Part shown: positions 1-57,403 of the stretch, in pieces
Layout of the letters: every line of letters begins with the position of its first letter
Position numbering within the stretch: the first letter of the stretch is position 1
Source of the DNA: a virus
Virus record (IMG/VR): IMGVR_UViG_3300028590_000018
Span: 1-57,403 of that record
DNA: 57,403 nucleotides
Direction: 5' to 3' (one strand)
Translations under genes and position numbers: made by a program
The notes under the pieces: generated by a model
What the model saw: the letters and a program-made list of their open reading frames with translations, nothing else
Told to the model about the DNA's origin: nothing
The model's database searches: none

Positions 1-324
1 GCACTTGGCAGGCCAAGTGCCGGGCTCGATCTGTGTGCCGACCATGTATGTGCCGTCCTTGCGGATCGTGGTGGCCGGACCGGCTGGAGTGGTGGTTGCT
101 GGCGTTGTGGTCGACGCCGTGGAGCGGGCGATGACCGGTTCGACGATCGCGCGCGGCACGGTGGTGGACGGGGCGGTCTTCGATGCTTCGTTTGCTGCGG
201 TGCCGATGATCGCGGCGCAGCCACCGAATGTCAGGACGGCGACGGGGATAACGATCCACGGCCACACGCGAGGCTTCTTGCGGGGCGGCCAGGGCTGGGG
301 CGGGTACGGGTACTGGAAAGCCAT
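1..324 (-). CDS. Membrane-anchored secreted protein, 5' part (gene crosses the circle junction)
   Basis: The reading frame starts at an ATG on the complement of 322-324, preceded by a purine-rich GAAGGA, and runs off the left end. Joined through the 126-base terminal overlap it continues at 57277 and stops at 57105, giving 161 residues (486 bases, an exact number of codons). The N-terminus is Pro-rich and basic (PPRKKPRVW), then one hydrophobic segment (about residues 21-40), then a Ser/Thr/Pro linker and a small C-terminal domain described at 57105. A cysteine (FGGC) follows the hydrophobic segment, but the lipobox is not canonical, so a membrane anchor is likelier than a lipid anchor. It ends the prophage opposite the integrase, which suggests lysogenic conversion; that role is inferred. 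Confidence 0.8.
   Translation of the reverse strand, partial: MAFQYPYPPQPWPPRKKPRVWPWIVIPVAVLTFGGCAAIIGTAANEASKTAPSTTVPRAIVEPVIARSTASTTTPATTTPAGPATTIRKDGTYMVGTQIEPGTWPAKC
12..137. repeat. Terminal direct repeat, left copy (circular overlap)
   Basis: These 126 bases are identical to 57278-57403. The overlap shows that the two window ends are the same place on a circular molecule; it is more likely an assembly overlap than a biological repeat. Bases 1-9 and 12-20 form a perfect inverted repeat (GCACTTGGC / GCCAAGTGC), so the first 11 bases look like a fold-back artefact. Confidence 0.9.
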
Positions 325-424
325 AGCGAGGTGTCCTTCGAGGTCTGTGGAGTGATGGCCTTAGCCCACAACTTGGCCTACAGTCGCGAAGAAATATGCC
401 TCTGACCTGGGTTCCCTGGTGTGA

Positions 425-475
425 CACTTCCGCTTTGGGAGCGGAGGGTCGCAGGTTCAAATCCTGTCACCCCGA
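425..475 (+). other. attP core: 3' half of a tRNA-Pro(TGG) gene
   Basis: This stretch reads as an anticodon arm (stem TCCGC/GCGGA, loop TTTGGGA, anticodon TGG), a variable loop, a complete T arm (GCAGG/CCTGT) and the 3' acceptor strand CACCCCG with discriminator A. No matching 5' acceptor strand or D arm lies upstream, so it is not a working tRNA gene. It sits 130 bases before the integrase. Phage integrases of this class recombine into tRNA genes and carry a copy of the 3' half that restores the host tRNA. The exact crossover point cannot be read from this sequence. The rest of 325-607 holds no gene that I can support. Confidence 0.85.
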
Positions 476-607
476 CAAACAATCGACGTGAATCCCCTGG
501 TCAGGGGCTATTTCCCGTGAACCGCAGATCAAGCCGTGAAGGCTGGAGCAATCTGGATCAGTCTGGGGTAGCCTACAATTATCGCCTACAGCACACAAGG
601 GGCTGCC

Positions 608-1972
608 ATGGAGCAACGCAACGGGACCTGGCGCGAGACCGTCGACGTCACCGCCGAGTCGCAGGCCGAGCTGATCAAACGAGTCGCCGCGGTGGAGCGG
701 CTGCTGAAAAAGCTTGCTGCCGAGAAGCCGAAGGTTCGCCGAGCCCGCGGAGAAGGCGCGCTGTACAAGCGAAACCGGGACGGAATGTGGGTCGGGCAGA
801 TCGAACTGCCGAAGGGCCCAGATGGCAAGCGCCGCAAATCCAAACCGGTGTACTCCAAGGACCGCGCCATCGCCGTCAAGAAGCTCGGCAAGGTGAAGGA
901 CAACCAGGCCAAGGGAATTGCGCAGGCCGATCAACGGCTCACGGTGAAGGCGTACCTGGAGGATTGGATCGAGCACGTCGCCAAACTCCGTCTCGACCCG
1001 GACGCATGGCGCACCTACCGGTCAGCGATCACCAACCGCATCGTCCCACCGATTGGCGGGACCCGGCTGATCGAGTTGTCGCCGGACGACATTCGCCAGA
1101 TGCACTCCTGGATCCTGTCCGCCACATACAAGCGCGGCGAGACCGTCAAGACCTACAGCACGCGCAGTGTGCAGGAGGCGCACAACGTGCTCTCCGCAGC
1201 GCTCACCGACGCGGTCGCCGACGGTAAGGCGTACCGCAACGTGTGCGAGCTCGTCAGCCGCCCACAGGTGCTCAGCAAGAAACATGGCGCGCTCACCGCC
1301 GAGCAAGCCCGAAAGGTGCTCCTGGCCGCGCTCGAGGACAAGGACCCATTGGTGACCCGGTGGGCGGCCGGGCTGATGCTCGGCGGCCGGCAGGGCGAAC
1401 TGCTTGGGCTCCAATGGGATCGAGTGGACCTCGAGCGCGGATCGCTGGATCTGGCTTGGCAACTGAAGTGGCTCAAATTGAAGCCCGGCGCCGACCCGGA
1501 GGACCCGAACCGCTTCGATGTCCGGCCGGACTTCGAGCACATCCCGATCTGGCGCGGAGCCGCGTTGACTCGGCCGAAAACCACGCTGTCGCAGCGGGTC
1601 ATCCCGATCCCCGAACCGCTCGCGGCGATCCTCATCGTGCATCGTGACCGCAGCGAGCCGAATCCGTGGAATCTGGTGTGGGTCAGCCCGCCCGGGAAGC
1701 GATGGAAGTTCGTCACGCCGGTGTCGGATGCGGCCGACCGGGAAGGATGGGCGGCCGCGCAGAAGCGCGCCGAGGTAGAGCCAGTGAGCGTGCATGGGAT
1801 GCGCGGGACCACAGCGACATTGCTGATGGAGGCGGGAGTGGATGCCAGGGTTATCCAGGCGATCATGGGGCACTCAGATGTGGTGACGACCCGCGGATAC
1901 CAGCAGGTCAGTATCGAGACGGCCCGGAAATCTCTCGGCAGCCTGGACGGGCTGTTGAAGATTGAGTGCTGA
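608..1972 (+). CDS. int: Tyrosine site-specific integrase
   Basis: A 454-residue tyrosine recombinase that integrates the phage at attP (425-475) and, with an excisionase, releases it. The N-terminal third holds a basic AP2-like arm-binding segment and a SAM-like core-binding domain (about 110-210). The catalytic domain shows R261 in LGGRQGE, H396 and R399 in HGMRGT, H422 in GHSD and the nucleophile Y431, so the set is complete. ATG 608 gives a full-length start; upstream sequence in this frame is not needed for any domain. The stop is 2 bases from that of the convergent membrane gene. The excision partner is probably the gene at 5038. Confidence 0.95.
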   Translation: MEQRNGTWRETVDVTAESQAELIKRVAAVERLLKKLAAEKPKVRRARGEGALYKRNRDGMWVGQIELPKGPDGKRRKSKPVYSKDRAIAVKKLGKVKDNQAKGIAQADQRLTVKAYLEDWIEHVAKLRLDPDAWRTYRSAITNRIVPPIGGTRLIELSPDDIRQMHSWILSATYKRGETVKTYSTRSVQEAHNVLSAALTDAVADGKAYRNVCELVSRPQVLSKKHGALTAEQARKVLLAALEDKDPLVTRWAAGLMLGGRQGELLGLQWDRVDLERGSLDLAWQLKWLKLKPGADPEDPNRFDVRPDFEHIPIWRGAALTRPKTTLSQRVIPIPEPLAAILIVHRDRSEPNPWNLVWVSPPGKRWKFVTPVSDAADREGWAAAQKRAEVEPVSVHGMRGTTATLLMEAGVDARVIQAIMGHSDVVTTRGYQQVSIETARKSLGSLDGLLKIEC

Positions 1973-1974
1973 GG

Positions 1975-2679
1975 TTAGAGCACTGCGATGATGAACGCGA
2001 CTACCGCTGGCGCTGTTATCGCTTCGGCGATGATCGTGATCTCGCGATCTGGCCAGTCGACAACCCCGATGGCGTTGGCTGCGATGAGCCCGGCGTACAC
2101 GGTGCCGAAAGCCGCGGAGACCCGGAGGGCGTGCATTCTGCGTCGAGCACGCCTTGCCGCGGCCTGAGTTTGGCGTAGCCCTGCGGTGGTGCCCAGGATC
2201 GTCGCTATCGCCAATGCCGCCAACCAGATTCCGTAGATCGCTGCGAATGCCTTGTCGGCCGGGTTGGTGGGCGTGAGCAGTGACCACGAGCTGTTGTGGC
2301 GGCTGTCTCCGAGTGTCCAGCAGATTGCCAGGGCGATCCAGGCGAGGGTGCTGATGCCGACGACGTAGGGGATAAGGTGTGCTGCGCGAATGGCTCTCAC
2401 GGAGATGTTCATCAAAGTGGTGAACATGAACGCCATGAGCGCGGTCCCTATGAGCAGGGCGATGGAGCCGACGGTGGAGCCGGGGGCGATGACATTGGTC
2501 GGGCCGCCGAGGGGTGAGATGAGGTTCATTGTCGCGGAAGCGGCGGCGGCGAGTGTGAATGCGCGGAAGTTTCTATCGGTATGCCAGCGCGTGTGTAGTC
2601 GATCTAACGCAGTGAGTAACAGGATTATTCGGTATGGCGCTGGTGTCACTTGATGGATCATAGATCCGAGATCCGACAT
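1975..2679 (-). CDS. Multi-pass membrane protein of the lysogeny region
   Basis: A predicted 234-residue integral membrane protein with about five or six hydrophobic segments (for example around ALDRLHTRW-AFTLAAAAS, GSIALLIGTALMAFMF, VVGISTLAWIALAICW, IYGIWLAALAIATILG and AFGTVYAGLIAANAIG). Between the last two is a strongly basic loop (AARRARRR) that should face the cytoplasm. The start is the ATG at 2679; a TTG at 2700 and an ATG at 2661 are alternatives. It lies downstream of the 2733 repressor in the same direction, so it may be expressed in the lysogen, where such proteins sometimes exclude other phages. I recognise no family. Confidence 0.7.
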   Translation of the reverse strand: MSDLGSMIHQVTPAPYRIILLLTALDRLHTRWHTDRNFRAFTLAAAASATMNLISPLGGPTNVIAPGSTVGSIALLIGTALMAFMFTTLMNISVRAIRAAHLIPYVVGISTLAWIALAICWTLGDSRHNSSWSLLTPTNPADKAFAAIYGIWLAALAIATILGTTAGLRQTQAAARRARRRMHALRVSAAFGTVYAGLIAANAIGVVDWPDREITIIAEAITAPAVVAFIIAVL

Positions 2680-2732
2680 TTCGGATGCGGTTGCCTCCAA
2701 TTAACTCGCCCCGGTTTGCCCCCTAACCGCCC

Positions 2733-3032
2733 CTACTCGTCGCCGAAGATCTCGCCGAACACCTGCGCGGCGTGCCCACGCAGATCTACCCTGCCCTCAG
2801 CGAGGGCCCGCTTTGCCGCGTTGATGATGCCGCACTGCGTCGTCCCGAGCGCTGTAGCGATCGCCTCGAGCTGAACGATATTGGGGATGCGATGGCCGTA
2901 CTCGATTTCGCGGTATGTGGTCTTCTTCAGCCCCGCCGCGGCCCACATCTCAGGCTGGCTCAGGTTCGCCGCTTTCCGTCGCCGCTCAATCTCTTCGGCG
3001 ACAGCCGTGACAAGGGGTTCCCGGTTGGTCAC
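2733..3032 (-). CDS. XRE-family helix-turn-helix regulator
   Basis: A 99-residue DNA-binding protein. The Cro/C1-type helix-turn-helix covers about residues 10-65 (EEIERRRKAANLSQ, then MWAAAGLKKTTYREIEYG and IPNIVQLEAIATALG). The C-terminal 30 residues are a short tail that could be a dimer contact. The GTG at 3032 is chosen because a candidate promoter on the minus strand (-35 TTGGTT, 17-base spacer, -10 TATGCT) ends 6 bases before it, which would give a leaderless message. The TTG at 3116 would extend the protein by 28 low-complexity residues. It probably acts on the operator at 3131-3150. Confidence 0.8.
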   Translation of the reverse strand: MTNREPLVTAVAEEIERRRKAANLSQPEMWAAAGLKKTTYREIEYGHRIPNIVQLEAIATALGTTQCGIINAAKRALAEGRVDLRGHAAQVFGEIFGDE

Positions 3033-3126
3033 CGGGCCAGCATAGCCCTGACTGGACAGGCAACCAACTGATCGAGTGTCAAAAGTTTTCGACCGGGTAC
3101 CGCGAATAGCCAGCAAAAATCAACTA

Positions 3127-3155
3127 TTGCAGTACCCGGAAACCGGTACTACAGT
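3127..3155 (+). promoter_or_regulatory. Plus-strand promoter with operator between -35 and -10
   Basis: TTGCAG (3127-3132) and TACAGT (3150-3155) are separated by exactly 17 bases. The spacer is filled by an imperfect inverted repeat (AGTACCCGG / CCGGTACT, 3131-3150). A related half site, CCGGGTAC, lies at 3093-3100 in the upstream part of the divergent repressor. A repressor bound here would block the promoter, so this is a candidate target of the 2733-3032 protein. Confidence 0.5.
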
Positions 3156-3173
3156 CTGTTTTGCCTCCCTACT

Positions 3174-3257
3174 ATGGAGGGCATCAAATCGAGCTATTCG
3201 CGACCTAGAGCTCCGCCGTCGGAGGGGACGGGCTACAACGGGCGCATGACCAGATAG
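3174..3257 (+). CDS. Possible 27-residue leader peptide or small protein
   Basis: An ATG 19 bases after the -10 hexamer of the 3127-3155 promoter opens a frame of 27 codons ending in TAG. The product is basic and rich in Ser, Arg and Pro, with no recognisable motif. Start position relative to the promoter is its only support. The remainder of 3258-3399 shows nothing I can assign. Confidence 0.25.
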   Translation: MEGIKSSYSRPRAPPSEGTGYNGRMTR

Positions 3258-3399
3258 TGGGTCGAGTCGTGGAATTCGAGGGCCAGCCCGCCGGTACGCC
3301 GGCGTCGGGTGTGTTCGGAATCGGTGAGCTAATCCACGGCGCTGGCATGCAGGCCGCTTGGGCAACGTGAAGCTCGGCCGAGGATCGGGATTGATAGGC

Positions 3400-3630
3400 A
3401 TGCAGTGTGATTCGGAATTACCGTGGCCCGTGGGCCGCAAATTCGCCAGCCCGCAGGCACTCTCGGTAGCATTGCTCGAGCTGAGCCCAGCTGAACTGGA
3501 ATCGACGGTCGGGCACGCGGCGGCGATCCGGTTCCGCCGCAGACATGAAACGATCTGCGATCTCATCGTGGCCGCGATCCGGGTGGGCACATCGCCTGTG
3601 CGGCTATTCGATTCCCTCGATATCTCGTAG
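3400..3630 (+). CDS. Small immunity-region protein, paralogue of the 4225 gene
   Basis: A 76-residue protein of unknown function. Its C-terminal half (RRHETICDLIVAAI, then GTSP) matches the protein at 4225-4473 (GHETVRDLIIAAI, then GASP), and an F-SP-L motif matches upstream, so the two are paralogues. The 3' end overlaps by 27 bases the convergent remnant of a repressor gene (3604-3702), which repeats the layout of the second pair. The start is uncertain: the ATG at 3400 has only a weak ribosome binding site (RBS). Confidence 0.5.
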   Translation: MQCDSELPWPVGRKFASPQALSVALLELSPAELESTVGHAAAIRFRRRHETICDLIVAAIRVGTSPVRLFDSLDIS

Positions 3631-3702
3631 GGCTACGTCTAGGAACCCTCTCAAGGGCATGTCGAGAGCCGGAAGCCTGGGCGGGGCTGCTGGGGCTCGA
3701 GC
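3604..3702 (-). pseudogene. C-terminal remnant of an XRE repressor gene
   Basis: The last residues of this minus-strand frame (LRGFLDVALRDIE) match the end of the intact repressor at 4433-4702 (LRTFLELALKDIE). The helix-turn-helix part is missing or beyond recognition. The frame stays open to 3840 (78 residues), so expression of a short protein cannot be excluded. It faces the 3400-3630 gene as the intact repressor faces the 4225-4473 gene, which points to duplication of the pair followed by decay of one repressor. Confidence 0.5.
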
Positions 3703-4224
3703 GATGATGAAACCGGTCGGTCTGACTAATTTCGGTTTGCTGGAAATGAGCCGGGCAAACCGGACGTATCGAACACTATGGTCGGATTGTGTTGCCATGC
3801 AGATGATTTCCTCATCCCGGTGACGCATCATCCGAAACATGCACGCTAGCTACATATTTGCCACTGATTAACATGGAATCGTTACCTACCCAATGAAATG
3901 TTAAACACGCGGAATCCTAGGCGCGCCAGCCTGCGCGGACTATCATCCATAGTCACGGTTGAATGGCGAACTACCTTCGGCCAGTTGATAACTGAATAGT
4001 CACGGTGTGACGGCCTAGACGCAGGCCGAGGCATCGCCGCGTTGAAGAAACAGCGCGGACCCCCGCCAGCAACGGCTTCGCTCATTTTGTCGGCGGCATG
4101 TGGGAGCATCCGTAGAGTTGATAGCCATTGGTACGCGGGGGATACCGAACATGAGTTTTGTCGAACCACTAGCGGGATCTGTCGGGGCTGACCGCAGCGG
4201 CGCGATGAGGAGGGATTGTGCGCC
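3703..4224. other. Intergenic stretch with short repeats, no gene supported
   Basis: I see no convincing gene here apart from the open extension of the repressor remnant. The 11-mer ATAGTCACGGT occurs at 3949-3959 and 3996-4006, and the second copy is part of a perfect inverted repeat GTCAC-GGT-GTGAC (3999-4011). These could be operator sites for the downstream gene at 4225. A minus-strand open frame over 3882-4226 lacks any motif and is not called. Confidence 0.4.
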
Positions 4225-4473
4225 ATGGATGAGAGCCCCTATGCCGACCCGAAACTAGGCGGCTCGATGCGGGAGTCGCGCCACTTCCACAGCCCCAGCG
4301 AACTTGTTGATGCCGTGTTGTGTGAGTGTCAAGGGGAAGTGGAAACAGCGCTCGGATACATGACCGCAGACCGCCTCCGCACTGGCCACGAGACGGTCCG
4401 GGATCTGATCATTGCGGCGATCTGGATGGGGGCTAGTCCGACGGAGATGTGGTCGGATGTTCGATGTCCTTGA
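4225..4473 (+). CDS. Small immunity-region protein, intact copy
   Basis: An 82-residue protein of unknown function that starts at an ATG preceded by GAGGAGGGA. The C-terminal half holds the shared motif HETxxDLIxAAIxxGxSP, also in the 3400 gene. It overlaps the convergent repressor gene by 41 bases at the 3' ends. Such convergent overlap could couple the two genes by antisense transcription or collision. A helical fold is likely for the conserved part; no catalytic residues are evident. Confidence 0.6.
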   Translation: MDESPYADPKLGGSMRESRHFHSPSELVDAVLCECQGEVETALGYMTADRLRTGHETVRDLIIAAIWMGASPTEMWSDVRCP

Positions 4474-4702
4474 GCGCTAACTCAAGGAATGTTCGTAGCC
4501 CAATGCCTAGGGCGCTTGTCAGGGCTGCCATCTGCTTCGTGTTCGGAGACCGGGCGGCCTCCTCGAAGCGCTGAATGGTCTTGGCGCTGACTCCGCTGTC
4601 GGCGGCCAGTTTTTCTCGCGATAGCCCTTTCGTGAGCCGCTGGGCACGAAGCTCGTTGCCAATCGCCAGATCTATCGATTGGGCGAGTCCTTCGATGTCC
4701 AT
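4433..4702 (-). CDS. XRE-family repressor, probable immunity repressor
   Basis: An 89-residue DNA-binding protein with one Cro/C1-type helix-turn-helix (IGNELRAQRLTKGLSREKLA, then SGVSAKTIQRFEEAAR) and a short C-terminal tail. The ATG at 4702 is chosen because the minus-strand promoter at 4710-4738 ends 7 bases before it, so the message would be leaderless. A longer start (ATG 4711) would lie inside the -10 element. It is divergent from the leaderless Cro-like gene at 4826, with GGTCC-based operators in both promoters. This is the arrangement of a lysogeny switch, so it is my best candidate for the main repressor. Confidence 0.85.
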   Translation of the reverse strand: MDIEGLAQSIDLAIGNELRAQRLTKGLSREKLAADSGVSAKTIQRFEEAARSPNTKQMAALTSALGIGLRTFLELALKDIEHPTTSPSD

Positions 4703-4709
4703 GTGGGCC

Positions 4710-4738
4710 ATTTTGGGTCCAAACGGTCCTAACGTCAA
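4710..4738 (-). promoter_or_regulatory. Repressor promoter with operator O2 in the spacer
   Basis: On the minus strand TTGACG (4733-4738) and CAAAAT (4710-4715) are 17 bases apart. The spacer contains GGTCC-AAAC-GGTCC on the plus strand (4716-4729), which differs by one base from the half operator at 4798-4811. The -10 ends 7 bases before the repressor ATG at 4702, so transcription would start at or next to the start codon. Confidence 0.7.
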
Positions 4739-4789
4739 TCTCCAAGCCTCCCCTAACTGGGAACGCATGATTGCGACCGCACTCAGGTC

Positions 4790-4832
4790 TTGACATTGGT
4801 CCATACGGTCCATACTTTGGACCGTATGGACC
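4790..4832 (+). promoter_or_regulatory. Early promoter with 35-base palindromic operator O1
   Basis: TTGACA (4790-4795), a 17-base spacer and TACTTT (4813-4818) form a near-consensus promoter. A perfect inverted repeat covers 4798-4832: arms GGTCCATACGGTCCA and TGGACCGTATGGACC with a 5-base centre. It covers the spacer, the -10 and the start codon at 4826, so a bound repressor would block transcription of the whole early operon. Each arm holds two GGTCC units 9 bases apart. Confidence 0.8.
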
Positions 4833-5041
4833 AACTAGATCGGTACATCGCCGACAACGTCCTCCGCGAAATGTCCATCGCGGCAATCGAAGTAGACCGG
4901 CTCGCCGAGCTTGTTGGCATGTCCGAGCGTACCTTGTGGCGCCGCCTCACCGAGGGCGGATTCAAGATGCGTGAGCTGGGACTTATCGCCGACGCCCTGC
5001 ACTGCCAGCTGCACACCCTCGTAAAGGGGAAGGCGGCATGA
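4826..5041 (+). CDS. Leaderless Cro-like helix-turn-helix protein
   Basis: A 71-residue DNA-binding protein, first gene of the early operon. The helix-turn-helix is at about residues 24-50 (DRLAELVGMSERTLWRRLTE), followed by a helical part with MRELGLIADAL. The ATG at 4826 lies 8 bases after the -10, with no RBS, so translation is probably leaderless. It faces the repressor at 4433 across shared operators, the usual place of Cro. It overlaps the excisionase-like gene by ATGA. Whether it binds the same GGTCC sites is inferred from position. Confidence 0.8.
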   Translation: MDQLDRYIADNVLREMSIAAIEVDRLAELVGMSERTLWRRLTEGGFKMRELGLIADALHCQLHTLVKGKAA

Positions 5042-5283
5042 GCGCCGGTACCGCGGGGCGCGTCGACGTAGCTCAGATCTCCTACAACGTGCGACAGGCG
5101 CACCTGGCGACGGGCATTGGCGAGTCCACCATTCGCAAGCTTGTCCGCGAAGGCCACCTCGCCGCCCGCTACCTTGGGTCCACTCTGCTGATCGACGCCG
5201 AGGACCTCCAGCGGTTCTACGCATCGCTGCCCAGCGAGAAGCAGGTCGACCGTGACGTCGCCGCGAATCGCGGTGTGGCATGA
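5038..5283 (+). CDS. Excisionase-like helix-turn-helix protein
   Basis: An 81-residue protein with a MerR-like winged helix of the excisionase type (about residues 18-68: QAHLATGIGESTIRKLVREG, then LAARYLGSTLLIDAEDLQRF). Small proteins of this family either act as recombination directionality factors with a tyrosine integrase or regulate early genes. Its place as second gene of the early operon fits induction of excision together with lytic growth. It overlaps the genes before and after it by ATGA. Confidence 0.75.
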   Translation: MSAGTAGRVDVAQISYNVRQAHLATGIGESTIRKLVREGHLAARYLGSTLLIDAEDLQRFYASLPSEKQVDRDVAANRGVA

Positions 5284-6119
5284 CCGATCTCACCCTTGCC
5301 GCCGCGCGTTCCGAGCGTGATGCTCTCGCCGCCCGCACCGATGTCCTCGACAAGGTAGGCGTGCTGCGCACCCTGCCCGATGACATGCACGTCACCACAG
5401 AGATGGTGGCCGAGTTCTACGAGGTGCCCGAGGGAACGATTCGCGCGCTGGTGCTCGACAACCGCGACGAGATCGAGACGGACGGCTACCGCGTCGTCAC
5501 TCGGTCGGCGTTCGAGGGGAGTTACCCGAAGCAACTCACCTCCTCGGCCAGCCGGATCGCCTTGTTCCCGCGTCGGGCTGTGCTCCGGGTCGGGATGCTG
5601 CTCCGGGATTCGTTGGTAGCCCGGAAGGTTCGGGACCACTTGCTCGACGCCGAAGCCGCTGCGCCGCGTGAGCTGAGCGAGGACGAGATCATCCGCAACG
5701 CGGTGCAGATCCTCGACGGCCGGGTGCGGGCGCTCACGGTGGCGAACAAGGAGCTGACCGACAAGATCGCCGAGGACGCACCGAAGGTCAACTACGTCGA
5801 GCTGTACGTGGCCGAGTCGGACCTGTTGAAGCTGCGGGTGGTCGCCGCGAACAACGACGTCGGTGAGGAATGGCTTCGGGACCTGCTGCTCGCGCGTGGC
5901 TGGATCTACGTGGAGACCGAGTCTCGCTGGTCGGAACGTAAGCAGTGCAAGGAGATCCGCCGCCGCTATTCGGCGTACGCGCACAAGCGGCAGTACTTCC
6001 GCCCGGTCGAGGTGCATGAAGCGCCGCGTTTCAAGGGCGAGGTCATGCACACGTTGAAGGTCACCCCGGCTGGCGCTGAGGCTATCGCGCGCCTGATTTC
6101 GAAGGAGCGCGCGGCATGA
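5280..6119 (+). CDS. Phage antirepressor with KilAC-like C-terminal domain
   Basis: A 279-residue protein. The N-terminal half (residues 20-130) has the pattern seen in actinobacterial phage antirepressor proteins: LPDDMHVTTEMVAEFYEVPE, then LFPRRAVLRVGMLLRDS. The C-terminal third resembles KilAC domains (VNYVELYVAESDLLKLRVV, then WLRDLLLARGWIY and KGEVMHTLKVTPAG). Such proteins bind DNA or repressor and favour lytic growth. It follows the excisionase-like gene with a 4-base overlap and belongs to the same operon. Confidence 0.8.
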   Translation: MTDLTLAAARSERDALAARTDVLDKVGVLRTLPDDMHVTTEMVAEFYEVPEGTIRALVLDNRDEIETDGYRVVTRSAFEGSYPKQLTSSASRIALFPRRAVLRVGMLLRDSLVARKVRDHLLDAEAAAPRELSEDEIIRNAVQILDGRVRALTVANKELTDKIAEDAPKVNYVELYVAESDLLKLRVVAANNDVGEEWLRDLLLARGWIYVETESRWSERKQCKEIRRRYSAYAHKRQYFRPVEVHEAPRFKGEVMHTLKVTPAGAEAIARLISKERAA

Positions 6120-6340
6120 TCCCCACCGGATCCAATCCCCAATCCTCCGTAGACGTCTGGAACTCGGTCGCCCCGGTAGGTACCCCGGTCCGCTACTGGG
6201 TCGGGCGCGAGCCGCGCCAGGCGCTCACCACTTCTCGGGCGCTGGTTGTTGATGGGGTCGCGTCGGTGCGTGTGAGTGGTCGCGCTTTCCCGGTCGCTCT
6301 GTCGCACGTCAGCCTCGTATGTGACGGCGGTGCCGCGTGA
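6116..6340 (+). CDS. Small protein of unknown function
   Basis: A 74-residue protein coupled to its neighbours by ATGA at both ends. Its pattern (APVGTPVRYWVGREP, later VVDGVASVRVSGRAFPVALSHV) is that of a small all-beta domain frequent in early regions of actinophages. No catalytic motif is visible and no function is known to me. Confidence 0.65.
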   Translation: MIPTGSNPQSSVDVWNSVAPVGTPVRYWVGREPRQALTTSRALVVDGVASVRVSGRAFPVALSHVSLVCDGGAA

Positions 6341-6753
6341 CCGCCATCCTGATCTACGTCGCCGTCTGGGCGGCTGTCGCTGTCGCCATCAGCTTGCTGC
6401 TCGGCCGCTACCTCGGCCGCCGACCCCGTTCCTACCCAAGCCCCCTCAGCGCGGTTTCTGGCCGTTCCGTCGTCCGTGCTCCTGCCAGAGATTCAGGGCG
6501 ACAGACCGGTAGCTCCGCCGCGCTTGAGGGAACAGGGGCACGTTCTGGCGATGGCCGTGGGGGCTCCCCTCGCCCCGCGTTGAGCCGTCAGGACGTGCCC
6601 CGCCCCTGCGGTTGGTGGGTCGGACCTGTCTGGAAGCTCGACGGTGAGACGTGCGTCTGTCGCCTCGTCGCTCCTCATCCCGGGCCGCATGAATGCACTT
6701 GCGGCGCTTCGTTCGAGGGCTGTGGCCATCCTCCTGCGGAGGTGCAGCAATGA
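6337..6753 (+). CDS. Membrane-anchored protein with Cys-rich tail
   Basis: A 138-residue protein. Residues 3-24 are a single hydrophobic segment followed by RYLGRRPR, so the rest should be cytoplasmic. A long Ser/Gly/Arg-rich linker leads to a C-terminal Cys/His cluster (CGWWVGP, then CVCRL, HPGPHECTCG and CGHPP) that could bind zinc. It overlaps the next gene, also Cys-rich, by ATGA. Function unknown. Confidence 0.6.
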   Translation: MTAILIYVAVWAAVAVAISLLLGRYLGRRPRSYPSPLSAVSGRSVVRAPARDSGRQTGSSAALEGTGARSGDGRGGSPRPALSRQDVPRPCGWWVGPVWKLDGETCVCRLVAPHPGPHECTCGASFEGCGHPPAEVQQ

Positions 6754-7061
6754 GCACTACCCAGCTGCGCCGCGCCCGCAAGTCGCATTGGTGTGGGAGT
6801 TGCGGCCGAAGCCCGATCCGTCCCGGCGACCACTACCTCATGCACACGGACTTTCCGGGTAGCGACGTCGGATGTGCCGATGCCGCTGGTCATCCGGTGC
6901 GTCTCGCTGAATGCCGTAGCTGCGCTGAGCGCTATGGGCGCGGCGCACTGTTCCCGACTTCCTCGGCCCCGGTGAGCTCGACTCCTGGGGTTGAGGACGC
7001 ACCCTCGGCGTCACGTGACGGGACGCCTGCCGCCGAGGGTGCCTACCACTTCCCGTCTTGA
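6750..7061 (+). CDS. Zinc-ribbon-like protein
   Basis: A 103-residue protein with CGSC near residue 15 and CRSC near residue 51, a spacing that fits one zinc site. The last 40 residues are Ser/Pro/Ala-rich and probably unstructured. Its stop codon lies inside a perfect inverted repeat (7051-7068), so the end of this gene and the hairpin that follows are linked. Confidence 0.6.
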   Translation: MSTTQLRRARKSHWCGSCGRSPIRPGDHYLMHTDFPGSDVGCADAAGHPVRLAECRSCAERYGRGALFPTSSAPVSSTPGVEDAPSASRDGTPAAEGAYHFPS

Positions 7062-7101
7062 GACGGGATATGGCCGCCGAGTGCCCAAACTCGACGGCCA
7101 T
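7051..7101 (+). promoter_or_regulatory. Two adjacent hairpins between early genes
   Basis: TCCCGTCT-TG-AGACGGGA (7051-7068) is a perfect inverted repeat. It is followed directly by a second hairpin (7070-7101) with arms ATGGCCG+CGAGT and ACTCG+CGGCCAT, broken by single unpaired bases. Neither has a T run, so a simple intrinsic terminator is doubtful. An attenuator or RNA processing signal is possible. This is one of the few places where the ATGA coupling of the early operon is interrupted. Confidence 0.5.
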
Positions 7102-7134
7102 CAATTTCCAAACAACGAGAGACGAGTTTACCTG

Positions 7135-7356
7135 ATGTCCATCCATTCGACCGCGTACAGGCGGTTCGTGCGTCAACTGCGGCATACCGCAACAGATTCC
7201 GTCGACCACCGGACGGGGGAGTTGCTCGCGTCCGCCGACAACGACACCGCTTTGGCGCTGTTGTACGTGATGTACGCGGAGGATCCGCCGACGATGCGGG
7301 CGTTCCAGATCGCTGCCGAGGGCCTGTCCCTGCTGAACGCGGAGGTGGCGCGATGA
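7135..7356 (+). CDS. Small early protein, paralogue of the 7850 gene
   Basis: A 73-residue protein of unknown function. The start is the ATG at 7135, 8 bases after GAGACGAG, downstream of the hairpin pair. The C-terminal half (MYAEDPPTMRAFQIAAEGLS) matches the product of 7850-8080 (MRDNAPNTRAFEIAWDVWA), so the two are paralogues. It overlaps the next gene by ATGA. Confidence 0.65.
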   Translation: MSIHSTAYRRFVRQLRHTATDSVDHRTGELLASADNDTALALLYVMYAEDPPTMRAFQIAAEGLSLLNAEVAR

Positions 7357-7853
7357 CCGAGCTCACCCCGATCAAGGGCAGCCCCCACCCCACGCTTGTA
7401 GCTGAAGATCTGCGCGCGTTGGCGTCTCTCGTCGAGAACGACGGTGACGGGTTCCTCGCGGCGTTGATCACACAGCTGTTCACGAGGAACGCTGTGTGGC
7501 CCGCCCATTCCATCGCTCACGGCGATCGTTATGGCCAGGGTCGTGCGGTCATGGCCGAAACCATCCGCCGCCTCAAGACCATCGCGACGGCCCCGGTCGG
7601 CAAGGACTTCAAGGAGGGAGGCGAAGGCTACCTCGATGTCACGGTGCCGTTGCAGGCGTTGCAGATCGTTTTGACCGACCTGCGTGCGCAGGTGTGCGAG
7701 CGGGTCGTCACCGGAACGCAGACCGTCACCGAGGAGGTCCCTGACCCCGACTACATCGCCGCCGCACCGAAGGTCACCGTGACCCGTGAGGTCGAGTCGG
7801 TCGAGTGGAACTGCGTCCCGATTCTTTCTCACGATGCGGCGGTGCAGTCGTGA
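7353..7853 (+). CDS. Early protein of unknown function
   Basis: A 166-residue protein, one of the larger ones in this part of the operon. It appears mostly helical in the first 110 residues (LVAEDLRALASLVENDGDGF, AVMAETIRRLKTIA, LQALQIVLTDLRAQVCERV) and beta-rich at the end. I see no catalytic motif. It lies between the two paralogues at 7135 and 7850 and overlaps both by 4 bases. Confidence 0.65.
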   Translation: MTELTPIKGSPHPTLVAEDLRALASLVENDGDGFLAALITQLFTRNAVWPAHSIAHGDRYGQGRAVMAETIRRLKTIATAPVGKDFKEGGEGYLDVTVPLQALQIVLTDLRAQVCERVVTGTQTVTEEVPDPDYIAAAPKVTVTREVESVEWNCVPILSHDAAVQS

Positions 7854-8080
7854 GCACCCTGAAGCGTCCCCCGTGGGTGGAGTACGTGGCCGCCCTGGTC
7901 GGCACCGAGGAAGGTTCGGTCGCTCACGAGATCGGTAAGCGGGTGTGGGAGTTGTCCACATCCGACGCGGTCTATGAGTTCGTGACCGAGGTCATGCGCG
8001 ACAACGCACCGAACACGCGGGCATTCGAGATCGCCTGGGATGTGTGGGCGCTGCTCAGCGGACGGGTGGTGGCGGCATGA
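7850..8080 (+). CDS. Small early protein, paralogue of the 7135 gene
   Basis: A 76-residue protein starting at a GTG that overlaps the previous stop (GTGA). The C-terminal half shares RAFEIA and the preceding PNT with the product of 7135-7356. Function unknown; gene duplication around the 7353 gene is the simplest reading. Confidence 0.65.
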   Translation: MSTLKRPPWVEYVAALVGTEEGSVAHEIGKRVWELSTSDAVYEFVTEVMRDNAPNTRAFEIAWDVWALLSGRVVAA

Positions 8081-8349
8081 GCTACGACCACGGCCCGCTC
8101 GATACTTACGAGATCATCTGGGCGACGGGGTATGTCGAGTACATCGCCGCGCACCAGGTGCTGCTGCCGCCGAATGACATGTTCTCCGCGTTCATCCCCG
8201 GGGCGACCGCGACGAAGAAGCGGGACGGCTGGACATTCCACGGCCAGATCGACGGCCGCTGGAAGCTGCTGTTGTTCGCGCCCGCTGAGGACATCAAGTC
8301 GGTTCGCAATGTCACCCACACCCGCGACTCGGCGGGCGGTGCGTCATGA
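8077..8349 (+). CDS. Small early protein
   Basis: A 90-residue protein of unknown function with ATGA overlaps at both ends. It looks like a compact alpha/beta domain with many aromatic residues (YEIIWATGYVEYIAAHQV, DGWTFHGQIDGRWKLLLFAP). No motif is recognised. Confidence 0.6.
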   Translation: MSYDHGPLDTYEIIWATGYVEYIAAHQVLLPPNDMFSAFIPGATATKKRDGWTFHGQIDGRWKLLLFAPAEDIKSVRNVTHTRDSAGGAS

Positions 8350-8537
8350 GCGCGCGCCTGCATCTGCCGCACCCACACATGCCTCACCTGCGTCTCACCG
8401 AGGCACTGCTGGCGGGGTTCGCCGAGGGCGTGGTGGCGAAGTTCCAACACCATCCCGCCCCGATCGTCCCGGACGGACACGACTGGGACGACTGGCATTA
8501 CGCACCCGAACAAGCCGACTGGGAGGCCGAGCGATGA
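8346..8537 (+). CDS. Small His-rich early protein
   Basis: A 63-residue protein with several His residues near the N-terminus (HLPHPHMPHL) and a Trp/Asp cluster in the second half (HDWDDWHY). The N-terminal cluster could bind metal, but no known family is apparent. ATGA coupled on both sides. Confidence 0.55.
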   Translation: MSARLHLPHPHMPHLRLTEALLAGFAEGVVAKFQHHPAPIVPDGHDWDDWHYAPEQADWEAER

Positions 8538-8788
8538 GCGCTGTCCTGGATTCGTACACCACCGCTAACCAGCTGGGCTGGAGGGTGTCTCGGCTGTCGC
8601 CAGATACCGACACCTTCCACCGCGGGGATGTCGTGATCATCGTCCGCTGGATCACCGACCATGAGGTCGGATCGGCGTACGCGCTGGCATTGAACGGCGA
8701 AGGCGTGGTTCGAGCGTTCCCGAACCAGGGCGATGACAACGGCGAAGCTGCGGTGCGTCGCTGGCTGGGCGAGGTGGTGCTCCGATGA
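8534..8788 (+). CDS. Small early protein
   Basis: An 84-residue protein starting at the ATG that overlaps the previous stop. It alternates polar and hydrophobic residues as in a beta sandwich (DTFHRGDVVIIVRWITDHEV, SAYALALNGEGVVRAF), with a helical end (GEAAVRRWLGEVV). Function unknown. Confidence 0.6.
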   Translation: MSAVLDSYTTANQLGWRVSRLSPDTDTFHRGDVVIIVRWITDHEVGSAYALALNGEGVVRAFPNQGDDNGEAAVRRWLGEVVLR

Positions 8789-9075
8789 CCGGATCGGCCT
8801 ATCGCACCACCGCGGTCCCGCACACCGACACCGCTGACTTCGATGGCGACTGCGCGATCTACGCAGTTTATCCGTCGGCCATCTACGCCCACGGTGTCAC
8901 CAATTACGTGATGGTGCAGGCGTCTCCGCTGGCGAACGACTCAGGTGTCTACCCGTGTGACTCCACTGGGCTGTTGCTGAGTTGGGAGCTGCTCGGCTGC
9001 ATGGTCGGCACCGACCACAGCCGGGTCCTGCGGGTGGCTGGGTGGGAGCTGGAGGAGGTCCGCCATGTCGCGTGA
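8785..9075 (+). CDS. Small early protein
   Basis: A 96-residue protein of unknown function, Tyr and Asp-rich at the N-terminus (ADFDGDCAIYAVYPSAIYAH) and ending in WELEEVRHVA. It overlaps the next gene by 11 bases instead of the usual 4. Confidence 0.6.
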   Translation: MTGSAYRTTAVPHTDTADFDGDCAIYAVYPSAIYAHGVTNYVMVQASPLANDSGVYPCDSTGLLLSWELLGCMVGTDHSRVLRVAGWELEEVRHVA

Positions 9076-9331
9076 GCTGACCGAGGAACAGCGCTGGAAG
9101 GTCGCCAACCAACTCAATGAACTCCCAACCGTCTGCTGGGCGGATCTCGTGGACTGGGCGCTGAAGGGCGCTGTCGAGATCGAGGACGAAGACAACCTCG
9201 GCGAGAGCATCACGTCTCCGGTGCCGGTCATGTCCGGCGGGGTGTGGTGCGCGCTGAACGCCCAGTACGAGGGCGGCTACTGCTACTGCGGTCAGCGCCG
9301 GACCGGGAGGGAGATCACCGATGGCCGCTGA
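9065..9331 (+). CDS. Small early protein
   Basis: An 88-residue acidic protein. A helical N-terminus (LTEEQRWKVANQLNELP) is followed by a Cys-containing end (CALNAQYEGGYCYCGQ). Function unknown. It overlaps the 49-residue gene that follows by 11 bases. Confidence 0.6.
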   Translation: MSRELTEEQRWKVANQLNELPTVCWADLVDWALKGAVEIEDEDNLGESITSPVPVMSGGVWCALNAQYEGGYCYCGQRRTGREITDGR

Positions 9332-9470
9332 ACCGTTCTGGCGCAAGTACATCGAGGCCGCCGACAGGATCGACCGCCGCGATGAGGAGCAATTCCACCT
9401 GTCCGAGTTGACGTTCGCCACCGAGGCGGCGTCTTGGATGAACGGGGAGGCCGTAGATGGCTGTCTGTGA
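9321..9470 (+). CDS. 49-residue early protein
   Basis: A short frame from ATG 9321 to TGA 9470. It begins in the end of the previous gene (after GGAGGGAGATCACCG, a fair RBS) and overlaps the next gene by 14 bases. The product is helical and charged (RKYIEAADRIDRRDEEQFHL). It fills what would otherwise be a gap in a tightly packed operon, which supports it. Confidence 0.6.
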   Translation: MAAEPFWRKYIEAADRIDRRDEEQFHLSELTFATEAASWMNGEAVDGCL

Positions 9471-9750
9471 TCTGTCCGAGCAAGTCCAGATAGAGGCGTA
9501 CGCGCTGCAACTGGGTTGGGTGCTGCGCCGTATCCGGCAGACCTCCAGGTTCACCGTCGACGGCCAGACGATCGGCGTGTGGTGGGACGACGAGGGTGTC
9601 GCTACTCGCGCCGTGATCACTGACGCTGAGGATCGTGTGACCGCTCGCCGGGAGTCTTATGCGTGGCAGACCGCGACGGTGGGGGAGTGGGTGCGGATGA
9701 TGCTGTCCGCCATCGTGACTGCTCGCCCGGCGGGGGAGGTGCCGGCGTGA
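9457..9750 (+). CDS. Small early protein
   Basis: A 97-residue protein with a mixed alpha/beta pattern (YALQLGWVLRRIRQTSRF, TIGVWWDDEGVATRAVI, VGEWVRMMLSAIV). The first part, a helix followed by strands, recalls the product of 8534 (QLGWRVSRL), so distant relation is possible. Function unknown. Confidence 0.6.
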   Translation: MAVCDLSEQVQIEAYALQLGWVLRRIRQTSRFTVDGQTIGVWWDDEGVATRAVITDAEDRVTARRESYAWQTATVGEWVRMMLSAIVTARPAGEVPA

Positions 9751-9950
9751 CGCAACCTGATGATCTGGTCGAACGCGCCCGAAAGCACCTGGCGGAAGAC
9801 GAAACCCACCTCGCTGCCCTGCGCGCTGCCGCGCGAATGGCTACACGGCTGCATGGCGACGCCAACCCGGAACTGAGTGGCATCGGCAGCGAGTTGTGGG
9901 CGATCGTCGCTCCAGCGATCGCGGACCCGCAAGGCGAGGTGTGGCTGTGA
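9747..9950 (+). CDS. Small helical early protein
   Basis: A 67-residue protein starting at a GTG that overlaps the previous stop. It is almost wholly helical (DLVERARKHLAEDETHLAAL, RAAARMATRL). Function unknown. Confidence 0.6.
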   Translation: MTQPDDLVERARKHLAEDETHLAALRAAARMATRLHGDANPELSGIGSELWAIVAPAIADPQGEVWL

Positions 9951-10174
9951 TCCTGTTCGCCTGCAACGCGATCTGGTGGGCCGTCTTCGGTGTCGGCCTC
10001 TATCTCGTCGCTGCTGTTCTGTGGCATGTGAGCGCGCCCGTGCGCGCCCTCATTGCCGCCTGCGTCGAGCACGGCGACCGGGAAGACGACGAGGCCTGCC
10101 CGGACTGCCCTGACCCGACTGCTGGTTGGGACCGCGGCCACGACGAGTACGTGGACAGGGCGGTGGGTCTGTGA
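9947..10174 (+). CDS. Small single-pass membrane protein
   Basis: A 75-residue protein with one hydrophobic segment at residues 1-24 (ILFACNAIWWAVFGVGLYLV). A short CPDC motif follows in the polar tail (DDEACPDCPDPTAGW). GTG 9947 overlaps the previous stop; GTG 9941 is an alternative. Function unknown. Confidence 0.6.
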   Translation: MILFACNAIWWAVFGVGLYLVAAVLWHVSAPVRALIAACVEHGDREDDEACPDCPDPTAGWDRGHDEYVDRAVGL

Positions 10175-10332
10175 CCAAGAAACGCACCCCCTACCTGGAT
10201 GACGAGGAGCGCGCAGCTCTGACGAGAGCTCTGATCGGGATGGGATTCGATACCGCCACAGCCGCGCACCTGGTGATCGTCGCAGGTCGTATCCCGGCAG
10301 TGCCTGCGCCTGGAAGTAGGGGGCTCAGGTGA
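10171..10332 (+). CDS. 53-residue early protein
   Basis: Starts at a GTG overlapping the previous stop and ends overlapping the next GTG. The pattern (YLDDEERAALTRALIGMGFD, ATAAHLVIVAGR) suggests two helices. Function unknown. Confidence 0.55.
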   Translation: MTKKRTPYLDDEERAALTRALIGMGFDTATAAHLVIVAGRIPAVPAPGSRGLR

Positions 10333-10580
10333 CCCGATACACCGATCACGACCAGATCGCTATCGCCGCACTGGATATCGCCGAGCAGGTACGCGAAAGG
10401 GGGCCGCTCGAGCTGTACCGATCGCTGACTGCGCAGTGCGCCCGGGACCCGGAACGCATGGCTCAGATCATCATGTGCCTGGCTGTGTGGCTGGACCCGG
10501 CAACGTCCACGCTGCAGCTCGGCCGTCGCGCTGAAGCTGCCACGGCGTCCCGCGTCAAACGGGTCGGTGCGGCGTCATGA
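10329..10580 (+). CDS. Small helical early protein
   Basis: An 83-residue, mostly helical protein (DQIAIAALDIAEQVRERG, ERMAQIIMCLAVWLDPATS). GTG start coupled to the previous stop. Function unknown. Confidence 0.6.
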   Translation: MTRYTDHDQIAIAALDIAEQVRERGPLELYRSLTAQCARDPERMAQIIMCLAVWLDPATSTLQLGRRAEAATASRVKRVGAAS

Positions 10581-10762
10581 GCATTCGCACCTGGACCAAT
10601 GGCTTGTCTCGTCTGGACATCGAGCGTGAGCGGGACGGCTCACTGCGTTTCGGTGTGCACGGTCTCAACGCCAAGGGCGATGTCGTCGACTTCGGGTACG
10701 CCGCGAAGTTCGGTGGCGCGGATCTGGATGAGATCGCCGAGTTCATCAGGGAGGGCAAATGA
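10577..10762 (+). CDS. 61-residue early protein
   Basis: A small protein with a beta-rich first half (SRLDIERERDGSLRFGVHGL) and a helix at the end (LDEIAEFIREG). Coupled by ATGA on both sides. Function unknown. Confidence 0.6.
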   Translation: MSIRTWTNGLSRLDIERERDGSLRFGVHGLNAKGDVVDFGYAAKFGGADLDEIAEFIREGK

Positions 10763-10848
10763 TTCCGGCTGTGCACGACTGCCCGTTCTGCCACACCGCG
10801 GGATGTTCCCACTGCGGCGGCGGGGAGGTAGACGACCGTGAACTCTGA
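10759..10848 (+). CDS. 29-residue zinc-knuckle miniprotein
   Basis: A very short frame from ATG 10759 to TGA 10848, coupled at the start by ATGA and overlapping the exonuclease start by 11 bases. It has CPFC and CSHC separated by four residues (HTAG), the spacing of a small treble-clef or zinc knuckle. Translation would couple it to the downstream nuclease gene. Confidence 0.55.
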   Translation: MIPAVHDCPFCHTAGCSHCGGGEVDDREL

Positions 10849-11677
10849 CCAAGCACCCACCACACGCGGCGTCTATGACTGCATCTCCGACGCGGTCTAT
10901 CACGGCGACCGCAACAGCCTGTCGTCCTCCGGCGCCCGGAAGTTGTTGCCGCCGTCGTGCCCGGCGGTGTTCAAGCACGAACGCGACAACCCGCCGGACT
11001 CCAACGAGGATTACGACCTCGGCCACGCCGTGCACGCTCTGGTCCTCGGCACCGGCCTGGAAATCGTCGAGGTGAAAGCAACCTCGTGGCGCACCAACGA
11101 CGCGAAGAAGCAGCGCGCTGACGCCTACAAGGCAGGCAAAGTGCCGCTGCTCACCGCGGGCGTGAAAAAGGCGCACGCGATGGCTGAGGCCGTGCCCCGA
11201 AATGCGCAAGCGCGAGAGCTGCTTTCGGAGGGCCGCCCGGAGGTGTCCATGTATTGGACCGACCCGGCGACGTGGACGCGGTTACGGGCCCGGCCGGACT
11301 GGGTGATCGAGTCCGGCGAGCTGATGCTGGTCGATTTGAAGACGACCAAAACCGCTGACCCGCAGCTTTTCCGGTCGTCCGCATCTTCGATCGGTTATCA
11401 CCAGCAAGCCGCCTGGTATATCGACGGCGCCCGCGACTTGCTGGATCAGGAGCCGCGGTTCGTCTTCATCGCCTTGGAGAAGGAAGAACCGTACTTGGTG
11501 TCGGTGCACGAGTTCACCCGCGAGGACATCGAGATCGGCCGCCGACTGAACCGCCTCGCCATCGAGATCTACACCGCCTGCGCCGCCGAGAACTACTGGC
11601 CTGGATATGGCGACTACATCCACCAAATGCGCCTCACCTCGAAGGCGCGCTACTTCGCTGAGGAGCTGCTCCGGTGA
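10838..11677 (+). CDS. PD-(D/E)XK exonuclease, RecE/RecB-like recombination nuclease
   Basis: A 279-residue nuclease-like protein. The N-terminal part has YHGDRNSLSSSGARKLLPPS and GHAVHALVLG, as in phage PD-(D/E)XK exonucleases. The catalytic core is RPDWVIESGELMLVDLKTTK, with D in RPDWV and the D-x-K of VDLKT, followed by YHQQAAWYIDG, where the conserved Gln and Tyr lie. It probably degrades one strand of double-stranded ends to load the annealing protein encoded next (11674). The GTG at 10838 gives the full N-terminal domain. Confidence 0.85.
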   Translation: MNSDQAPTTRGVYDCISDAVYHGDRNSLSSSGARKLLPPSCPAVFKHERDNPPDSNEDYDLGHAVHALVLGTGLEIVEVKATSWRTNDAKKQRADAYKAGKVPLLTAGVKKAHAMAEAVPRNAQARELLSEGRPEVSMYWTDPATWTRLRARPDWVIESGELMLVDLKTTKTADPQLFRSSASSIGYHQQAAWYIDGARDLLDQEPRFVFIALEKEEPYLVSVHEFTREDIEIGRRLNRLAIEIYTACAAENYWPGYGDYIHQMRLTSKARYFAEELLR

Positions 11678-12222
11678 GCATCGACATGAACTACGTCGAC
11701 GTCGCAGAACGTATCGTCGATGTCCGCGGTGACGCTGAGCGCGTGTACCCGAAGGGGTCGTTCCAGCCGTGGGACAAAGAGCACCCGTACCGGATCGAAA
11801 CCATCGGCGAGCAAACCTATGTCGTGGTGGTCGCCGCCTTCTATCGCACGCCCGATGATCCGTGCCCGGGGGTTGGCAGCGCGTGGGAGATCGTCCCCGG
11901 CCAGACCGCTTTCACGAAGTTCAGTGAGCTGCAGAACGCTGAAACCAGCGCGTGGGGAAGGGCACTCGTCGCAGCGCTCGCCGCGGACACCAAGCGGGGG
12001 ATCGCATCCAAGCAGGAGATGCAGGGGCGCGAAGAGCCCGTCGATCCAGTGGTGGCCGCGCGGATCGAGCTGTCGAAGCTGCTGAAGAAGATCGGCATCC
12101 AGCCTGACGAAGCGGCTGAACGGTTCGCTGCTGACGGCCACGGAGCCATTGGGCAGTCCACCGATGTTGCTGCGATCAAGGCACTCACCGCTCACTACCG
12201 CGAGATGGCGGGTGAGTCATGA
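11674..12222 (+). CDS. Single-strand annealing protein, Erf/RecT-like
   Basis: A 182-residue protein. The central ELQNAETSAWGRALVAALAA is the signature seen in Erf-type annealing proteins (ETSAIGRAL pattern), and a beta-rich N-terminal half precedes it (YRIETIGEQTYVVVVAAFYR). It directly follows the PD-(D/E)XK exonuclease, so the two form a recombination pair like Exo-Bet or RecE-RecT. The C-terminal 50 residues are a helical tail. The exact family (Erf or another annealing family) cannot be settled by eye. Confidence 0.75.
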   Translation: MSIDMNYVDVAERIVDVRGDAERVYPKGSFQPWDKEHPYRIETIGEQTYVVVVAAFYRTPDDPCPGVGSAWEIVPGQTAFTKFSELQNAETSAWGRALVAALAADTKRGIASKQEMQGREEPVDPVVAARIELSKLLKKIGIQPDEAAERFAADGHGAIGQSTDVAAIKALTAHYREMAGES

Positions 12223-12584
12223 GCCCAGTGCCGCAGAACTCGAACGACGTCGTCAAACAGTTGGGGGCGTTGTCTCGGCAGCTCGACGAAACCACCCAGC
12301 AGTTGAACGAAGCCGACGTCGCCGCGGTGAATGCCCGCGAGACAGCGAAACTCGCGGAGGCGAAGGCGTTCCTGGCGGCCGAGGGCTCCATGGACATGCG
12401 CAAGAACCAGGCGATCGTCGAGACGCACGAGGTGCGTCTGGCCGCCGAGGTGGCTGAGGCACTTGTCCGTGGACTGATGCGCACCATCCGAACCCTTCAG
12501 TCCCGCATCGACGTTGGCCGTACGTACGGCGCCACCTTGCGGTCGGAGATCGCCCTGTCCGGGAGCGGGGTGCATGGCTCGTGA
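12219..12584 (+). CDS. Coiled-coil protein of the recombination cluster
   Basis: A 121-residue, almost entirely helical protein (VKQLGALSRQLDETTQQLNE, ARETAKLAEAKAFLAAEG, VAEALVRGLMRTIRTLQSRI). Helices of this length and heptad pattern suggest a coiled coil. It is coupled to the annealing protein by ATGA and probably works with it; the role is not known. Confidence 0.65.
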   Translation: MSPVPQNSNDVVKQLGALSRQLDETTQQLNEADVAAVNARETAKLAEAKAFLAAEGSMDMRKNQAIVETHEVRLAAEVAEALVRGLMRTIRTLQSRIDVGRTYGATLRSEIALSGSGVHGS

Positions 12585-13015
12585 GTATCTCTCCCCGTGT
12601 CCGGGATGTCGTCCGCCAGGAGTGGGCGAAGAGGCAACCGCGGCGGCCGAAACCGGCGACCGAGTTCGTGAAGGCCGTGAAGGAGATCCTGCTGGCGCGC
12701 TCGGGTGGGCTGTGCGAGCTGGATTCCTGCGGCCCAATCGAGGTGTATCACCATCGGGCGCCTCGTGGCCGCGGCGGTAGCTCGCTGGCCTGGATCGGCA
12801 AGGCAGCGAACGGGTTAGCGCTCAGCAACCGCTGTCACGATGTTGCCGAGGGCAGGCTCCCGGACTCGTCTCGCGTCACCTCCTACGCCAACGGTTGGTT
12901 GGTGCGCCGCAACGGCGACAAGCAGTCCGCTGATGTCCCTGTCTTGTACCGCGGTCGGTGGGTGCTGCTCGGTGATGACGGCAGCGTGCGACCGGTCGGG
13001 GGTGACGCGGCATGA
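12581..13015 (+). CDS. HNH-fold nuclease-like protein
   Basis: A 144-residue protein. The core reads CELDSCGPIEVYHHRAPRGR, then ANGLALSNRCHDVAEG: a Cys pair, the H-H of the HNH first half, an Asn, and a C-H at the end. This is the pattern of small HNH proteins found beside phage recombination genes. The C-terminal half (YANGWLVRRNG, VLYRGRWVLLGDDG) is beta-rich. It may resolve or nick recombination intermediates; this is inferred from its neighbours. Confidence 0.7.
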   Translation: MSISPRVRDVVRQEWAKRQPRRPKPATEFVKAVKEILLARSGGLCELDSCGPIEVYHHRAPRGRGGSSLAWIGKAANGLALSNRCHDVAEGRLPDSSRVTSYANGWLVRRNGDKQSADVPVLYRGRWVLLGDDGSVRPVGGDAA

Positions 13016-13671
13016 GGCCTCGACTGCTCGATCTGTATTGCTGCGCTGGTGGCGCCGGTGAGGGTTACGCCCGGGCGGGATTCGAGGTCGTGGGTGTGGA
13101 CATCGAAGCCCACCCGAACAACCCGCACGAGTTCCATCAGGGCGACGCGATCGAGTTCCTGATGGCGCACTGGCGAGAGTTCGACGCGGTCCACGCCTCA
13201 CCGCCTTGTCAGGCGTACACGCCGCTCGGCGCCCTGCATCCGCACAAGACGTACCCGGATTTGATCGAGGCGACTCGCGCCGCTCTCGACGACATCGGTT
13301 TGCCGTACGTGATCGAGAACGTCATGTCCGCGCCGTTGGACAAGAAGAGGTCGATCACCCTGTGTGGCGGCATGTTCGGGCTCAGGACCTACCGTCACCG
13401 CCGGTTCGAGTCCCGCCTTCCCCTCATCGCACCCGCTCACCCGAAGCACGTGATCCGCACGGCCACCAAGCAGCGCAAGACGTTGTGGGCGCAGGGCTGG
13501 CATGTGTCCATCACCGGCGACGTCGGCACCTATGTGGGCCCGGAAGCGATGGGCATCGACTGGATGACCGGTGACGAACTGTGCCAGGCGATCCCGCCGT
13601 CATACACCGATTGGATCGGTCGCCAGCTACTCGCGGCGGTCAACGCCGAAACGGAAGGAGTCGCGTCGTGA
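13012..13671 (+). CDS. C5 cytosine DNA methyltransferase
   Basis: A 219-residue DNA cytosine C5 methyltransferase. Motif I is LLDLYCCAGGAGEGYARAGF, motif IV has the catalytic C66 in SPPCQAYT, motif VI is VIENV (E102) and motif VIII is RHRRFES. The length is short for the family, with a minimal target-recognition part, as usual in phages. It may protect phage DNA from host restriction. No partner restriction enzyme is visible; the HNH gene before it is more likely a recombination protein. Confidence 0.88.
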   Translation: MRPRLLDLYCCAGGAGEGYARAGFEVVGVDIEAHPNNPHEFHQGDAIEFLMAHWREFDAVHASPPCQAYTPLGALHPHKTYPDLIEATRAALDDIGLPYVIENVMSAPLDKKRSITLCGGMFGLRTYRHRRFESRLPLIAPAHPKHVIRTATKQRKTLWAQGWHVSITGDVGTYVGPEAMGIDWMTGDELCQAIPPSYTDWIGRQLLAAVNAETEGVAS

Positions 13672-13979
13672 AGAACGAACCCTTGTGGCAGAACGTCACA
13701 TCCGTCAATTCCGCCCCGCTGTCGCAGCTCTACAGCGCTCCCGCCTACCGGGCCAGCGCAGCGGAGTCCGCCAGCTATGCGCAATCGAAATCGCAACTGC
13801 CGTGTGATGAATGCTGCGCGGTGCAGCACGAGACCCGCGGCGAGTTCGGTCCACGCATGCAGACCAAGGTGCGGCGCACGTTCAAGGGCGGTCCGAACCT
13901 CCGACTGTGCCGTCGGCACGCCAACGCTTGGCGTGAGCGCGACGAGCAGGACCTCAAGAAGCGCGGCGCCCCCTCATGA
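13668..13979 (+). CDS. Small Cys-containing early protein
   Basis: A 103-residue protein starting at a GTG coupled to the methyltransferase. The second half has CDECC and, 36 residues later, CRRHA, which could form one zinc site. The first 40 residues are Ser/Ala/Tyr-rich. Function unknown. Confidence 0.6.
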   Translation: MKNEPLWQNVTSVNSAPLSQLYSAPAYRASAAESASYAQSKSQLPCDECCAVQHETRGEFGPRMQTKVRRTFKGGPNLRLCRRHANAWRERDEQDLKKRGAPS

Positions 13980-14863
13980 CCGCCCCGTGCGTGGCGTGCG
14001 GGCGCGACGTCGGCGAGCAATGGCAGGTGTTCTCCCGCACCAGCGGCCCCTACCACCTGGTCTGTCACGGCCGGGCACACCCCAACCAGTACGCGCGTAC
14101 AGCACCAATCACCCCGGAGGAAGAGAAGATGACGGTCGAAGTGATCTGGCTGCCCGGAACCGGGTTCTCGACGGGCCCCGACATCATTTCCTCAACATTC
14201 GGTGCCGCCCTGGACCCGTACCGGTTCCAGTTCCAGTCACTCCGGTACCCGGCTGCTTACGGCAGTGCGGGGATGTCGTACGCCGAGAGCGTCCGGATCG
14301 GCAAGGCGGCGATGGTTGAAGCGATCCGCGCTACCCCCTACCGCGCGGTGATCGGGGGATACAGCCAAGGCGCCGGTATCGCCGGGGATTTGGCGGCGGA
14401 GATCGGCCAAGGATTCTGGCCCGACCTGGACGTCGTCGGCTGCGCGCTGATCGCCGACCCTGCCCGCCCACATGGTGCCGGTATGCCGGACTGGCCAACA
14501 GCTTCCGGGTACGGCATCACCGGGGAACGACCGATCGAGGGTGTGCCTACCTGGTGGGCGGCGAACGAAGGGGATCCGATCACCGCGCTGCCGTCCGGGA
14601 ATCCTCTGCGTTCCATCGCTGACCTTTCGGAGTACTACAGCCTCCGCTCGCCTGGTGACGCGATCCAGTGGATGGAGAGGCTGGCTGACCGGGCACGACG
14701 GAATCAGTGGCAACGGTGGTGGTCGATCGAGAACTGGCGCAGCTGGGGCGGAGCTGTGGCGTACGCGCGCGGGTATCTGTTCGACGGGCGCCACGGATTT
14801 GACTATGTCAATCGCGGTCACGCGCATCGACTTGCTGAGGTTGTGAACGAGGCGATGTCGTGA
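13976..14863 (+). CDS. lysB: Lysin B-like serine esterase with N-terminal extension
   Basis: A 295-residue alpha/beta hydrolase of the lysin B / cutinase / PE-PPE type, which cleaves ester links to mycolic acids in the outer envelope. The nucleophile elbow is GGYSQG with S130; a strand-turn VIWLPGTGFSTG opens the fold, and GDPITALP and GFDYVNRGHAH may hold the acid and His. A strong RBS (GGAGGAAGAG) precedes an in-frame ATG at 14129, so a 244-residue form without the first 51 residues (which hold CVACG) is likely. Its place among early genes, far from the endolysin at 46392, is unusual. Mycolate substrate is inferred from the family. Confidence 0.75.
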   Translation: MTAPCVACGRDVGEQWQVFSRTSGPYHLVCHGRAHPNQYARTAPITPEEEKMTVEVIWLPGTGFSTGPDIISSTFGAALDPYRFQFQSLRYPAAYGSAGMSYAESVRIGKAAMVEAIRATPYRAVIGGYSQGAGIAGDLAAEIGQGFWPDLDVVGCALIADPARPHGAGMPDWPTASGYGITGERPIEGVPTWWAANEGDPITALPSGNPLRSIADLSEYYSLRSPGDAIQWMERLADRARRNQWQRWWSIENWRSWGGAVAYARGYLFDGRHGFDYVNRGHAHRLAEVVNEAMS

Positions 14864-15069
14864 TGGTTGCTGGCGACACTCATCTATGTGACATGGGCGC
14901 TATTGCGATGTCACGAATTGCGTTGTTACGCAGGGGAATCGCCGACCAATGGGTTGGTTTGCTGATCGGAAACGGCGTAGAATCAGAGACGGCCCCAGGG
15001 CCGGTGCGTCAACACCGGGACTCCCCAGGGCCTACCCGCCTTCCGCACTACCGGAAAGGGGCCTCATGA
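14860..15069 (+). CDS. Doubtful 69-residue frame over the replication promoter
   Basis: The frame starts at a GTG coupled to the esterase stop and ends in ATGA with the next gene, like its neighbours. The protein has no clear domain, and the second half lies over a promoter and a hairpin-rich leader (14954-15060). It may be a gene or only an open frame. Confidence 0.3.
   Translation: MMVAGDTHLCDMGAIAMSRIALLRRGIADQWVGLLIGNGVESETAPGPVRQHRDSPGPTRLPHYRKGAS
14954..15018 (+). promoter_or_regulatory. Replication operon promoter and structured leader
   Basis: TTGGTT (14954-14959), an 18-base spacer and TAGAAT (14978-14983) form a good promoter. The leader that follows contains GGCCC-CA-GGGCC (14991-15002) and CCGGTG-CGTCAA-CACCGG (15001-15018), and CCCCAGGGCC is repeated at 15023-15032. 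The first gene after it starts at 15066 with GGAAAGGGG upstream. Confidence 0.5.
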
Positions 15070-15362
15070 GCATAGCTATGCCTAGGGACTCTTCGCCCGC
15101 CGATCCGACGATTGGCTTCTCCGAGCATCGCACCTATCTGGTCGACATGCTCGATTCGATTCGCCGCCAAGAGCAGAACGTTGCCGAGAGCAAGGCGCAC
15201 TATCTGCTGCTCGCCGTCGAGAACGGCATGGCGATCTCCGATATCGCTGAGGCTGTCGGCATGTCGCCGTCCGGTGTGCGCGATGTGGTACGCCGCGCCA
15301 AGGCCAGTCCGCCCTATCTCGGTTCCGGCGACGCTGCCGGGCGACTCCCGGAGGTGATGTGA
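15066..15362 (+). CDS. Helix-turn-helix protein of the replication operon
   Basis: A 98-residue protein. A helical first half (HRTYLVDMLDSIRRQEQNVA) leads to a helix-turn-helix (ENGMAISDIAEAVGMSPSGV then RDVVRRAK), like the region 4 fold of sigma factors and resolvase tails. It is the first clear gene after the 14954 promoter and overlaps the replication initiator. It could regulate this operon; that is inferred. Confidence 0.7.
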   Translation: MSIAMPRDSSPADPTIGFSEHRTYLVDMLDSIRRQEQNVAESKAHYLLLAVENGMAISDIAEAVGMSPSGVRDVVRRAKASPPYLGSGDAAGRLPEVM

Positions 15363-16252
15363 GTTATCAGGCGAGCGAGTGGGCGTGTCGAGCGGCGCGG
15401 ACCGGTAGCAGTTCTGCCAAGAGCGTCCTCATGGTGATGGCCGAGGTTGCCGATCCGGTGGGGTGCGGGGTGCGGCTGTCTCAGAAGTCGATCGCTGAGC
15501 GGTCGGAGCTGACCGAACGCACTGTGCGCCGGGCGTGGGTCCTGTTGGAGGAGAAGGGGTTTATTCGGCGCGGCGATCAGAGGTTGGTGGCGCATCTTCC
15601 CGCGAGTCATCGGCCAATCGTTTGGGACTTGGATTTGACGCTCGAGGTGGCTGCCGAACCTACCTCGCGACCGGACACAGTGTCCCCCCAGACCGGACAC
15701 TCTGACCCCTCAGACCGGACAGAGATTCCCCCCTGTGCGGACACAGAGTCCCCTCACCCCCGGACAGAAAGTCCGGTCACCACCGGACAGGATGTCCCCT
15801 CACCCCCGGACACAGTGTCCGACAAAGCGTCATTAGAACCGTCCTTAGAACCGTCAGTTGAACCGTCCTCTTTTTCTTCGCCGAAAACGGCGAAGCGCAG
15901 ACGCAAACCAGAGACCGCCCTCCCTGACTCCTGGCGACCTAACGACTCGCACAACAAGCTCGCCCGCGAACTCGGACTGTCAACCGAAGAGGCGCGGTTT
16001 GAACTCGACCAGTTCCGCGACCACGCCCAGCAGAACGACCGCCGCTGCCGCGACTGGGACGCGGCATTCCGCAACTGGTTGCGCATCGCCGCCAAACGCA
16101 ACAACGGCAATCGTCGCCGCCCCGCCCGCGCCGCGACCATCGCCGCCGCCGAGGCAACCAAGCACAGCCCCGACCCAGAACTGATGAGGCGCGCATGGCC
16201 CTCTCAGAACCAGCCCGCGCAACTGCGCGCCATCCCGGGAGGATTGGCATGA
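15359..16252 (+). CDS. Replication initiator with internal iteron origin
   Basis: A 297-residue protein. The N-terminal domain (about 20-85) is a winged helix (RLSQKSIAERSELTERTVRR, then AWVLLEEKGFIRRG). A low-complexity Pro/Ser/Thr linker (about 100-175) is encoded by seven DNA iterons. The C-terminal domain (about 190-250) resembles DnaD/DnaT-like C-terminal domains (KLARELGLSTEEARFELDQF, then CRDWDAAFRNWLRI), which contact the helicase side. The layout matches lambda O, where the initiator gene contains its own origin. GTG start coupled to the previous gene. It precedes a helicase-accessory gene and a DnaB-like helicase. Confidence 0.85.
   Translation: MSYQASEWACRAARTGSSSAKSVLMVMAEVADPVGCGVRLSQKSIAERSELTERTVRRAWVLLEEKGFIRRGDQRLVAHLPASHRPIVWDLDLTLEVAAEPTSRPDTVSPQTGHSDPSDRTEIPPCADTESPHPRTESPVTTGQDVPSPPDTVSDKASLEPSLEPSVEPSSFSSPKTAKRRRKPETALPDSWRPNDSHNKLARELGLSTEEARFELDQFRDHAQQNDRRCRDWDAAFRNWLRIAAKRNNGNRRRPARAATIAAAEATKHSPDPELMRRAWPSQNQPAQLRAIPGGLA
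15671..15895. other. Candidate origin: seven iterons, repeats and a hairpin
   Basis: Seven copies of a 15-mer related to CCGGACACAGTGTCC start at 15671, 15693, 15715, 15737, 15760, 15783 and 15806, so the period is 22-23 bases, about two helical turns. The first and last copies are identical and palindromic in the centre (GGACAC-A-GTGTCC). The period is not a multiple of three for most steps, so the repeats are kept as DNA and read in all three frames. Three 12-base repeats (TTAGAACCGTCC type, 15833-15868), a pyrimidine run (CTCTTTTTCTTC) and a perfect hairpin CTTCGCCG-AAAA-CGGCGAAG (15876-15895) follow. Confidence 0.8.
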
Positions 16253-16485
16253 CCCACGACGAGATCGTGACCCTGCTTCAGGTAGTCACCCGCTACGACG
16301 GCCGCGACATCGACGAGAGCTCGATCATGGTGTGGACCGAGACCGCGCGCCGCCGCCAGTGGACGTTCGACGCGGCGATCGACGCCGTGCACGAGCACTA
16401 CGCCGACCAGACCCGCTGGATCATGCCCGGCCACGTCACCCAGATCATCCGCCGCAAGCGCAACCAGAACTGGCAGGAAGACTGA
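16249..16485 (+). CDS. Probable helicase-loading or replication accessory protein
   Basis: A 78-residue protein starting at an ATG coupled to the initiator. It has the pattern common just before phage replicative helicases: THDEIVTLLQVVTRYDGR, an all-helical middle, and WIMPGHVTQIIRRKR at the end. A role as helicase loader or adaptor is inferred from position. It ends one base before the GTG of the helicase gene. Confidence 0.65.
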   Translation: MTHDEIVTLLQVVTRYDGRDIDESSIMVWTETARRRQWTFDAAIDAVHEHYADQTRWIMPGHVTQIIRRKRNQNWQED

Positions 16486-16486
16486 C

Positions 16487-17797
16487 GTGACAGACAACCA
16501 AGCCATATACGACAGCACTGCCGAACGGGCGCTGCTCGGCGCCGCGATGATGTCTCCCGAACAGACCCGCGACACCGTCCTGGCGATGCGCCCAGACGAC
16601 TGGTACACCGCAGCGTCGCAGAACCTCGCCGCAGTCATCGTCGGCATGATGTCGGCGGGCAACCCGGTAGCGCCGGACACCGTGCTCGTCGAGGCCGCCA
16701 ACCGCGGTCTGGTCCCGGCCCGGGTGAACCCGATGTTCGTGCTGTCGTGCCAAGAGAACGCCGCCCTGCCGGAATCGGTGAGCTTCCACGCCGAGCGGAT
16801 CAAGGGCCTCGCCGCGATGCGGCAACTCAACTCCGCCGCGATGCGGCTGACGCAGCGCACGAACTCGGCATGGGAGACCGGCGTCGACCGCGTCGACATC
16901 GACATCCACATCCGGGAAATGCGCCGCGCTCTAGACGAGGCCGAGCAGACCGCCACCGCGCTCGACTACCGCCCGCCCGTGGGGATCTCCCAGTACCTGG
17001 ACTCGATCAATGAAGAGCACGACTGGCTGGTGCCGGGCTTGCTCGAGCGCATGGATCGGATCGTCCTGACCGGCGCGGAGGGCACAGGAAAGTCTTACCT
17101 GTGCCGTCAGGCCGCGTGCACTCTTGCCGCCGGTTTGCACCCGTTCACATCGTCGCTGCTGGGGTCTGGCAACTATCAGGCACGCGTGCTCTACATGGAC
17201 TGCGAGAACTCGCCCCAGCAGTCCGCCCGCCAGTTCAAGTCCATGCTTGGGATCGTCGACCAGCGCCGCCACAACATGGGTTTGTCGCCGATGGACTGGA
17301 GTGAATGGATGTCGCTCGAGGTCCGGCCTGCCGGGATGGACCTGCTGTCCGGAGCCGATGTCGTGCAGCTGGAACGGTCGATCAACGCGTTCGCCCCGGA
17401 CCTGGTGGTGCTGGGGCCGCTGTACAAGCTGCACCACGAGAACCCGAACGAGGAGAAACCCGCCCGCGAGATCGCATGGATTCTCGACGGACTGCGTGAG
17501 CGGTACAAGTTCGCGCTGCTCACCGAGGCGCACGCCGGTAAATCGACCACCAGCGACGGCCGCCGCAACATGGCACCGATCGGGTCGTCGGTGTGGCTGC
17601 GCTGGCCGGAGTTCGGGTTCGGATTGCGGCGTTCAGAGAACGACACCAGCAAGGGCCGCGCCCAACTGGTGGACATCGTGTCCTGGCGCGGCAGCCGAGA
17701 AGAACGGCAGTGGCCCAGCCAACTCCAGCACTCCCACATTCTTCCGTGGATGCCTGCGGACCCCGCCTACTACGACGACGCCAGGTCGACCGCATGA
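16487..17797 (+). CDS. DnaB/RepA-like replicative helicase
   Basis: A 436-residue ATPase. The N-terminal 110 residues resemble the DnaB N-terminal domain (STAERALLGAAMMSPEQTRD). The RecA-like core starts near 170, with Walker A GAEGTGKS (196-203), a Walker B-like strand LVVLGPLYK and a downstream EAHAGK. It probably unwinds phage DNA at the 15671-15895 origin. It follows the initiator and the accessory gene. The C-terminal ATPase is closer to the RepA/AAA_25 type than to standard DnaB, judged by eye. Confidence 0.85.
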   Translation: MTDNQAIYDSTAERALLGAAMMSPEQTRDTVLAMRPDDWYTAASQNLAAVIVGMMSAGNPVAPDTVLVEAANRGLVPARVNPMFVLSCQENAALPESVSFHAERIKGLAAMRQLNSAAMRLTQRTNSAWETGVDRVDIDIHIREMRRALDEAEQTATALDYRPPVGISQYLDSINEEHDWLVPGLLERMDRIVLTGAEGTGKSYLCRQAACTLAAGLHPFTSSLLGSGNYQARVLYMDCENSPQQSARQFKSMLGIVDQRRHNMGLSPMDWSEWMSLEVRPAGMDLLSGADVVQLERSINAFAPDLVVLGPLYKLHHENPNEEKPAREIAWILDGLRERYKFALLTEAHAGKSTTSDGRRNMAPIGSSVWLRWPEFGFGLRRSENDTSKGRAQLVDIVSWRGSREERQWPSQLQHSHILPWMPADPAYYDDARSTA

Positions 17798-17937
17798 GTA
17801 CCGCACTACCTGTCCGTTTCCGCACACGTGTCCCGTATCGGGCCAATGTGTCCCCCCAGCCGTGGCGACTTTGCGGAGCGGACACCGTCCGCCCGCGCAC
17901 AAGCAGCAATCAACGCAGCGAACGAAAGCGAGAGCCG

Positions 17938-18243
17938 ATGAGCATCCAGATCACCGTCTATGGACGCGAGGGTTGTCAGGAGTGCCGCATGACTACCCGA
18001 CGTCTCGACAAGCACGGGTTGCCGTACGTGTACCGGGATGTCACCGAGGACCCCGACGCACACGCTGAAGTCGTCAGGCTCGGTTACCAGGCACTACCGG
18101 TGGTCACCGCGGGGGACATGCATTGGTCGCGGTTCCGGTTGGAGAAGCTGGACCGGCTCGCGGGGATCCACAGCACCACACCGGATATCGCTGACCTCGA
18201 AGCGTCGGCCGTGGCGTACCTCGCGGAAGGCGAAGGCGAATGA
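17938..18243 (+). CDS. NrdH-like glutaredoxin
   Basis: A 101-residue thioredoxin-fold redoxin. The redox motif is CQEC (C13 and C16) after a beta strand (ITVYGRE), and LGYQALPVVTAG holds the cis-Pro. It may reduce ribonucleotide reductase and so supply dNTPs; no reductase gene is in the window. The ATG at 17938 follows GAAAGCGAGAG and starts exactly at the domain. The same frame is open back to an ATG at 17794 that overlaps the helicase stop, which would add 48 basic residues; both forms are possible. Confidence 0.8.
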   Translation: MSIQITVYGREGCQECRMTTRRLDKHGLPYVYRDVTEDPDAHAEVVRLGYQALPVVTAGDMHWSRFRLEKLDRLAGIHSTTPDIADLEASAVAYLAEGEGE

Positions 18244-18455
18244 GCAAGTCCCAGTTGGAGATCGAGCAGGCCGCCCGCTTCGTGGTAGCTGAGCGTCTGC
18301 GGACTGGTGTGTCCACCGCCTACGTCCTCGGAGTCCTGGAGCGTGATCCGGCGTGGCTGGACCTGCCGATGGAGGAGTACGCGTTGGTGCGTGTGGAGGT
18401 GGCACGGATCCTGGCGGGGGTCGTGTCGGGGATGGGACAGGAGTTGGCCGCGTGA
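18240..18455 (+). CDS. Small helical early protein
   Basis: A 71-residue helical protein (LEIEQAARFVVAERLRTGV, EEYALVRVEVARILAGVV). ATGA coupled to the redoxin. Function unknown. Confidence 0.6.
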   Translation: MSKSQLEIEQAARFVVAERLRTGVSTAYVLGVLERDPAWLDLPMEEYALVRVEVARILAGVVSGMGQELAA

Positions 18456-18676
18456 GCGCTCAAACACCGCGACCCACACCAGGAGTCGAGACCGACCCTG
18501 TTCGTTCGGTAGGGAGCGAATCAGCGGCCACTACGGGGCAACGAGATTACGGCCCGATCTGCCAGATCGCCCTAGGTGGCGGTTATTCCGGTGAGCCGTG
18601 GGACCCGCCGGACTGTCTGTGCCCTGACTGCCGCGAAGTGGCCCGCGAGATGGACCAGTGGGAGGACGAACGATGA
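18452..18676 (+). CDS. Small early protein with CPDC motif
   Basis: A 74-residue protein beginning at GTG 18452. The first half is Thr/Ser-rich and probably disordered. The second half has CLCPDCREVAREM, a possible metal site. Function unknown. Confidence 0.55.
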   Translation: MSAQTPRPTPGVETDPVRSVGSESAATTGQRDYGPICQIALGGGYSGEPWDPPDCLCPDCREVAREMDQWEDER

Positions 18677-18999
18677 GCGACCGCGACGCTCTGGCCGGGC
18701 TGATCGGGGACTGGATCATCAGCGCTGGGGAGACTGCCGATGAGATCCTCGCCGCGGGCTGGCGTCCACCCGCCCAGGTGATCGAGACCGTCGAGCAAGC
18801 CGAGGCGCTGCCTGTCGGTTCGATAATCCTCGAGCGGAACAGCGAATCCGACCAGCCGATTGCCTGGCTGCGCACCGAAATCGAGGGTTCAGGCCCAAGG
18901 TGGGAGGAGTTCAGCGGCGTCAGCGATTGGCCGACGACCGACATCACCTTCCCCGCTGTCGTCTTGTACATGCCCACCGAGAACGGAGACAGCGAATGA
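18673..18999 (+). CDS. Early protein of a common actinophage type
   Basis: A 108-residue protein. A helical start (LAGLIGDWIISAGETADEIL) leads to GWRPPAQVIETVEQAEALPV, then GSIILERNSESDQPIAW and a beta-rich end. The LPVGS-x-I strand pattern recurs in small actinophage proteins of unknown function. Coupled by ATGA to both neighbours. Confidence 0.6.
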   Translation: MSDRDALAGLIGDWIISAGETADEILAAGWRPPAQVIETVEQAEALPVGSIILERNSESDQPIAWLRTEIEGSGPRWEEFSGVSDWPTTDITFPAVVLYMPTENGDSE

Positions 19000-19157
19000 G
19001 AACCCGAGACGCCCTGGCCGACAAACTCGCCGAGTGCGCTGCGGAGGGGATGGGTGCCCGCGAGATCGCTGTCACCATCCTCGCCGACTCAGTCCTGCTG
19101 GATGAGATCTGTGAGTACCGGGCACGGCAGATCAACGCCGAAAGGACGGGCGCATGA
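18996..19157 (+). CDS. 53-residue helical protein
   Basis: A small protein made of two or three helices (TRDALADKLAECAAEGM, AREIAVTILADSVLLDEICE). Its start resembles the start of the 19154 product (DIREALAHAI), which suggests related N-terminal helices. Function unknown. Confidence 0.55.
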   Translation: MRTRDALADKLAECAAEGMGAREIAVTILADSVLLDEICEYRARQINAERTGA

Positions 19158-19471
19158 GCGACATCAGAGAGGCGCTGGCGCACGCGATCCTGGTCAATGC
19201 CATGTGCCCGGGTCAGGAGTACATCGCTACCCGCGTCGCCGACGCCATCCTCGCCGAGTTCCTGGTTGTCCCTCGCTCCGACATCGTCGGCACCGAGTAC
19301 GGGATATCCGACCAGACCAACACCGACGTTCAGTTCGTCGGGCGGCGTGCTGAAGCGATCGAAGGAGCGCGCTGGCGTAGGCGGTTTCCCGGCACGTCCG
19401 AGGCGTGCGCGCATGAGCGCCCTGTCCTGCCGTGGTCTCCGATCCCACTGCCCGAGGACGGGGAGAAATGA
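19154..19471 (+). CDS. Early protein of unknown function
   Basis: A 105-residue protein with a helical first part (IREALAHAILVNAMCPGQEY, VADAILAEFLVV) and a polar tail ending in VLPWSPIPLPEDG. Coupled by ATGA. Function unknown. Confidence 0.6.
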   Translation: MSDIREALAHAILVNAMCPGQEYIATRVADAILAEFLVVPRSDIVGTEYGISDQTNTDVQFVGRRAEAIEGARWRRRFPGTSEACAHERPVLPWSPIPLPEDGEK

Positions 19472-19752
19472 CCGACGAAGAAATCCAATGGCTGGAGGAT
19501 CAAGCCAACTACGCGAAGAAATGGTTGCAGAGGGTCCAGATGTATCCGGACACTCTGCTCGAATTGATCGAGCTAGCCAAGGCTACGCAGCGTCCTCGGC
19601 TCGGGTACGTCACTGTCGACCTGCAATCAGAGAATCCGCCGAGCCTGATCGAAGCTGACCGGGAGATCGCTTCCCGCCAGCTGGCCGACGATCGAGCAGC
19701 TTCCCCGCTGGGGGATTGGGTGCTGCTTGAGGTGCGGGAGGTACAGCCGTGA
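19468..19752 (+). CDS. Early protein with RPxLGY/VREVQP module, copy 1
   Basis: A 94-residue protein. The N-terminal half is helical (EEIQWLEDQANYAKKWLQRV). The C-terminal half starts with QRPRLGYVTVDLQSE and ends with LLEVREVQP. The same module ends the two next genes (19749 and 20246), so this is one of three tandem proteins with different fronts and a common end. Confidence 0.65.
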   Translation: MTDEEIQWLEDQANYAKKWLQRVQMYPDTLLELIELAKATQRPRLGYVTVDLQSENPPSLIEADREIASRQLADDRAASPLGDWVLLEVREVQP

Positions 19753-20258
19753 TCCCTCTGACCGATGACCGCTTGCGGCAGTTGGCCTACGACGACATGG
19801 TATGCACCAACGCCAACGAGCGTGCCATGGCTGCCGAGTTGCTCGCCGCCCGCGCCCGTATCGCTGAGTTGGAGCGGTGTCTGCGCGATGAAGGCGCTAG
19901 CGCTGGACGACTGGCAGATCAGTTGCGCGCTTCCTGCACCCAGGGCGCCGACGCCGCAGCTCGTGTCGCCGAACTGGAGGCCGAGGTGGAGGACCACATC
20001 GAAGCGAACCACAACCTTGCCCGTGAGCGAACCATCCTGCGCGGCAAGGTCGCCGAGCTAGGGGCCGCGCAGCGTCCCCCACTCGCCTACCTGGTGGCCC
20101 GGATTCCCAACGACACCGAAGAGGGACCCTCGTTTCTAGGCGACTTCTACAGCAGTAGAGCCGCAGCCAAGGAAGTGGCGGATCAGCGGAACCCGCTCAC
20201 GGGTAAGGCTCGGTACGTCGTCGCCGAGATCCGGGAGGTGCCGGGATGCGCGACATAG
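19749..20258 (+). CDS. Coiled-coil protein with RPxLGY/VREVQP module, copy 2
   Basis: A 169-residue protein starting at GTG 19749. Residues 1-100 are a long coiled coil (AAELLAARARIAELERCL, then ARVAELEAEVEDHIEANH). The C-terminal 65 residues carry the shared module: QRPPLAYLVARI at the start and VVAEIREVPG at the end. The coil could form the oligomerisation part of this family. Confidence 0.65.
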   Translation: MIPLTDDRLRQLAYDDMVCTNANERAMAAELLAARARIAELERCLRDEGASAGRLADQLRASCTQGADAAARVAELEAEVEDHIEANHNLARERTILRGKVAELGAAQRPPLAYLVARIPNDTEEGPSFLGDFYSSRAAAKEVADQRNPLTGKARYVVAEIREVPGCAT

Positions 20259-20542
20259 CCGACACCCTCGCGTTCCTCGCGATCAAGACCTTGACGGGCG
20301 GCGGATTCGATCTCGGCCCCGACCGCAAGGACATGCGCGGCGCTCTCACTGGCGCGTTCGAGGATCTGCTCAACCGGCTCCCGGAGGGAACCGTCGCGCC
20401 GCGTCCCCCACTCGGATATATCGCGGTCGATACAAGGTCCGAGGTGGTTCTCACGAAGGGTTACTGGGGGACTCTCGCGGAGGCGGCCAGAGGGTGGGCC
20501 TCCACGCCCACTTTCGTCGAGCTGCGGGAGGTTCAGCCATGA
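20246..20542 (+). CDS. Early protein with RPxLGY/VREVQP module, copy 3
   Basis: A 98-residue protein. The N-terminal half is helical (RDIADTLAFLAIKTLTGGGF), and the C-terminal half is the shared module, from PRPPLGYIAVDTRSE to FVELREVQP. It overlaps the previous gene by 13 bases. The module most resembles copy 1 (VDxxSE after the strand). Confidence 0.65.
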   Translation: MRDIADTLAFLAIKTLTGGGFDLGPDRKDMRGALTGAFEDLLNRLPEGTVAPRPPLGYIAVDTRSEVVLTKGYWGTLAEAARGWASTPTFVELREVQP

Positions 20543-20697
20543 CCGACCTCCCCAGCTTCAGCGCGATCATCGGCCCCGGCCGTGAGGTTCTACTGCCGAC
20601 CGACGTGCGGGAGTCTGTCGATCGCGCTCCGGGGTGGCCTATCGACGGGCGACGCCGCCTTCAGTACGTCACTCCATGGCGGGAGGTGACCGATTGA
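20539..20697 (+). CDS. 52-residue early protein
   Basis: A small protein starting at the ATG coupled to copy 3 of the module family. The end (RRRLQYVTPWREVTD) resembles a very short version of the same WREV/LREV ending. Function unknown. Confidence 0.5.
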   Translation: MTDLPSFSAIIGPGREVLLPTDVRESVDRAPGWPIDGRRRLQYVTPWREVTD

Positions 20698-20939
20698 CCG
20701 CCAACATCGTCACCAAGCGCCAAGCCTGCGCCCGACACTGCGCCTACACCTATTGGCGGAACCACGGCCCTGTCGACACGGGTGACGTCCGCCGCTGCGA
20801 GCACGGGAAGGTGTGGGTCGCCACCGGGCGGCAGCGGGAGAGCATCTACTTCCACGTTCTCGATGAATGGGAGCGGCTGGGCTGGTGGACCCCGATCGCC
20901 TATCGACGGGCGGTCCGCGCGCTGGAGGCGACCAAATGA
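20694..20939 (+). CDS. Small early protein
   Basis: An 81-residue protein read from TTG 20694, which overlaps the previous stop. It is rich in Arg, Cys, Trp and Tyr (CARHCAYTYWRNHG, RRCEHGKVWVATGRQRE) and ends with WTPIAYRRAVRALEATK. The C-H and C-E-H groups could bind metal. It recalls small phage proteins next to RusA genes, with no known function. Confidence 0.55.
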   Translation: MTANIVTKRQACARHCAYTYWRNHGPVDTGDVRRCEHGKVWVATGRQRESIYFHVLDEWERLGWWTPIAYRRAVRALEATK

Positions 20940-21313
20940 CCCGCTCCCAAGCCACGCTCGAGCTGCCCTGGCAAGTACCGAAGCTGAGCCCCAACGTCCG
21001 GATGCACTGGGCTGCCCGCGGCCGGATCACCGCATACGTGCGGGAGCAAACCGGATGGATCGCGAAGGCAGCGAAACTCACCCCCACCCACCCGTTCACG
21101 GTGACCCTGCACTATCGGCCAGCCCGTAACGGACGACGCGACCCAGGCAACCTGTGCCTGGACTGCAAGGCCAGCATCGACGGTCTCGTTGATGCGGGTC
21201 TGGCACCCGATGACACCCCCGAATACATCCACGAAACCATCCCCGTCATCCATGCGGCCGAGAAGGGCAAGCCGGGTGCTCTGTGGTTGGAGATCAGTTG
21301 GGAGGACTCATGA
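20936..21313 (+). CDS. rusA: RusA-like Holliday junction resolvase
   Basis: A 125-residue resolvase of the RusA family. It has the N-terminal SPNVRMHWAARGR and the Asp-rich active-site region GRRDPGNLCLDCKASIDGLV then DAGLAPDD. RusA cuts four-way DNA junctions that arise during phage recombination and packaging. It fits with the exonuclease and annealing protein earlier in the operon. The length is normal for the family. Confidence 0.88.
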   Translation: MTRSQATLELPWQVPKLSPNVRMHWAARGRITAYVREQTGWIAKAAKLTPTHPFTVTLHYRPARNGRRDPGNLCLDCKASIDGLVDAGLAPDDTPEYIHETIPVIHAAEKGKPGALWLEISWEDS

Positions 21314-21483
21314 CTGAATCCGTTGACACGAAACCATCCATCCTGCAACCGTTCTACGATCACGCAAGGTTGATGGAGCAGCGTGTCGTCCAACCCGAGC
21401 GGGTGAGCCTGGAGAAGCCCGTCCCGCCACCCGTCCGGCCATCATTGTGGGGGTTGCTGCGCCTGATCGGGGGACGGCGGTGA
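21310..21483 (+). CDS. 57-residue early protein
   Basis: A small basic protein coupled to rusA by ATGA. The end is Pro and Arg-rich (PVPPPVRPSLWGLLRLIGGR). Function unknown. Confidence 0.55.
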   Translation: MTESVDTKPSILQPFYDHARLMEQRVVQPERVSLEKPVPPPVRPSLWGLLRLIGGRR

Positions 21484-21605
21484 GCGCGGTATCGTCATTC
21501 GATAGGCAGGGTCCGGCGCGTCGAGTCAAGGTCGGGCGAGGCAGGGCGCGGCGAGTTTCGGCAGGCATGGCAGGCATGGCGGTGAGCGGTCATGAGCATC
21601 GATGA
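21480..21605 (+). CDS. Doubtful 41-residue basic frame
   Basis: A frame from GTG 21480, coupled to the previous stop, to TGA 21605; it overlaps the next gene by 14 bases. The product is very basic (ARRVKVGRGRARRVS) and the DNA is repetitive (GGCAGGCAT twice). It may be a real coupling peptide or only an open spacer. Confidence 0.35.
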   Translation: MSAVSSFDRQGPARRVKVGRGRARRVSAGMAGMAVSGHEHR

Positions 21606-21960
21606 TGCGTTGGCAAGGCTCACCGCTGGACTGGCCCGAGACGAAGCGATAGCGCGAGCAGCGGACGAGCAGTCCCCGGAATGGACAGACGGCTACGAGG
21701 GCGAGGCGTGGGCGTATGGCAACAGCGATTCGATGGATGTGCACATGCTCACCCATATCGAGCGCCAATCCCCCGATCGTGTCCTGAACCGGTATATACC
21801 CGCGATACGGAAGGTGTTGGCGGTCTGCGATGCCATAGACGCTGAAGCGCTCGCTGGCGCATGGCGGGAGGGTAAATACGGTGATTGGGCGGACGATATC
21901 CGCGAGGCCCTGGCCGGTATCTACGAGCCCACCGACACCGAGGGAGGAACACCAGCATGA
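21592..21960 (+). CDS. DUF6221-like protein
   Basis: A 122-residue helical protein. The core HIERQSPDRVLNRYIPAIRK then VLAVCD resembles the DUF6221 family of actinobacteria and their phages, whose function is not known. It is the first of six genes joined by a repeated junction (GGAACAACCCCATGA type). Confidence 0.6.
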   Translation: MSIDDALARLTAGLARDEAIARAADEQSPEWTDGYEGEAWAYGNSDSMDVHMLTHIERQSPDRVLNRYIPAIRKVLAVCDAIDAEALAGAWREGKYGDWADDIREALAGIYEPTDTEGGTPA

Positions 21961-22286
21961 CCATCCGACAGATTCCCGACCCGTCTCTGGATGGCACCGT
22001 CTGGGGCACAAGCCCTTTCTTCCCCAAGAAACCCTATATCCGATTCTTCCACTGCGACCCGGACCGCCCGTCCACCCCGAGCCACGTCTGGTGGGACGGT
22101 ATTGCTTTCACGGTCGACCGAGACGTGTTCTATCGCAGACCAGAGATGAAGATCCGGCCCGACTATCAGGACCGCATCCAGTTCGGTCCGCTCGAGCTGA
22201 TCGACGACTCGCGATCTCTCACGCTGGAGGACTTGGAGCGCGCCGAGGCGGCAGTGCGGGCGACGGCGGGAGGAACAACCCCATGA
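21957..22286 (+). CDS. Early protein of unknown function
   Basis: A 109-residue protein with an aromatic, beta-rich first part (KKPYIRFFHCDPDRP, SHVWWDGIAFTVDRDVF) and a helical end (TLEDLERAEAAVRATAGG). It ends in GGTTP at the repeated gene junction. Function unknown. Confidence 0.6.
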   Translation: MTIRQIPDPSLDGTVWGTSPFFPKKPYIRFFHCDPDRPSTPSHVWWDGIAFTVDRDVFYRRPEMKIRPDYQDRIQFGPLELIDDSRSLTLEDLERAEAAVRATAGGTTP

Positions 22287-22606
22287 GCGTGCAGGCGCCG
22301 GCCAGCATCGTTTGGGTCGTTGAACGCCCCTGGCCGGATGAGGCACCGGAACAGATTGCATGGTGCACGACCGATCGGCGGGCCCGCGAAATCACCGCCG
22401 CGTACTGGCGTTTTCACGATTGGGAGGAGAGGGTTCGGATCACGATCGTGCCGTGCAACATGGACGCTCCCGCGTGGGAATGCGCGGACGTCGCTTTCGC
22501 GGCTGGGTGGACATTCGATGGCGACGAGGCCTCCGCTCGCACGAGCGGATGGCTTGACGCTAATGGGGAACTGGTCGGCAGTTATGCGGGAGGATCAACC
22601 CCATGA
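22283..22606 (+). CDS. Early protein of unknown function
   Basis: A 107-residue protein. It has a start with SIVWVVERPWPDEAPEQIAW, a helical middle and a C-terminal GWTFDGDEASARTSGWLDAN. The end GGSTP is part of the repeated junction. Function unknown. Confidence 0.6.
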   Translation: MSVQAPASIVWVVERPWPDEAPEQIAWCTTDRRAREITAAYWRFHDWEERVRITIVPCNMDAPAWECADVAFAAGWTFDGDEASARTSGWLDANGELVGSYAGGSTP

Positions 22607-22896
22607 GCGACGAGCCCCACGAAGTCGACGGCAGCGGCTACACCTACGGTGGCGGTCTCGTGTTCGACGGCACCGAGCGACCATGGGCTGCGGAGCCGAT
22701 CTCCATCCCGTTCGAGTGGACCGCAGAGGACGGCACCACAGGCCCAATCCGGGATGGTGTGGTCGTCGGCGGCATGTACGACGGGTTGCGGATAGCGCCA
22801 TCACATCCTCTGTCGCTCGCGATCGGCCCATCCCCGGTCAGGTGGAAGCTGATGGACTCCGATGGGAATGTCATCGCGTCAGGATCAACCCCATGA
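22603..22896 (+). CDS. Early protein of unknown function
   Basis: A 97-residue, beta-rich protein (YTYGGGLVFDGTERPWA, VVVGGMYDGLRIAPSHPLSL). It starts MSDE like the next product and ends in SGSTP at the repeated junction. Function unknown. Confidence 0.6.
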   Translation: MSDEPHEVDGSGYTYGGGLVFDGTERPWAAEPISIPFEWTAEDGTTGPIRDGVVVGGMYDGLRIAPSHPLSLAIGPSPVRWKLMDSDGNVIASGSTP

Positions 22897-23297
22897 GCGA
22901 CGAGCAACTGGCCTACATCGTCACCTACGGCAGCGATGAGCGGGTCGAGGCGATCTTCACCGACGAAGCCAAGCGCGATGCGTTCCTGGAAAGCCACCCC
23001 CATAGCACGTATGCGACGTGGCGATTGAACGAACCTGAGAACGGGCATGCGGTACGCCACGGGTTCGCCCTCACCGCGTTCCGCCCAGGCCGTTGGCAGC
23101 AGAACCTGTTCGATGCGCAGGTGGTGGACGGGTGGCTTATCCGCGAGTTCGGCAACAGTGAAACGTCATGGGATGTATCGACGCCGACGTCGTACAAGTC
23201 GTTTGAGGGCTTCGAGATCCTCGGTAAGGACCGCGACGACGCGTACAGGATGGCCTACGAGCTGATCGCGCAGGAGAGCCGAGGGACAACCCCATGA
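22893..23297 (+). CDS. Early protein of unknown function
   Basis: A 134-residue protein. The N-terminal part (QLAYIVTYGSDERVEAIFTD then EAKRDAFLESHPH) looks like a small alpha/beta domain, and the C-terminus is helical (DRDDAYRMAYELIAQES). It ends in RGTTP at the repeated junction. Function unknown. Confidence 0.6.
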   Translation: MSDEQLAYIVTYGSDERVEAIFTDEAKRDAFLESHPHSTYATWRLNEPENGHAVRHGFALTAFRPGRWQQNLFDAQVVDGWLIREFGNSETSWDVSTPTSYKSFEGFEILGKDRDDAYRMAYELIAQESRGTTP

Positions 23298-23458
23298 CCG
23301 TGTATGTAGGCGAATGGCATGACGGAGAGCCCGATCTGGGCACGATTGTTCGGGAGATCAACGAGATGATGGCCGACCCCGAACTGCGTGAGGCGGCCAT
23401 AGAGCGCGGCCGAGCGGACCGCGACGATACCGAATGGCGAAGAGGGGAGGAACCGTGA
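23294..23458 (+). CDS. 54-residue early protein
   Basis: A short acidic, helical protein (GTIVREINEMMADPELREAA) from ATG 23294 to TGA 23458. It begins at the last copy of the repeated junction and overlaps the next gene by GTGA. Function unknown. Confidence 0.6.
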   Translation: MTVYVGEWHDGEPDLGTIVREINEMMADPELREAAIERGRADRDDTEWRRGEEP

Positions 23459-23880
23459 GCGCGGGCACGTTAACCCCGGACGCGTTGGAGCACTTCACGG
23501 CATGGGCAGGCGACAGTGAGCGCTGGAATCAGCTCCCGGCGCCGATGCTCCCTGAGGTGATCGTGGAGCACGCCCGCGACATCCCCGACGCCACAATGCT
23601 GGGAGTGATCTGGCAACTGCAGCACACCCCTTACTGGCCGTTCGACGACTTCAAGGACCCGCATTGGGTCAGCCAATGGGATCTGGCGGGAGCGCTCCGC
23701 CTGGCTGGCTACCGAGCCCATCACGGGATCAACGAAATGCCCTCAGCGCTGATTCGCGCCAAAGCCGACCGGCTGATACAGCGTGAACTGTTGGACGGTT
23801 GCACGTGTGGTTGCCGTGGAGATTTCGAGCTGACCGCCGCAGGGTATCTGGCTATCGCGGCAGAGGAGGCCACCTCATGA
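23455..23880 (+). CDS. Early protein with CTCGC motif
   Basis: A 141-residue protein from GTG 23455. It is helical with many Trp residues, and a late CTCGCRGDFELTAAGYLAI looks like a winged-helix end with Cys residues. A DNA-binding role is possible but not shown. Coupled by ATGA. Confidence 0.55.
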   Translation: MSAGTLTPDALEHFTAWAGDSERWNQLPAPMLPEVIVEHARDIPDATMLGVIWQLQHTPYWPFDDFKDPHWVSQWDLAGALRLAGYRAHHGINEMPSALIRAKADRLIQRELLDGCTCGCRGDFELTAAGYLAIAAEEATS

Positions 23881-24218
23881 CCAACCCTGAGCAGCATGTG
23901 ATCGATGAGATTGACCGTCTCGTCGACTGGCAGATAGAGGAAGGTCGCAAGCGCGGCGACGACCCGCCTGAGTTCAACGTCAGTTTCCGCATCCCAACCC
24001 GCGAGGAGCTGGAGGAGTTCCGCGCCCACATGGAGCGACTCCGCCGAGCTCGCGCGGTCGTCGTCCCGCCTGACGCCCCGTATCAGGAGTGGCGGGAGTT
24101 CGAGCCCGGTGAGCGAGTGGGCTGGCAACTGTCCGACGGCACCGTCCGTGTCGGTGTGGTGGAGGAGCATCGCGAGGACCCGCCCGGTTCCGGCAACTGG
24201 ACCATGACGATCACCTGA
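23877..24218 (+). CDS. Early protein of unknown function, end of the coupled operon
   Basis: A 113-residue protein. The first 65 residues are helical (EQHVIDEIDRLVDWQIEEGR, EELEEFRAHMERLRRARAVV); the end is a small beta domain (FEPGERVGWQLSDGTVRVGV). It is the last gene of the run of overlapping genes that begins at 4826; after it come 58 non-coding bases. Confidence 0.6.
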   Translation: MTNPEQHVIDEIDRLVDWQIEEGRKRGDDPPEFNVSFRIPTREELEEFRAHMERLRRARAVVVPPDAPYQEWREFEPGERVGWQLSDGTVRVGVVEEHREDPPGSGNWTMTIT

Positions 24219-24236
24219 TTCAGGGCTGTGCGTGGT

Positions 24237-24268
24237 GGCTCGAGACATTCATCTCGAGCCAGTAAACT
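24237..24268 (+). promoter_or_regulatory. Candidate promoter with inverted repeat before the 24277 gene
   Basis: A perfect inverted repeat GGCTCGAG-ACATTCAT-CTCGAGCC (24237-24260) is followed by a -10-like TAAACT (24263-24268), 8 bases before the ATG at 24277. No good -35 is visible. The arrangement resembles the leaderless promoters of the immunity region, with a repeat where a regulator could bind. Confidence 0.4.
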
Positions 24269-24276
24269 GGTTATCC

Positions 24277-24987
24277 ATGAGCAACCGTTCGGTGAGTGTG
24301 GTCGGCGAGGGCAACCCCAATCACATGTTCGTCGGACGCCATGAGGTCAAGCTGCTGCGCGAGCTACTACGCGACATCCCAGCTCTAGCAATCGAACTCG
24401 GTATAGCCGTCACGAAACAGGCCCGCCTCGGGGAAATCGGGCGCAACCGCAAACCGCGGCGGCCATCCGCCCCACCTCTGCCGTATCACCTCGGTGCCGC
24501 GGAAGCCGCAGAAGAGCTCCACAACGAGCTCGTCGGCTGGGTGCGACTGACCTGCGAACAGCGCGTCATCAACTATGAGGGCTCCATATCCACACCAGGA
24601 CTGGCCCGCTGGCTCGAACGCAACGTCGTAGCCCTAGCCATGACAGAGGGCGCTGAGAACGCCTACGTGGGCATCAAGGATGCCGTACAGCGAGCCGAGT
24701 GGATCGTCTGCCCACCCGTGATGCCGGTGGTTTACGACCAGCAGAAGTATGAGAAGGCTCGCCGGTTGCGCCTCAACCCGTCCGGTATCGCCGCCCTGGT
24801 GAAGGAGCTCGACGAGAAGTATCGCCACCTCACTGCCAGGCGTGTGCGCGTGTTGCGGGACGCCGGTCTGATCGAGCGCGCACCGGGCCCATGGCATCCG
24901 GATTGGCCTGAACTGTTCGTCGTTGGCGAGGTGCTGGACGCTCACCTGGAACTGCCGATCCGGGAGCGACACGCCAAAGCAAGCTGA
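24277..24987 (+). CDS. Possible DNA-binding regulator before the late region
   Basis: A 236-residue protein of a type seen in actinophages before the tRNA/HNH/terminase area. The C-terminal part (LNPSGIAALVKELDEKYR then HLTARRVRVLRDAGLIERA) looks like a winged helix. The N-terminal two thirds is helical with a basic stretch (GRNRKPRRPSAP). There is no RBS, and the -10 lies 8 bases before the ATG, so translation may be leaderless. A role in switching to late transcription is an inference. Confidence 0.65.
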   Translation: MSNRSVSVVGEGNPNHMFVGRHEVKLLRELLRDIPALAIELGIAVTKQARLGEIGRNRKPRRPSAPPLPYHLGAAEAAEELHNELVGWVRLTCEQRVINYEGSISTPGLARWLERNVVALAMTEGAENAYVGIKDAVQRAEWIVCPPVMPVVYDQQKYEKARRLRLNPSGIAALVKELDEKYRHLTARRVRVLRDAGLIERAPGPWHPDWPELFVVGEVLDAHLELPIRERHAKAS

Positions 24988-25356
24988 CCAGCGGAGATCT
25001 CTTACGCCCTCGGAAAATGCTACGCTCAGCGCGTCGCGTGTATTGACCGCGAATCCAAGAATCAAGAATCGGTTGGTTGACCTGCGGGCTGGACCATAGG
25101 ACCGGGTAACTATCCCGGCGGGGGAACAGGCGCGAAGAATTGGGCACGAGCTACGGCCGCGAGACGAGTAACGAGCTCTACGGGCGATGCCGATCCCGTC
25201 CAGCACGCAGGTGAACCGACCGCCCCCTGATCTCCCGTAGCGCACAGAGGTCCCGCAAACGCCCCTGTTGCTCCCTAACCCACAGCCGGGAGCTACGCGC
25301 TACGGGGCCAAACTCCTAACCATCCCCAAATTCAGCCAAATTTAGGGGACGGGCAT
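24988..25356. other. Intergenic stretch with inverted repeats before the tRNAs
   Basis: No gene is supported in these 369 bases. A weak promoter (TTGGTT, 17 bases, ATAGGA) may start near 25070. CCGGG-TAACTAT-CCCGG is at 25102-25118. CCCGTAGCGC (25234-25243) and GCGCTACGGG (25297-25306) are perfect inverted repeats 53 bases apart. A hairpin-like AT/GC block TCCCCAAATT...AAATTTAGGGG (25322-25347) lies directly before the first tRNA and has a close copy at 25750-25774. Confidence 0.4.
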
Positions 25357-25428
25357 TGGTCTGTAGCTCAATGGCAGAGCAGCCGTCTCCAAAGCGGCCG
25401 GTTCCACGTTCGAGTCGTGGCAGATCAG
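25357..25428 (+). tRNA. tRNA-Trp (CCA)
   Basis: A complete 72-base cloverleaf: acceptor TGGTCTG/CAGATCA, D arm GCTC/GAGC, anticodon stem GCCGT/GCGGC with loop CTCCAAA (anticodon CCA), T arm CCACG/CGTGG and discriminator G, as usual for tRNA-Trp. CCA is not encoded. The next tRNA starts 2 bases later. Confidence 0.88.
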
Positions 25429-25430
25429 CT

Positions 25431-25514
25431 GTGATCGAGGCTGAAGTGGACGAGGCACCAGGTTGTGATCCTGGCCCGGATACGGGAAAGCGGGTTCAAG
25501 TCCCGTCGATCACC
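25431..25514 (+). tRNA. tRNA with His anticodon (GTG) and long variable arm
   Basis: Acceptor GTGATCG/CGATCAC, anticodon stem CCAGG/CCTGG with loop TTGTGAT (anticodon GTG), T arm GCGGG/CCCGT. Position 73 is C, the identity element of tRNA-His, and CCA follows in the DNA (25515-25517). The variable region is 15 bases with its own 4-base-pair stem (CCCG-GATA-CGGG), which is a class II feature not expected in tRNA-His. The D arm is weak (3 pairs). Confidence 0.75.
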
Positions 25515-25517
25515 CCA

Positions 25518-25781
25518 ACTGTTAACCGAGAGTGAATAGTTGGGCAGCTCTAAACGGCTCTAAGCGAGCCGTAAAGCACTGAAGCCCCCACATGGAGGGC
25601 TTCAGTCGGACAACGCCCCGGTAACCGGTTCGTCGAGTTTGGAGCCGAGAGGGCCGGACGCCTCCGGTGCGTTCCCTGACTCGGCGCGACCAGTGTAGAC
25701 CCGCCCACCGACAGTGGTCCTCAACTAATCGGCGGCTATCCCCAACTAGTCCCCAATTTGCCCCAACTTAGGGGGGTGCCG
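25518..25781. other. Intergenic stretch after the tRNAs with strong hairpins
   Basis: CGGCTC-TAAGC-GAGCCG (25555-25571) and CTGAAGCCC-CCACATGGA-GGGCTTCAG (25579-25605) are perfect hairpins just downstream of the tRNAs. They lack a T run but could end or process the tRNA transcript. TCCCCAATTTGCCCCAACTT (25750 on) repeats the block before the tRNAs. No gene is supported. Confidence 0.5.
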
Positions 25782-25997
25782 ATGCCCGGAATGATGCGCT
25801 GGTCTTGTTCGCGCGGCTGCTGTATCCGCGACGGCCGCACCAGCGAGAAACGGGACTGGCGGCGCGCTGAGCGCGATCAGCTCGCCCCGTGGGAGCCATG
25901 GGCTGGTGATGCCCGCAATCGACCGGGGCCGCATTGGCTGGAACCAGAATGGCTCCTGCACGGATATTGGCCTGTGGAGATCGCGGACGACGTATAG
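25782..25997 (+). CDS. Small Trp-rich protein
   Basis: A 71-residue protein starting at an ATG preceded by AGGGGGG. It has a Cys cluster (CSRGCC) and many Trp, Arg and Pro residues (APWEPWAGDARNRPGPHW). The DNA before it belongs to the repeat that flanks the tRNAs. Function unknown. Confidence 0.5.
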   Translation: MPGMMRWSCSRGCCIRDGRTSEKRDWRRAERDQLAPWEPWAGDARNRPGPHWLEPEWLLHGYWPVEIADDV

Positions 25998-26023
25998 CCC
26001 CGGCCACCGACAAGGAGCCCGCG

Positions 26024-26173
26024 ATGGACGACGATCTCTCGCTCATCGCCGAGATGGACGCTCGGATAGCGAGAATCCATGCGCGCCTGGGCTACCAGGA
26101 GGCGTCCCGAACTCGTGGCGAGGATGGCTTGATCTGCATCAAGCTGGCCCGCATCGACACAGAGGAGTCCTGA
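26024..26173 (+). CDS. 49-residue acidic helical protein
   Basis: Starts at an ATG with AAGGAG 7 bases upstream and overlaps the next ATG by one base (TGATG). The product is one long helix with a polar end (LIAEMDARIARIHARLGYQE). Function unknown. It opens a run of very small genes. Confidence 0.55.
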   Translation: MDDDLSLIAEMDARIARIHARLGYQEASRTRGEDGLICIKLARIDTEES

Positions 26174-26259
26174 TGGACCTGTACGCAATTATCGAACGGA
26201 TCCTCGCCCCACTGGCCGAGGATATCCAGCTGGCCTACGACGAGTGGGCGAAGTCCTGA
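26173..26259 (+). CDS. 28-residue amphipathic protein
   Basis: A tiny frame joined by TGATG to both neighbours. The product is an amphipathic helix (YAIIERILAPLAEDIQLAYD). Support comes from coupling and from the hydrophobic pattern; it could be a membrane-surface peptide. Confidence 0.45.
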   Translation: MDLYAIIERILAPLAEDIQLAYDEWAKS

Positions 26260-26366
26260 TGCCCTGTCTCGCTGCCCTGTTCCACTCCTGGTGTCACCCG
26301 GCCCCGAAGACGTTGGAGCTGCCGTTCACGGCCCCTGTGGGCGTGCTGTGGGTACAGCCGTGGTGA
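26259..26366 (+). CDS. 35-residue protein
   Basis: A tiny frame joined to the gene before by TGATG and to the next by GTGA. It has a Cys/His/Trp start (CLAALFHSWCHPAP) and a hydrophobic end. Function unknown. Confidence 0.4.
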   Translation: MPCLAALFHSWCHPAPKTLELPFTAPVGVLWVQPW

Positions 26367-26653
26367 GCGCGAAGCGTTCTTACCAGCTTTCCGGCGGTGG
26401 TTCTGGCGTGAAGGCTTGGCGGTCCGGCCCCGGCGAGGTCCCTGGTACGTGGTGGGCGCAGGACCGCTGCATAACAGGACCTAAGGCCGGCGAGAGCGCC
26501 GGTAACCGGCAGTTGTTCCCCACTGGATGGGAAGCTGAACGGTATGCGGAGTTACGCCAAGGCGGGCACCGACACCTCGGAGCCCTGTGCGTCCTGCTCG
26601 AGGAGCGGGTAGCGCAGGCGATCGAGAACGCTGTAGGTGACACCCGTGCGTAG
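26363..26653 (+). CDS. Small protein of the pre-terminase region
   Basis: A 96-residue protein from GTG 26363. Gly and Arg-rich at first, it ends with a helix (LGALCVLLEERVAQAIENAV). Function unknown. It overlaps the next frame by 8 bases. Confidence 0.5.
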   Translation: MSAKRSYQLSGGGSGVKAWRSGPGEVPGTWWAQDRCITGPKAGESAGNRQLFPTGWEAERYAELRQGGHRHLGALCVLLEERVAQAIENAVGDTRA

Positions 26654-26798
26654 GCAACTCGCTCGCGCGGCGCAGTTCCTGCGTCTGCGCCACCTGGCCA
26701 TGCGCCGTGCATCAGCCACAGATCCCGACCCGATGGCCAGGGCGTACGACGAGATCGCAGCGATGTTCCGGAAGATTCGGGATGAAGGCAATGCCTGA
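26646..26798 (+). CDS. 50-residue basic helical protein
   Basis: A frame from GTG 26646 to TGA 26798. The product is basic and helical (RQLARAAQFLRLRHLAMRRA). Overlaps on both sides fit the packing of this region. Function unknown. Confidence 0.45.
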   Translation: MRRQLARAAQFLRLRHLAMRRASATDPDPMARAYDEIAAMFRKIRDEGNA

Positions 26799-26862
26799 CC
26801 TTCTCGACCGTTGGGCCGTCCGCTTCGTGCAGTACCTGATCGCCCGCTTCGGCTGGCGCTGA
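26791..26862 (+). CDS. 23-residue hydrophobic peptide frame
   Basis: A very short frame overlapping the previous gene by 8 bases. The product (for example DRWAVRFVQYLIARFGWR) is an amphipathic, aromatic helix. It may be a real small peptide; the evidence is only the overlap and the pattern. Confidence 0.3.
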   Translation: MPDLLDRWAVRFVQYLIARFGWR

Positions 26863-26935
26863 GTGCCAAGAAATAGCAGCTCAATACCGAATTCACCGGT
26901 ATGTTTCGCCCGTTATGACCGATTAGGAGTAGGCA

Positions 26936-27037
26936 ATGCTCGGAGTTATCGTCAGCGCGCTGTGGGAGATTGTGTCGTGGAACAGCTTCGCGATCCCGAA
27001 GGCATTGTGGACCATCGTGCAGAGCGCATCGGCATGA
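26936..27037 (+). CDS. 33-residue hydrophobic protein
   Basis: Starts at an ATG preceded by TAGGAGTAGGCA, a good RBS, and overlaps the next gene by ATGA. The product is hydrophobic with Trp residues (GVIVSALWEIVSWNSFAI), possibly a membrane peptide. Confidence 0.45.
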   Translation: MLGVIVSALWEIVSWNSFAIPKALWTIVQSASA

Positions 27038-27264
27038 ACCTGAAGCCGATCCGCCGCAAGCTCCACGCCCGCGTTAGGAAGGTAGGCCTGCGCCGTCTCG
27101 CCGCCTACCTGGATCCCGGCCCACTCGTACGCCTGTGGGATAAGGACTTCAACCTCATCGCTGACAGCGACCGAGGCGACCGCATCCCCAGCTTCGAGTC
27201 CATCGACTACGAGGTGGTCAGGCGCGCGGAGTACATGCCGGCCACCTCTGTGCGGGTGAGGTAG
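27034..27264 (+). CDS. Small basic protein
   Basis: A 76-residue protein. The N-terminus is very basic (KPIRRKLHARVRKVGLRRLA); the rest is acidic and beta-like. Function unknown. Coupled to the previous frame by ATGA. Confidence 0.55.
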   Translation: MNLKPIRRKLHARVRKVGLRRLAAYLDPGPLVRLWDKDFNLIADSDRGDRIPSFESIDYEVVRRAEYMPATSVRVR

Positions 27265-27272
27265 CAACCCCC

Positions 27273-27443
27273 ATGCAACCGCTGTACGACTGGGTCATCG
27301 ACGGCACGCGCTACAGCGAGATCGGACGTGAGGTCACACTCACCGGCGAGACGATCATCCACATCGTCACCTCGGACTCCATCCACTACCAGCCCGAAGA
27401 CGTGCGCGTCATGCGCTTCGAACTGCGACCATCAAACCCGTGA
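27273..27443 (+). CDS. 56-residue protein
   Basis: A frame from ATG 27273 to TGA 27443, coupled to the next gene by GTGA. The product alternates as in beta strands (YDWVIDGTRYSEIGREVTLT, then ETIIHIVTSDSIHY). Function unknown. Confidence 0.5.
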   Translation: MQPLYDWVIDGTRYSEIGREVTLTGETIIHIVTSDSIHYQPEDVRVMRFELRPSNP

Positions 27444-27607
27444 CCGATCTGGTGCAAGCACTGACCCAATGGAGCAAGGTGGAGCCGCAGCCGAGCCTGC
27501 CCACCATCCTCCCTACCTGGCTGTGGGATGATCTGGAGCAGCAGGGCGATCCTCTGTTCTGCCGACTGCGTGACGCCGGGAGGGTCGTCCGCAACCAGGT
27601 GCAGTGA
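27440..27607 (+). CDS. 55-residue protein before the HNH gene
   Basis: A frame from GTG 27440 to TGA 27607 with an acidic middle (LPTWLWDDLEQQGDPLFCRL). Overlaps the HNH start. Function unknown. Confidence 0.5.
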   Translation: MTDLVQALTQWSKVEPQPSLPTILPTWLWDDLEQQGDPLFCRLRDAGRVVRNQVQ

Positions 27608-27954
27608 TGCCACGCGTCTCGATGCGGGTGTGCTCTCACCCTGGCTGCCCGCTCGTCCAGTCCTCACCTCGGTGCCGGCGCCATCAAGCTGAGTACGACC
27701 GTCACGCCCGACAGACCACACCGACCAAGGTCACACGCACTACCGCTGAACGTCACCGCCGAGCTGACGCTGTAGCCCGACACCGTGCAGCACATGGTGA
27801 CTGGTGCCCAGGATGGCAGCGGCCGGCTCACCCATCCCCTGACCTGACCGCGGACCATACGACCGCTGTAGCGGCATCTGGAGACCCGCACGGCCCCTTG
27901 CAGGTGCTATGCCGGTCATGCAATGCATCCAAGGGTGCTCGTGAAAACAGGTGA
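27607..27954 (+). CDS. HNH endonuclease
   Basis: A 115-residue HNH protein. Four Cys/His positions (CSHPGCP, CRRHQAEYD) precede the core DLTADHTTAVAASG, and LQVLCRSCNASKGARE holds the Asn and the second Cys pair. HNH enzymes encoded just before terminase genes take part in cos cleavage or DNA packaging in many phages. ATG 27607 overlaps the previous stop by one base. Confidence 0.85.
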   Translation: MPRVSMRVCSHPGCPLVQSSPRCRRHQAEYDRHARQTTPTKVTRTTAERHRRADAVARHRAAHGDWCPGWQRPAHPSPDLTADHTTAVAASGDPHGPLQVLCRSCNASKGARENR

Positions 27955-28406
27955 AGATGGACTTCAGCTACTTTCACGGATGCCGATCGGTAACTGGAGG
28001 GTGACCGGTCTGCAACCGTTCAGGCAACACGACGCCAGTTAACTCCTGGTGACACCGCACAGTGCGGTCGGGATGTCAAGCGGTAACCGAATGGTAGCCA
28101 CTATTTAGGTCAAGTCAGACTTCGGCCTGTTTCAGCGGCCCACCCCCCAGGGGGGGTGCCCCTCGCGCCGGCCCCGCCGCCACCTTCGGGGAGGGCGCTC
28201 GGTGGTGCGGAGGGTTCAAACACACCCGGCCCGTGATGTCAACCCCCAATTCAGACAGTGCCTCTGGCTGAAACACCCCGAAGATTGACGAGACCTGTTT
28301 TCAGCCGACCCCGCGGCGCGACGCCCCGGGGTAACTAGATGTTGCCTGGTCCTGACGCGATGTCGGGGCGGTGGAGCGGCGCGATGCCGCGGAGGAGGTC
28401 GAAGCT
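27955..28406. other. Non-coding region before the terminase, candidate cos region
   Basis: About 450 bases without a gene between the HNH and small terminase genes, the usual place of cos. It contains an almost perfect palindrome CACCCCCC-AG-GGGGGGTG (28141-28158) and three related terminase-site-like motifs: GTTTCAGC (28129-28136), GCTGAAAC in inverse (28267-28274) and GTTTTCAGCC (28297-28306). If the phage packages by cos, cleavage would lie here; the sequence alone cannot place it. Confidence 0.45.
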
Positions 28407-28949
28407 ATGCCCCGTGGTGGTGCCCGGAACAGGAGCGGGCCAGCGGTAGACCCATCCTCGGGTCGATCGGACCGGCGAGGACTGGCGTTCACGCGGCTGC
28501 CCGCTGAGGGCTACGACGGTGAGGCTCCCGAGTACCCGCTGATGCCTCGCCGTGTGATGCGCTGGGAGCACGGCGAGAAGGGCGCCCGCTGGCAAGTCGT
28601 CGACGACGAGGCGACCGAGTTCGTTCGCGAACGTGAAGCCGAACTGTGGGCGTGGGCGTGGACCACACCGCAGGCGGTGGCGTGGGCTACCGAACAGTGG
28701 CGTTGGCAGGCGATCGCGCACTGGGTGCGAACCTCGGTGATCTGCGAATCCAATGAGGCCATGGCCTCAGACCGTGGCTCGCTGCACCGGTTCGCCGACC
28801 AGATCGGGCTGACACCGGCCGGGCTGAAAGAGAATGGCTGGGCGATTGCCGCCGACGAGGTAGCGACCGCCCGGGAGAAGACGAAGCCGAAGGCTGCTGC
28901 TGCCCCGCCAACTCGGCGGTTGAGAGCGGTGCCCGGTGGCGCCGACTGA
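28407..28949 (+). CDS. terS: Terminase small subunit
   Basis: A 180-residue protein beginning at an ATG after GAGGAGG. It starts MPRGGARNRSGPA, as usual for small terminases of actinophages, with a helical centre (VREREAELWAWAWTTPQAVA) and a basic, Lys/Ala-rich tail. It recognises phage DNA and feeds it to the large subunit. It overlaps the large terminase GTG by 14 bases. Confidence 0.85.
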   Translation: MPRGGARNRSGPAVDPSSGRSDRRGLAFTRLPAEGYDGEAPEYPLMPRRVMRWEHGEKGARWQVVDDEATEFVREREAELWAWAWTTPQAVAWATEQWRWQAIAHWVRTSVICESNEAMASDRGSLHRFADQIGLTPAGLKENGWAIAADEVATAREKTKPKAAAAPPTRRLRAVPGGAD

Positions 28950-30006
28950 CGGCTTCATCGTCGATTTCCCGACCCTCGGCGATATCGGTGAGGCGTGGGT
29001 CAAGCAGCACTGCCGGATACCGGACGGCTACCGCCGTGGCGCGGAGTTCGTGTGGTCGGATTGGCAGTTCTGGTGCGGAGCTAACTATCAGCGGATCCGG
29101 CCCGGCGCCCAGTGGGTTGCTGAGGATGAGCCGCTGCTCAATCAGGCGTTCACGTACCGGCGCGCGCAGATCGTGGCCCCGCAGAAGACCGGCAAAGGGC
29201 CTTGGTCGGCGTCGGTTACCTGCATCATGGCCGTCGGGCCCGCGGAGTTCCTCGGCTGGGCTGGCCGTGATGATGGGTGGGCGTGCTCGGACTGGGGTTG
29301 CGGGTGCGGGTGGGAGTACCCGTATCTCGAGGGTGAGCCGATGGCGATGCGCCACCCCTCGCCAGTGATCCAGCTGACCGCCAACTCAGAGGAGCAGGTA
29401 GGCAACGTCTACCGGCCACTCACGGCGATGATCAAACTCGGCCCGCTGTCGGACCTGATGGCGGTACGCGAGGGCTTCATACGCATCCTCGGCGCGGTCG
29501 GGGGCGACGATTTCGACCGCATCGACGCTGTCACATCCTCGGCTCGAGGTCGTGTCGGTAACCCGGTTAGCTGGGTGTTGCAGGACGAGACCGGGCTGTA
29601 CACGGTGCAGAACAAAATGGTCGGGATCGCCGAGACGCAGCGCCGCGGCGCGGCCGGTATGAACGGGCGCACGATGGAGACCACGAATGCGTGGGATCCG
29701 GCCGAGAATTCGACCGCGCAACGCACCTATGAGTCGCAGGCGCCGGACATCTGGAAGTTCTTCCGCATCCCGCCCGCGGGGTTGTCGTGGGGGAACAAGC
29801 GGGACCGGCGCAAGATCCTGCGCCACGTCTACGACGGCAGCCCATGGGTGAACCTGGACTCGATCGAGGCTGAGGCGCTGGAACTCAACGAGCGCGACCC
29901 AGCCCAAGCTGAACGGTTCTTCGGTAACCGGTTGGTCGCTCGAGCAGGAACATGGTTGCCACAGGGGTTGTGGGAGAGCCGCTATGCCGAAACTGTGGCT
30001 TCCTAA
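28936..30006 (+). CDS. terL: Terminase large subunit, ATPase part
   Basis: A 356-residue protein with the packaging ATPase. The Walker A-like motif lies at about 80-88 (VAPQKTGKG) and the Walker B region near 212-220 (VSWVLQDETG); an adenine-binding region precedes it (YRRAQI). The protein stops right after the ATPase domain, at WESRYAETVAS. The nuclease domain is in the next ORF, shifted by +1 and overlapping by 23 bases. The GTG at 28936 is the only good start. Confidence 0.85.
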   Translation: MAPTDGFIVDFPTLGDIGEAWVKQHCRIPDGYRRGAEFVWSDWQFWCGANYQRIRPGAQWVAEDEPLLNQAFTYRRAQIVAPQKTGKGPWSASVTCIMAVGPAEFLGWAGRDDGWACSDWGCGCGWEYPYLEGEPMAMRHPSPVIQLTANSEEQVGNVYRPLTAMIKLGPLSDLMAVREGFIRILGAVGGDDFDRIDAVTSSARGRVGNPVSWVLQDETGLYTVQNKMVGIAETQRRGAAGMNGRTMETTNAWDPAENSTAQRTYESQAPDIWKFFRIPPAGLSWGNKRDRRKILRHVYDGSPWVNLDSIEAEALELNERDPAQAERFFGNRLVARAGTWLPQGLWESRYAETVAS

Positions 30007-30586
30007 CCCACCCGCGGGGACGCCGATCGGGTGCGGGTTCGACGGCAGCGAGAACAACGACTGGTCCGCGCTGCGATGCGAGACCCGCGACGGCTTCCAG
30101 TTCACCCCCCGTTACGGCCCTGATCGACGTCCAGCGATCTGGAATCCCGCCGAGTTCGGCGGCCAGATCCCCCGCGGTGAGGTTCATGCCGCGGTTGACC
30201 ATGTTTTCACCACCTACGCGGTGGCGCGCATGTACTTCGACCCGCAGGACTGGCGCACAGAGGGCGGCGAATGGGCCCTAGAACACGGCGATGAGCACGT
30301 ATTCGAGTGGGCCACCAACCGGATCACGCAGATGTATGCGGCGATCCGGCGGTTCGAGATCGACTTGAAGACCCGCATCACCAACGACGGATGCCCGATC
30401 ACCGACACGCACATGGCGAACTGCCGAAAAGTCCCCAAACCCGGCGACAAATACGTGCTCGGCAAACCTTCGGACCACCAGAAGATCGACGCCTCTATCG
30501 CCTCGATCCTCGCGCACGAAGCCGCTTCGGATGCTCGCGAAGCCGGTTGGGAAGACGTTGATGGCCGCATGTTCTGTTTCAGATAG
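29984..30586 (+). CDS. Terminase large subunit, nuclease part
   Basis: A 200-residue protein with the RNase H-like nuclease of large terminases. The first catalytic Asp is in IGCGFDGSENNDWSAL and the last motif is near IDASIASILAHEAASDA. It starts at an ATG with GGGAGAG five bases upstream, so separate translation is possible. Normally both domains form one chain of about 550 residues. A real split, a programmed frameshift or a sequencing error are the options; the RBS favours the first. Confidence 0.8.
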   Translation: MPKLWLPNPPAGTPIGCGFDGSENNDWSALRCETRDGFQFTPRYGPDRRPAIWNPAEFGGQIPRGEVHAAVDHVFTTYAVARMYFDPQDWRTEGGEWALEHGDEHVFEWATNRITQMYAAIRRFEIDLKTRITNDGCPITDTHMANCRKVPKPGDKYVLGKPSDHQKIDASIASILAHEAASDAREAGWEDVDGRMFCFR

Positions 30587-30596
30587 GAGGTGAGTC

Positions 30597-32012
30597 TTGG
30601 TCGTTCTGCGTACGAAGCTCACCGATGACGAGCGGGACATGGTCAACAAGCTGTCTGGGCGGTTGGCGAACCTGTCCCGCGACGACAAGCTGTACGACTC
30701 CTATTACGAGGGTTCTCAGCGGCTCAAGCACATCGGTCTCGCGGTGCCGGAGGAGTTCCGCATCTTCGAGCTGGTGGCGAACTGGCCACGCATGTACGTC
30801 GACGAGGTCGCGCGCCGGCAGAAGGTGAAGAGCATTTACCGGCCAGGTGCGGGTAAAGCGGACCCCGATCTGCAGGAGGCGTTTCACGCCAACAACCTCG
30901 AGGCCGAGGTGCCGATCCTGGCCAAAGAGAACATGATCTTCGGCCGCTGCTTCATGACGGTGGGTACGAACGAGGACGACCCCGACCATCCGCTGATCAC
31001 GGTGGAATCGCCGCGGCAGATGTCAGCGCTGGTGAATCAACGCCGCCGCCGCATGGACGCGGCGATGCGCCGGTACCAGGAGCAGGACGGCACCCAGGTA
31101 GCGACCCTGTTCCTGCCGGATAAGACGATCCAGCTAACGATGAGCAGCAACGGCTGGGATATCGACGCCGTCGGCGACGACACTGGGGTGGACCAGCACG
31201 ACCTCGGCAAAGTTCCGGTGGTGCTGTTCCTGAACCGGCGCAGGTTGGGGAAGTGGCACGGGACCACGGAGATGGCTGACGTCATCCCATTGACCGATGC
31301 TTGCGCTCGCGCGCTGACGGACCTGCAGTACGGCGTTGAGACCGTGGCCATCCAGAAGCGGTTCGTGATCGGCGTGGCCAAGGGGGATTTCGTCGACAAG
31401 GATGGGAACCCGCTCCCGGCGTGGCAGTCCTACTTTGATGCGCTGTGGGCGACCCAGAAGTCCGCGAAGGACGTGACTGTCGGGCAGCTTCCGGGCGCGG
31501 ACTTGTCGAACTTCCACAACACCGTGAAGCTGTACGCCGAGCTCGCCAGCTCGGTGACCGGCCTGCCGTTCCGTTACTTCGGTGCGAACACCGCCAACCC
31601 GGCCGCCGAGGGCGCTATCCGGGCTGATGAGTCCCGCGTGGTGTCCAACGCGGAGGAGAAGAACGCCCACCTCGGCGTCGGGCTCGGTTGGACGCTGGCC
31701 CTCTACGAGCGTTTCCGCACCGGTAACTGGCCTGCCCCCGGCGAGCCGGTCGCTGTCGAATGGCGCGACCCGGCTACCCCGACACGTGCCGAGGAAGCCG
31801 ACGCAATCCAGAAGCTCAACGGCGGTACTCCGGTGCTGTCGCGTGAGGGTTCCTGGGATGAGATGGGTTGGGACGAACCGCGCAAGGTCCGCGAGCGCGC
31901 CTACTTCGACGCTGAGGCCCGCGATCCGGCGCTGGAGCAGTTCGCAGCCGATCTGAACACCCAGCAGAACGCGCTGGTGGTGAATGGCAACGCCCCCGCA
32001 AGCGGCAATTGA
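30597..32012 (+). CDS. Portal protein
   Basis: A 471-residue portal of the SPP1 gp6 type, which forms the ring through which DNA enters the capsid. It has the typical start DRDDKLYDSYYEG-like (RDDKLYDSYYEGSQRLKHIG) and a late GLPFRYFGANTANPAAEGAI. TTG 30597 follows AGGAGGTGAG, the best RBS of the late region. The C-terminus overlaps the MuF-like gene by 29 bases. Confidence 0.9.
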   Translation: MVVLRTKLTDDERDMVNKLSGRLANLSRDDKLYDSYYEGSQRLKHIGLAVPEEFRIFELVANWPRMYVDEVARRQKVKSIYRPGAGKADPDLQEAFHANNLEAEVPILAKENMIFGRCFMTVGTNEDDPDHPLITVESPRQMSALVNQRRRRMDAAMRRYQEQDGTQVATLFLPDKTIQLTMSSNGWDIDAVGDDTGVDQHDLGKVPVVLFLNRRRLGKWHGTTEMADVIPLTDACARALTDLQYGVETVAIQKRFVIGVAKGDFVDKDGNPLPAWQSYFDALWATQKSAKDVTVGQLPGADLSNFHNTVKLYAELASSVTGLPFRYFGANTANPAAEGAIRADESRVVSNAEEKNAHLGVGLGWTLALYERFRTGNWPAPGEPVAVEWRDPATPTRAEEADAIQKLNGGTPVLSREGSWDEMGWDEPRKVRERAYFDAEARDPALEQFAADLNTQQNALVVNGNAPASGN

Positions 32013-32937
32013 GCACGACACCGCACAGCGCAAGATCATCAGCGACACCATCGACGAAGTCGCCAAGCAGTGGGGCAACCTCCCGCCGGCGGACTTCGAT
32101 GCTTGGTTCAACCGCAACATCGACAGGTTGAGCCGCACTGTCACCGCCGGACAGCGCGCCGCGGTATCTGGCGCCGACCGGTATGTCGGGGACGCGCTGG
32201 AAGAACAGAACATCACCGCTCGGCAAACGGCGACACCGTCTCCGGCGCGTCTGGTGGGTGTCACATCGGACGGGCGCACTATCGACGGTCTGTTGTTGCA
32301 GGCGGTGATCGACGCGGGGCAGCGCGTGAACGGTGGTGAAGCACCGTATCTGGCGTGGCAGAACGCTGGCCGGACAGCGCGGTTGATGATCCAGACCGAA
32401 CTCGCTGACGCGGGGCGGACAGCGACCGGGCTGGGCATTATTTCCCGGCTCGGTGTCGGGTATGTGCGGATGCTGGTGCCGCCGTCGTGTTCGCGGTGCG
32501 TGATCCTGGCGGGCCGTTACTACCACTGGAGTTCCGGGTTCCTCCGGCATCCGGGCTGCAACTGCAAGCACATCCCGTGCCGAGAGAATCGCTCCGGTGA
32601 CGTGCGCACCGACCCGAGGGCGTACTTCAACAGCCTCACTCCCGCCCAGCAGGCGCGGGTGTTCACCGTCGCTGGTGCGCGGGCGATCCGCGACGGCGCG
32701 GACTTGTCGCAGGTCGTCAACGCCCGCCGTGGTCTCACCATCGCCGGCGGTCGAGCGCAACGACAGGAAGTTCTCGGTCAAAGACTGCTGACCACACGCG
32801 CGGGCACCGCCGCCGCAGGACGTAGGCGCCGCGGCGAACGACGCCCCCCGCGGCTGATGCCCGAGGCGATCTACCAGATCGCTGATTCTCGCGAGCACGC
32901 CATCGAGCTGCTGCGCACGCACGGTTTCATCCTCTGA
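31984..32937 (+). CDS. MuF-like capsid protein
   Basis: A 317-residue minor head protein. The late part has the zinc-like cluster CSRCVILAGRYYHWSSGF, then HPGCNCKHIP, which is typical of MuF-type proteins that follow portals. It helps head assembly or enters with the DNA. The C-terminal tail is Arg-rich (RRRRGERRPPR). Start ATG 31984 overlaps the portal gene. Confidence 0.82.
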   Translation: MATPPQAAIEHDTAQRKIISDTIDEVAKQWGNLPPADFDAWFNRNIDRLSRTVTAGQRAAVSGADRYVGDALEEQNITARQTATPSPARLVGVTSDGRTIDGLLLQAVIDAGQRVNGGEAPYLAWQNAGRTARLMIQTELADAGRTATGLGIISRLGVGYVRMLVPPSCSRCVILAGRYYHWSSGFLRHPGCNCKHIPCRENRSGDVRTDPRAYFNSLTPAQQARVFTVAGARAIRDGADLSQVVNARRGLTIAGGRAQRQEVLGQRLLTTRAGTAAAGRRRRGERRPPRLMPEAIYQIADSREHAIELLRTHGFIL

Positions 32938-32994
32938 TTTTCCCTGTCCGGCGCGAGGCCGGTCGGGATTTCCCCCGCGATGGAGGACCAGTAA

Positions 32995-33540
32995 ATGACG
33001 GCACCTGCTACCGGTACCGCGCCAGCGGCGCCCGGTTCGACAGAGCCCCCTGTGGCGCCGCAGGCGCCGATCAACCCACCGGCAGCAGAACCCGCGACGG
33101 GCCCAGCTGATGGTGACCTCGGTGACGCCGGGAAGGCCGCGATCAAGAAGGAACGCGAAGCCCGCCAGGCCGCCGAGAAGGCGCAGAAGGCCCTCGAAGC
33201 CCGCGTCAAGGAATTCGAGGACGCCCAGAAAACCGAGTCTGAACGGACCGCCGAACGGATCAAGCAGCTCGAGGCTGACGCCGCGAAGGCGAAGCGCTAC
33301 GAGGCCGCCAACGCCGCCGGGCTGTCGCTGTCTCTGGCTCCGCGCCTAGTCGGCAACACCCTCGAGGAACTCATTGCCGACGCCGAACAGCTCAAACAGC
33401 AACTCGGCTCCGCAGCACCGACCGGACCGACCCTGCCGCCAACTCCGGCACCGGACCGCCGCCAAGGCGGTGGCCAGGCCGAAACGGGCGGAACCATGGC
33501 CGCCGGCCGCGCCGCATACGAAGCGCGTAAGCGCAAATGA
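32995..33540 (+). CDS. Capsid scaffolding protein
   Basis: A 181-residue protein with the expected layout: Pro/Ala-rich N-terminus, a coiled coil at about 45-105 (KKEREARQAAEKAQKALEAR, ERTAERIKQLEADAAKAK) and a Gly-rich end with basic tail (AAYEARKRK), which would touch the capsid. GGAGG precedes ATG 32995. It lies just before decoration and capsid genes. Confidence 0.85.
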   Translation: MTAPATGTAPAAPGSTEPPVAPQAPINPPAAEPATGPADGDLGDAGKAAIKKEREARQAAEKAQKALEARVKEFEDAQKTESERTAERIKQLEADAAKAKRYEAANAAGLSLSLAPRLVGNTLEELIADAEQLKQQLGSAAPTGPTLPPTPAPDRRQGGGQAETGGTMAAGRAAYEARKRK

Positions 33541-33562
33541 CCCCCAGTAAAGGAGGGGAGCA

Positions 33563-33940
33563 ATGGACCTGACACTCACTACCGACACGTTCGGTCAGGA
33601 CGATCAGTCCTGGCTGGCGTCGGCGCACGGTACCGATACCGGGCGCACGATCACTCTCGATCTGACCACGTTAACCGCAGGCACCCACTACCCGAACGGC
33701 TACCTGAAGTCCGGGTACGCGCTCAAGAAGCTCGGCTCCGGCAAGTACGGGCTGTTCAGCGTGGGTGACGAGTCGGGCGCTGTCATCGCCGGGCATCTGC
33801 TGACCGCGGTGAAGATCCCGACCGGCGCGACGAAGGTCGCTGGTGCCCTGATGTGGCACGGCGCGGTCGTGACCGCGAAACTGCCCCACACCGTCAACGC
33901 TGCAGGCCAGGCTACGGCCAAGGCCATCAGCTACTTCTGA
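33563..33940 (+). CDS. Head decoration protein
   Basis: A 125-residue beta-rich protein (GTHYPNGYLKSGYALKKLG, AVIAGHLLTAVKIP) of the kind that trims capsids of actinophages. It follows a strong RBS (AAGGAGGGGAG) and precedes the capsid gene by 15 bases. Confidence 0.75.
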   Translation: MDLTLTTDTFGQDDQSWLASAHGTDTGRTITLDLTTLTAGTHYPNGYLKSGYALKKLGSGKYGLFSVGDESGAVIAGHLLTAVKIPTGATKVAGALMWHGAVVTAKLPHTVNAAGQATAKAISYF

Positions 33941-33955
33941 GAGGAGGCGTAACAA

Positions 33956-34981
33956 ATGGCTCTCGTCATCAATAGCGATTACGTCACTCCCGCCGAGCTG
34001 ACAGGCTACGTGCGAACTGCGCTGGCGGATCAGCCGATCAACGACCTGCAGCTGATCGACAGCCTGTTGCCGGACACGATGATCGACGACGTCGAGTTCC
34101 GGGCGAACATCACCCAGCAGGGTCTGCGACGGGCCGCGCGGTTCCGGTCGTGGGACACCGAGGCGCCGATCACCAGCCGTAAGGGCGTGGTTCGGATCTC
34201 CGGTGAGCTGCCCCCGATCTCGGAGAAGCGGCGACTCGGCGAATACGACCGGCTGCGGTTGCGCAAGGCTGACAACCAGATCCGCGACATCATCTTCAAC
34301 GATGCCGTCGAGCTGGCGCAGGCGCTGCGGACCCGCATCATCATGGCCAAGGCCGATGCGCTGGTGAACGGCAAGGTGACCCTCGCCGAGAACGGCCTGG
34401 ATCTGGTCGCGGACTTCCAGCGGCTCTCGGGCCACTCGGTGACCGCGTCGGTGCTGTGGTCGGTCACCGGCGCCGGTGCCGCAGACCCGATCGCCGATCA
34501 GGAGTCGTGGTTTGCGACGTTCCGGGCTACCCAGTCGGGTAACCCGATTCGGGCGATCACCTCCCAGCGAGTGATGTCGGCGCTGATGCGCAACGACAAG
34601 ATCCGCGCCTACGCGCTGCCCCCGGGTTCGACGCAGGGCATCGTGACCCGCGAGCAGGTCAACGCACTGTTCACCTCCTTCGGGCATCCGTCGTTCGAGA
34701 TCTTCGACGCGCAGGTAGAGGACTCGACCGGTGCGGCTACTCGCCTTATCCCGGACGACAAGATCCTGTACATCGGTTCGTCCAAGATCGGTGAGACCCT
34801 GTGGGGCACCACCGCCGAGGCGCTCGAACCCGATTACGGGATCGACTCCACCGACGCTCCCGGAATCGTGGTCGGAAGCTACATCGACAACGACCCGGTG
34901 GCCCGGTGGACCAAGGCGTCGGGCATCGGCCTGCCGATGCTGCTCAACGCCAACGCCACCTTCCTGGCGGACGTGCTCTGA
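33956..34981 (+). CDS. Major capsid protein
   Basis: A 341-residue capsid protein of the lambda E type. Notable parts are a start with YVTPAELTGYVRTALADQ, a central RRLGEYDRLRLRKADNQIRD and a late IPDDKILYIGSSKIGETLWG. GAGAGGAGG lies upstream of the ATG. About 400 copies should form the shell around the scaffold encoded at 32995. Confidence 0.92.
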   Translation: MALVINSDYVTPAELTGYVRTALADQPINDLQLIDSLLPDTMIDDVEFRANITQQGLRRAARFRSWDTEAPITSRKGVVRISGELPPISEKRRLGEYDRLRLRKADNQIRDIIFNDAVELAQALRTRIIMAKADALVNGKVTLAENGLDLVADFQRLSGHSVTASVLWSVTGAGAADPIADQESWFATFRATQSGNPIRAITSQRVMSALMRNDKIRAYALPPGSTQGIVTREQVNALFTSFGHPSFEIFDAQVEDSTGAATRLIPDDKILYIGSSKIGETLWGTTAEALEPDYGIDSTDAPGIVVGSYIDNDPVARWTKASGIGLPMLLNANATFLADVL

Positions 34982-35262
34982 TGAGCCGCAAACTCAACAC
35001 GACCGTCCACATCCACGACGCCCAAGGGCAGACGCTGCACGTGTTCGGCCCGGACGACGAGGTCCCGGCCGACCTGGCGAAGCTCATCACCAACCCCAAG
35101 GTGTGGGCGGAGACCGACGCCGAAGGTGAACCGTCGGAGGCGTGGACGGTGGCGCAGCTCAAGGCGTACGCCGACGAGCACAGCATCGACCTCGGCGACG
35201 CTACGAAGAAGGCGGACATTCTGGCCGCCATCGAGTTGGCTGATGACGAGCCCGCTGTTTGA
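34981..35262 (+). CDS. Head protein with HeH/LEM-like domain
   Basis: A 93-residue protein. The C-terminal WTVAQLKAYADEHSIDLGDA then TKKADILAAIE forms a helix-extended-helix (HeH/LEM-like) domain. Proteins of this type lie between capsid and connector genes in many actinophages; the exact role is not known. ATG 34981 shares its A with the capsid stop. Confidence 0.7.
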   Translation: MSRKLNTTVHIHDAQGQTLHVFGPDDEVPADLAKLITNPKVWAETDAEGEPSEAWTVAQLKAYADEHSIDLGDATKKADILAAIELADDEPAV

Positions 35263-35623
35263 GCTGTCGGACGTCCAGGAGTTCTCGGGCGAAACGTACA
35301 CCGAACCGGAACTCACCCAGGTGAACCGGTTCATCGCGATCGCCCAGGCGAAGATCCGCAACAGAGTCAGCGGGATCGATGACCGCATCTCTGCGGGCAC
35401 GCTCGACGCGGACCTGGTCAAAGGTGTCGGCGCGGAGATCGTGATCCGTGCGCTCGAGAAGATCCGTCGGGGGCTCGGTGTGCGACGCACCGAGTACCCC
35501 GAGATCAGCACCGAGTACGAATCCAGCGACGGCGGGCTCGTCTACATCACCGACGACGATGTCGCTGATCTAGTCGACACCTCCGACAGTGGTGACTGCT
35601 TCACCATCAGGATCGGTCCGTGA
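35243..35623 (+). CDS. Head-tail adaptor protein
   Basis: A 126-residue helical protein placed where head-tail adaptors (Gp15/gp6-like) occur. It has QVNRFIAIAQAKIRNRVSGI, then VGAEIVIRALEKIRRGLGVR. It is thought to extend the portal ring; this is inferred from gene order and fold pattern. It overlaps both neighbours. Confidence 0.7.
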   Translation: MTSPLFELSDVQEFSGETYTEPELTQVNRFIAIAQAKIRNRVSGIDDRISAGTLDADLVKGVGAEIVIRALEKIRRGLGVRRTEYPEISTEYESSDGGLVYITDDDVADLVDTSDSGDCFTIRIGP

Positions 35624-36015
35624 GACACCTCCCTGAGCGGTGGACGCTGCTGCGGCCCGGAACCCCGGTGTTCGATCCGGTAACCGGTAACCGGATGCCG
35701 ACAACCCCCACAGAGATCCCATGGTGGGGGCTGTTGCAGCAGCGGATCATCACCGACCCGCAGATCGATGAGTTCGAGGACGGGCACGTGTCCTCCCAGC
35801 GGCTCAACCTGCTGCTGGAGCCAGGCCTGCCCGGCGGCACCTCCAGGCGCGATGTCTGGCGGTTCGACGGGCCCGCCTCGGTCTCAGATCTCATCGCGGT
35901 CGGCGACACCGTCACCGTGCAGGGAACGCCCCGCACACGCCGGCCCGCAGTCGGATCCCGACGCCCCGCCTACATCGCCGCCATCGTGCGGCACTCCAGC
36001 GATCTGAAGGAGTGA
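35620..36015 (+). CDS. Head closure (stopper) protein
   Basis: A 131-residue beta-rich protein starting at GTG 35620. Pattern and position (between adaptor and gp10-like genes) match head closure proteins that keep DNA in the capsid. Parts such as WTLLRPGTPVFDPVTGNRMP and VGDTVTVQGTPRT point to a small barrel. Confidence 0.65.
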   Translation: MRHLPERWTLLRPGTPVFDPVTGNRMPTTPTEIPWWGLLQQRIITDPQIDEFEDGHVSSQRLNLLLEPGLPGGTSRRDVWRFDGPASVSDLIAVGDTVTVQGTPRTRRPAVGSRRPAYIAAIVRHSSDLKE

Positions 36016-36019
36016 ACCC

Positions 36020-36154
36020 GTGATCAAGTCCTGGACCGACGCCAACGGCGTCACCCACTACGCCGACGAACATTCCAAGGCGTACCGCAACCGCAACGAA
36101 GCCGAACCGGAAGTCAAGGTTCGCCGCGTCGCGAAGGTCGACGAGAAGGCCTGA
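36020..36154 (+). CDS. 44-residue connector-region protein
   Basis: A short protein from GTG 36020 to TGA 36154, preceded by AAGGAGTG. It is polar and basic (TDANGVTHYADEHSKAYRNR). Function unknown; small genes at this place are common in actinophages. Confidence 0.6.
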   Translation: MIKSWTDANGVTHYADEHSKAYRNRNEAEPEVKVRRVAKVDEKA

Positions 36155-36498
36155 TGGCCGACAACGTTGTCTCCGGTGGGCGAGCCCGGCTGGAGATATT
36201 CGAGGCGCAAACCTACCGGGAAGCGCGCCACGGATCGACGCCGGGACGGATCGAATTGGCAGAGAAGGCCGCCGCGAAGGCCCGCCAGATCGCGCCGGTC
36301 GTATCCGGTGCCTACCGCGATGGTGTGGCCGTCGAGACAGACGGAGATCAGGTGTTCCTCGTCGACAACGACCCAGACGCCTTCTACAAGGAGTTCGGCA
36401 CCGTCGACACTCCCGCGCACGCCATCCTCTCAGACGCGGCCCGCACGCTGGGTAAGTACAACGACCGCGGCGCGTTCCACGCCAACCTCGGCCTATGA
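36154..36498 (+). CDS. Neck / tail completion protein (HK97 gp10-like)
   Basis: A 114-residue protein. The pattern AAKARQIAPVVSGAYRDGVA, then YKEFGTVDTPAHAILSDAAR, is that of HK97 gp10-like neck proteins. It helps join head and tail. Overlaps both neighbours by 1-4 bases. Confidence 0.75.
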   Translation: MADNVVSGGRARLEIFEAQTYREARHGSTPGRIELAEKAAAKARQIAPVVSGAYRDGVAVETDGDQVFLVDNDPDAFYKEFGTVDTPAHAILSDAARTLGKYNDRGAFHANLGL

Positions 36499-36941
36499 CC
36501 GCACCGATCCCGTTCGCGCCCGGCGCGGTCCGCCTATTCCTCGTCAACCAGCCAGCGTTCACCGCGCTGGTTCCGGCTGCTTCGGTGTCGACGCGCGATG
36601 CGCCGGACCCGATCACCGGACCGTTCGTGACGATCCGGGCACCCGGAAACGTGGGCGTGGATCCGCTGCTGCGCTCACCGCTGATTCAGATAGATGCGTG
36701 GGTGCCGAAGCTGGAAATCCTCGGCGGCACCAAAGACCCCGAAGAGATCGCCTGGGATATCGCCGCGATGGCGGGTCAATTGCTGGGCAGGGTCAGATCC
36801 CAGGAATTCCGGGGATCGGCATGGAAAGCGCGCTGGACCGATGGCCCCATCACCAGCGTCGACAAAACCCGCGGCGCAGACCAACCCCTGTTCCGCGCCA
36901 CGGTGCGTGTGGAACTGAAAATGCGCGCCGCCCGTACGTAG
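36495..36941 (+). CDS. Tail terminator protein
   Basis: A 148-residue protein at the place of the tail terminator, just before the tail tube gene. It has PFVTIRAPGNVGVDP, IQIDAWVP and AWDIAAMAGQLLGRV. Such proteins cap the tail tube and set its contact to the head. Role inferred from order. Confidence 0.72.
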   Translation: MTAPIPFAPGAVRLFLVNQPAFTALVPAASVSTRDAPDPITGPFVTIRAPGNVGVDPLLRSPLIQIDAWVPKLEILGGTKDPEEIAWDIAAMAGQLLGRVRSQEFRGSAWKARWTDGPITSVDKTRGADQPLFRATVRVELKMRAART

Positions 36942-36983
36942 ACACCCCTGCCCACTCGGGCACATCACAGTAATGGAGGCATC

Positions 36984-37796
36984 GTGAGCACTCACGCCGC
37001 ACCCGAAAAGGCGTATGTGTGGCTGGACGGCGACGGTTACCGCGCCCCGAAAGGCACCCTTCTGCCGACCGACCCGTTCGCCGACAACCCTGTCACCGGC
37101 TCCCTGAGCTGGGACGCCTTCGGTGGTATCGAGGCCGGATTCGAACTGACCCCCACCCGCGACGTCTCACCGAAAAAGGTGTGGAACCGTCGTCTGGCCC
37201 CGTACAAGGTGATCAAGTCCCCCACCGAGGAGCGGGTGAAGCTGCGCGCGGTCGACTACTCGATCGCGACCGTCCTCACCGCGCTGCAGGGCGGTTCCAT
37301 CTCCACTGTCACCTCCGGTGTGTACCAGTGGAACCCGGGCGACGACGAGGACTTCGCGGTCCTGCTGGTGCTGCGGGATGAGGACACCTCCCAGGCGTTC
37401 TACAGCCCCGAGGTAACCCTCACCACGCCGCCGCCGCGCACGTTCGGCAAGGAGGAACTCGACGGCTTCGAACTCGAGCTGTTGGCGTTGTCGCCGTTCG
37501 TTCCGCTCACCTCGTGGAACCCGCTGCAGACCAACGCCACTGTCACCATCGGCGGCAGCCCCACCGGCGGCACGTTCACCCTCACCTTCGGCGGCCAGAC
37601 CACCACGGGTATCGCCTACAACGCCGCAGCTTCCGCGGTGCAGTCGGCATTGGTGGCGCTGTCTTCCGTCGGCACCGGCAACGCGACCGTCTCCGGTTCG
37701 GCTGGCGGCCCCTACACCGTTGTCATTCAGGCGCCAGGCACCCTCACCGGTAGCGGTGCGAGCCTGACCCCGTCCGGAACGGTGACCATCTCCTGA
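36984..37796 (+). CDS. Major tail protein with C-terminal Ig-like domain
   Basis: A 270-residue tail tube protein. The first 180 residues are the tube domain (KAYVWLDGDGYRAPKG, ALQGGSISTVTSGVYQW). The last 85 residues, from NATVTIGGSPTGGTFTLTFG, form a Gly/Thr/Ser-rich beta domain that probably projects from the tube and could bind the host surface. GTG 36984 follows TGGAGG. Confidence 0.88.
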   Translation: MSTHAAPEKAYVWLDGDGYRAPKGTLLPTDPFADNPVTGSLSWDAFGGIEAGFELTPTRDVSPKKVWNRRLAPYKVIKSPTEERVKLRAVDYSIATVLTALQGGSISTVTSGVYQWNPGDDEDFAVLLVLRDEDTSQAFYSPEVTLTTPPPRTFGKEELDGFELELLALSPFVPLTSWNPLQTNATVTIGGSPTGGTFTLTFGGQTTTGIAYNAAASAVQSALVALSSVGTGNATVSGSAGGPYTVVIQAPGTLTGSGASLTPSGTVTIS

Positions 37797-38242
37797 TGGC
37801 AGCAGCATCACCGAGGAAGGCAGCCGCGCGGCGCACCACGCCCGCGGCTGCCCGCCGGCCGAAGCTCGCGGCCGTACCGGCACCGGAACCGATCGACCTG
37901 CTCGCCGACTGGGGCACCGAGGAGAAATCGCCGGTACCGATCCGGCTCGGCGCGGTGGAGGCCGACGTCCTGCGGGGGTTCTCCGGCGAGCAGGTGGTGG
38001 CGTTCCACAACCTCGTCGCCGCGACGAAGTTCGACGAGATGCTGGCGCTGATCACCACCGATGGTGAAGGGCTGTGGGAGTTCATCGGAAACCTCACACC
38101 CGACTACGCGTCCAAGGCGCTGAACAGGATCATCAACCTGAGTGAGATCTACTCGGGGGAACTGCTCGCGCCCTTGCCGGGCTTCGGGATGAATCCCGCT
38201 GGGGCGCAGCCTTCGCCAGAGTCCACCACTACCACGGAGTAA
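37796..38242 (+). CDS. Tail assembly chaperone, upstream product
   Basis: A 148-residue protein, the shorter of the two tail chaperones (gpG type), which binds the tape measure during tail assembly. The N-terminus is Ala/Arg-rich; the core (LRGFSGEQVVAFHNLVAATK, then LITTDGEGLWEFIGNLTP) is conserved in actinophages. A -1 slip at 38155-38161 joins it to the next frame. Confidence 0.85.
   Translation: MAAASPRKAAARRTTPAAARRPKLAAVPAPEPIDLLADWGTEEKSPVPIRLGAVEADVLRGFSGEQVVAFHNLVAATKFDEMLALITTDGEGLWEFIGNLTPDYASKALNRIINLSEIYSGELLAPLPGFGMNPAGAQPSPESTTTTE
38155..38161 (+). other. Slippery heptamer GGGGGAA for -1 frameshifting
   Basis: In the zero frame it is read as G GGG GAA, which fits the X XXY YYZ rule. 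A slip of one base back enters the frame that stays open through 38266 to 38634. The joined protein (LRDESRWGAAFARVHHYHGV at the junction) has the pattern of the gpGT fusion. Confidence 0.8.
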
Positions 38243-38634
38243 ACCTGCGGGTCGCGCTCGCGACCATGCCATACCCGGATGTGGCGGCACTCATCGAGGA
38301 CGCCGAAGCCCGCGACGCCCAGCACGCCAGGGACTCGGAGAACCTAGCGATGCTCGTGGACCGTCAGGACTTCGAGACCCGCTTCGACTACGTCTCCGGC
38401 ACCGCGGACCCCGATGACCCGGAGATCAAAGCCGAACGGGCGCAACGGCTCAAGCACGGCATCAAGGCCCCGCCGATGCCGATCTACGCGCCGGTCGGGT
38501 TGCGGGATCCGAAGATCACCGCCGAGCTGGTCGAACGCTACCGGGAAGCGCAGAAGCCGTATCAGGTTCCCGAGGACAAACCGAAATCCAAGTTCGACCT
38601 GCTGAACAGGTCACGCGCAGAAGCGGGGAGGTGA
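38162..38634 (+). CDS. Tail assembly chaperone, frameshifted extension
   Basis: The -1 frame adds about 157 residues to the upstream chaperone to give a fusion of about 279 residues (37796-38634). An ATG at 38266 could open a 122-residue protein, but the open frame back to the slip site makes the fusion more likely. The extension is acidic and helical (VAALIEDAEARDAQHARDSE, ELVERYREAQKPYQVPEDK), as usual. Confidence 0.85.
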
Positions 38635-38638
38635 GTTC

Positions 38639-41600
38639 GTGCCCGGTGGTCGCATAGATATCCTCGTCGCCCCCGACATGCGTAACTTCGTCTCCAGCCT
38701 GCGCACGGGTCTGTCTCCGGCGGTCGGAGCCGCGGGCGCTATCGGTGCGTCCATGGGGTTGGCACTCGGCGGCGCGGCGGCGTTCAAAGAGGTCATCGAC
38801 ATCGGCAACGAGTTCACCACCTCGTTGAACACGTTGAAGGCGGTTGCTGGTGCGACCGCCGATCAGATGGCGAAGGTATCGGAGAAGGCCAAGCAGCTCG
38901 GCAACGACGTCACCCTCCCGGGCACATCCGCGAATGATGCCGCCGCCGCTATGGCTGAACTCGCCAAGGGCGGCTTCAGCGTCCAGCAGTCCATGGACGC
39001 CGCTAAGGGATCCCTGCAGTTGGCCGCGGCGGCGCAGATCGACGCCGCACAGGCCGCGACTATCCAATCGCAGGCGCTGCAGGCGTTCGGTCTAGGCGCA
39101 TCCGAAGCGGCGCGTGTCGCTGACGTTCTGGCGAACACAGCGAACGCGTCCTCGGCGGAGATCACCGATGTCGCTTACGGTCTACAGTCCGGCGCGGCGG
39201 TCGCCCACCAGTTCGGGCTGACCGTTGAGGACACCGCAACCGCGCTCGGCCTGTTCGCCAACTCCGGTATCAAGGGATCCGACGCGGGCACCCTGCTGAA
39301 GTCGGCACTGTTGGCGTTGACTGATCAGGGTAAGCCTGCGCAGGCGGCGATCAAGGATCTCGGTCTCACCGTCTACGACTCACAGGGCAAGTTCACCGGG
39401 TTACGGAATCTGTTCGCGCAGTTGGAAACCGCCGCGCACAAGATGACGCCGGAAATGTATCAGGCCGCCACATCCACCCTGTTCGGGTCCGACGCGATGC
39501 GTTTGGCGTCGGTCGCCGCCGAGAAGGGCGCGGCCGGGTTCGACCAAATGCATGATGCCATGTCCAAGCAAGGTTCTGCTGCTGAGGTCGCCGCGGCGAA
39601 GATGCAGGGCCTGCCCGGCGCGATGCAGACAGTGCAGAACGCCGCCGAAAACCTCGCCCTCGAGGTGTACGACCTTGTCAAAGGTCCGCTCGAGCAGTTC
39701 GCGAAAGGCGCGGCCAGCAGTATCGGCGACACCACGCCCAAGATCGTGAGCGCGTTCCACGGCGCCGCGGACGCCGCCGTCACCGCGGGCCGCGCGATCG
39801 CCCCACTCGCCAAAGCCGTCGCCAACCTCCCGACGCCGATCCTCGCCGCCACGGCTGCGTTGGTGTTGATGCGCGGCACGGCACTCGGAGCGGCGTTGAC
39901 CACCGCTGCTACAGCTACCACCGGCGCGTTGACCAGGGTCGCTACAGCCGCTGTCGCAGTCGCGACCGCGCAGGGCCGCGTGGCGCAGGTCGCCGGTGTT
40001 GGCGCGGTCGGATTGGGCCGGTTCGGGTCGGCGGTCAGCCAACTGGGCACATCGTTGCCCGTCGTCGGCCGCATGCAACAAAGCTTCCTCGACGCCTCAA
40101 CGGCCGCCACCCGGTTCGGTCGAACCCAGGGCACGCTCGCCGCTGGGATGACGGGGCTGCGCGCCGCCGCCACCGGCGCGGGGACAGCGCTGAACGGCGC
40201 TATCGGCGCTATCGGCGGGCCGTGGGTGCTGGGCATCGCGGCAGCGACGGTCGCGGTCGTCGGTATCATCTCCGAACTGCGCAAGGCCGCAGCCCAGCAA
40301 GAGTTGCTGCGCAGCACCACCCGGCAGTTGGCGATCGAACAGCGTGAACTGGGTAAGGCGTTCCAGGAGTCCCGCGGCGCGGTCGACAGCAACGTCATGT
40401 CGAACCTGACCACCCAATACCAGCAGGTCCTCGACGCTAACGCCAAGCTCAAGGAATCCGCACCGGGTGCGTTCTCGGTGTTCACTGGTGGTTGGCAGGA
40501 CATCAAGGGCTGGTTCCATGGTGTCGCCGAAGCTGGCACCGATGCGGTGCGCGCGCAGGAAGCCGCCGCCGACCGCGGCAAAGCTGTCGTCGACAGCTTC
40601 AACGAACTCGGCCTGTCCGTGCAAGAACTTGCCCGCGAGACCAGCGGCACCGACGCCCAGTTCCAGCAGCTCGTCGACCGGCTGCACAACACCAGCAACG
40701 GCGGCCAAGAAGCCATCGCCGCGGCGAAGCAGATGCGCGATGAATTCCTGCGGTTGCGGCAAGTAGCCAAGGATTCCACCGACGGGTTCTTCGACCTCAC
40801 CGACGCGGTGAGGGTCCTGTCCAGCGAATCAGCGTCGGCCGCGGACCGTATCGACGCGATGAAACGCGCCCTCGACGTGCTCAGCGGTAAACCGATCGCG
40901 TTGCAGGAAGCGATGACGAAGTACAACGTCACCGTTCGAGACACCGCGAAAGCCACCGCCGAAGCGTGGGACGCCTCCCAAGGGTTCGGTGCCGCACTCA
41001 TCGGCGCCGGCGGGCAGGTCGATACAGCCACCGAGAACGGTAAACGGCTCTACGACCAGCTGACCCAGATCCGGGATGCCACCATCACCGCCGCCGAAGC
41101 AGGCGCGGACATGGGCCCGGTCCTGTCGCAGAACGAGTTGCAGTTCTCGCAGCTGGCCAACGCCGCCGGGCTGACCACTGACCAGGTCACCCAGATGGCC
41201 ACCCAACTCGGCTACCTGCCCAAGGACATTCAGATCCTCGCGCAGTTGAAGGGCGCCGACGGTGTGGAGCAGCAGCTCGTCGTCATCGAAGGGTTGCTGC
41301 GCAACAACGCTGAGGGTGTCACCATCCCCACCGACGCGTTGACTGCGGACACCAAAGCCAAGCTGACTGAACTCGGTGTGAAGGTCGAGGACGTCAACGG
41401 CAAACCCGGTGTCGTCAAGGTGTCCGCCCCGGATCTGCCTGCGGTGATGGGCAAGCTCGATGAGCTGATCGCGAAGAGCCTGCCGGACAAGACGCAGATC
41501 GTGAAGCTCGAATACGACCTGTCCGGCTACCACCTGCCCGAGTCCACGCGGGAGCGGTTGCACGAGAACGTCGACGACATCCCGATCGCGCCCCGCGCCG

Positions 41601-43213
41601 AGGGCGGTATCGACGGTGCTCTGCCGGGGCAGGCGACGATCCAAGCGCCGCGCCCGGGTTTGATCCAGTGGGCCGAACCGGAGACCGGCGGGGAAGCGTT
41701 CATTCCTCTCGCGCCCGCGAAACGGTCCCGGTCGGTGGACATTCTGTCCACTGTCGCAGGGCATTTCGGGTTCGGTCTGACGAAGATGGCCGACGGCGGT
41801 ATCGCTGTCACTCGTGCTATGGATTTCCTGCGCGGCCAGTCCGGCAAGCCCTACCAGTACGGCGGAGTCGGTAACCCGTCCTGGGACTGCTCGGGGTTCA
41901 TCTCCGCCGCCTACGCCCTGCTGAAGGGGTTGAGCCCGTTCACCCGCTGGTTCACCACCGAGAGCGACTTCGCCAGCCTCGGATTCCGCTCCGGACTCGA
42001 CCCGACCGGGCGCGGACTCTCGGTAGGCATCTACCGCGGCGGCGGCGGCCAGTACAGCCACATGGCGGGATCCCTCGCTGGCACACCGCTGGAGTCAGGG
42101 TCTAACGGTGTCCGTGTTGGAACCGGTGCACAGGCCGCGTCCAGCGGCAACCTGCCGTTGAAGTTCTACCTGTCCAGCTCTGAGTTCAACCCTCCCGGTA
42201 GCTCTGCGGGTGGTAGTTCGCGGTCGCGGTCGCGCACCAAAACTACTGAGTGGGATGCCTCTAACGATCTCGAACTGGAGTCGGCGCGGATCAGCCTGAA
42301 CAAGGCCAAGTCTCAGCGTGACGAGGACCTGAAGGACCCGAAGAAATCCGCCGACGACAAACGGCAAGCCCAGATCGACGTGCAGCGCGCCGAGCTTCGG
42401 GTGCAGGAGTTGGAGCAGAAGAAGGAACAAGCCGCCACCAGCGGCGGACCTGTCCCCGAAGCTCCACCGCTGACAGGGGATCTGACCGATGACCAGATCC
42501 GGTTGGAGGAACTGCAGCTCGCCCTGAACAACGCCAAAGCCGACCGCGACGACACCTGGGCCGACCCCGAAGCCACCGACGACGATCGCCGCGGCGCGGA
42601 CCTGGATCTGCAGAAGGCGATCAACGCGTTGGCCGCCGAGCAGAAGAAGCAACGCGAAGGCACCTCATCCAGCGACGGCTCTAGCAGCACCAGCAGTGTC
42701 GTGGACCTGTTCGGCGACGCCGCGAAAGCGTTCGTCACCGGGCAACTGTCCGACGCCCTCAACGTCATCGGTTTGGGTGGCGACATTCAAGGTGTCACCG
42801 GCGCCGCTATCGGGATCGCCGCGGATCAGGCGAAGAAGCAGCAAAAGCAGACCGCCCCTGTTATCGGTGCCGACGATCTGGCCAAGCAGGGCCCGGTCGT
42901 ACCCGGTACCCCGAATTGGCTCGAGGAGATGATGAAAACCCTGCGCATCCCGGCCGTCATCCGAGACGAGGGCGGACCGCTGCCTAACAACATGGCCGCA
43001 ATCAACACATCCGGCGAAACCGAATGGGTCCTCAACGGAAGCCAATTGCGGGCCGCGGCAACCTCTCGGCCGTCCACTGCTCCGAACATCGACGCCAGCG
43101 TGCGCATCGACAACCTGCACACCGGTATGAGCGCGGGTGAGTTCCATCGTGAATGGAAGATGCTGCAGATCGATCAGCGCAACCGCGCCCGAGCGTTCAC
43201 CCCGCGCACATGA
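38639..43213 (+). CDS. Tape measure protein with NlpC/P60-like domain
   Basis: A 1524-residue protein that sets tail length and enters the host at infection. The N-terminal 400 residues are helical tape measure repeats; about 500-545 is hydrophobic (GALNGAIGAIGGPWVLGI and on). An NlpC/P60-like peptidase domain lies at about 1060-1165: Cys in NPSWDCSGF (near 1083) and His in SHMAG (near 1141). It probably cuts peptidoglycan to let DNA in. The C-terminal part is coiled coil (SQRDEDLKDPKKSADDKRQA). By length the tail should be about 220-230 nm (1.5 A per residue). GTG 38639 follows GGGAGGTGA. Confidence 0.93.
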   Translation: MPGGRIDILVAPDMRNFVSSLRTGLSPAVGAAGAIGASMGLALGGAAAFKEVIDIGNEFTTSLNTLKAVAGATADQMAKVSEKAKQLGNDVTLPGTSANDAAAAMAELAKGGFSVQQSMDAAKGSLQLAAAAQIDAAQAATIQSQALQAFGLGASEAARVADVLANTANASSAEITDVAYGLQSGAAVAHQFGLTVEDTATALGLFANSGIKGSDAGTLLKSALLALTDQGKPAQAAIKDLGLTVYDSQGKFTGLRNLFAQLETAAHKMTPEMYQAATSTLFGSDAMRLASVAAEKGAAGFDQMHDAMSKQGSAAEVAAAKMQGLPGAMQTVQNAAENLALEVYDLVKGPLEQFAKGAASSIGDTTPKIVSAFHGAADAAVTAGRAIAPLAKAVANLPTPILAATAALVLMRGTALGAALTTAATATTGALTRVATAAVAVATAQGRVAQVAGVGAVGLGRFGSAVSQLGTSLPVVGRMQQSFLDASTAATRFGRTQGTLAAGMTGLRAAATGAGTALNGAIGAIGGPWVLGIAAATVAVVGIISELRKAAAQQELLRSTTRQLAIEQRELGKAFQESRGAVDSNVMSNLTTQYQQVLDANAKLKESAPGAFSVFTGGWQDIKGWFHGVAEAGTDAVRAQEAAADRGKAVVDSFNELGLSVQELARETSGTDAQFQQLVDRLHNTSNGGQEAIAAAKQMRDEFLRLRQVAKDSTDGFFDLTDAVRVLSSESASAADRIDAMKRALDVLSGKPIALQEAMTKYNVTVRDTAKATAEAWDASQGFGAALIGAGGQVDTATENGKRLYDQLTQIRDATITAAEAGADMGPVLSQNELQFSQLANAAGLTTDQVTQMATQLGYLPKDIQILAQLKGADGVEQQLVVIEGLLRNNAEGVTIPTDALTADTKAKLTELGVKVEDVNGKPGVVKVSAPDLPAVMGKLDELIAKSLPDKTQIVKLEYDLSGYHLPESTRERLHENVDDIPIAPRAEGGIDGALPGQATIQAPRPGLIQWAEPETGGEAFIPLAPAKRSRSVDILSTVAGHFGFGLTKMADGGIAVTRAMDFLRGQSGKPYQYGGVGNPSWDCSGFISAAYALLKGLSPFTRWFTTESDFASLGFRSGLDPTGRGLSVGIYRGGGGQYSHMAGSLAGTPLESGSNGVRVGTGAQAASSGNLPLKFYLSSSEFNPPGSSAGGSSRSRSRTKTTEWDASNDLELESARISLNKAKSQRDEDLKDPKKSADDKRQAQIDVQRAELRVQELEQKKEQAATSGGPVPEAPPLTGDLTDDQIRLEELQLALNNAKADRDDTWADPEATDDDRRGADLDLQKAINALAAEQKKQREGTSSSDGSSSTSSVVDLFGDAAKAFVTGQLSDALNVIGLGGDIQGVTGAAIGIAADQAKKQQKQTAPVIGADDLAKQGPVVPGTPNWLEEMMKTLRIPAVIRDEGGPLPNNMAAINTSGETEWVLNGSQLRAAATSRPSTAPNIDASVRIDNLHTGMSAGEFHREWKMLQIDQRNRARAFTPRT

Positions 43214-44148
43214 TCGATCCCCTCAACGAGGTCACGATCGAACTCGAGGGATGCGACGGCGAATGGTGGCCGCTGGCCGGTGAAGGGCAATGGGACCGCG
43301 GTGTGTGCCTCGCTGACGAGGAAGAAGGCACCGACTGGGACGGCGCCTACGATCCGCCGTTCACCGCGATCTACAACAGCACAGCCTTCCAGGTCGGTGC
43401 CACCTACGGCGGGTATCGGGAAGAGAAGTACGACTTCATCCTCGCCGTACACATACTTGGCACCAAGACCATGCCGTGGCGGTACGTGGATTCGGCGTTC
43501 CGCAAATCCCTGTCGGTGAAGCGGGACGCGAAACTGTGGGCCACCACCGTTGATTCACGGCGGCATCTCCCGGTCCGGTTGGGTGGTAAGCCGAAACTGA
43601 AGGCGCTCAACGACCCGAACAGCGAACAGTACGGGCTGCTACTGCTGCCCCTGGTCGGTGCGTACCCGCGGTGGATCGAGGAACCGCACAAAGAGGTCTT
43701 CGTCTGCCAGACCGACACCACCGGCGGCGGAACCGAAACCGGGTACGTCACCGTCTCCAACCCGCTGCCAGAAGACTATGAGATCTGGATTCAGTGGGAG
43801 ATCCAAGCCTCTCATGCCGGCATGGTCGTTACCTTGCCGGACTTCTCGTGGGGCAACGACGAATTCGAACGCGCCGAGGAAGACGCCCTACGCAAAGTCG
43901 AGTTGGCGCCGCTGCTGCTCAACGAGCACCTGAAGATCGACACCGACAAGATGGCGCGCGACGGGCAGTTCAACTCCAGCTTGGATACCGAGTTCTATCA
44001 GCGGATGGGCGGGCGTCGCTTCGCCTACCACGTGCCCGGCAACACCCCACCCACTCTCGTTCCGATCACCGTCACCGGCGCGCCCGCCGGTACGGGGATT
44101 CGTGTCGTCTGTCCACGGCCTTGGCCTCGACCCTGGGGACTGGAATGA
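43210..44148 (+). CDS. Distal tail / minor tail protein
   Basis: A 312-residue protein directly after the tape measure, the place of distal tail (Dit) proteins. Segments such as YREEKYDFILAVHILGTKTM, then LLPLVGAYPRWIEEPHKEV, agree with Dit-like proteins of actinophages. It should form the tail-tip ring. ATG 43210 overlaps the tape measure stop by 4 bases. Confidence 0.78.
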   Translation: MIDPLNEVTIELEGCDGEWWPLAGEGQWDRGVCLADEEEGTDWDGAYDPPFTAIYNSTAFQVGATYGGYREEKYDFILAVHILGTKTMPWRYVDSAFRKSLSVKRDAKLWATTVDSRRHLPVRLGGKPKLKALNDPNSEQYGLLLLPLVGAYPRWIEEPHKEVFVCQTDTTGGGTETGYVTVSNPLPEDYEIWIQWEIQASHAGMVVTLPDFSWGNDEFERAEEDALRKVELAPLLLNEHLKIDTDKMARDGQFNSSLDTEFYQRMGGRRFAYHVPGNTPPTLVPITVTGAPAGTGIRVVCPRPWPRPWGLE

Positions 44149-45794
44149 CAACTGTCGAAACGATCGACTTCGACCAAGTATTCGGTGAGATCGCCGAACG
44201 TCTCAAGAAGGACTACGACCGCCGAATACTCCCGCCGCTGGTGCGGATCTGGGATGGAGACTGGAACCTCGTCGGCGAAGTCCACAACGAGATCTCCGCG
44301 AAGTTCACCCTCCCGGAGAACGAAACCGGCGTCGGCACAATCGAACTGCCCGCGCGCTACTACCTGTCGCGGTGGCTAACCGACCACGACGCCCGCTCTA
44401 CGGCCAACGTGTTCATCACCGCCGACAAGGACGGCGCGCGTTGGGGCGGGATGCTCGATGACCTCGAAGGCTTCAAGGACGACACCGGCAACCGGGTAGT
44501 CCGGGCGATCTTCAAGAGCGATTATGAGCACCTCAAGCACATCATCGCCTACTCGAACCCGTTCCTGCCGCCGGAGATTCAGTTCCCCAGGCTGTGGATC
44601 CTGTTCGGGCCCGCGAAGTGGTGCCTCAAGCTCACGCTGTTCCTGAACATCCTGCGTCTTGAGGCGAACCTGTGGACGCTGCCCGACGACCCGATGGATG
44701 CCAGTCAGTGGTTCAACCTGGATCAGTCCACCTGGTCTCAGGTTGTCGCGCCGCTGGCTATCGAGAACGACAACAGCGTCTTCGCGATCGTCCACTCCCG
44801 CTTCAAATACATCCACGATGTCAGCAAGCGCATCGTCGCCGACGGCCAGCTGACGTGGGAGCCGCGACGCTACCTCGAAGGCGACCCACTGCCGGAGGGG
44901 TTCACCGCCCTGCGGCCCGGAACGATCGTCTGGGACCTCGTCGACAACTCCGGTTGGGATACCGAAACCTCGTTCGGCGGCAACATTTTCACCGGGTTGA
45001 TTCGCGCGTTCACCACCATCGCCAGCGATGGGATAACGCAGGGGATCGACATCATCGACGACCCCACGTTCCCGCCTGAGTACTCGATCCCCGGATACAA
45101 GGGCACCAACCCGCGGGCGCCGGGCATTATCCTGCGCGACGGTGACCGAACCGGTGTGCAGTCCAACAGCTTCCACTGGAAACCAGCGACTGACACCGAG
45201 TTCGTGACTGGTGGGCACAGCATGCCGGGGGTCAACGAGTTGATCTCGGCGACGATCAACATGGTCGGCGATCTCATCGCTATGGCACTGTTCATCCCGC
45301 CGGTGGGCGGCATGGCCGATGCGTTGCTCAAACCCCTGTATACCGACGTGTTCCTGGCGTTCATGAAGTGGCAGGACATCGGGCGAGCCCAGAGACTCGG
45401 CTGGTCGCACTACCAAGAAACGTGGTGTGAGGGCGCGGACCGCGCCTACACCTTGTCCGCCCTTATCGCCCTACGTGCCGGTATGTGGAGGACGAGGGAG
45501 CAAACCACCCACTCGGTCACCGTCGCCGACGGAGTAGAGAACCTGCGCATCGGGCAGCGCGGACACGGAAACGCTTGGCTCGGAACCCGTATCGGCACCA
45601 CCGTCCAAGAGTGGGGGCCGCCCGGGAAGGTCTACGTCGACCGCATCACCGAGCTGACCCTGTGGTGGGACCGCAAGACGACCCCGCATTGGGACATCGT
45701 CGTCGGCCACCGCGAACCCGAAGACCCAGTTCAGAAGGCCTTGGAGATGCTTCAAGACGTGATGAGCATCGCCCGAGACCTCGGCGTGCTCTAG
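44145..45794 (+). CDS. Minor tail protein, Gp37-like baseplate protein
   Basis: A 549-residue protein. It resembles the ReqiPepy6 Gp37-like family of Rhodococcus and related phages, placed after the Dit gene: a start like RRILPPLVRIWDGDWNLVGE and long beta-rich domains. It should form the tail tip hub (Tal-like). A hydrophobic segment occurs near 380-400 (ISATINMVGDLIAMALFIPP). Confidence 0.78.
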   Translation: MTTVETIDFDQVFGEIAERLKKDYDRRILPPLVRIWDGDWNLVGEVHNEISAKFTLPENETGVGTIELPARYYLSRWLTDHDARSTANVFITADKDGARWGGMLDDLEGFKDDTGNRVVRAIFKSDYEHLKHIIAYSNPFLPPEIQFPRLWILFGPAKWCLKLTLFLNILRLEANLWTLPDDPMDASQWFNLDQSTWSQVVAPLAIENDNSVFAIVHSRFKYIHDVSKRIVADGQLTWEPRRYLEGDPLPEGFTALRPGTIVWDLVDNSGWDTETSFGGNIFTGLIRAFTTIASDGITQGIDIIDDPTFPPEYSIPGYKGTNPRAPGIILRDGDRTGVQSNSFHWKPATDTEFVTGGHSMPGVNELISATINMVGDLIAMALFIPPVGGMADALLKPLYTDVFLAFMKWQDIGRAQRLGWSHYQETWCEGADRAYTLSALIALRAGMWRTREQTTHSVTVADGVENLRIGQRGHGNAWLGTRIGTTVQEWGPPGKVYVDRITELTLWWDRKTTPHWDIVVGHREPEDPVQKALEMLQDVMSIARDLGVL

Positions 45795-45801
45795 GAGGAT
45801 T

Positions 45802-46395
45802 GTGGGCAAGATCTGGCGTCTCGAGGACATCGACCCGGACGATCCGGAGGAACGATTCCTCCCTGTGTTGCAGTGCATCCCGATCGGATTCGGGGCGGAC
45901 GCGGGCGGGCGGAACCGGATCATCTGGCCGGAGCAGATCGCCCGCGCGGTCTCGAAGCACCTGACCGAAGCGGGCGTGCCCCCGATTGATCCGGAAGCGG
46001 CGACGGTCGAGTTCCGTCCGCCGTATCGCGGGGAGCAGTCGCGATTCAACGCGATGGGTGGATGGGTTCCCAAGGGGTCCGACCCCGCACCGGATCCGGT
46101 GGTGATCCAGGATCCGGCGTCGATGACGGTGCGGGAACGTGAAGCTGTGGTCGAACGGCTCCGCTATCAGGGCTACAAGATCAACGAACCCGACCCGGAG
46201 CAGCCGACCGCGAAGATCGTCGACGCCATCGACGAACCGCCACGGTTCGACCCGAGCGCGCACACCGTGACCGAGGTGAACACCTACCTGCGCGACCTCG
46301 ACGACGAGGTGGAGAAGCGGCGAGTGCTCTACACCGAACGTAAAGGCCAGGCACGCAACGGAATCCTTAAAAGGCATCAGGGGGACGGCCGATGA
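45802..46395 (+). CDS. Minor tail protein
   Basis: A 197-residue acidic protein following the hub gene. It starts at GTG 45802 after AGGAGG. Helical segments (TEVNTYLRDLDDEVEKRRVL) near the end and a Pro-rich centre are seen. A role in the baseplate is inferred from position. Confidence 0.65.
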   Translation: MGKIWRLEDIDPDDPEERFLPVLQCIPIGFGADAGGRNRIIWPEQIARAVSKHLTEAGVPPIDPEAATVEFRPPYRGEQSRFNAMGGWVPKGSDPAPDPVVIQDPASMTVREREAVVERLRYQGYKINEPDPEQPTAKIVDAIDEPPRFDPSAHTVTEVNTYLRDLDDEVEKRRVLYTERKGQARNGILKRHQGDGR

Positions 46396-48125
46396 CCACA
46401 GCAGTAGATTTCGCTGCTCGACTTGTCGATCCGACCGCGATCCGGGATGCAGGCCACGGCGCAGTCATCGTCTATGTCGCACCCAGCAGACCCGGCAGCA
46501 ATTTTGGCGCGAAACCGATCACGAAGCTGTACGCCGACCAACTGCGCGCGGCCGGACTAGAGATCGCGTCGGTATGGCAGTACGGCAAGCCCGGTAATCC
46601 GCAGGCGCCATCGGACTGGACCACTGGCTACGACGGCGGCCAGCGAATGGGAATCGAAGCAGCCGAGCGGCATCGCGCCGCGGGCGGCCCCGATAAGGCG
46701 CCGATCTTTTTCGCGGTCGACGAAGACATCTCACTCGAAGACTGGAACAACCAGGCCGTCGATTTCTTCCGCGGCATCAACAACGCGATCGGCGCGGAAC
46801 GCACCGGCATCTACGGGCATTCGCGGGCGTGCGCTTGGGCCGCACAGGACGCTGTCCTCGGTTCGGCCGGCGGCGGGAAGTACTGGGCATGGCAGACGCG
46901 TGCCTGGTCCGGGGGTGAAATCGCACCCGAGGCCGTTCTCTACCAGCGGGTTATCGACACCCCGACAAGTCCTGGGCCGCTGATCGACGGAAGCGCCGTC
47001 GACGTCAACGACGTCCTCGCGCCGCTGTACGGGCAGTGGTCCCACTACGAACAACCTGAGGAATCGCCGATGGCCCGACCTGAATACACCGAACTCGATC
47101 GCATGGGGAACTCCCGGTCGGAGCGCTGGGGTGCGCGTATCACCAACTTCTTGCTGCATACCCAGGAAGGCGACGGCACGGCCGAATCGCTGTCGGCGTA
47201 TCTGAACAATCCGGAGAACGGCGCGTCGTATCACTACACGGTGCGCGGCGGGATCGTGTGCGCCGTCGTCGATACGGATTACGCGTCGTGGTCGGTCCTG
47301 GACGCTAACGCGCAGACCATCAACCTCTGCTTCGCTGGCAGCCGCGCGTCGTGGTCACGCGAGGATTGGCTCGAGATCCGCGACGACCTCCGGATCGCGG
47401 CGTGGCTGGCTGTTCAGGACGCGAAAAAGTACAGCTTCGCCACCGATGTGATCGCCCCGCCATACGAACGGCGCGACGGCATCTCCGACCACAAATATGT
47501 GACGCAGTGCCTCGGCATCGGCACGCACACCGACGTCGGCCCTAACTTCCCATGGGATGTCCTCGCTGCGGATGTCGCCGAATTCGCAGCTGGCGCAACG
47601 CCACCTCCGCCACCTAACGCCATCAACGATGTCGAAGCCGCGAATCCATGGCTGGGCAAGCGGATCACCAACGGTGAGGCTGCAACCCCTGACGGTGTCG
47701 GACGATACGCCGAATACGAGCACGGCCACATCTTCTGGAGCCCATCCACAGGTGCGCAAGCCATCCCGGCATCGCTGTTCGGCAAGTATGCCGCGCTCGA
47801 TTGGGAAGCGGGCACACTCGGCTACCCGATCACCGCAGCCACACAGCTCGAGCACGGTGAAGTCCAGGGGTTCCAGCGCGGTGCAATCTACCGCCAAGAC
47901 GTCCGCGACCCGTTCTGGCTGCACGGCGCGATCCGCGAACGATGGAACCGGACCGGTTACGAGAACGGTCCTTTCGGCTGGCCCGTCTCCGACGAGGAAC
48001 AACTGTCCGGCGGTGAAGTGCGGCAGCGGTTCGAGCATGGGCAGATCGTCTGGCCCGGCCGCCGCGACACCGTCGCCCTGCTCGACGCAGACGGCCCCGA
48101 TACCCCTGTCGCAGACCACGATTGA
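46392..48125 (+). CDS. lysA: Endolysin: DUF1906 domain, amidase and LGFP repeats
   Basis: A 577-residue endolysin with three parts. Residues 4-215 are a DUF1906 (Rv2525c-like) glycoside hydrolase-like domain (VDFAARLV, PIFFAVDEDI, WAWQTRAW). Residues 227-400 are an N-acetylmuramoyl-L-alanine amidase (FLLHTQEG, ASYHYTVRGG, CLGIGTHTDVGPNFPWD). From 420 to 560 LGFP-type repeats bind the cell wall (GTLGYPIT, GPFGWPVS). An in-frame ATG at 47070 with GAGGAA upstream could give a shorter amidase-LGFP form. Holin-like genes follow. Confidence 0.92.
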   Translation: MTTAVDFAARLVDPTAIRDAGHGAVIVYVAPSRPGSNFGAKPITKLYADQLRAAGLEIASVWQYGKPGNPQAPSDWTTGYDGGQRMGIEAAERHRAAGGPDKAPIFFAVDEDISLEDWNNQAVDFFRGINNAIGAERTGIYGHSRACAWAAQDAVLGSAGGGKYWAWQTRAWSGGEIAPEAVLYQRVIDTPTSPGPLIDGSAVDVNDVLAPLYGQWSHYEQPEESPMARPEYTELDRMGNSRSERWGARITNFLLHTQEGDGTAESLSAYLNNPENGASYHYTVRGGIVCAVVDTDYASWSVLDANAQTINLCFAGSRASWSREDWLEIRDDLRIAAWLAVQDAKKYSFATDVIAPPYERRDGISDHKYVTQCLGIGTHTDVGPNFPWDVLAADVAEFAAGATPPPPPNAINDVEAANPWLGKRITNGEAATPDGVGRYAEYEHGHIFWSPSTGAQAIPASLFGKYAALDWEAGTLGYPITAATQLEHGEVQGFQRGAIYRQDVRDPFWLHGAIRERWNRTGYENGPFGWPVSDEEQLSGGEVRQRFEHGQIVWPGRRDTVALLDADGPDTPVADHD

Positions 48126-48136
48126 AGGGAAAGAGC

Positions 48137-48394
48137 ATGAAAATCTTGGACACCATACGCAGTGAACCGATCCGCGCCATCCTCTATCCAGTGCTCGGCG
48201 TAGTGGTCGCGGTCCTCGTGGCCAAGGGTGTGATCACGCAGTTCTCGGCGGACACGGTCATTGCCATCATCGGCGCTATCCTCGGCGTGCCGGTAGCAGC
48301 GGAGATCGCGCGCTTGAAGGTCACGCCTGTGGCGAAGTCGCTGGGCGGTGAGGAAACCGGGGGTGCTGACCGGCCTGCTGTTGCTGGGGATTGA
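48137..48394 (+). CDS. Holin-like protein
   Basis: An 85-residue protein with two hydrophobic segments (ILYPVLGVVVAVLVAKGVI and DTVIAIIGAILGVPVAAEIA) and a basic tail. It follows the endolysin, so it probably forms holes for release. ATG 48137 follows GAAGGGAAAGAG. It overlaps the next gene by 32 bases. Confidence 0.78.
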   Translation: MKILDTIRSEPIRAILYPVLGVVVAVLVAKGVITQFSADTVIAIIGAILGVPVAAEIARLKVTPVAKSLGGEETGGADRPAVAGD

Positions 48395-48734
48395 ATCGCA
48401 GACCGGCACGGGATCGCCGGTCACGGACGTTTTCCTCAACTACGGCGCTATCGGCGCGATCCTGCTGGTGTTCATCGCCGCCACCTACATGCTGTTCAAC
48501 CGGCTCACGGCGGCGCACCAGAGTCAAATTGACCGGATCACCGCGGCGCATGAGAAAGAACTTGCCCGCGTCGAAGCGGCATATGCGAAAGAGGCGGCAC
48601 GTGGTGACCGCCTCGAAAAAGAACTCGCCGACCTGAACAAAGTCGTGAATACCTCAACGGCCGGTGTGTTGGCACGAGCTACAGACGCCATTCGGGAGGC
48701 GCTGGGAATCATGCATAACCAACGGCGGCAGTAA
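48363..48734 (+). CDS. Membrane protein with coiled coil, second lysis protein
   Basis: A 123-residue protein with one clear transmembrane segment (AIGAILLVFIAATYMLF) and a long coiled coil (AAHQSQIDRITAAHEKELAR, then AYAKEAARGDRLEKELADL). GTG 48363 is chosen for the GAGGAAACCGGGG before it; GTG 48348 is an alternative. Such proteins follow holins in actinophages and may be holin partners or spanin-like proteins. Confidence 0.7.
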   Translation: MLTGLLLLGIESQTGTGSPVTDVFLNYGAIGAILLVFIAATYMLFNRLTAAHQSQIDRITAAHEKELARVEAAYAKEAARGDRLEKELADLNKVVNTSTAGVLARATDAIREALGIMHNQRRQ

Positions 48735-48889
48735 TGCCGGACAAGTACGAGCGTGAGAACGACAACGCCGAGGACATCCTCCTTGCCGTGCATGAAACGG
48801 TGGGTCGAGTGCGGGCGTTGGCCGATGAATTGTCGGCGTACGTCGACAAGTTGCACATAGCGATGAAGGACCGAAAGGGGGAATCCTGA
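48734..48889 (+). CDS. 51-residue helical protein of the lysis cassette
   Basis: A short frame from ATG 48734 to TGA 48889, joined by TAATG to the previous gene and TGATG to the next. It is a charged helix (ENDNAEDILLAVHETVGRVR). Function unknown. Confidence 0.6.
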   Translation: MPDKYERENDNAEDILLAVHETVGRVRALADELSAYVDKLHIAMKDRKGES

Positions 48890-49293
48890 TGGAGAACCTG
48901 ACTCGCGCTGTCGAAACATTGAATGCTTCGGTGGCGGGGTTGACCGAGCGCTTCTCTCTAATGGAGCAAGTGGTCGAGGATCTCAATGAGCAGAAGCGAG
49001 GCCAGCATTCCATTCGCATCTATTTGGGGGGGCTCGCTGTCGCGATCGCGCTGTGCCTCGGGTTGGTGATCGGATTCGGATTCCTCTTCTACCAGGTCGA
49101 GCAGAACCAGCGGGAAATAAAGGCAGTCCAGCAGCGGACCTCAGTGGAGATCCTGTGCCCGCTCTACACGGTGTTCGCCACCAGCATCAAGATGAACCCG
49201 GCGAATCCAAACCTCACCCCTGAGCAGGCGCAGTTCAGGCAGCAGGCAGCGGACACTATCCTCGCCGGGCTGTCCAAGCTGGGATGCGCTTGA
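48889..49293 (+). CDS. Coiled-coil membrane protein, third lysis-region membrane protein
   Basis: A 134-residue protein. An N-terminal coiled coil (AVETLNASVAGLTERFSLME) leads to a transmembrane segment at about 46-67 (GGLAVAIALCLGLVIGFGFL), then another helical region and an extracytoplasmic tail with two Cys (ILCPLYT, LGCA). It may help disrupt the envelope; this is inferred from position and topology. Confidence 0.65.
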   Translation: MENLTRAVETLNASVAGLTERFSLMEQVVEDLNEQKRGQHSIRIYLGGLAVAIALCLGLVIGFGFLFYQVEQNQREIKAVQQRTSVEILCPLYTVFATSIKMNPANPNLTPEQAQFRQQAADTILAGLSKLGCA

Positions 49294-49306
49294 TGGGTGA
49301 CCGCGG

Positions 49307-50176
49307 ATGACCACCCCAGGCGGTTCCGCTCCCGATGGGTCCTTCGTCGTCGGCACCGACTACGGCTCCAACCTGGACGAGGCGACCGTCCACGCCATCA
49401 CTACCGGTGGCGCCCGGGTGTCCTTCACCAACGTCCAGAGTTCCATCAACAACCCGGTAGGCAACGTCCTGCCAACCGGAACCCCGCTGTGGGCCACGTT
49501 CACCCGGGAAGCCGACTCGACGTTCCCGCGGATCATGCTGGCCCGCAAAGCCTCCGGCGTCACCATCAGCGCATCCACAGCCAGCGCCGGATCGCACACG
49601 CACAGCGTCAGCGGTAGCACCACCAGCTCCGCAGGGTCGCACAACCACACCGTGACCACGTCGGCGTCGATGCAATACGCCGTCCCGGACTATCAGCCGG
49701 CCGGGCATTCAGCGAACCTGACCGAGCTGGGGTTCATCGAATGCTCGAAAGACCGGACCTACAACAACTTTTCGTTCATCACCGGCGACTCGTGGACGCT
49801 ACTGGGGATCGGGGCTTTCTATCTCGCCGTGTACAAGATGGATTTGAGCAGCGGGAATTTGTCCCTGGTCGCGCAGACCAGCGACATCAAATCGTCGGTG
49901 AGTTCCACGAACACCGAGTACACGTTCGGGCTGAACAATTCGATCGCAGCGAAGAAAGCTGACATCTTCGGCGCGGCCACCTTGCAGGTGACATCGCCTG
50001 GGCAGACCTGTAACTCGATCTGTCAGTTGACGTTCTGGCCGTTGACTGCCCCCGCCGGGTTCAAACCCTCCGCGCTGTACGCCTACGCCGGAGGGTCGAG
50101 TACACCGATGTCCTCTATCAACTACAGCTCCCTGACATTCAATTCGGGGTTCGTCCCCTACTACGCCCTGAGCTGA
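49307..50176 (+). CDS. Tail fibre or receptor-binding protein with HxH motifs
   Basis: A 289-residue Ser/Thr-rich, beta-rich protein. SAGSHTHSVSGSTTSSAGSH and further HNHTVT hold the HxH motifs that bind metal along the axis of trimeric phage fibres. The C-terminal half (from ECSKDRTYNNFSF) is a globular domain that could bind the host receptor. First of four fibre-like genes after the lysis genes. Confidence 0.7.
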   Translation: MTTPGGSAPDGSFVVGTDYGSNLDEATVHAITTGGARVSFTNVQSSINNPVGNVLPTGTPLWATFTREADSTFPRIMLARKASGVTISASTASAGSHTHSVSGSTTSSAGSHNHTVTTSASMQYAVPDYQPAGHSANLTELGFIECSKDRTYNNFSFITGDSWTLLGIGAFYLAVYKMDLSSGNLSLVAQTSDIKSSVSSTNTEYTFGLNNSIAAKKADIFGAATLQVTSPGQTCNSICQLTFWPLTAPAGFKPSALYAYAGGSSTPMSSINYSSLTFNSGFVPYYALS

Positions 50177-50189
50177 CGGGAGACTCCGT

Positions 50190-50603
50190 ATGACCGTCAT
50201 TTCCGACAACCTCACAGATCTCGCGGGAACGCCGGAAACGCAACCAGTATTCTTCTCCACCTTCGCGTTGCGTGACAACGCCGACGGTACAGCGATAGTC
50301 ACCACCACCACCCATTCCTACACCCCGGTCGACGGGGCTATCACTACCGATGACCTGGATCCTGGTCCGGCGCGGGTGAAGATCGGGATGCGTTCCTACA
50401 GCATCGACATTCCCGACTGGGGGACGCCGATCCGGTTGATGCCGTTGATCGAGGCCGGGCTTCCGGTGTCGCCGAGCGACGAGATCGCCGCGGTCCGTAA
50501 CGGCGGTGGTGTCGCGATCATCAAGGTCCTCACCGAGGACGAATACGCGGCGCTCACCTCGACGGACCCCGAAACCATGTACGTCGTAGTGCCGAATCCG
50601 TAA
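50190..50603 (+). CDS. Tail-associated protein
   Basis: A 137-residue protein starting at ATG 50190 after GGGAGA. It is beta-rich with an acidic middle (DGAITTDDLDPGPARVKIGM) and a helical end (LTEDEYAALTSTDPETMY). A fibre-associated or chaperone role is possible. It ends 22 bases before a terminator. Confidence 0.55.
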   Translation: MTVISDNLTDLAGTPETQPVFFSTFALRDNADGTAIVTTTTHSYTPVDGAITTDDLDPGPARVKIGMRSYSIDIPDWGTPIRLMPLIEAGLPVSPSDEIAAVRNGGGVAIIKVLTEDEYAALTSTDPETMYVVVPNP

Positions 50604-50624
50604 CGGCCACAACCGAAGAAACCC

Positions 50625-50656
50625 GAACCCCCGAAGCGTGCTGCTCGGGGGTTCTT
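50625..50656 (+). terminator. Intrinsic terminator after the 50190 gene
   Basis: GAACCCCCGA (50625-50634) and TCGGGGGTTC (50645-50654) form a perfect 10-base-pair stem with a 10-base loop, followed by TT only. The short T run makes it a modest terminator, perhaps partly read through into the fibre genes that follow. Confidence 0.65.
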
Positions 50657-50702
50657 GGCATCCAAAACGCCGACCTGCTACCGCGGTCGATTACCTAAGG
50701 AA

Positions 50703-51149
50703 GTGGTCCCCATCGCGCACGTGGCGAAATTCTACGGGAAGTTCTTTCTCTCCCTGGCGAACAAAGAGATCGACATGGACAGCGACAGCATCAAGGTGAT
50801 GCTGTGCACCGTCAGCTATGTCCCTGACCAGGACGCCCACCGGTATAAGTCCGACGTCACCAACGAGATCACGGGCACCGGTTACACCGCTGGTGGTGTC
50901 GCGTTGTCCTCGCCGACGATCTCCTACACCGGTGCTACGAATCTGTGGGCGTTCGACGCGGCGGACGCACAGTGGACCGGCGCGACGTTCACCGCCCGCG
51001 TCGCAGTCGTCTACGACGCCAGCCCAGCATCGGACAGCACGAGGCCGCTGATCGGGTACATCCTGTTCGACGCCGACATCCCGGTCACCTCATCGACCTT
51101 CACCATCGCCTGGGACGCGACCGGTATCGCAACCGTGACCGTGTCCTAA
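50703..51149 (+). CDS. Minor tail / fibre-like protein
   Basis: A protein of about 148 residues with the pattern AKFYGKFFLSLANKEIDMDS, then IKVMLCTVSYVPDQDAHRYK and ITGTGYTAGGVALSSP, common among phage tail-tip accessory proteins. The start is unclear: AAGGAA abuts the GTG at 50703, is 9 bases from an ATC (50712) and 18 from the GTG at 50721. A TTG at 50655 lies at the end of the terminator. All agree within 22 residues. Confidence 0.65.
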   Translation: MVPIAHVAKFYGKFFLSLANKEIDMDSDSIKVMLCTVSYVPDQDAHRYKSDVTNEITGTGYTAGGVALSSPTISYTGATNLWAFDAADAQWTGATFTARVAVVYDASPASDSTRPLIGYILFDADIPVTSSTFTIAWDATGIATVTVS

Positions 51150-51159
51150 CGGATTCCTT

Positions 51160-51945
51160 GTGGTCGCTCTATTCCGCCAGGAATCCGCGCCAGCGGAACT
51201 GTGGTGGTCGGGTGCGGATGGCGTCGTCAAACAGGTGGTGCGCGTCTACCTCGGCGATGTCCTGCTGTTCGACGGCACCCGGCCCGCCCTGATATTCGCG
51301 CCACGCATGCAGGCCACCGCCGCCATGGCCGCCTCGGTCATCCATGCCGGCGTCACCGTCACAGTGCCGCCGATGCTGGCCAGCGCGGACTACAACATGC
51401 CGACCCTGACCGGCGGTGCGCGGGTCGCCGCGCCGGCCATGGTGGCCGCGGCCAGTATCCCCACACCGGCGGTCACTGTCCCCGGCTATGTCGAGGTGCC
51501 GCCGATGGTGGCGTCCGCGGGTATGGCCGCACCGACTGTGGAACTCGCGTCCGGACTCGTCAGTGCGCCGCGCATGCTGGCCTCCGCCGACATGCCCGTG
51601 CCGACGGTCAGCGCTGGTGCGGTGGTGAACGCGCCGCCGATGACCGCGTCCGCGGACATGATCCTGCCTGCCCTGCATGCGGGTGCCGCCGTTTCCCCGC
51701 CCGCGATGACCGTCACCGCCGCAGGAGCTGTGCCCGCGGTGTCGGCTGGCGCCGCGGTGACGGTGCCCGCGATGACGGCGACAGCGTCCGGCCGGGTTCC
51801 CGCCGTGACTGTGCCGGCCACGGTCACCGTGCCCGCCATGACGGCCACCGCTACAGCGGTCGTACCGACCGACATCGGCGACACGGTCCCGTACCCGTCC
51901 GATGACCTTTTCCCGGGCGATGACCTCTTCCCTGGAGAGCCATGA
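51160..51945 (+). CDS. Repeat protein, probable fibre shaft
   Basis: A 261-residue protein. After a 50-residue head (VVRVYLGDVLLFDGTRPALI) it consists of about nine tandem repeats of 22 residues with the pattern P-x-M-x-A-S-A-x-M-x-x-P-x-V-x-A-G-A-x-V. The tail is acidic with FPGDD repeated. The regular Pro, Met and Val suggest a beta-helical or ribbon-like rod. It lies between fibre genes, so a tail fibre shaft or spike is likely. No RBS is evident before GTG 51160. Confidence 0.65.
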   Translation: MVALFRQESAPAELWWSGADGVVKQVVRVYLGDVLLFDGTRPALIFAPRMQATAAMAASVIHAGVTVTVPPMLASADYNMPTLTGGARVAAPAMVAAASIPTPAVTVPGYVEVPPMVASAGMAAPTVELASGLVSAPRMLASADMPVPTVSAGAVVNAPPMTASADMILPALHAGAAVSPPAMTVTAAGAVPAVSAGAAVTVPAMTATASGRVPAVTVPATVTVPAMTATATAVVPTDIGDTVPYPSDDLFPGDDLFPGEP

Positions 51946-53246
51946 CATACACCAAACAGACATGGGTCAACAAGCCCACGTTAACGACGCCGGTCAACGC
52001 GACCCGCATGAACCACATGGAAGACGGCATCAACGAGGCCGTCACGCAATATCCGCTGACTACGAAAACGCTGTGCTGCAGTAATGGCGGGCAAGGCGGG
52101 CAGACCGCACTCTATGTCGCCGGTACGGCGACCACGCTCTCGGCGGTAACCAATTTATCGTTCCGCATCCCATTCACGCTGCCCGCCAATGCGGACTCGT
52201 TCTACGTGGATATCTCGAATTACAATACGGGCGGATCGGCGAACGGCGGCGCGTCGCTCACCCTCGACAAGGCTGTGTGCGGGCAAGCGACTGCTCGCTC
52301 GCTCGGCGATACCGGGCCTACGGGAAACTTCAACGGCGGCGCGGCCACGACATTGGCGACGAGCGGAACCATTCCGAATACCGGAGGTGCGCTGACGCTC
52401 GGTCCGTTCACTACGGACCTCCCGCAGGATGGTGTTGAATGGCTGCTCGGCATTGCCTGCCACGGGTCATCCCAGACCTTGCAGACCGGAATCGGCAAGG
52501 CGTGGCGCTGGTCCGATACCACATCGGCAGTGAATCCCGCTACTGCCAGTAGCGGCGGCACGGTCGGCTGGGTCCCTCTCGACGTGGTGATCAGATACAC
52601 CACGACCAACCGGAAGAAAAGCCTGTTGGTCATCGGAGACAGCATTCCCGAGGGCGCGCAGGGGCCCTCGTGGGCGGTATCGAGCGCACGCACCGACATT
52701 GTGCCTACGCCGTGGGCTGACCGATTCTGGGATCGCTGGGCTATGCGCAGGGGCGATTATATGGTGCAGAATCACTCGCTGTACGGCGCCTTCGCGCAGA
52801 CCTGGGCTTCGTCCTCGTATCGTGGATGGACTCGCCTAGCGACCAGCGGCGGCGCATTCGATGCCGCAATTCTCGCGCTCGGCTGCAACGATATCGCCAA
52901 TGGCAGGACCGCCGCACAGATTCAGGCAGATTTGATCAGTTGCTTGACCAACATTCGAACTATTGTGGGAACAACGGTGCCGGTATATGCGGTGAATTTC
53001 ACGCCATATAACACCTACACCTCCACGATGGAGGGCATTAGGAAGACTATGAATCAATGGTTCTCCCAGCATCCGTATGGAATAAAGGGAGTCATTGATC
53101 TCGAAAGCGGAAGCCGAGTGACATCGGCGACGGCGACCTCGACGACCGCCACCGCCTATGACACCCAGTTCACATCCGACGGCACACATCCGTCCTATGA
53201 GGGCACCAGCCGTATCGTCGCAAACCTCATGGCCGAGATGCCTTAG
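51942..53246 (+). CDS. Fibre protein with SGNH/GDSL hydrolase domain
   Basis: A 434-residue protein. The first 40 residues (TWVNKPTLTTPVNATRMNHM then EDGINEA) are the N-terminus of many actinophage fibres, followed by a jelly-roll-like part. From about 225 an SGNH hydrolase follows: block I GDSIPEG (S near 234), block III GCND (near 314), block V DGTHP (near 412-416). It may remove acetyl or acyl groups from surface glycans at adsorption. Base composition is richer in A and T than its neighbours, a possible sign of transfer. Confidence 0.82.
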   Translation: MTYTKQTWVNKPTLTTPVNATRMNHMEDGINEAVTQYPLTTKTLCCSNGGQGGQTALYVAGTATTLSAVTNLSFRIPFTLPANADSFYVDISNYNTGGSANGGASLTLDKAVCGQATARSLGDTGPTGNFNGGAATTLATSGTIPNTGGALTLGPFTTDLPQDGVEWLLGIACHGSSQTLQTGIGKAWRWSDTTSAVNPATASSGGTVGWVPLDVVIRYTTTNRKKSLLVIGDSIPEGAQGPSWAVSSARTDIVPTPWADRFWDRWAMRRGDYMVQNHSLYGAFAQTWASSSYRGWTRLATSGGAFDAAILALGCNDIANGRTAAQIQADLISCLTNIRTIVGTTVPVYAVNFTPYNTYTSTMEGIRKTMNQWFSQHPYGIKGVIDLESGSRVTSATATSTTATAYDTQFTSDGTHPSYEGTSRIVANLMAEMP

Positions 53247-53298
53247 TTGTATTGCGGTCAGAGCTATCACCGCTGTTATTCCGTAAGCGCTGGTCTGA

Positions 53299-53655
53299 TC
53301 ACTGCCAGGGTCCGTTGGCGCCGAGCGCGACTTTCGCCGACCCGAACGGCACCAGCGTCTGACCGGATCTCGCGAAGCTCACCTGGAACCACACCCGGTT
53401 GCTTTGGCCGTTGGTCATCACCACATCCGCCCACACGATCACCTGCAGATCGTTCGGGTAGGTGGCGGGCCCGAACTCATCGACCACGTTGCCGTTCTTG
53501 CCGACCTGACCACTGATCACGCCCTTGGCCATGGCCAGCATTTCGGTCTGCCGAGTGATCGCGCCGGCGGATGTCGTGGGAGCGCTCGACTGGGAGTCAT
53601 TCCCGCAGCCGGTCAACAAGACAGCCGCCGCGGCGGCCAGGATGATGGTCCTCAT
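53299..53655 (-). CDS. Secreted lipoprotein
   Basis: A 118-residue lipoprotein. The signal ends in the lipobox LLTGC (Cys near residue 17), so the mature protein would be lipid-anchored outside. The rest is a small domain (VISGQVGKNGNVVDEFGPA, then LQVIVWADVVMTNG and RVWFQVSFARSG). It is convergent with the last fibre gene. Surface lipoproteins made in lysogens can block superinfection; here this is inferred. Confidence 0.8.
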   Translation of the reverse strand: MRTIILAAAAAVLLTGCGNDSQSSAPTTSAGAITRQTEMLAMAKGVISGQVGKNGNVVDEFGPATYPNDLQVIVWADVVMTNGQSNRVWFQVSFARSGQTLVPFGSAKVALGANGPWQ

Positions 53656-53739
53656 CGGAATGTTCCCCTCGACTTGCGGTGACGGTACCCGTCACCCGAG
53701 GTATCCGTCTACAACCACCCCGGATCTGTTACACAACAA

Positions 53740-53776
53740 CGCCCCGCCGTGTCCCGAGATGGGATGCGGCGGGGCG
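53740..53776 (-). terminator. Strong hairpin between accessory genes
   Basis: CGCCCCGCCG (53740-53749) and CGGCGGGGCG (53767-53776) form a perfect 10-base-pair stem; a short TCCC/GGGA pairing extends the loop. On the minus strand it is followed by TTGTTG. It separates the 53798 and 53299 genes. Confidence 0.6.
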
Positions 53777-53797
53777 ATTTCGTGCGTGCAGGCGTCC

Positions 53798-54076
53798 TCA
53801 GTGGTCGTCTTCCTCTGCGTACTTCCTGAGCCGGTCGGCGGTGGCGTGTAGCAATGCAGGCAGCCCCATCCACCGGGCGAGCGCGGCGAGCGCGAACAGC
53901 GGCCACATCGGCGACAATAGAATCGAGAAGAAGGCCATTGCGGCGGGACCGCCCGGATGCCCCATTGCCCACCTCACATCGGGGTCGTTGGTCTTGTTCT
54001 CGCGGGCCTGCTCGGCGGCGATCAGCACATGCGCCACCATTCCCAGCAGGTAACCGATCAACAGGTAGTTGCTCAT
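53798..54076 (-). CDS. Two-pass membrane protein
   Basis: A 92-residue protein with two hydrophobic segments (YLLIGYLLGMVAHVLIA and AAMAFFSILLSPMWPLFALA) and a basic/acidic end (ADRLRKYAEEDDH). ATG at 54076 is preceded by GAGGGGAT. It is flanked by hairpin terminators on both sides, so it is likely its own unit. Function unknown. Confidence 0.7.
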   Translation of the reverse strand: MSNYLLIGYLLGMVAHVLIAAEQARENKTNDPDVRWAMGHPGGPAAMAFFSILLSPMWPLFALAALARWMGLPALLHATADRLRKYAEEDDH

Positions 54077-54103
54077 ATCCCCTCATCGTCTCTCTGATAA
54101 AAA

Positions 54104-54134
54104 CGCCCCCAACCTCAGTTCGAGGTTGGGGGCG
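54104..54134 (-). terminator. Rho-independent terminator (minus strand)
   Basis: CGCCCCCAACCTC and GAGGTTGGGGGCG (arms 54104-54116 and 54122-54134) form a perfect 13-base-pair stem with a 5-base loop. On the minus strand TTTTTAT follows, a classical T run. It ends the transcript of the 42-residue genes upstream. Confidence 0.85.
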
Positions 54135-54153
54135 ATTTGTCGTGCGGGCGGGA

Positions 54154-54282
54154 TCAGTCCTGGCCGTTGATCTGCCGGTAGTCCTCACCCAAGCGATGCT
54201 TCGGCGCGTCCACACCACGGGGATCGAGGTTGTAGTCGTCGCTCGAGTTACCGCCCTGCGGACCCGGGTTGTACTGCGGCAT
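54154..54282 (-). CDS. 42-residue Gly/Asn/Asp-rich protein, copy A
   Basis: A 42-residue protein starting at ATG 54282 with AAAGGGA upstream. It shares the motif PGPxGxNSxDxxNxDPR and the exact length with copy B (54346-54474). It is hydrophilic and probably unfolded alone. It is followed by a strong terminator (54104-54134). Function unknown. Confidence 0.65.
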   Translation of the reverse strand: MPQYNPGPQGGNSSDDYNLDPRGVDAPKHRLGEDYRQINGQD

Positions 54283-54300
54283 ACGTATCCCTTTCTCAAT

Positions 54301-54321
54301 TCCCCGACCGATTGCCGGGGA
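54301..54321 (-). repeat. Hairpin before copy A
   Basis: TCCCCG and CGGGGA form a 6-base-pair hairpin 20 bases upstream of the start of copy A. A similar hairpin precedes copy B at 54508-54525 (TCCCGGC-CGGT-GCCGGGA), so hairpin plus gene look like a duplicated unit. Confidence 0.5.
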
Positions 54322-54345
54322 GGTCTTGTATCGGTTGCCGCTTGG

Positions 54346-54474
54346 CTACCGCTTGCCCCACGGGCTGATCACGCCGTGACCGCGAACGTCCTCGCTACCG
54401 CGATCGTCACGCGGGTCGGTGTTCCAGTTGTCGCTGTTGTTGCCATCCGGTCCGGGCTCCAGCAGACGCGCCAT
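54346..54474 (-). CDS. 42-residue Gly/Asn/Asp-rich protein, copy B
   Basis: A 42-residue protein starting at ATG 54474 with AAGGGAG upstream. It shares the N-terminal 20 residues' pattern with copy A and ends in SPWGKR. It carries RDDRGSEDVRGHG, with mixed charge. Both copies may come from tandem duplication. Function unknown. Confidence 0.65.
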   Translation of the reverse strand: MARLLEPGPDGNNSDNWNTDPRDDRGSEDVRGHGVISPWGKR

Positions 54475-54507
54475 TGATCCACTCCCTTACTCGGTGATTT
54501 CGAACAA

Positions 54508-54525
54508 TCCCGGCCGGTGCCGGGA
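54508..54525 (-). repeat. Hairpin before copy B
   Basis: A perfect TCCCGGC-CGGT-GCCGGGA hairpin upstream of copy B; counterpart of the hairpin at 54301-54321. It could also end or process the transcript of the upstream genes (54559-55374). Confidence 0.5.
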
Positions 54526-54558
54526 CATCTATGTGGGCCAGCCTGTCGGGGCCAGCTG

Positions 54559-54828
54559 TCACGGCTTCCCGTTGGCTAGGCGCTGACGATCGCGGAATTC
54601 GCGATAGACAGGACGGCCGATGACCGATCGCCCGGTGTCGGTGATCCGCCAGAACGTGGGCACGGTGGTGCCGGAAGCGACCAAGCCGCGTGTCTCGAGC
54701 ATGCGCAGCGCGGTGCGCGCGGTGGGCGAGGTGAGGCCCGACAGGAGAGCGAGAGCCGTTGCGGTCTCGTGCTTCCCGAGCGCCTGCATGACACCCAAAA
54801 CCTTGGCTTGGGATTCGGTGAGCGCCAT
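54559..54828 (-). CDS. Winged-helix transcription regulator
   Basis: An 89-residue protein with a MarR/ArsR-like winged helix (MALTESQAKVLGVMQALGKH, then SPTARTALRMLETRGLVASG and FWRITDTGRSV). The ATG at 54828 has GGGGGGAA 5 bases upstream and overlaps the stop of the previous gene. It may regulate this accessory operon. It is the fourth gene of a coupled minus-strand set. Confidence 0.75.
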   Translation of the reverse strand: MALTESQAKVLGVMQALGKHETATALALLSGLTSPTARTALRMLETRGLVASGTTVPTFWRITDTGRSVIGRPVYREFRDRQRLANGKP

Positions 54829-55058
54829 CAGGATTCCCCCCATTTCTGGAACGCCTCGAGGAACTGGTCCATCGCCTCGATCGTCGGCAGGCCGTCAGGC
54901 ATGCGTGGAGGTTTCGGTGGTCCGACGAAGGCGTCCCGCTGGGGCAACTCGAAGTCGATGACGTCGCCGCCGCAAGTGACCGTCGCCCACGACCCGTCCT
55001 CACGCTGCAACATGCCCTGCGTGCGGCTTTCGTGATCCCAGAGAACGTTCCAGCTCAC
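54828..55058 (-). CDS. Small accessory protein
   Basis: A 76-residue protein with SRTQGMLQREDGSWATVTCG and a helical end (TIEAMDQFLEAFQKWGES). It overlaps the genes on both sides. Function unknown. Confidence 0.65.
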   Translation of the reverse strand: MSWNVLWDHESRTQGMLQREDGSWATVTCGGDVIDFELPQRDAFVGPPKPPRMPDGLPTIEAMDQFLEAFQKWGES

Positions 55059-55237
55059 TGGGTCACCACCGACCCGTAGGCGAGGGCGGTCATGTACTGC
55101 TCACAGCCTCCGTGCCCGGCGTGGAACGACAGCAGGTAGCGGGCGTGTTCCATGCCCTCTACAGCTGGTGTGGTGTCGCAGTTCTGGGCGGTGTTATCCC
55201 ATCTGGCCCGCACGTCGGCGGGAGCTACGGCGATCAC
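55055..55237 (-). CDS. Small accessory protein with Cys pair
   Basis: A 60-residue protein from GTG 55237, which overlaps the previous stop (GTGA). It has two Cys residues (NCDTT and GGCEQ) and a helix (EGMEHARYLLSFHAGHG). Function unknown. Confidence 0.55.
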   Translation of the reverse strand: MIAVAPADVRARWDNTAQNCDTTPAVEGMEHARYLLSFHAGHGGCEQYMTALAYGSVVTQ

Positions 55238-55374
55238 TGCTCGACCTCGGCGTCGACCTCGAAGGCACGGCGGTCTCTCGGATCGCGGATCGCCGGTCGC
55301 CCGAGCGCGAAACCAGCCCACGCAATGTTGATGGCGACGATGACGATGAAGGCGACGATTACTGGTCCGGGCAT
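55234..55374 (-). CDS. 46-residue membrane peptide, first gene of the minus-strand set
   Basis: A small protein with one hydrophobic segment (VIVAFIVIVAINIAWAGFAL) followed by a basic-acidic tail (RDPRDRRAFEVDAEVEQ). ATG 55374 is the first start after the structured region at 55416-55528. Overlaps the next gene by 4 bases. Function unknown. Confidence 0.6.
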   Translation of the reverse strand: MPGPVIVAFIVIVAINIAWAGFALGRPAIRDPRDRRAFEVDAEVEQ

Positions 55375-55415
55375 GGGCAGTACCCCTAGGCGCGTTGTTC
55401 GAATGTGGTTGTAGA

Positions 55416-55528
55416 AGCCCCCCGACGCCGGGGGTTCCGACGCCCTGGTCGGCTATGGCTACTCCGCTGACCAGGGCGCGCCCCACAATCGGGGTTCGGG
55501 GGCGAGGGGTTGTCCCGGCGTCGGGGCT
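55416..55528. other. Highly structured intergenic element
   Basis: A long-range stem pairs AGCCCCCCGACGCCGGG (55416-55432) with CCCGGCGTCGGGGCT (55514-55528), 15 pairs with one 2-base bulge. Inside it GCCCTGGTC (55442-55450) pairs with GACCAGGGC (55469-55477), and CCCC/GGGG (55481-55494) forms a third short stem. It lies between divergent genes (55374 minus, 55608 plus). It could be a small RNA, a riboregulator or a bidirectional terminator; no known RNA family is recognised. Confidence 0.5.
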
Positions 55529-55595
55529 CCCTGCGGATTGACGTTAAGACCTGATGACCATCTGAATGTTCGGAGATTGTTCGTTATTTCGGTGC

Positions 55596-55601
55596 TACGG
55601 T
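55596..55601 (+). promoter_or_regulatory. -10 element of a leaderless promoter
   Basis: TACGGT lies 6 bases before the ATG at 55608, so the message would begin at or near the start codon. No clear -35 is visible. The spacing is the same kind as at 4702 and 4826. Confidence 0.45.
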
Positions 55602-55607
55602 TGGGGC

Positions 55608-56771
55608 ATGCTCGAGAGTGACTCGGTGGGCGCACGCATCGCGCGCTACCGGAAAATGCGGGGGATGTCCCAACACCAGCTGGCCGCCGCGGCAGGCGTC
55701 AGCCGAAGCTTCCTGGCCCAGGTCGAATCCGGCGCGGGTATGGCCTCAACCACCTGGGTCGGCGCGGTCGCCCAAGCGCTGCGCATCGATGCGTCTCGCC
55801 TGTACTCCGATGAGGAGCAGGAGCAGACGCTCGACATCGTGCCGATCATTCGCCGAACATTGGCGGCGACCGACCTGATGGACGACGACGTCGAACCGGT
55901 CCCGCTGGAGCGGCTGCGTTCGCAGGTCGCCCAGGTAGGGCTGTGGCGGCGCGGCACCCAATACCGCAAGATCGCCCAAGTCCTTCCGGATCTGGTTGAC
56001 CACCTGCTGGTGTCCGGGCAGGAACACGGCCACCCTGCGTACGCGTTGCTGACCGACGCCTACCGTGCGGCGAACACGCTCAGCCACAAGATGGGGTACT
56101 CAGATCTCAGCCTCACCGCGACCGAGCGCATGGAGTGGGCGGCAACGAAATCCGGTGACCCGCTGCTGCTCGCGACCACCCACTACGTCAAGGCCGCGAC
56201 CTTGGCCAGGATCGGTGCGGGTAAGCAGGCCATGAAGCTGCTGACCCGATCAATGGCCGATATCGAACCGCTCGTCGACGAGGACGTCACCGCGGCGGCG
56301 GTGTACAGCACGCTGCACATGCGGGCCGGGACGATCGCGGCAACTCTCGCTGACGCTGACGCGTCCCGCTCCCATCTGGCTGAGGCGGCTCGGTTGGCGG
56401 AAGGCATCGGCGAGCGGGTCGTCTACGACACCGTCGTCGGGCCGACGAACGTGAAGCTGTACCAACTGTGCGCCGAGGTGGATCTGTGCAACCCAGAGCG
56501 AGGTGTGGAGATCGCGAAGAGCGTGCGCCTGCCGAAGGACATGGCGAGCGAACGCCAGACGTACTTCTGGCTGGATGCCGCTCGAGCGCACCTGCTCAAC
56601 CGCGATCCGGATTCGGCGATCGAGGCGTTGGCCGAGTCCCGGTCGGTCTCGCCGGAACACTTCCGTTCCTCGCCGACCGTTAAGGCGACCGTGCGCGCGG
56701 TGGCTGAGCAGCAGCGCCGCGCCAGTGACACTCTGCGATCGCTGGCGAACTCGGCGGGCGTAGCGGACTGA
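55608..56771 (+). CDS. XRE-family regulator with TPR-like C-terminal domain
   Basis: A 387-residue regulator of a type frequent on actinobacterial chromosomes. The helix-turn-helix is at about 5-65 (ARIARYRKMRGMSQHQLAAA, then GVSRSFLAQVESGAG). The rest is helical, TPR-like (YALLTDAYRAANTLSHKMG, then TMxAATLADADASRSHL-type repeats), which could bind a peptide or protein signal. ATG 55608 has no RBS and a -10 six bases upstream. As part of the plus-strand unit with 56771, ended by a strong terminator, it looks like an independently expressed lysogen gene. Confidence 0.85.
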   Translation: MLESDSVGARIARYRKMRGMSQHQLAAAAGVSRSFLAQVESGAGMASTTWVGAVAQALRIDASRLYSDEEQEQTLDIVPIIRRTLAATDLMDDDVEPVPLERLRSQVAQVGLWRRGTQYRKIAQVLPDLVDHLLVSGQEHGHPAYALLTDAYRAANTLSHKMGYSDLSLTATERMEWAATKSGDPLLLATTHYVKAATLARIGAGKQAMKLLTRSMADIEPLVDEDVTAAAVYSTLHMRAGTIAATLADADASRSHLAEAARLAEGIGERVVYDTVVGPTNVKLYQLCAEVDLCNPERGVEIAKSVRLPKDMASERQTYFWLDAARAHLLNRDPDSAIEALAESRSVSPEHFRSSPTVKATVRAVAEQQRRASDTLRSLANSAGVAD

Positions 56772-57022
56772 TGCCCTTGCCGACCGAACCTGCGTTCTAC
56801 CGGGACGCCAACGGCCACCTGTGGTTACTCGATGAGGATCACCGGTGGATGCACGCCGCACGCCGCCTCAACGACGGCACGCTGTCGCCGGTGATGGGCC
56901 GGTTCACTGGCCGTATGACGCCGCAGCAGTTCGAGTACATGGCTACCGGTCCGAGTGTGGATGTGTTGCCGCTCGAGCGCGTTGAGGTGGACGATATTCC
57001 ACCAGAGGTAGAATCTCCCTGA
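56771..57022 (+). CDS. Small partner of the XRE-TPR regulator
   Basis: An 83-residue protein joined to the regulator by TGATG. It has a beta-rich front (FYRDANGHLWLLDEDHRWMH) and an acidic end (VDDIPPEVESP). Co-transcription with the regulator suggests a functional link, such as a modulator or target. Family not recognised. Confidence 0.6.
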   Translation: MPLPTEPAFYRDANGHLWLLDEDHRWMHAARRLNDGTLSPVMGRFTGRMTPQQFEYMATGPSVDVLPLERVEVDDIPPEVESP

Positions 57023-57052
57023 TAGCCAAGATGGTCCGTGGTGGAACTCGCG

Positions 57053-57094
57053 AAACCGCCCCCGAAGACTTCGGTCTTCGGGGGCGGTTTCTTT
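57053..57094 (+). terminator. Very strong rho-independent terminator
   Basis: A perfect 17-base-pair stem (arms 57053-57069 and 57074-57090) with a TTCG tetraloop, followed by CTTTCC. It ends the regulator operon and lies between convergent genes (57022 plus, 57105 minus). Confidence 0.9.
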
Positions 57095-57104
57095 CCGTGT
57101 GAGG

Positions 57105-57403
57105 TCAGTTCGGGATCAGCGTCCAGGTGCCGCAGCCCTGGGTCTTGAACGCCTTATCAGTCGGCAGGATCGTCACCAACTGCTGGCCTGATTCCAGGCC
57201 GTTGTCGAGGATGGAACCGAACCCACCGGTGAGGTCCTTCATCCGTTCCCAGTAGCAGAACGATCCACCGGTGGCCTGCCAAGTGCCGGGCTCGATCTGT
57301 GTGCCGACCATGTATGTGCCGTCCTTGCGGATCGTGGTGGCCGGACCGGCTGGAGTGGTGGTTGCTGGCGTTGTGGTCGACGCCGTGGAGCGGGCGATGA
57401 CCG
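57105..57403 (-). CDS. Membrane-anchored secreted protein, 3' part (gene crosses the circle junction)
   Basis: C-terminal part of the 161-residue protein whose start is at 324. The domain reads GTYMVGTQIEPGTWQATGG, then CYWERMKDLTGGFGSILDN and KTQGCGTWTL; two Cys residues could form a disulphide outside the cell. Such domains are common at the end of secreted actinobacterial proteins of unknown function. Bases 57278-57403 repeat 12-137, so this part of the gene is present twice in the window. The stop lies 11 bases after a plus-strand terminator. Confidence 0.8.
   Translation of the reverse strand, partial: VIARSTASTTTPATTTPAGPATTIRKDGTYMVGTQIEPGTWQATGGSFCYWERMKDLTGGFGSILDNGLESGQQLVTILPTDKAFKTQGCGTWTLIPN
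57278..57403. repeat. Terminal direct repeat, right copy (circular overlap)
   Basis: Identical to 12-137 over 126 bases. Joining the copies restores one uninterrupted minus-strand gene of 162 codons including the stop, which confirms that the overlap is correct. Confidence 0.9.

Follow-up and report, generated by a model that had tools for sequence, protein, structure and literature searches.

The window analysed here is the whole of IMG/VR virus record IMGVR_UViG_3300028590_000018 (57,403 nucleotides), and a plus-strand gene at 15359–16252 (297 aa, GTG start) encodes an O-like replication initiation protein. In profile searches the top family for this protein is PHROG_1032 ‘replication initiation protein’ (1.8e-28, residues 1–260), with further matches to PHROG_391 ‘O-like’ (4.2e-9), PHROG_678 (2.5e-5), PHROG_345 (8e-4) and PHROG_270, all of them replication initiation or O-like families. 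An N-terminal winged-helix domain (aa 1–95, 15359–15643, plus strand; Pfam HTH_36, 8.5e-6), the predicted iteron binder, has its recognition helix around aa 53–66 (RTVRR), and its nearest solved relatives by profile search are CRP-type HTH domains. It is followed by a linker that is predicted to be disordered and carries the repeat region (aa 96–181, 15644–15901, plus strand), and by a C-terminal helical domain (aa 187–250, 15917–16108, plus strand; predicted helical over aa 196–252). An AlphaFold model made from a six-sequence alignment (mean pLDDT 63) gives confident folds at about aa 11–90 and aa 185–250, with pLDDT mostly 74–90 in the N-domain, 33–42 over most of the linker and 75–87 in the C-terminal domain. 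Searched against the PDB with Foldseek, the model found only wHTH proteins among its top matches, none below E 0.001, and a PDB sequence search with the C-terminal region returned no match.

The C-terminal domain is common to many other phage proteins. It matches PHROG_3992 ‘primosomal protein’ (1.5e-6) and is probably the part of the initiator that contacts the helicase or primosome. An earlier note on this DNA had placed the repeats between a winged-helix N-terminus and a DnaD-like C-terminus; the winged helix and the disordered linker are borne out, and a DnaD/DnaT-like identity is weakly suggested by a match to Pfam DnaT (1.9e-4, 21.6 bits) that falls under the curated cut-off of 25.

One small ORF separates the initiator from its partner gene at 16487–17797 (plus strand), a DnaB-like/RepA-type replicative helicase (Pfam AAA_25, 4.2e-28; DnaB N-terminal, 8.7e-8) that shares 48–50% identity with DnaB-like helicases annotated in Gordonia phages. 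In Gordonia phages Catfish, Gsput1 and Huffy, which have the closest helicases, no obvious homologue of the initiator lies upstream of the helicase gene, and helicase and initiator seem to have been exchanged independently among Gordonia phages. A different type of gene stands upstream of the same helicase in Huffy (gene 53, L359:2106–2954); it contains a 22-bp repeat, GGACCGGCG, and is perhaps another embedded origin. The record also has an integrase gene (608–1972) and a terminase that matches actinobacteriophages. On the other side of the initiator, a weak HTH ORF at 14949–15362 overlaps the start of the gene by 4 bases (GTGA), which suggests translational coupling and makes the ORF a candidate regulator of the origin gene.

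Within the linker, seven 15-bp iterons of the GGACAnnnnGTCC type lie on the plus strand: CCGGACACAGTGTCC at 15671–15685, CCGGACACTCTGACC at 15693–15707, CCGGACAGAGATTCC at 15715–15729, GCGGACACAGAGTCC at 15737–15751, CCGGACAGAAAGTCC at 15760–15774, CCGGACAGGATGTCC at 15783–15797 and CCGGACACAGTGTCC, which is also the consensus, again at 15806–15820. The seven copies have CGGACA in common without exception and differ more at the centre; the majority are partial palindromes (GGACA...TGTCC). The earlier note had described these iterons and their 22–23-base period, and a direct count together with a codon-shuffle control confirms both: a repeat-chain detector (10-mers, up to 2 mismatches, 19–25-bp steps) finds 7 copies in the gene and at most 3 in any of 15 codon-shuffled versions. 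Given that single iterons are degenerate, the signal is the ordered array and not the single site; the iteron 13-mer, with 3 mismatches allowed, has further occurrences elsewhere at about chance level. Successive spacings are 22, 22, 22, 23, 23 and 23 bp, and the seven copies consequently stand at codon offsets 0, 1, 2, 0, 2, 1 and 0, so that they are read in all three frames, as had been claimed.

Immediately 3' of the iterons is a second, three-copy array (15825–15869, plus strand) of 12-bp GAACCGTCC units with the core GAACCGTC(C/A), in which GAACC occurs at 15836, 15848 and 15860. A pyrimidine run (15866–15879, plus strand) and a perfect 8-bp hairpin, CTTCGCCG-AAAA-CGGCGAAG (15876–15895, unstranded), complete the set that the earlier note had listed after the iterons, and all of these are confirmed. 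GC content is 47% over 15821–15880 compared with 64% for the whole record, which places this stretch in the lowest 0.6% of 60-bp windows, and the array at 15825–15869 is likely, to judge by its composition and place, to be an unwinding element or a single-strand recognition element. GC skew has no clear turning point at the origin segment and is uninformative as a marker here.

The earlier note had argued that selection must act on the DNA of the repeat region and not on the peptide, and had proposed that related genes should keep the iterons while the linker varies. Both points hold in a comparison with a 71%-identical IMG/VR relative (L001), which keeps all seven iterons at identical spacing, with 84% identity in the iteron cores and 64% in the spacers. 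Conservation at the first, second and third codon positions is equal in the iteron region (0.76, 0.78 and 0.80), whereas the third position is the variable one on both sides of it (0.69, 0.84 and 0.51 in the N-domain; 0.82, 0.91 and 0.66 in the C-domain). Residues shared by the two proteins have the same codon 91% of the time in the iteron region, as against 49% in the N-domain and 63% in the C-domain. Equal conservation at three codon positions indicates selection on DNA that is blind to the reading frame.

The elements 3' of the iterons can be followed in the same relative. The pyrimidine run is near-identical there and the hairpin identical, and the 12-bp repeats have changed in concert, from GAACCGTCC here to GAAGCTTCC in every L001 copy, which could reflect either homogenisation or co-evolution with a reader. 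The hairpin was also considered as a general third origin element and was rejected, as a stem of at least 7 is, at 20%, only a little commoner in the relatives than elsewhere in the gene (13%); as part of the origin it is thus a feature of this record and L001, and not of the relatives at large.

Relatives of the N-domain are found in Gordonia phages Soos and DatBoi, Arthrobacter phages PhluffyCoco and Galaxy, Bifidobacterium phages PMBT6 and Bbif-1 and Pseudomonas phage AV001, and related phage genes carry annotations such as ‘replication initiation’ or HTH; a collection search with DatBoi as the query gave no match. The iterons of these relatives differ in sequence (GGGGTGACA, GGTGCAA, ATGACAC, GTGCAAACA) and keep the same linker position and a period of about 22–25 bp. 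In Galaxy, PhluffyCoco, DatBoi, Soos, PMBT6 and AV001 the homologous N-domain and an array of about 22 bp at that position, usually followed by GAACC repeats, are shared with the present gene, but the iterons are GGGGTGACA, GGTGCAA or ATGACAC instead of GGACA, and the C-terminal domains are mostly different. At least three chained iterons are present in 21 of the 26 initiator genes found by protein similarity. Spacings of 22 and 23 are the commonest among 62 non-redundant initiator genes, and most spacings are not multiples of three (62/77 in chains of at least 4; 116/145 in the set found through GAACC). Nor is the GGACA iteron, for which the earlier note could name no described example in this host group, unique: a DNA-only search of viral contigs for CGGACA repeated three times at 21–23 bp gave at least 120 stretches, and 30 of the 120 listed lie inside a wHTH initiator ORF on the same strand, the other 90 not.

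What many relatives have in common is the second repeat, a tandem GAACC[A/G]TCA just 3' of the iterons at steps of 10–14 bp, mostly 11 and 12. In the protein-found set, 47 motifs fall within 110 nt of the last iteron (16.4 per kb) compared with 2 elsewhere (0.11 per kb); the motif is present in 21/26 of these genes and occupies more than one reading frame in 9/26. It is not in every relative (9/30 in the iteron-found set), and it usually stands in the EPS-encoding frame, so that a degree of constraint on the peptide may be at work. When viral contigs were searched for the DNA pair GAACCRTCANNAGAACCRTCA, at least 120 stretches came up, 119 of which were examined; among the matches listed, 103/119 are in a wHTH ORF on the same strand, whereas the same pattern backwards gave 15 stretches and none in such an ORF. 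At least four iterons stand immediately upstream in 36 of 60 non-redundant genes found through GAACC, compared with 1 of 600 shuffles; the motif follows the start of the last iteron at a median distance of 33 nt. An exact scan for GAACCGTCCTTGAACCGTC hit 22 contigs, 20 of them in wHTH ORFs. The only occurrence of the GAACC pair in 794 bacterial genomes was inside a wHTH gene that has dyad GGTGCA sites, and the element is accordingly regarded as essentially phage-borne.

The 12-base repeat of the present record belongs to that component of the origin which is shared most widely, a point that the earlier note had overlooked. It is possible, and to our mind evenly balanced, that a large set of tailed phages with hosts of different phyla shares a two-part origin code, in which fast-changing, initiator-specific iterons would be joined to a slow-changing GAACC[A/G]TCA at 11–12-bp steps that serves the initiator or the helicase loader as a common single-strand or unwinding element. 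DnaA-trios and plasmid 13-mers are proposed as analogues of this second repeat. No description of the GAACC element paired with unrelated iterons was found in the open-access literature searched, and a full-text search for the motif letters gave only unrelated papers among the matches listed; the shared repeat may be new, and its novelty is provisional.

The recognition helix offers a link between initiator and iteron. Residue 57, which lies in this helix, is the N-domain position most associated with the iteron half-site: arginine is found in 21 of 29 GGACA cases and glutamine in 6 of 10 GGTG cases, in counts that ignore kinship and include a GGACA set for which the iteron itself was in part the basis of selection. 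Asparagine is found there in seven GGACA cases whose helix reads RSTLN. Covariation at residue 57 is what direct reading of the iterons by the recognition helix predicts, and the association suggests such reading; the R57/Q57 switch provides a testable specificity rule for iteron recognition.

The earlier note had likened the locus to lambda O and its origin, and the same order at similar spacing is indeed found in lambda O and in P22 gene 18, which belong to common profile families with the present gene and score 4 each in the same type of chain detector. That the lambda origin lies inside O is textbook knowledge. In phage lambda (NC_001416) mid-gene iterons at 20–24-bp steps, annotated as O-binding, are followed by an AT-rich stretch; a mid-gene origin made of iterons and an AT-rich tract, and binding of O to single-stranded DNA, are described in PMC7466680. 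Lambda differs in having four iterons of unrelated sequence, ACAAAAGA-type words without GAACC in its AT-rich tract, and replication protein P beside O where a DnaB-like helicase is found here. Salmonella phage P22 (NC_002371) is the closest match in gene layout: gene 18 encodes an O-like initiator and contains four repeats at about 20–24 bp where the rep_origin is annotated, and gene 12, directly after it, encodes a DnaB-type helicase, but the iteron is TCGGTAAAA and the second repeat is ACAAAAGACAATA, 14 bp apart. In both phages other A-rich repeats (ACAAAAGAC...) take the place that GAACC has here. Lambda O and the present initiator both match PHROG_391 and PHROG_678; lambda O and P22 gp18 match PHROG_678 and PHROG_345 strongly, and their link to the present initiator is remote and at profile level only (for gp18, through PHROG_345/678).

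The 14-bp direct repeat ACAAAAGACAATA of P22 gene 18 (L356:1489–2304) lies immediately 3' of its iterons, and lambda has the related ACAAAAGA words at that place. The initiator of Vibrio phage K75 (L360:1201–2130) combines an N-domain of the present family with a lambda-O-type C-domain (PHROG_277, 1.5e-31), and its gene carries iterons of about 21 bp together with AACAACT repeats, forming a bridge between the two groups. RepA-type mycobacteriophage prophages also have an actinobacterial initiator with an N-terminal HTH, and an origin within repA, as in lambda, has been suggested for them, although no repeated motifs were reported in the regions examined (PMC7157519); those prophages are extrachromosomal, whereas the present record has an integrase.

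What is observed at this locus is an array with its phase, selection at the DNA level, order and spacing kept across the family, covariation of helix and iteron, and co-location with a helicase gene. There is every reason to think that 15671–15895 serves a temperate phage of actinobacteria as its replication origin and lies, after the manner of lambda O and P22 gene 18, within the linker-coding part of the initiator gene itself; we infer that replication starts there. As an embedded origin it is a further case of a known kind. Another origin may lie outside the IMG/VR record, whose completeness is not stated.

Iteron-bound initiators that regulate their own synthesis are common in plasmids, and the array might instead be an operator through which the initiator, or the small upstream HTH protein whose ORF (14949–15362) overlaps the gene start, tunes or represses transcription while replication starts elsewhere. 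We consider this improbable: seven phased sites 310–460 bp into the gene, next to an AT-rich element, are the layout of the lambda and P22 origins and not that of a typical operator, and the conserved GAACC element beside the array would be left unexplained. Autoregulation could, moreover, coexist with origin function. Tandem arrays also serve as parS or packaging sites, and a gene annotated parB1 adjoins the Bbif-1 homologue; a partition (centromere-like), recombination or packaging site for another protein is nevertheless very improbable, as the array stays inside the initiator gene in dozens of relatives whose neighbours differ, its half-site type covaries with the initiator's own recognition helix, and the record carries an integrase. 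That the repeats have no function as DNA, and are owed to selection on the peptide or to slipped replication of a low-complexity linker, is hardly credible. In its favour are a disordered linker, in-frame 12-bp units whose joint change in L001 is of the kind expected from slippage or gene conversion, and a GAACC motif mostly in the EPS frame; against it, the 22/23 spacing uses three frames, conservation in the iteron region is equal at every codon position, most spacings across relatives are not multiples of 3, and GAACC is in more than one frame in 9/26 protein-found genes.

Under the origin reading, the winged-helix N-domain would bind the seven iterons, probably with one dimer to each partial palindrome. 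The iterons are about two helical turns apart, and the bound array would form a nucleoprotein complex. This complex would strain and open the AT-rich GAACC stretch immediately 3' (15821–15880); the array and its flank strongly suggest both the initiator dimers and the opening. At the GAACC repeats the initiator or a partner may then keep hold of one strand of the opened DNA, and the C-terminal domain of the initiator may recruit the phage DnaB-like helicase (16487–17797), helicase loading being the step after strand capture. The shared second repeat offers a testable route by which lambda-type initiators might open DNA. Lying inside the coding sequence of its initiator, an origin stays joined to its reader through module recombination, in keeping with the seemingly independent exchange of helicase and initiator among Gordonia phages.

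The present locus places an origin to the base pair in a group of actinobacterial phages for whose initiators ‘helix-turn-helix protein’ is mostly the sole annotation. A wHTH gene with an array of about 22 bp and GAACC repeats is a sequence signature by which origins would likewise be located in many phages of Arthrobacter, Gordonia, Bifidobacterium, Pseudomonas and uncultured hosts.

Two further features of the record were observed. A cutinase/PE-PPE-like gene at 13976–14863 (PHROG_102 ‘endolysin’) stands in the early region beside the replication genes; the second lysin-like gene (46392–48125; Rv2525c-like with LGFP repeats) is about 31 kb away. In addition, the record's 60-bp windows of highest AT content have starts that cluster at 3825–3862, downstream of the integrase gene, and this cluster could be an attachment or regulatory site.
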